Source: Alphaproteobacteria bacterium (GTDB taxonomy: Bacteria > Pseudomonadota > Alphaproteobacteria > Micropepsales > Micropepsaceae). Taken from it: a stretch of 10,037 nucleotides of DNA. This document shows, piece by piece, positions 1 through 10,037 of the stretch (its first letter is position 1; every line of letters starts with the position of its first letter). Made by a program: the position numbers and the translations under genes. The notes below the pieces were generated by a model that was not told the DNA's origin, did no database searches, and saw only the letters and a list, made by a program, of their open reading frames with translations. The stretch is taken from contig DMER01000114.1 of the NCBI GenBank assembly GCA_003451645.1, positions 7,715-17,751 on the forward strand. The letters run 5' to 3'.

Positions 1-240
1 CTGGAGTTCGGCGCGCAAACGGCCTTCGCGGGCCAGGTCGTTCGCTCAGAGACGGAGGGCGGCGTTTGGGACTTGATCGCTGGGCCGGATGGCGCGCGGG
101 TGATCCTCTTTGCGGGCGAGCCTTTGCGCGAACCCGTCGTAGCTCAAGGCCCGTTTATCGCGGAAAGCCGCGAACATCTGCAACGCATGATGGATGATTT
201 CCGCCTCGGCCACATGGGCCGCCTCTCACCCATCGCCTGA
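1..240 (+). CDS. Pirin family protein, C-terminal fragment (5' end outside window)
   Basis: The reading frame is open from base 1 to the TGA at 238-240 and gives 79 residues. The stretch VILFAGEPLREPVV, then GPF and then SREHLQRMMDDFRLGHMGRL, matches the end of the C-terminal cupin domain of pirins, where a 'GGxPLxEPVV..GPFV' segment is followed by a helix and a short tail. Pirins are two-cupin, usually iron-binding proteins; some have quercetin dioxygenase activity and others bind regulatory partners. The N-terminal cupin with the metal-binding His/Glu residues lies outside the window, so activity cannot be judged. The next gene starts 28 bases downstream on the same strand, so co-transcription is plausible. 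The family call rests on the C-terminal motif only. Confidence 0.8.
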   Translation: MEFGAQTAFAGQVVRSETEGGVWDLIAGPDGARVILFAGEPLREPVVAQGPFIAESREHLQRMMDDFRLGHMGRLSPIA

Positions 241-268
241 TTTGAAACCGCGACAAAGGAAGTACCCA

Positions 269-1165
269 ATGACCCAAACAATACTGATTGCCGGTGCGAC
301 CGGCTGGCTCGGCCGCAAGATTGCACAGGAGGCACAAGGCCTCGGCGCAACGGTTAGACTGCTTCTCCGCGGCGGTTCTACGCACCCCAAAGCCGAGAGC
401 CTCAAGGCTTTGACCACACGGGGCGCGATCATCGCCGCTGGTGATCTGGACGACGAAGCCTCACTTTTGCGCGCTACAGATGGCGTTGGCGTCGTGATTA
501 GCGCGGTGCAGGGCGGGCCCGAAACGATCCTCGACGGACAATTGCGCTTGGCCAAAGCCGCCAAAGCCAATGGCGCATGGCGCATGTTCCCATCCGACTT
601 CGCGGCCACATACAAACATCTAACCGCGGACGAGCACCCATTTCTCAACCTGCGGGCCCGGGCGGACGCCGCAATCGCGGAAACGGGCTTGCCCCAAACC
701 AACACTGTCAATGGCGGCTTTATGGAAACCATGACCTCGCCCTTCATGGGCATGGCGGATTTCGAGAACGGCGTGTTCCGCCATTGGGGCGATGCGGACG
801 GCCCCATCGACCTAACGCATACGGACGATGTGGCGGCCTATGTCGCGCGCGCGGCGCTGGACCCGAAATCGCCCACCGGCGACTTCCGGATCGTCGGGCA
901 GACGATCACCCCGCGCGAAATCGCGGAGACGGCCAGCCGCGTGTTGGGCCGCAAGATCGCACTGCAAAGCTGGGGCTCGGCCGAAGCGCTTGACGCCGAA
1001 ATCGCCAAACGCCAGGCGGCGCACCCGCACGATCCCAACCACTGGATCGCGTTGATGTACCACCGCCTGATCATTAGCGCGGCGGGCAGGGTCCGCGACA
1101 CGCACAACCATCTCTATCCGGCGGTCAAACCGAAAACCTTCGAAGCGTTCTTGCGCAACGCCTAA
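269..1165 (+). CDS. NmrA-like NAD(P)-binding oxidoreductase
   Basis: This is a 298-residue Rossmann-fold protein of the atypical short-chain dehydrogenase class (NmrA / isoflavone-reductase-like). The dinucleotide-binding loop GATGWLG lies at residues 9-15 right after the first strand (ILIA), as is typical, and an Arg-rich strand (VRLLLRGG) follows where NADP-preferring members hold the 2'-phosphate. A later segment reads FPSDFA, characteristic of NmrA/isoflavone-reductase relatives. The ATG at 269 is preferred over an in-frame ATG at 194: it places the glycine motif near the N-terminus, has an AAAGGAAG ribosome site about 6 bases upstream, and does not overlap the pirin gene. NmrA-like proteins either reduce small molecules or sense redox state; the substrate cannot be read here. 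An imperfect hairpin follows the stop at 1181-1208. Confidence 0.85.
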   Translation: MTQTILIAGATGWLGRKIAQEAQGLGATVRLLLRGGSTHPKAESLKALTTRGAIIAAGDLDDEASLLRATDGVGVVISAVQGGPETILDGQLRLAKAAKANGAWRMFPSDFAATYKHLTADEHPFLNLRARADAAIAETGLPQTNTVNGGFMETMTSPFMGMADFENGVFRHWGDADGPIDLTHTDDVAAYVARAALDPKSPTGDFRIVGQTITPREIAETASRVLGRKIALQSWGSAEALDAEIAKRQAAHPHDPNHWIALMYHRLIISAAGRVRDTHNHLYPAVKPKTFEAFLRNA

Positions 1166-1180
1166 TCCTCGCCGCGTCGT

Positions 1181-1208
1181 GGCCGGGCAGCCGAAGGCTG
1201 AGCCGGCC
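1181..1208 (+). terminator. Hairpin downstream of the NmrA-like gene, possible terminator
   Basis: GGCCGG (1181-1186) pairs with CCGGCC (1203-1208), and inside it CAGCC (1188-1192) pairs with GGCTG (1196-1200) around a GAA loop, with a small internal mismatch (1187 against 1201-1202). It begins 15 bases after the stop codon. There is no T-tract after it, so it may be a transcript-end stabiliser or a repeat relic and not a classical intrinsic terminator. Confidence 0.4.
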
Positions 1209-1236
1209 ATCCAGACTCGCCTGGCGTGCTGATTTC

Positions 1237-1338
1237 ACGCAAAGGCGCAAAGTGAAGAGAAGGCGCGAAGGGGCGACTCTGCCGCTTAGCGGCTGTTCTC
1301 TTCTTCGCGTCTTGCCTTTCTTCTTTGCGCCTTTGCGT
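1237..1338. repeat. Long imperfect inverted repeat, REP-like (GCAAAGGCGCAAAG type)
   Basis: The outer arms are perfect 16-mers: ACGCAAAGGCGCAAAG at 1237-1252 and its reverse complement at 1323-1338. The interior (GAAGAGAAGGC-GCGAAG on the left, CTTCTTCGCG-CTTGCCTTTCTT on the right) pairs with small gaps, and the tip is the perfect hairpin GCCGC-TTA-GCGGC at 1281-1293. The whole is one cruciform-capable unit of about 102 bp. From memory, similar elements occur as dispersed intergenic repeats in alphaproteobacteria; I cannot count copies from this window. Seven T's follow at 1347-1353, so it could also end transcription from the left. Confidence 0.75.
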
Positions 1339-1463
1339 GCAACCCCTTTTTTTATTCCCTTCGCTCGTCATTCTGGGGCGTGTCAAATGCCGCGCCCCGG
1401 GAAGATAGAAGCGCAGGCCCTTTGGCGTTCTTGGCGTGCAACTTTTCTGTCTTCAAATGCCGC
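1323..1463 (+). repeat. Partial duplication of the right arm of the repeat, with an 11-bp direct repeat
   Basis: The right arm with its continuation (CTTTGCGCCTTTGCG then TGCAAC, 1323-1343) is echoed at 1420-1442 by CTTTGGCGTTCTTGGCG then TGCAAC. Downstream of each copy lies the same 11-mer TCAAATGCCGC, at 1383-1393 and 1453-1463. Order and content suggest an old tandem duplication with deletions. No gene lies in 1166-1484 apart from these repeats. Confidence 0.5.
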
Positions 1464-1484
1464 ATGAGAAGCTAATCTCCCCCC

Positions 1485-2657
1485 ATGACCGACTCACCCT
1501 CCTTCCTCGCGCCCGTCACGATCTCCGACTACCGCGAGCTCGCCCGCCGCCGTCTGCCACGCCAGCTCTTCGATTATCTCGATGGCGGGGCCTATGACGA
1601 GCTGACACTCAAAGAAAATGTTAAGGCGTTTCGCAACGCCCGCCTGCGTCAGCGCGTCATGGTCGACGTCTCGAAGATCGATACGAGTACGGAGCTTTTC
1701 GGGCAGAAGATGGCGATGCCGCTGATCCTTGCGCCGGTTGGCCTTGCGGGCATGATGCGCAAACGGGCGGAGGTGCAGGCCGCCAAGGCGGCTGAAGCCC
1801 ACAATCTGCCCTTCACGCTTTCGACCGTCGGCATCTGCCCGATGGAGGAAATCCGCGCGCACACCAAGGCGCCGTTCTGGTTTCAGCTCTATCTGATGAA
1901 GGATCGCGGCTTTGCGAAATCGGTCCTTGATCGCGCTAAAGAAGCAGGCGTGCCGGTCCTGGTTTTCACCGTGGACTTGGCCGTGGTTGGTGCGCGCTAC
2001 CGCGATCCACGCAATGGCATGATGGTGGCCGATCTGCCGCTCCACAAAAAACTCTGGGCAGGCCTGCAATATCCCCTACACACACGCTGGCTGTTTGATG
2101 TGGCGCTCGGCGGGCGGCCGCTGTCCTTTGGCAATCTCAAGGGCGCGCTTGATGGCGGTGCTGGCCTTGCCGAGTTTCGCCAATGGATCGATAGCCAGTT
2201 CGATCCCACCGTGACCTGGAGGTCGCTCGAATGGGTCCGCCAAAACTGGTCGGGCCCCATTGTGCTCAAGGGCATCCTTGACCCTGAGGATGCGCGCGCG
2301 GCCGTGTCCTCCATCGGCGCAGACGGGATAGTGGTCTCCAACCATGGCGGACGGCAATTGGACGGGGTGGAGCCGACACTCCACGCTTTGCCACGGATCC
2401 GGGATGCAGTTGGCGGCCGGACCAAGATCCTGGTCGATGGCGGGATCCGCAACGGCCTGGACGTGGTCAAAGCGGTGGCGAGTGGCGCCGATGCGGGCCT
2501 GATCGGCCGTGCGTGGGTCTTCCCTGTTGCAGCGCGGGGTCAGAAGGGGGTTGAGGCCGTGCTGACCAATTTCAAAAAGGAAATGAAGGTCGCGATGGCC
2601 CTGACCGGCGTCACCCGCGTGAGCGACATCGACCGCGGTTGCCTGCTCAGCAAGTAG
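1485..2657 (+). CDS. lldD: FMN-dependent L-lactate dehydrogenase (alpha-hydroxy acid oxidase family)
   Basis: This 390-residue protein, close to the roughly 396 of E. coli LldD, oxidises L-lactate to pyruvate and passes electrons to the respiratory chain from the inner face of the cytoplasmic membrane. The TIM-barrel signatures appear in order: FDYLDGGAYDE (residues 29-39), LAPVGLAGM (82-90), FQLY (133-136), FTVDL (161-165), GARYRD (169-174), LKGILDPEDA (261-270) with the FMN Lys262, SNHGGRQLDG (285-294) with catalytic His287 and substrate Arg290, and the FMN phosphate region DGGIRNGLD (318-326). All key residues are intact. The phrase FTLSTVGICPMEE resembles LldD more than glycolate or mandelate enzymes, though related 2-hydroxy acids remain possible. 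The ATG at 1485 is preceded by a C-run and lacks a good Shine-Dalgarno match, so translation may be weak or leader-dependent. No lldR or lldP is adjacent in view. Confidence 0.9.
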   Translation: MTDSPSFLAPVTISDYRELARRRLPRQLFDYLDGGAYDELTLKENVKAFRNARLRQRVMVDVSKIDTSTELFGQKMAMPLILAPVGLAGMMRKRAEVQAAKAAEAHNLPFTLSTVGICPMEEIRAHTKAPFWFQLYLMKDRGFAKSVLDRAKEAGVPVLVFTVDLAVVGARYRDPRNGMMVADLPLHKKLWAGLQYPLHTRWLFDVALGGRPLSFGNLKGALDGGAGLAEFRQWIDSQFDPTVTWRSLEWVRQNWSGPIVLKGILDPEDARAAVSSIGADGIVVSNHGGRQLDGVEPTLHALPRIRDAVGGRTKILVDGGIRNGLDVVKAVASGADAGLIGRAWVFPVAARGQKGVEAVLTNFKKEMKVAMALTGVTRVSDIDRGCLLSK

Positions 2658-2663
2658 GCTGCG

Positions 2664-3983
2664 TCACCCGCCACTCACGGCCGAGGGTGCCAGACACTGC
2701 GAAAGCAGACGCATGGTCACCGGGATATTGGGCCGTGCGGCCAAACGCTGCTGGAGCAAATGACGTGCGGCGGTGATCTCGCCCGTCTTGATCGCGGCGT
2801 CGACCCAGGTTTGCACGAAGACATCGCGCTGAGCGTGGCTGCCGCCAATTCGTTGCAACTGGGTAATGCACGGGCCGATTGCTTCGGCGGCCACGCAAAA
2901 GCGTCCTTGCGCATGCGCGCTGAGCCCGCGGGCAAGAGGCACCGCGACCTGGGCCCAGGCCGATCCCGGTCCCATACGCAGCGCGTGGGCTTCCAAGGAG
3001 ACCATCAACTCCCGCAAGGCCTCGTCTTCGCCGGCCCGGGCCAGCCCATAAACATAATGCATATCGTGGAACGGCCACACATGCTCCGGCCCACGCTCGG
3101 CGATTTTGGCGCCGAGGGCCGTCCAGCGGGCGCCCACATCGACGCCCCGCAGCTCCAGCCGCCACAAGGCGGACACGGCGCCGATCTGCTCTTGCCCAAA
3201 TTCCGGCCACTCGCCCCACAAATGCTGGTCGAACACCGCCAGAGCGGCGCCCGTATGCTCCCGGTCGAGGTGGAACAGCGCCACATGCCACCAATTATGC
3301 TCGCGCATGAAGACACTGCGATCGGCCCAGGTGTCGCTATGCGCCATCAGGAAGGCGATACCTTCGTCGACCCGGCCTTGCGTTTCCATCACATGGGCGA
3401 CCGCGTGCTGAGCCCAGGCATCGCTGCGCTTGGCACTCAGTGCCCGGCGCCCTTCCTCCTCGGCGGCCTGCAACTGATGGGTCTGTTCCAGGCCAAAAGC
3501 CAGCATGCCATGCGCCTCTGCCAAGCCCTCGTGATGCGGCGTCGTTAGCGTGGCAAAGCGCAGCATGTCGTCCGCCCGGCCCAGGTTGAAGGCCAGGTAC
3601 TGGCCCCATTTGGCCGCCAATATATCCCTCGGCGCCTCATGCACATGCCGCAGCAAGCCACAAAGGGCGCCCACATGGTCCCCGGCCGACCAGTCCAAGA
3701 TCGCGCGGATCACCTGCTGCTCGGGGCCAGAGGCGTTGGGCGCATGGGCGGTTGCGCGCGCGAGATAGGGGCGTGAGGCCGCAAGCCCTGTATTGGCCTC
3801 GAGTGCCATGTGCAGGGCGCCAGCATAGGCTTGCACCAAGGGGGCCTCGGGCGCCTGATCGGCGGCGGCGAAATACTGGCCGAGCGTCTTGCTATAGCCC
3901 ATGAAATCAAGGGCGAAACGGTCCAACGCGTGGGCAGCCTCCGCAGAGGCCGTGACGGGGATGGTGAATTGCGTGTTGATCAT
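2664..3983 (-). CDS. TTC38-like tetratricopeptide repeat protein
   Basis: This is a 439-residue, probably cytoplasmic, all-helical protein with no signal peptide or membrane segment. It resembles the tetratricopeptide repeat protein 38 (TTC38) family in length and in its most recognisable block: a helix pair reading AQHAVAHVMETQGRVDEGIA, then NWWHVALFHLD, then ALAVFDQHLW. The alternating small-residue and aromatic pattern gives several degenerate TPR-like helical hairpins over the whole chain. The biochemical role of the family is not established; TPR arrays usually bind proteins. The ATG at 3983 has an AAGGCGG ribosome site that can be buried in a hairpin (see 3986-4009). The gene ends 6 bases from the lldD stop on the opposite strand, a tight convergent pair with no room for separate terminators. 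Its GC content resembles lldD and not the envelope cassette upstream, so I do not assign it to that cassette, although it lies downstream of it on the same strand. Confidence 0.8.
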   Translation of the reverse strand: MINTQFTIPVTASAEAAHALDRFALDFMGYSKTLGQYFAAADQAPEAPLVQAYAGALHMALEANTGLAASRPYLARATAHAPNASGPEQQVIRAILDWSAGDHVGALCGLLRHVHEAPRDILAAKWGQYLAFNLGRADDMLRFATLTTPHHEGLAEAHGMLAFGLEQTHQLQAAEEEGRRALSAKRSDAWAQHAVAHVMETQGRVDEGIAFLMAHSDTWADRSVFMREHNWWHVALFHLDREHTGAALAVFDQHLWGEWPEFGQEQIGAVSALWRLELRGVDVGARWTALGAKIAERGPEHVWPFHDMHYVYGLARAGEDEALRELMVSLEAHALRMGPGSAWAQVAVPLARGLSAHAQGRFCVAAEAIGPCITQLQRIGGSHAQRDVFVQTWVDAAIKTGEITAARHLLQQRLAARPNIPVTMRLLSQCLAPSAVSGG

Positions 3984-3985
3984 GC

Positions 3986-4009
3986 CCGCCTTGATGCCTC
4001 ATCAGGCGG
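3986..4009 (-). promoter_or_regulatory. Hairpin burying the ribosome binding site of the TTC38-like gene
   Basis: In the minus-strand transcript, CCGCCTGATG (4009-4000) pairs with CATCAAGGCGG (3996-3986) around a 3-base AGG loop, giving 10 pairs with one bulged A. The 3' arm contains the AAGGCGG ribosome site and ends two bases before the ATG at 3983, so the folded form should block initiation. A second copy of the antisense sequence, CCGCCTT, lies upstream at about 4031-4025 and could pair with the same site, allowing switching between folds. Confidence 0.5.
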
Positions 4010-4032
4010 CGCTTGCGAAGTCACGAAGGCGG

Positions 4033-4094
4033 CAATCCCCCACACAGATCGGTGAACCACCCGCGACGAACGCCGTAGGGGTGGGGGAGGATTG
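4033..4094 (-). ncRNA. Possible structured leader element (three-way junction) upstream of the TTC38-like gene
   Basis: The ends of this 62-base stretch pair: on the plus strand CAATCC (4033-4038) with GGATTG (4089-4094) and CCCAC (4039-4043) with GTGGG (4081-4085), an 11-pair stem with a 3-base bulge. Inside are two hairpins, GGTG-AAC-CACC (4051-4061) and GCG-ACGAA-CGC (4063-4073). It lies between the end of the envelope cassette and the TTC38-like start, on the strand both use, so it may be a leader RNA or a terminator-like end for the cassette. I did not recognise a known riboswitch class. This is hand folding only. Confidence 0.35.
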
Positions 4095-4108
4095 AGGTCA
4101 TCGTGGTG

Positions 4109-4130
4109 GCGTTTCACGGCAGTGAAGCGT
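4109..4130. repeat. Small inverted repeat downstream of the envelope cassette
   Basis: GCGTTTCAC (4109-4117) and GTGAAGCGT (4122-4130) form a nine-pair stem with two G-T wobbles in plus-strand RNA around a GGCA loop. In minus-strand RNA two of the nine pairs become mismatches, so it is a weaker terminator for the cassette than it first appears. It lies 34-55 bases past the last stop codon of the cassette. Confidence 0.35.
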
Positions 4131-4164
4131 CAACTCATACACCCAATCACGCGAACAACTTAGA

Positions 4165-4716
4165 TTATACCGCGCGCGTGGCAGGAAGATAGTCGCCCTC
4201 ACCGGTCCTGCAGTACAAGACCTCCACAGTTTCGGATTGTGCTTCGACCGAGGCAACGACGGTGACAGGGCGACACAATTTTTCCTGCGGATCTCCCGAC
4301 TCAACTTTGACCTTTGTCAAACCTTGTGCGCCAGGTGTGGCAAGCACGGACCTGCGACGCCCGTCCACGCCCAGCCACTCCTCGCGATGCGCTTTTCCTG
4401 CCTTCAATGCCTTCATTTGAGACTCTGCCAGAAGGCGCTTGTCCTTCTCACTCTCAAATGCGAGCCAAACGCCGCAAGCCGCACCTCCGATTGCTGCGCC
4501 CAGCAAGGCGCCGGACTTTGCATTCCCGCTCCCACGGCCTGTGCTATTGCCAATGACCGCGCCCAATATGGCGCCAATTGCAACAGATCCTATGCAGCCT
4601 GCAACCTTCTCATCCGTCGTCAGAGGTCTATTCGAAGCGCAGGAGGACAGACCTACCGCCGCCACGACGAGCGCAACCAACCTTGCCTTCCTGTTCTTCC
4701 TACTAAGTACCACCAT
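4165..4716 (-). CDS. Glycine-zipper lipoprotein, 17-kDa surface-antigen-like
   Basis: This is a 183-residue predicted outer-membrane lipoprotein. The N-terminus has a basic start (RKNRKAR), a hydrophobic core and a lipobox LSSC with Cys26; the next residue is Ala, not the Asp that retains lipoproteins in the inner membrane of enterics. Residues 40-82 carry repeated GxxxG steps (GCIGSVAIGAILGAVIG, then GALLGAAIGGAACG), the two-segment glycine zipper of SlyB and rickettsial 17-kDa antigen relatives. The C-terminus has paired CR motifs (EKLCRPV and VLYCRTGEGDYLP), as in the small beta domain of 17-kDa antigens (CRxxxx...ACRxxDG.W). The ATG at 4716 has an AGGGGAG ribosome site 8 bases upstream. 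It is the last cassette gene, 42 bases after the preceding stop. Glycine-zipper lipoproteins often stabilise the envelope or insert into membranes; the exact role here is unknown. Confidence 0.75.
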   Translation of the reverse strand: MVVLSRKNRKARLVALVVAAVGLSSCASNRPLTTDEKVAGCIGSVAIGAILGAVIGNSTGRGSGNAKSGALLGAAIGGAACGVWLAFESEKDKRLLAESQMKALKAGKAHREEWLGVDGRRRSVLATPGAQGLTKVKVESGDPQEKLCRPVTVVASVEAQSETVEVLYCRTGEGDYLPATRAV

Positions 4717-4758
4717 GAGTCCAGCTCCCCTGAAACAATTCTATTGAGTTTGAAATGG

Positions 4759-6072
4759 TCAGAAATTCGCGCCGTCGACTTTGCTTCCGGTAATTGGCAT
4801 ATCTTGCCTGTTGTTTGACATGATCATCGAGGCGTCGAAGACGCGCCCGGTTAACTTCACGCCATCCGACGCCAATTCCCATTGTCGTACGCCACCAAAA
4901 GGCATTTCGGCTGCAAACTCTGCCTGTCCACCGGGCATCGGGCTCCAAGCTTGGGCAAAGCCTTCATCGTCGCTGCGATAGCTGCATGTATGAGACGACG
5001 AACAGTTAATCTGAGTGCCCGTCAATGGGGTTGAGCGGTCCGGCGAACCGCGCAATACAATCCAGGAATTTGATAAACCGCCATTACGATCGATGCCAAG
5101 TCTGACACTGACGGTTTCAGGTCCGGATGGGTACTCAACGTCACCGGTAAAGCGCACAATCTTGGTTGGCGGTAATGGCATTGTGGAGACCGAAGTATTG
5201 CTCCAAGTGACCAGGTTGGCACCCGACGCGAGAAAGAAGGCGCTGGCGTAGTCTTTCGCCAAACCTGTGTCGCTTCCCGAATTCAAAAACACATGCAATT
5301 CAGCACGGCCCAAGTCCAAGCTTGCGCTCTTGGCATCTTCGAAGCCTAGCTTTCTCGCTGCCGCGGTATCACTGACTGACCCAATCTCTGCGGCCGACAA
5401 ATTCGCCAAGAGGATTATACGAGGGATCGTACCCTCGTTCTGCAGAAAGCGGCCGGAGTTGCGAATGGACTGCAAAACCTTGGCGTCCTTGAATGGACCA
5501 CGCACGCCGCTTGCTTCCGCTGGAGCCTCCCGAGCGGCAATAATCAGTGCCTGCACCAGGCGCTGACGGAACGAGGCGGACGCGTCATTGACAGTCTGCT
5601 CGACACCGCCGTCAAAGAACTTCTCGACCGAAGTCTTTTTACTGCTCGCCACAGCTCGCTCTTCTTTGGACAACGATGGCAGGCATCCCGTAAACAAGAA
5701 CTTCGCAGAGGAGCCATCTTTCGGGAGGACGTAAACGCTTAGCTTCTCACGGAAATCCGAGTTCCCAGCATCAGTGGCGCGCGCAGGATCCCCAAATGCC
5801 AAGACCACGTCTCTTACGCCGCCATTCTTTGAACCAAATTCCGCAGCGCCTGCGATCTTCGAAAATGCCCCCTGATCAATCAGAATTACCGAATGACGCA
5901 ATGAAGCTTTGAGCCCCGGCACGGAGCAATACTGCTCCATGCGAAACTCTCGCCCGGAAGCGCTCGACGGAGGGCTTCGATCTACCCCCGCGTCACCGCT
6001 ATCACAGGCGGACAGAAGGGTTGCACATACAAGCGCGGTCAACACTAGCCTTGACGCAAGAGATGTGAACAT
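4759..6072 (-). CDS. Lipoprotein with a von Willebrand A-like fold and a C-terminal beta domain
   Basis: This is a 437-residue predicted lipoprotein. The ATG at 6072 is chosen over one 42 bases upstream: it opens a clean lipoprotein signal (hydrophobic residues 9-20, lipobox LSAC, Cys23), has a GGAG ribosome site, and starts 2 bases after the upstream stop. Asp24 follows the lipid-bearing Cys, the inner-membrane retention signal in enterics. Residues 58-290 show an alternating strand/helix pattern like a vWA domain: SVILIDQGAF (61-70), KLSVYVLP, a helix from 168, IPRIILLANLSAAE (216-229) and ELHVFLNS (258-265). The first strand ends DQGAF where MIDAS sites have DxSxS, so metal-dependent adhesion is unlikely to be conventional. 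Residues 300-437 look all-beta with close cysteines 357 and 363. I do not recognise a named family; the vWA assignment is by pattern only. Confidence 0.65.
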   Translation of the reverse strand: MFTSLASRLVLTALVCATLLSACDSGDAGVDRSPPSSASGREFRMEQYCSVPGLKASLRHSVILIDQGAFSKIAGAAEFGSKNGGVRDVVLAFGDPARATDAGNSDFREKLSVYVLPKDGSSAKFLFTGCLPSLSKEERAVASSKKTSVEKFFDGGVEQTVNDASASFRQRLVQALIIAAREAPAEASGVRGPFKDAKVLQSIRNSGRFLQNEGTIPRIILLANLSAAEIGSVSDTAAARKLGFEDAKSASLDLGRAELHVFLNSGSDTGLAKDYASAFFLASGANLVTWSNTSVSTMPLPPTKIVRFTGDVEYPSGPETVSVRLGIDRNGGLSNSWIVLRGSPDRSTPLTGTQINCSSSHTCSYRSDDEGFAQAWSPMPGGQAEFAAEMPFGGVRQWELASDGVKLTGRVFDASMIMSNNRQDMPITGSKVDGANF

Positions 6073-6074
6073 GA

Positions 6075-7373
6075 TCACCGGCTCCACGACAACCGAATTG
6101 GCATCCCGGACCAACTATTGGCGGTAACGACTGTCTCGCGAGACGCCTTGTCTTGCTCTGGTTCGTGCTGCACTAGCTTTGGCGGGCGGCTACCTTTCAC
6201 ACTCGCTCCGAGCATACGATTACGATACTCGAGCAAATTCGCGACCACCTCTTGATCCTTGGTAAGAATTGCCGCCACGCCGCTGCGCAACGCGTCGTTG
6301 CCAGGCAAGCCGTGCATTTGATCGGTTTCGCGTTTCAGTTTATCAAGGTCCACCCGTGCCCGTTCAGTCGCCTGATGAATGGGCAGATCGACATCTCGCC
6401 GCTTCAGCTTGTCCAGCACGGCCTTCTTTTTGTTCAACTGCTCAAACTTTTCTTGGAGGTCAGGGTTGGGGTCATGCGAGAAGTAGGTCAATATTGCGCC
6501 TAGGAAAAAGGCGATAAGATTTCCTAGCAACAGTCCCGAAACGGAAAGCGGCAAATTCGGCAAAGGGGAACCAATTGCCAGGGCTTCGTCGATCTTTGGG
6601 AGGAGGAAATTGTATCGCGCATAGCCGACTGCCAACAGACTAATCGTCAACAGACTGGACCCCCAAACCGCCAGCGGAAGGCCCGTGATATTCCTCTCCT
6701 TTGCATCGGGAAGATTGTAGTAGTTCCAACGCCTCCAGTACAATCCCCAGCAAAACGAAGCCCCAGCGATGCCAAATCCGACCAACAAAGTTGAACCGAG
6801 CGCCATGGCATCAGAGGAAATCAACGGCGCGCGTCGAAAGCTCTCAAAATTGATTAACGCCTCAAACACCAATATAACGGGCAAAGCAACGCCAAATTCT
6901 AAAAGCCGATTTGGTATCTTGGGATCACGGTCCTCAACCGCTCTTATGCGCTCATAATCATCTCGGCTCTTTTGAGTGTCCGCGATGAGCTGGTGGTGTC
7001 TTTGATTAAAGGTCCTCAAATGCTCACGGATGCGCTTCTCCTTATGCGCCTCGATTTTAGCGGCTTCCTTCTCGAAGAGTTTCCCTGCTGCTGATCGAAT
7101 CTTGATTTGCTTCGCACTTGCGTCCAAGGCATCGATCGCTGCACTGCGCACAGGATCGACATGCTGCATCACCCATTGACTCATTTCTGGGGTCAGGCCC
7201 TCGCAATGTGAGCCGTCGCCTGGCGCTGTCAGCGTAATACTGTCCTGCGAAACTTCCTGAGCTAATCGGCTCAAGAGCTGCTTTGACGTTGTGCCATCTA
7301 CACCAGTATCCATAGACAGGTATCGGGCTAATGCCGGCGAATGTCGTTCTCCTGGCTCATCACTTGTCGCCAC
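6075..7373 (-). CDS. Four-TM inner-membrane protein with flanking coiled coils, unknown function
   Basis: This 432-residue protein is not one I recognise. Residues 85-148 are a Lys/Glu/Arg-rich helix, probably coiled coil. Four hydrophobic spans follow: about 157-178 (LEFGVALPVILVF), 190-213, 230-256 and 274-298 (LLLGNLIAFFLGAILTYF). A second charged helix (302-352, EKFEQLNKKKAVLDKLKRR) and a Pro/basic tail come last. The Arg-rich loop YWRRW after span 2 and the even span count predict both coiled coils in the cytoplasm. It starts with GTG at 7373, supported by an AAGGGGG ribosome site 7 bases upstream that begins within the TAA stop of the preceding gene. Its stop lies 2 bases before the next start, so translation is probably coupled. 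Topology recalls signal-transducing membrane partners of OmpA-domain proteins (MotA, ExbB, ZorA), but I see no proton-channel signature of those families. Confidence 0.7.
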   Translation of the reverse strand: MATSDEPGERHSPALARYLSMDTGVDGTTSKQLLSRLAQEVSQDSITLTAPGDGSHCEGLTPEMSQWVMQHVDPVRSAAIDALDASAKQIKIRSAAGKLFEKEAAKIEAHKEKRIREHLRTFNQRHHQLIADTQKSRDDYERIRAVEDRDPKIPNRLLEFGVALPVILVFEALINFESFRRAPLISSDAMALGSTLLVGFGIAGASFCWGLYWRRWNYYNLPDAKERNITGLPLAVWGSSLLTISLLAVGYARYNFLLPKIDEALAIGSPLPNLPLSVSGLLLGNLIAFFLGAILTYFSHDPNPDLQEKFEQLNKKKAVLDKLKRRDVDLPIHQATERARVDLDKLKRETDQMHGLPGNDALRSGVAAILTKDQEVVANLLEYRNRMLGASVKGSRPPKLVQHEPEQDKASRETVVTANSWSGMPIRLSWSR

Positions 7374-7385
7374 GGCTATACCCCC

Positions 7386-8363
7386 TTAAATTCCTGCGAC
7401 GGTCGTCGCTTTTCGATTGATCGGATCAATGAGAATTTTCCGCGTGCCAACCGGGTCCACCACCATGCGCGATGGCGCCTGAGGGTCCGACTCAATGTGG
7501 GTCGTGGATGGCGTTACCTCGACTTTGCCATCGCTCGACGGCGTGACAGTTTCCCGATTCTTGGATTTCGGAATTTCGACAACAACCCGGGGCTTTGGGT
7601 CAGCATTCTTCAAGCATTTCCGTGTCTCCGCTTCACTGGAGGCGGAACAGGCATTATCGACGGATGAAGCCAAATGCGTCGCGGCAACAATCGGCTTTGG
7701 TGCAAACAAGAATTCAACACGCCGGTTGAGCGCCCAACTCTCTTCGCTTTCGCCCGCGACAAGCGGCAAGTCCTTGCCGAAGCCAACACGCCAAACACTA
7801 GCGTTGTTGATCCCACGGTCCATGATGGCTTCAGCGATCGCATTTGCCCGGCGCACCGACAAGTTGTAATTGTGTGTCTTGCTCCCACGACTGTCAGCAT
7901 GGCCAGCAACAAACAACGCAACGTCTGGCATTTCCTTGCGCATACTCTCGGCGACAATCTCCACGACCCGCAGCGCCTCTTCGCGAAGATCGGCCCTGTC
8001 GGTTTCAAAGAAGACGCGCTCAGGGAAAACCACGCGCAAGATCGGCATATTGCTGCCAAATTCCTTAGGCAGGCGCCGTGCCTCCACGTCCCCGTGCCAG
8101 AATTGAGGCGTTGCGCCTAGACCCTGCTCTGACGTCAGACGCCAAAGCCTTTTGATTCGGTCGCAATGTTCAACGAAAACAAGATCACGCCAGTCATACT
8201 GGTCGCCATCTTTCGACGCAGTCTCCAGCAGGGTTTGACAATCATACTCTGCCGGAGTCGCAGGAACCAAGGCATTTGCTTGCTTTGGCGCAAACGAAAC
8301 GAGACAGATAGCCAAAACAAACCATGTCAACTGAGTGTGCCACACCGTCGCCACCGCTACCAA
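7386..8363 (-). CDS. Exported OmpA-like peptidoglycan-binding protein
   Basis: This is a 325-residue periplasmic protein. Residues 13-31 form a signal peptide (WFVLAICLVSFAP...ANA, likely cut after Ala31). The OmpA_C domain spans about 112-220: VFFETDRADL, then HADSRGS, YNLSVRRANAI, GFGKDLP and NRRVEFLF. Asp157 and Arg172, 15 residues apart, match the pair that holds the diaminopimelate of peptidoglycan in OmpA proteins. Unlike most family members the domain is internal: a 105-residue Pro/Ser/Thr-rich tail follows. Cysteine pairs 42/67 and 239/250 may form disulfides. No ATG is available: the frame opens after a stop at 8390-8388, with TTG at 8363 and GTG at 8354 or 8345, so the start is uncertain. 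It is the first cassette gene, 12 bases before the next, and presumably anchors the complex to the cell wall. Confidence 0.8.
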   Translation of the reverse strand: MVAVATVWHTQLTWFVLAICLVSFAPKQANALVPATPAEYDCQTLLETASKDGDQYDWRDLVFVEHCDRIKRLWRLTSEQGLGATPQFWHGDVEARRLPKEFGSNMPILRVVFPERVFFETDRADLREEALRVVEIVAESMRKEMPDVALFVAGHADSRGSKTHNYNLSVRRANAIAEAIMDRGINNASVWRVGFGKDLPLVAGESEESWALNRRVEFLFAPKPIVAATHLASSVDNACSASSEAETRKCLKNADPKPRVVVEIPKSKNRETVTPSSDGKVEVTPSTTHIESDPQAPSRMVVDPVGTRKILIDPINRKATTVAGI

Positions 8364-8386
8364 ATGTGCTCGACCATTAGAAACGC

Positions 8387-8402
8387 GTTAGCACAAGGTT
8401 AA
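8387..8402 (-). promoter_or_regulatory. CtrA-like box with adjacent GANTC site, upstream of the envelope cassette
   Basis: On the minus strand 8402-8387 reads TTAACCTTGTGCTAAC, that is TTAA-N7-CTAAC, one base from the alphaproteobacterial CtrA consensus TTAA-N7-TTAAC. A GACTC (GANTC, target of the cell-cycle methyltransferase CcrM) adjoins at 8403-8407. It lies 23-39 bases upstream of the candidate TTG start. Such a short motif can occur by chance. Confidence 0.35.
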
Positions 8403-8463
8403 GACTCGTTTCAAGCTACGTTTGCATCGGAGATCTGATACGCGCAGGATGGTGACAAATTTT

Positions 8464-8565
8464 CCTCACTGTATCATTTTTGCAATGATGTTTCATAAAC
8501 GAGATGAGACCGCAGCAAGGAGGACAAAGGTAGAAGCGCGCCCGTAGAAGATTTGCCTCACTGTA
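8464..8565. repeat. Direct repeat pair, possible regulator sites
   Basis: On the minus strand TACAGTGAGGAAAATTT (8473-8457) and TACAGTGAGGCAAATCT (8565-8549) match at 15 of 17 bases and start 92 bases apart. Both lie upstream of the envelope cassette in the same orientation. They could be operator half-sites or a small duplication. Confidence 0.4.
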
Positions 8566-8722
8566 GACCTTGTCTGTGATCCCATACGGCTCAAGCGGCT
8601 CATTTTTGTCTGAGTTGCCTAAAGCGAGAAATTGTCTCGGCAGACGAGGGTCCAAAAGCGCTGGAAAATCGAAGTATTGAGAGGCCGAATCTCCGTATCC
8701 TCCCTAACAGTGATGGCAACGC

Positions 8723-8767
8723 ACTTTCGTCCCGTCCCCGCCAAACTGGTCAAACCGGGGACGAAGT
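8723..8767. promoter_or_regulatory. Hairpin in the leader region of the methyltransferase gene
   Basis: ACTTTCGTCCC (8723-8733) pairs with GGGACGAAGT (8758-8767) with one bulged T. An alternative helix, GTCCCCG (8734-8740) with CGGGGAC (8756-8762), competes for the same right arm. It has no T-tract on either strand, so it is more likely a regulatory or relic structure than a terminator. Confidence 0.35.
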
Positions 8768-8777
8768 AGCCGGGCAA

Positions 8778-8792
8778 AGGGGAGCCTCCCCT
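8778..8792. promoter_or_regulatory. Perfect 15-bp palindrome, possible operator
   Basis: AGGGGAG-C-CTCCCCT is fully symmetric about one central base. It lies about 104 bases upstream of the preferred methyltransferase start. Many restriction-modification systems use a symmetric operator for a controller protein or for the methyltransferase itself; no controller gene is visible here. Confidence 0.35.
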
Positions 8793-8895
8793 CGGCGCCA
8801 CGGGCTTACGAAATCCTGTTGATACAAGCGATTGGGTTCCGCACGCTCTAAGTATGATTCTTGACATTGGCGGGCGCATAGAACAAAAAAAGAAC

Positions 8896-9867
8896 ATGAA
8901 ATCGCCCTGGACCCTCAACTCCATTGAAGTATGCGCTGGCGCGGGCGGCCAGGCCTTGGGGCTGGAACGGGCGGGCTTCAATCACTTGGACGTGGTCGAG
9001 ATTGATCCCTGGGCCTGCCAGACTTTGCGGGCGAACCGCAATTGGCGCGTAACGGAATGTGACCTTAAGCGCTTTGATGCACGGCCTTATCGTGGCATTG
9101 ATTTATACGCGGGCGGCTTGCCCTGTCCGCCATTTTCGGTCGCGGGGAAACAGCTGGGTGAGAGTGACGAACGCAATCTCTTCAACATTGCACTCGAACA
9201 CATCGCGGACTGCCGTCCCCGCGCGGTCATGATTGAAAATGTGAAGGGGATGTTGGATCCCCGGTTTGAGGGTTATCGCGAGACCATCAGCAGGTCCTTG
9301 CGAAAGCTTGGGTATCGTGAGGACTGGCGTCTCTTGAATGCGGCGAGTTTCGGCGTGCCGCAATTGCGGCCAAGAGTCTTGCTGATTGCCCTTCGAAATG
9401 AGCTTTCGGACCGGTTTGACTGGCCAGTCGCGAAGACGGCCTCGCCTCCAACAGTGGGTGCCGTGCTTGGTGATCTAATGGGTGCGGGTGGTTGGCCTGG
9501 TGCCGCACGTTGGGCCAAGGGCGCTAACAGGATCGCACCAACCATCGTGGGCGGGTCAAAGAAGCATGGCGGTCCTGACCTTGGGCCAACGCGGGCTCGC
9601 AAGGCATGGGCGGAGCTGGGCGTCAACGGCCTTGGTGTGACGGATCTGCCGCCGGGTCTCGATTTCCCTGTTGAGGCGCATCCCAAACTCACGGTGCGCA
9701 TGGTAGCGCGCCTGCAAGGTTTCCCAGACAATTGGCACTTTGCCGGCAAACGCACAAATGCCTATCGCCAAGTCGGCAATGCATTTCCTCCGCCCTTCGC
9801 ACAAGCAGTGGGCACGCAAATCGCGGCCGCACTTGGGGCCTCAGCGGTGAGGCAGGCGGCGGAATGA
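8896..9867 (+). CDS. DNA (cytosine-5-)-methyltransferase of a type II restriction-modification system
   Basis: This 323-residue enzyme transfers a methyl group from S-adenosylmethionine to C5 of cytosine, protecting host DNA. All main m5C motifs are present in order: I, VCAGAGGQALGLERAG (12-27); IV, GGLPCPPFS (73-81) with catalytic Cys77; VI, MIENVKG (112-118); VIII, QLRPR (156-160); IX, RMVARLQGFPDNW (268-280); X, YRQVGNAFPPPFA (290-302). Motif IV has Pro where PCQPFS is usual, a known variant. Residues about 180-265 form the variable target-recognition region; I cannot read the DNA target from it. The start at 8896 puts motif I close to the N-terminus; an in-frame ATG at 8854 adds 14 residues and neither has a strong ribosome site. 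A TATGAT at 8853-8858 could be the -10 element if 8896 is right. Its TGA overlaps the next start as ATGA. Confidence 0.9.
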   Translation: MKSPWTLNSIEVCAGAGGQALGLERAGFNHLDVVEIDPWACQTLRANRNWRVTECDLKRFDARPYRGIDLYAGGLPCPPFSVAGKQLGESDERNLFNIALEHIADCRPRAVMIENVKGMLDPRFEGYRETISRSLRKLGYREDWRLLNAASFGVPQLRPRVLLIALRNELSDRFDWPVAKTASPPTVGAVLGDLMGAGGWPGAARWAKGANRIAPTIVGGSKKHGGPDLGPTRARKAWAELGVNGLGVTDLPPGLDFPVEAHPKLTVRMVARLQGFPDNWHFAGKRTNAYRQVGNAFPPPFAQAVGTQIAAALGASAVRQAAE

Positions 9868-10037
9868 CAAAGGACGGCGGCGCAAGGGCCAAACTGCGCG
9901 CGCACTTCCTGAAAAACATCGGCCGCGTCATGGATAGTACCGAGCTTCGAGAAGCGGCTGGCGGCATTAGCGAATGGGCGAGGCGCGTCCGGGAGTTGCG
10001 AAACGAAGAGGGCTATCAAATTCTCTCGCACAATGAC
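9864..10037 (+). CDS. Probable HNH-type restriction endonuclease, N-terminal part (runs off window)
   Basis: The frame starts at the ATG at 9864, overlapping the methyltransferase stop by four bases, and stays open through the last base, giving 58 residues. The segment STELREAAGGISEWARR, then VRELRNEEGYQILSHND, matches the N-terminal helical (winged-helix-like) region I associate with HNH endonucleases encoded beside m5C methyltransferases; in those the catalytic HNH domain lies further downstream. That domain is outside the window, so the nuclease call rests on this N-terminal pattern and on the coupled methyltransferase. Translational coupling would place protective enzyme before nuclease, usual for type II systems. 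Confidence 0.7.
   Translation, partial: MTKDGGARAKLRAHFLKNIGRVMDSTELREAAGGISEWARRVRELRNEEGYQILSHND

Follow-up and report, generated by a model that had tools for sequence, protein, structure and literature searches.

The window analysed here (the whole stretch of 10,037 nucleotides) carries four genes on the minus strand between positions 4165 and 8363, coding for an OmpA-domain protein, a membrane protein with four transmembrane (TM) segments (TM4), a vWA-barrel lipoprotein and a glycine-zipper lipoprotein (Table 1). The genes are separated by gaps of 12, 2 and 42 bases in the list of open reading frames, and three of the four products are exported. This arrangement and the protein types assigned in a first-pass annotation of the same DNA were borne out by the open reading frames, motifs, Pfam matches and the structure model. 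The divergent C5-cytosine methyltransferase gene is likewise real, and beyond the window it is followed by an HNH-type frame (partly masked, recognized by eye) and then by a Vsr gene. The methyltransferase gene is a neighbour and not a conserved part of the four-gene cassette.

Table 1. Positions and main attributes of the four cassette genes and of the divergent gene in the window.
Feature	Positions	Strand	Attributes
OmpA-domain protein P0004	7386-8363	-	TTG start; Pfam OmpA PF00691, E 1.6e-12
TM4 P0003	6075-7373	-	GTG start; no named family
vWA-barrel lipoprotein P0002	4759-6072	-	ATG start; LSAC lipobox; no named family
Glycine-zipper lipoprotein P0001	4165-4716	-	LSSC lipobox; C-terminal Cys-Arg domain
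C5-cytosine methyltransferase	8854-9867	+	PF00145, E 2.5e-63; PADLOC DruM2/MTase_II

P0004 consists of a signal peptide (Sec-type, judged by eye), a conserved EHxDR region, a Pal-like OmpA domain (about residues 116-220) and a variable C-terminal tail. The protein matched Pal in the PDB (E 5.7e-14). Asp157 and Arg172, which we take to be the equivalents of the peptidoglycan-binding pair of OmpA-type domains, were invariant in 10 of 10 aligned relatives. In P0001, glycine-zipper models of Pfam matched only below their cut-offs, and the C-terminal end holds a conserved Cys-Arg region.

Family hydropathy, loop charge and the predicted structure all gave TM4 four hydrophobic TM segments with both ends in the cytoplasm, in agreement with the four-TM protein with cytoplasmic coiled coils described at first. 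Positive charge is found on the termini and on the middle loop, which therefore probably lie in the cytoplasm; TM segment 4 leads into a long coiled coil at the cytoplasmic C-terminus. No Pfam or NCBIfam family was over its cut-off and no PADLOC match was convincing; the only Pfam match was a sub-threshold one to SLAC1 (E 0.0015). Fifteen further members of the family gave only stray weak matches in Pfam, each in a single member. Glu171, Asn175 and Pro304 were invariant (23/23) in an alignment of TM4 proteins from 16 four-gene, three two-gene and four three-gene loci (the two smaller kinds are described below), and Arg253 and Asp301 were kept in 22. Glu171 and Asn175 sit in TM1. The conservation of charged and polar residues in the membrane part across such divergence suggests that TM4 may serve in conduction or signalling.

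P0002 begins with a lipoprotein signal. Its predicted structure contains a vWA domain (about residues 50-302), which supports the vWA-like fold first proposed, and a C-terminal lipocalin/GID4-like beta barrel (about residues 304-433), which had been missed. No family in NCBIfam or PADLOC reached its cut-off or gave a convincing match, Pfam gave nothing, and 21 further family members gave only stray weak Pfam matches, each in a single member. The metal-ion site of vWA domains has the motif DxSxS. It is not kept in P0002, which reads D-Q-G-A-F there; among 22 members, D66 is conserved in 90% or more and the serines of the motif are not. The lipobox is absent from some relatives, and in others a signal peptide or a lipobox can be recognized by eye; the membrane anchor therefore varies. 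The composition of the set had been called unnamed, and two of its four families, TM4 and the vWA protein, indeed map to no described family.

All TM4 or vWA-protein matches except distant or unrelated ones were collected, which gave 20 distinct loci: the window, three genome contigs, a further two loci from the order, four from the class, two from the phylum and one from a Brevundimonas-like genus, and seven plasmids. They come from the Alphaproteobacteria and, in one case (L034), from another class of the phylum. Every one of the 20 loci has all four families on a single strand. The gene order was OmpA-TM4-vWA-glycine zipper in nine, glycine zipper-TM4-vWA-OmpA in ten and TM4-vWA-glycine zipper-x-OmpA in one (L004), with the vWA gene directly after TM4 in every locus. 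The glycine-zipper match was split across two frames in L051 and covered only the later part of the profile in L034. Pairwise distances among the four proteins were correlated (r 0.78-0.92, permutation p 0.0005 for each pair, 16 loci), a correlation that includes shared species history. The four genes, whose co-occurrence the first-pass annotation proposed to check, are found together more than chance would give; the order itself varies. Because all four families stay on one strand in all 20 loci despite the reshuffled order, it is strongly supported that the four genes are one functional unit. The earlier proposal of a single complex from the cytoplasm to the outer membrane stands as regards the unit; a physical complex of the four products is an inference. 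TM4 and the vWA protein, for which no name or solved relative was found here, are the invariant heart of the set.

The cassette is accessory and patchy, and is present or absent as a block. Matches to the vWA profile were found in 6 of 385 genomes of the class (the window's genome included), and matches to the TM4 profile in 10 of 385, namely the same six, three with distant relatives and one with an unrelated protein. The phylum search gave 6 of 398 genomes: four four-gene genomes, one distant relative and one unrelated protein. Within the order, 3 of 96 genomes carry the cassette (again with the window's genome), and within Brevundimonas 3 of 121 (the window's genome not among them), one of which is Brevundimonas poindexterae (L003). 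In Brevundimonas, all three copies occupy as a block the space between fabG and acpP, two genes that are 179-181 bp apart in three chosen cassette-free species. The plasmid carriers are four Rhizobium, one Sinorhizobium, one Agrobacterium and one Novosphingobium; six of the seven plasmids were typed conjugative. Cassette GC was lower than that of the flanks in 15 of 19 loci (in the window, 0.548 versus 0.634 on the left flank). Viral contigs (pattern scans) and phages (tblastn with TM4) gave no match. Chromosomal neighbours were mostly housekeeping-like by eye (fab genes, pnp, gmk). The sites vary and are partly mobile, which goes against the case, named in the first account as a possible refutation, of homologues that sit in conserved housekeeping loci and have no tie to defence or mobile DNA.

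Distant TM4 relatives in three genomes (G268, G199 and G276, at loci L037, L038 and L035) are each directly followed by a gene for a short exported vWA protein, and no OmpA or glycine-zipper family match was found in the 19-20 kb stretches around them. These two-gene families were linked to the four-gene families by hhalign (TM4, Prob 99.3; vWA, Prob 97.6). A profile of the short vWA protein matched 9 of 367 genomes, the three two-gene ones and six more. In four of the latter (L043, L044, L045 and L047) a TM4-like gene precedes the short vWA gene and a third membrane protein follows it; in L042 and L046 the short vWA gene has no visible TM4-like neighbour. Profile comparison also links the families of the three-gene loci (Prob 96.4-99.3), and the third protein also has a weak match close to the G199 pair (E 5.8e-5). 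TM4-vWA is a wider core, with distant relatives that lack OmpA or glycine-zipper partners, and these profile comparisons support the relation.

The neighbours of the cassette were scanned with PADLOC. Among 61 plasmid neighbours, matches to ZacC, ZacB, IetA, IetS and DrmD were found; from position, length and NCBI names, the Zac, IetAS and DrmD genes would flank the cassette to the left and to the right in Rhizobium NXC12 and NXC14. For the 95 neighbours of the chromosomal and window copies, the families listed (25 of 72) included the restriction-modification and Vsr genes of the window and single matches to MzaA, mad3, RT_UG29 and a DnaG-like model. As a control, 141 proteins encoded in nine stretches some 100 kb off were scanned; they matched nine families, with mad3, mad8, AriA and a CARF-regulator model among these, and included no partner gene set; nif genes were present in the control stretches of three Rhizobium cassette plasmids. 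Since mad3 and mad8 match cassette neighbours and control alike, they were treated as background. Among the families listed in this small scan and its control, known defence genes adjoin the cassette in two lineages only, the window (restriction-modification and Vsr) and two related Rhizobium plasmids (IetAS and Zac). A link to defence is suggestive and no more: phage defence, one of the two functions first put forward, stays one hypothesis among several, and most loci do not share the association.

Several known systems were compared with the cassette. Zorya likewise combines a peptidoglycan-binding domain of OmpA type with an inner-membrane protein whose helices reach far into the cytoplasm, and its defence is reported to require the peptidoglycan-binding domain of ZorB and the cytoplasmic extension of ZorA (PMC11890865). 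It was rejected because TM4 gave no match in PADLOC, at E up to 1, to ZorA, a MotA-type membrane protein with a long tail in the cytoplasm. ZorB has a MotB-type TM helix and a domain that binds peptidoglycan; P0004 matched ZorB3 (PADLOC, E 3.5e-12) over residues 115-225 only, which is the OmpA domain, and its N-terminus resembles a cleaved signal (by eye). The cassette has no Zorya effector, and no ZorC/ZorD, ZorE or ZorF/ZorG was found among the PADLOC families listed for the neighbours (25 of 72 for chromosomes and window, all 16 for plasmids). Tol-Pal is alike in its Pal-like OmpA domain and in having proteins at the inner membrane, periplasm and outer membrane; it was rejected, as no TolQ, TolR, TolA or TolB was found among the four genes or the other scanned window genes. 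The comparison with Zorya and Tol-Pal proposed in the first-pass annotation agrees with Tol-Pal in the Pal-like domain and fails at ZorA and TolQRAB.

The nearest published architecture is that of the vWA/tolQ pairs, which consist of a vWA protein and an inner-membrane protein that reach across the envelope and, as pairs, have no known function (PMC12204202). There, a vWA protein with a TM helix is paired with a TolQ-like pentamer, whereas here an exported or lipidated vWA protein with a barrel is joined by TM4, OmpA and glycine-zipper partners. The pairs were rejected as an identity for the cassette since P0002 has a lipoprotein signal in place of a TM helix and the scanned window genes gave no MotA_ExbB match. 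For the first vWA/tolQ family, the authors themselves state that deletion phenotypes had not been reported (Mol Biol Evol 2025, PMC12204202). The TagQRST-PpkA system of the H1 type VI apparatus also combines an outer-membrane lipoprotein with an inner-membrane protein, and P0001 has a weak match to TagQ (E 0.0064, NCBIfam); the cassette, however, has no kinase, ABC transporter or type VI gene. TagQ and PpkA are described as required to sense outer-membrane damage (PMC11881912). YiaD-type lipoproteins unite a glycine zipper and an OmpA domain, which the cassette has on two separate proteins, both below the curated cut-off of 175 bits for family NF053611 (P0004, 85.5 bits; P0001, 34.2 bits). No description of the four-gene set was found in the open-access literature (PMC), a collection outside which most subscription papers lie.

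Our preferred reading, held tentatively, is that the cassette is an accessory, peptidoglycan-anchored envelope sensor and transducer, which likely senses disturbance, would signal inward and probably protects from attack by phages or rivals, the best-fitting use; the protective purpose is its least certain step. The OmpA domain would grip peptidoglycan as the anchor, and the glycine-zipper and vWA-barrel lipoproteins would respond to a ligand or to strain on the periplasmic side. TM4 has two short periplasmic loops, on which the vWA domain may dock; TM4 would then respond via intramembrane Glu171, Asn175 and Arg253, and the resulting movement of its cytoplasmic helices would bring in an effector supplied by the host or encoded nearby. 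Against such a sensor count the lack of an obligatory cytoplasmic effector in the cassette itself, the restriction of known defence genes to two lineages, the housekeeping-like chromosomal neighbours, the loss of the DxSxS motif, the variable anchor of the vWA protein, and the single site of all three Brevundimonas copies, unlike a fast-moving defence gene. If envelope-attack sensing is true, the set would be a periplasm-to-cytoplasm link without a recognisable motor or kinase, made testable by the conserved intramembrane residues. Its products would bridge every layer of the Gram-negative envelope; the gene set is carried on chromosomes and on conjugative plasmids, including rhizobial nif plasmids.

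A broader proposal, which we regard as possible but doubtful, is that TM4-vWA may be the core of a new trans-envelope signalling class that occurs in at least three architectures: the pair alone, the pair joined by OmpA and glycine-zipper partners, and the pair joined by a third membrane protein. In this class the intramembrane Glu-Asn-Arg residues would link the vWA reader in the periplasm with the coiled coils in the cytoplasm, and the four-gene form would be a mobile protection of the envelope from phages or rivals that attack it.

Envelope upkeep is a serious though rather unlikely alternative to the sensor. The cassette would then tether the outer membrane, the peptidoglycan and the inner membrane to one another in certain niches, with no defence role, as the three exported products, the Pal-like domain, the shared Brevundimonas site and the lack of a known defence system in most chromosomal neighbourhoods among the matches listed would all allow; rarity and patchiness within one genus and carriage on plasmids are, however, unlike a basic envelope function. 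Even a mere tether would be an envelope system without annotation, carried by named bacteria that can be cultured.

It is improbable that the cassette is a force machine, with TM4 as an ion conductor or as the partner of a host motor and the vWA protein pushed by TM4 against the outer membrane, a mechanism already suggested for the vWA proteins of the vWA/tolQ pairs. In its favour are the conserved intramembrane Glu, Asn and Arg and the published vWA/tolQ pairs (PMC12204202); in addition, of the three third membrane proteins scanned from the distant relatives, one weakly matched MotA_ExbB (E 0.011). That protein, however, has no hhalign support as a MotA (Prob 0.5) and its ZorA-model matches fall in the coiled coil; the four-gene loci have no motor gene, TM4 itself has no MotA_ExbB match in Pfam, and the four-gene vWA proteins have signal peptides or lipoboxes and not a TM anchor.

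Periplasmic quality control or export, in which the vWA-barrel protein binds a substrate and an exported ClpP-like partner processes it, is hardly likely. An exported protein with a CFSSCA/CFSGCA motif, presumably ClpP-like to judge from that motif, is encoded next to seven of the 20 cassettes and next to none of the three two-gene loci or the 12 control loci, and the barrel has a GID4-like fold in the predicted structure; the gene is nevertheless absent from 13 of 20 loci, the window among them, and a common fold does not show function. Entry exclusion, by which the cassette would bar other conjugative elements at the cell surface, is very unlikely: conjugative typing of the plasmids and a very weak TraT match of P0001 (E 0.47, below cut-off) speak for it, but that match is confined to the glycine zipper and may mean nothing, and most copies from the genome searches are on chromosomal-looking contigs on which no transfer genes were noted.

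As a separate observation on the ClpP-like gene, it is followed in four R. etli-type loci by a gene annotated as thermonuclease family, one copy of which has a likely TM segment.

The C5-methyltransferase gene, the HNH-type frame and the Vsr gene that stand divergent from the window's cassette are a type II restriction-modification module. Defence genes named by PADLOC also appear to surround the cassettes on plasmids of Rhizobium NXC12 and NXC14, in both cases with IetAS on one side of the cassette and Zac-type genes on the other. In Brevundimonas, the fabG-acpP junction was identified as a clean cassette insertion site by comparison of three carriers (L003, L033 and L062) with three cassette-free species (L063, L066 and L067).

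An exported ClpP-like protein adjoins the cassette in seven of the 20 loci, and is a possible optional fifth part of it. The three-gene relatives, whose third membrane protein matches MotA_ExbB weakly and carries a coiled-coil tail, may represent another envelope system, so far undescribed. In G199, which carries one of the three distant TM4-vWA pairs, the pair is followed by a frame resembling, as judged by eye, a nucleoside deoxyribosyltransferase/TIR-like protein. Two more unnamed genes come after it, one of them weakly similar to the third membrane protein of the three-gene relatives.

The additional glycine-zipper-like frames in L016 possibly arose by duplication, and the inverted repeat of the window may be a dispersed palindromic element.

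Coordinates of the features (L-numbers, stretches around cassettes, relatives or comparison sites; L019 extends the window rightward)
Feature	Position	Remarks
C5-methyltransferase, HNH-type frame, Vsr gene	window 8854-10037, on into L019 6068-8356	HNH-type frame partly masked
Cassette apparently flanked by IetAS and Zac-type genes	L053 3297-19185 (NXC12); L054 588-18863 (NXC14)	
Exported ClpP-like protein	L002 7823-8755; L014 12066-12989; L049 12378-13220; copies in L050, L052-L054	CFSSCA or CFSGCA motif
Three-gene relatives	L043, L044, L045, L047	~3.5 kb each; TM4-like, TM-anchored vWA, third membrane protein
TM4-vWA pair of G199 with downstream genes	L038 5643-10296	
Additional glycine-zipper-like frames	L016 10941-11595	after glycine-zipper gene
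20-nt inverted repeat	window 1233-1252 and 1323-1342	95% complementary; NmrA-like gene on one side, FMN-dependent dehydrogenase gene on the other
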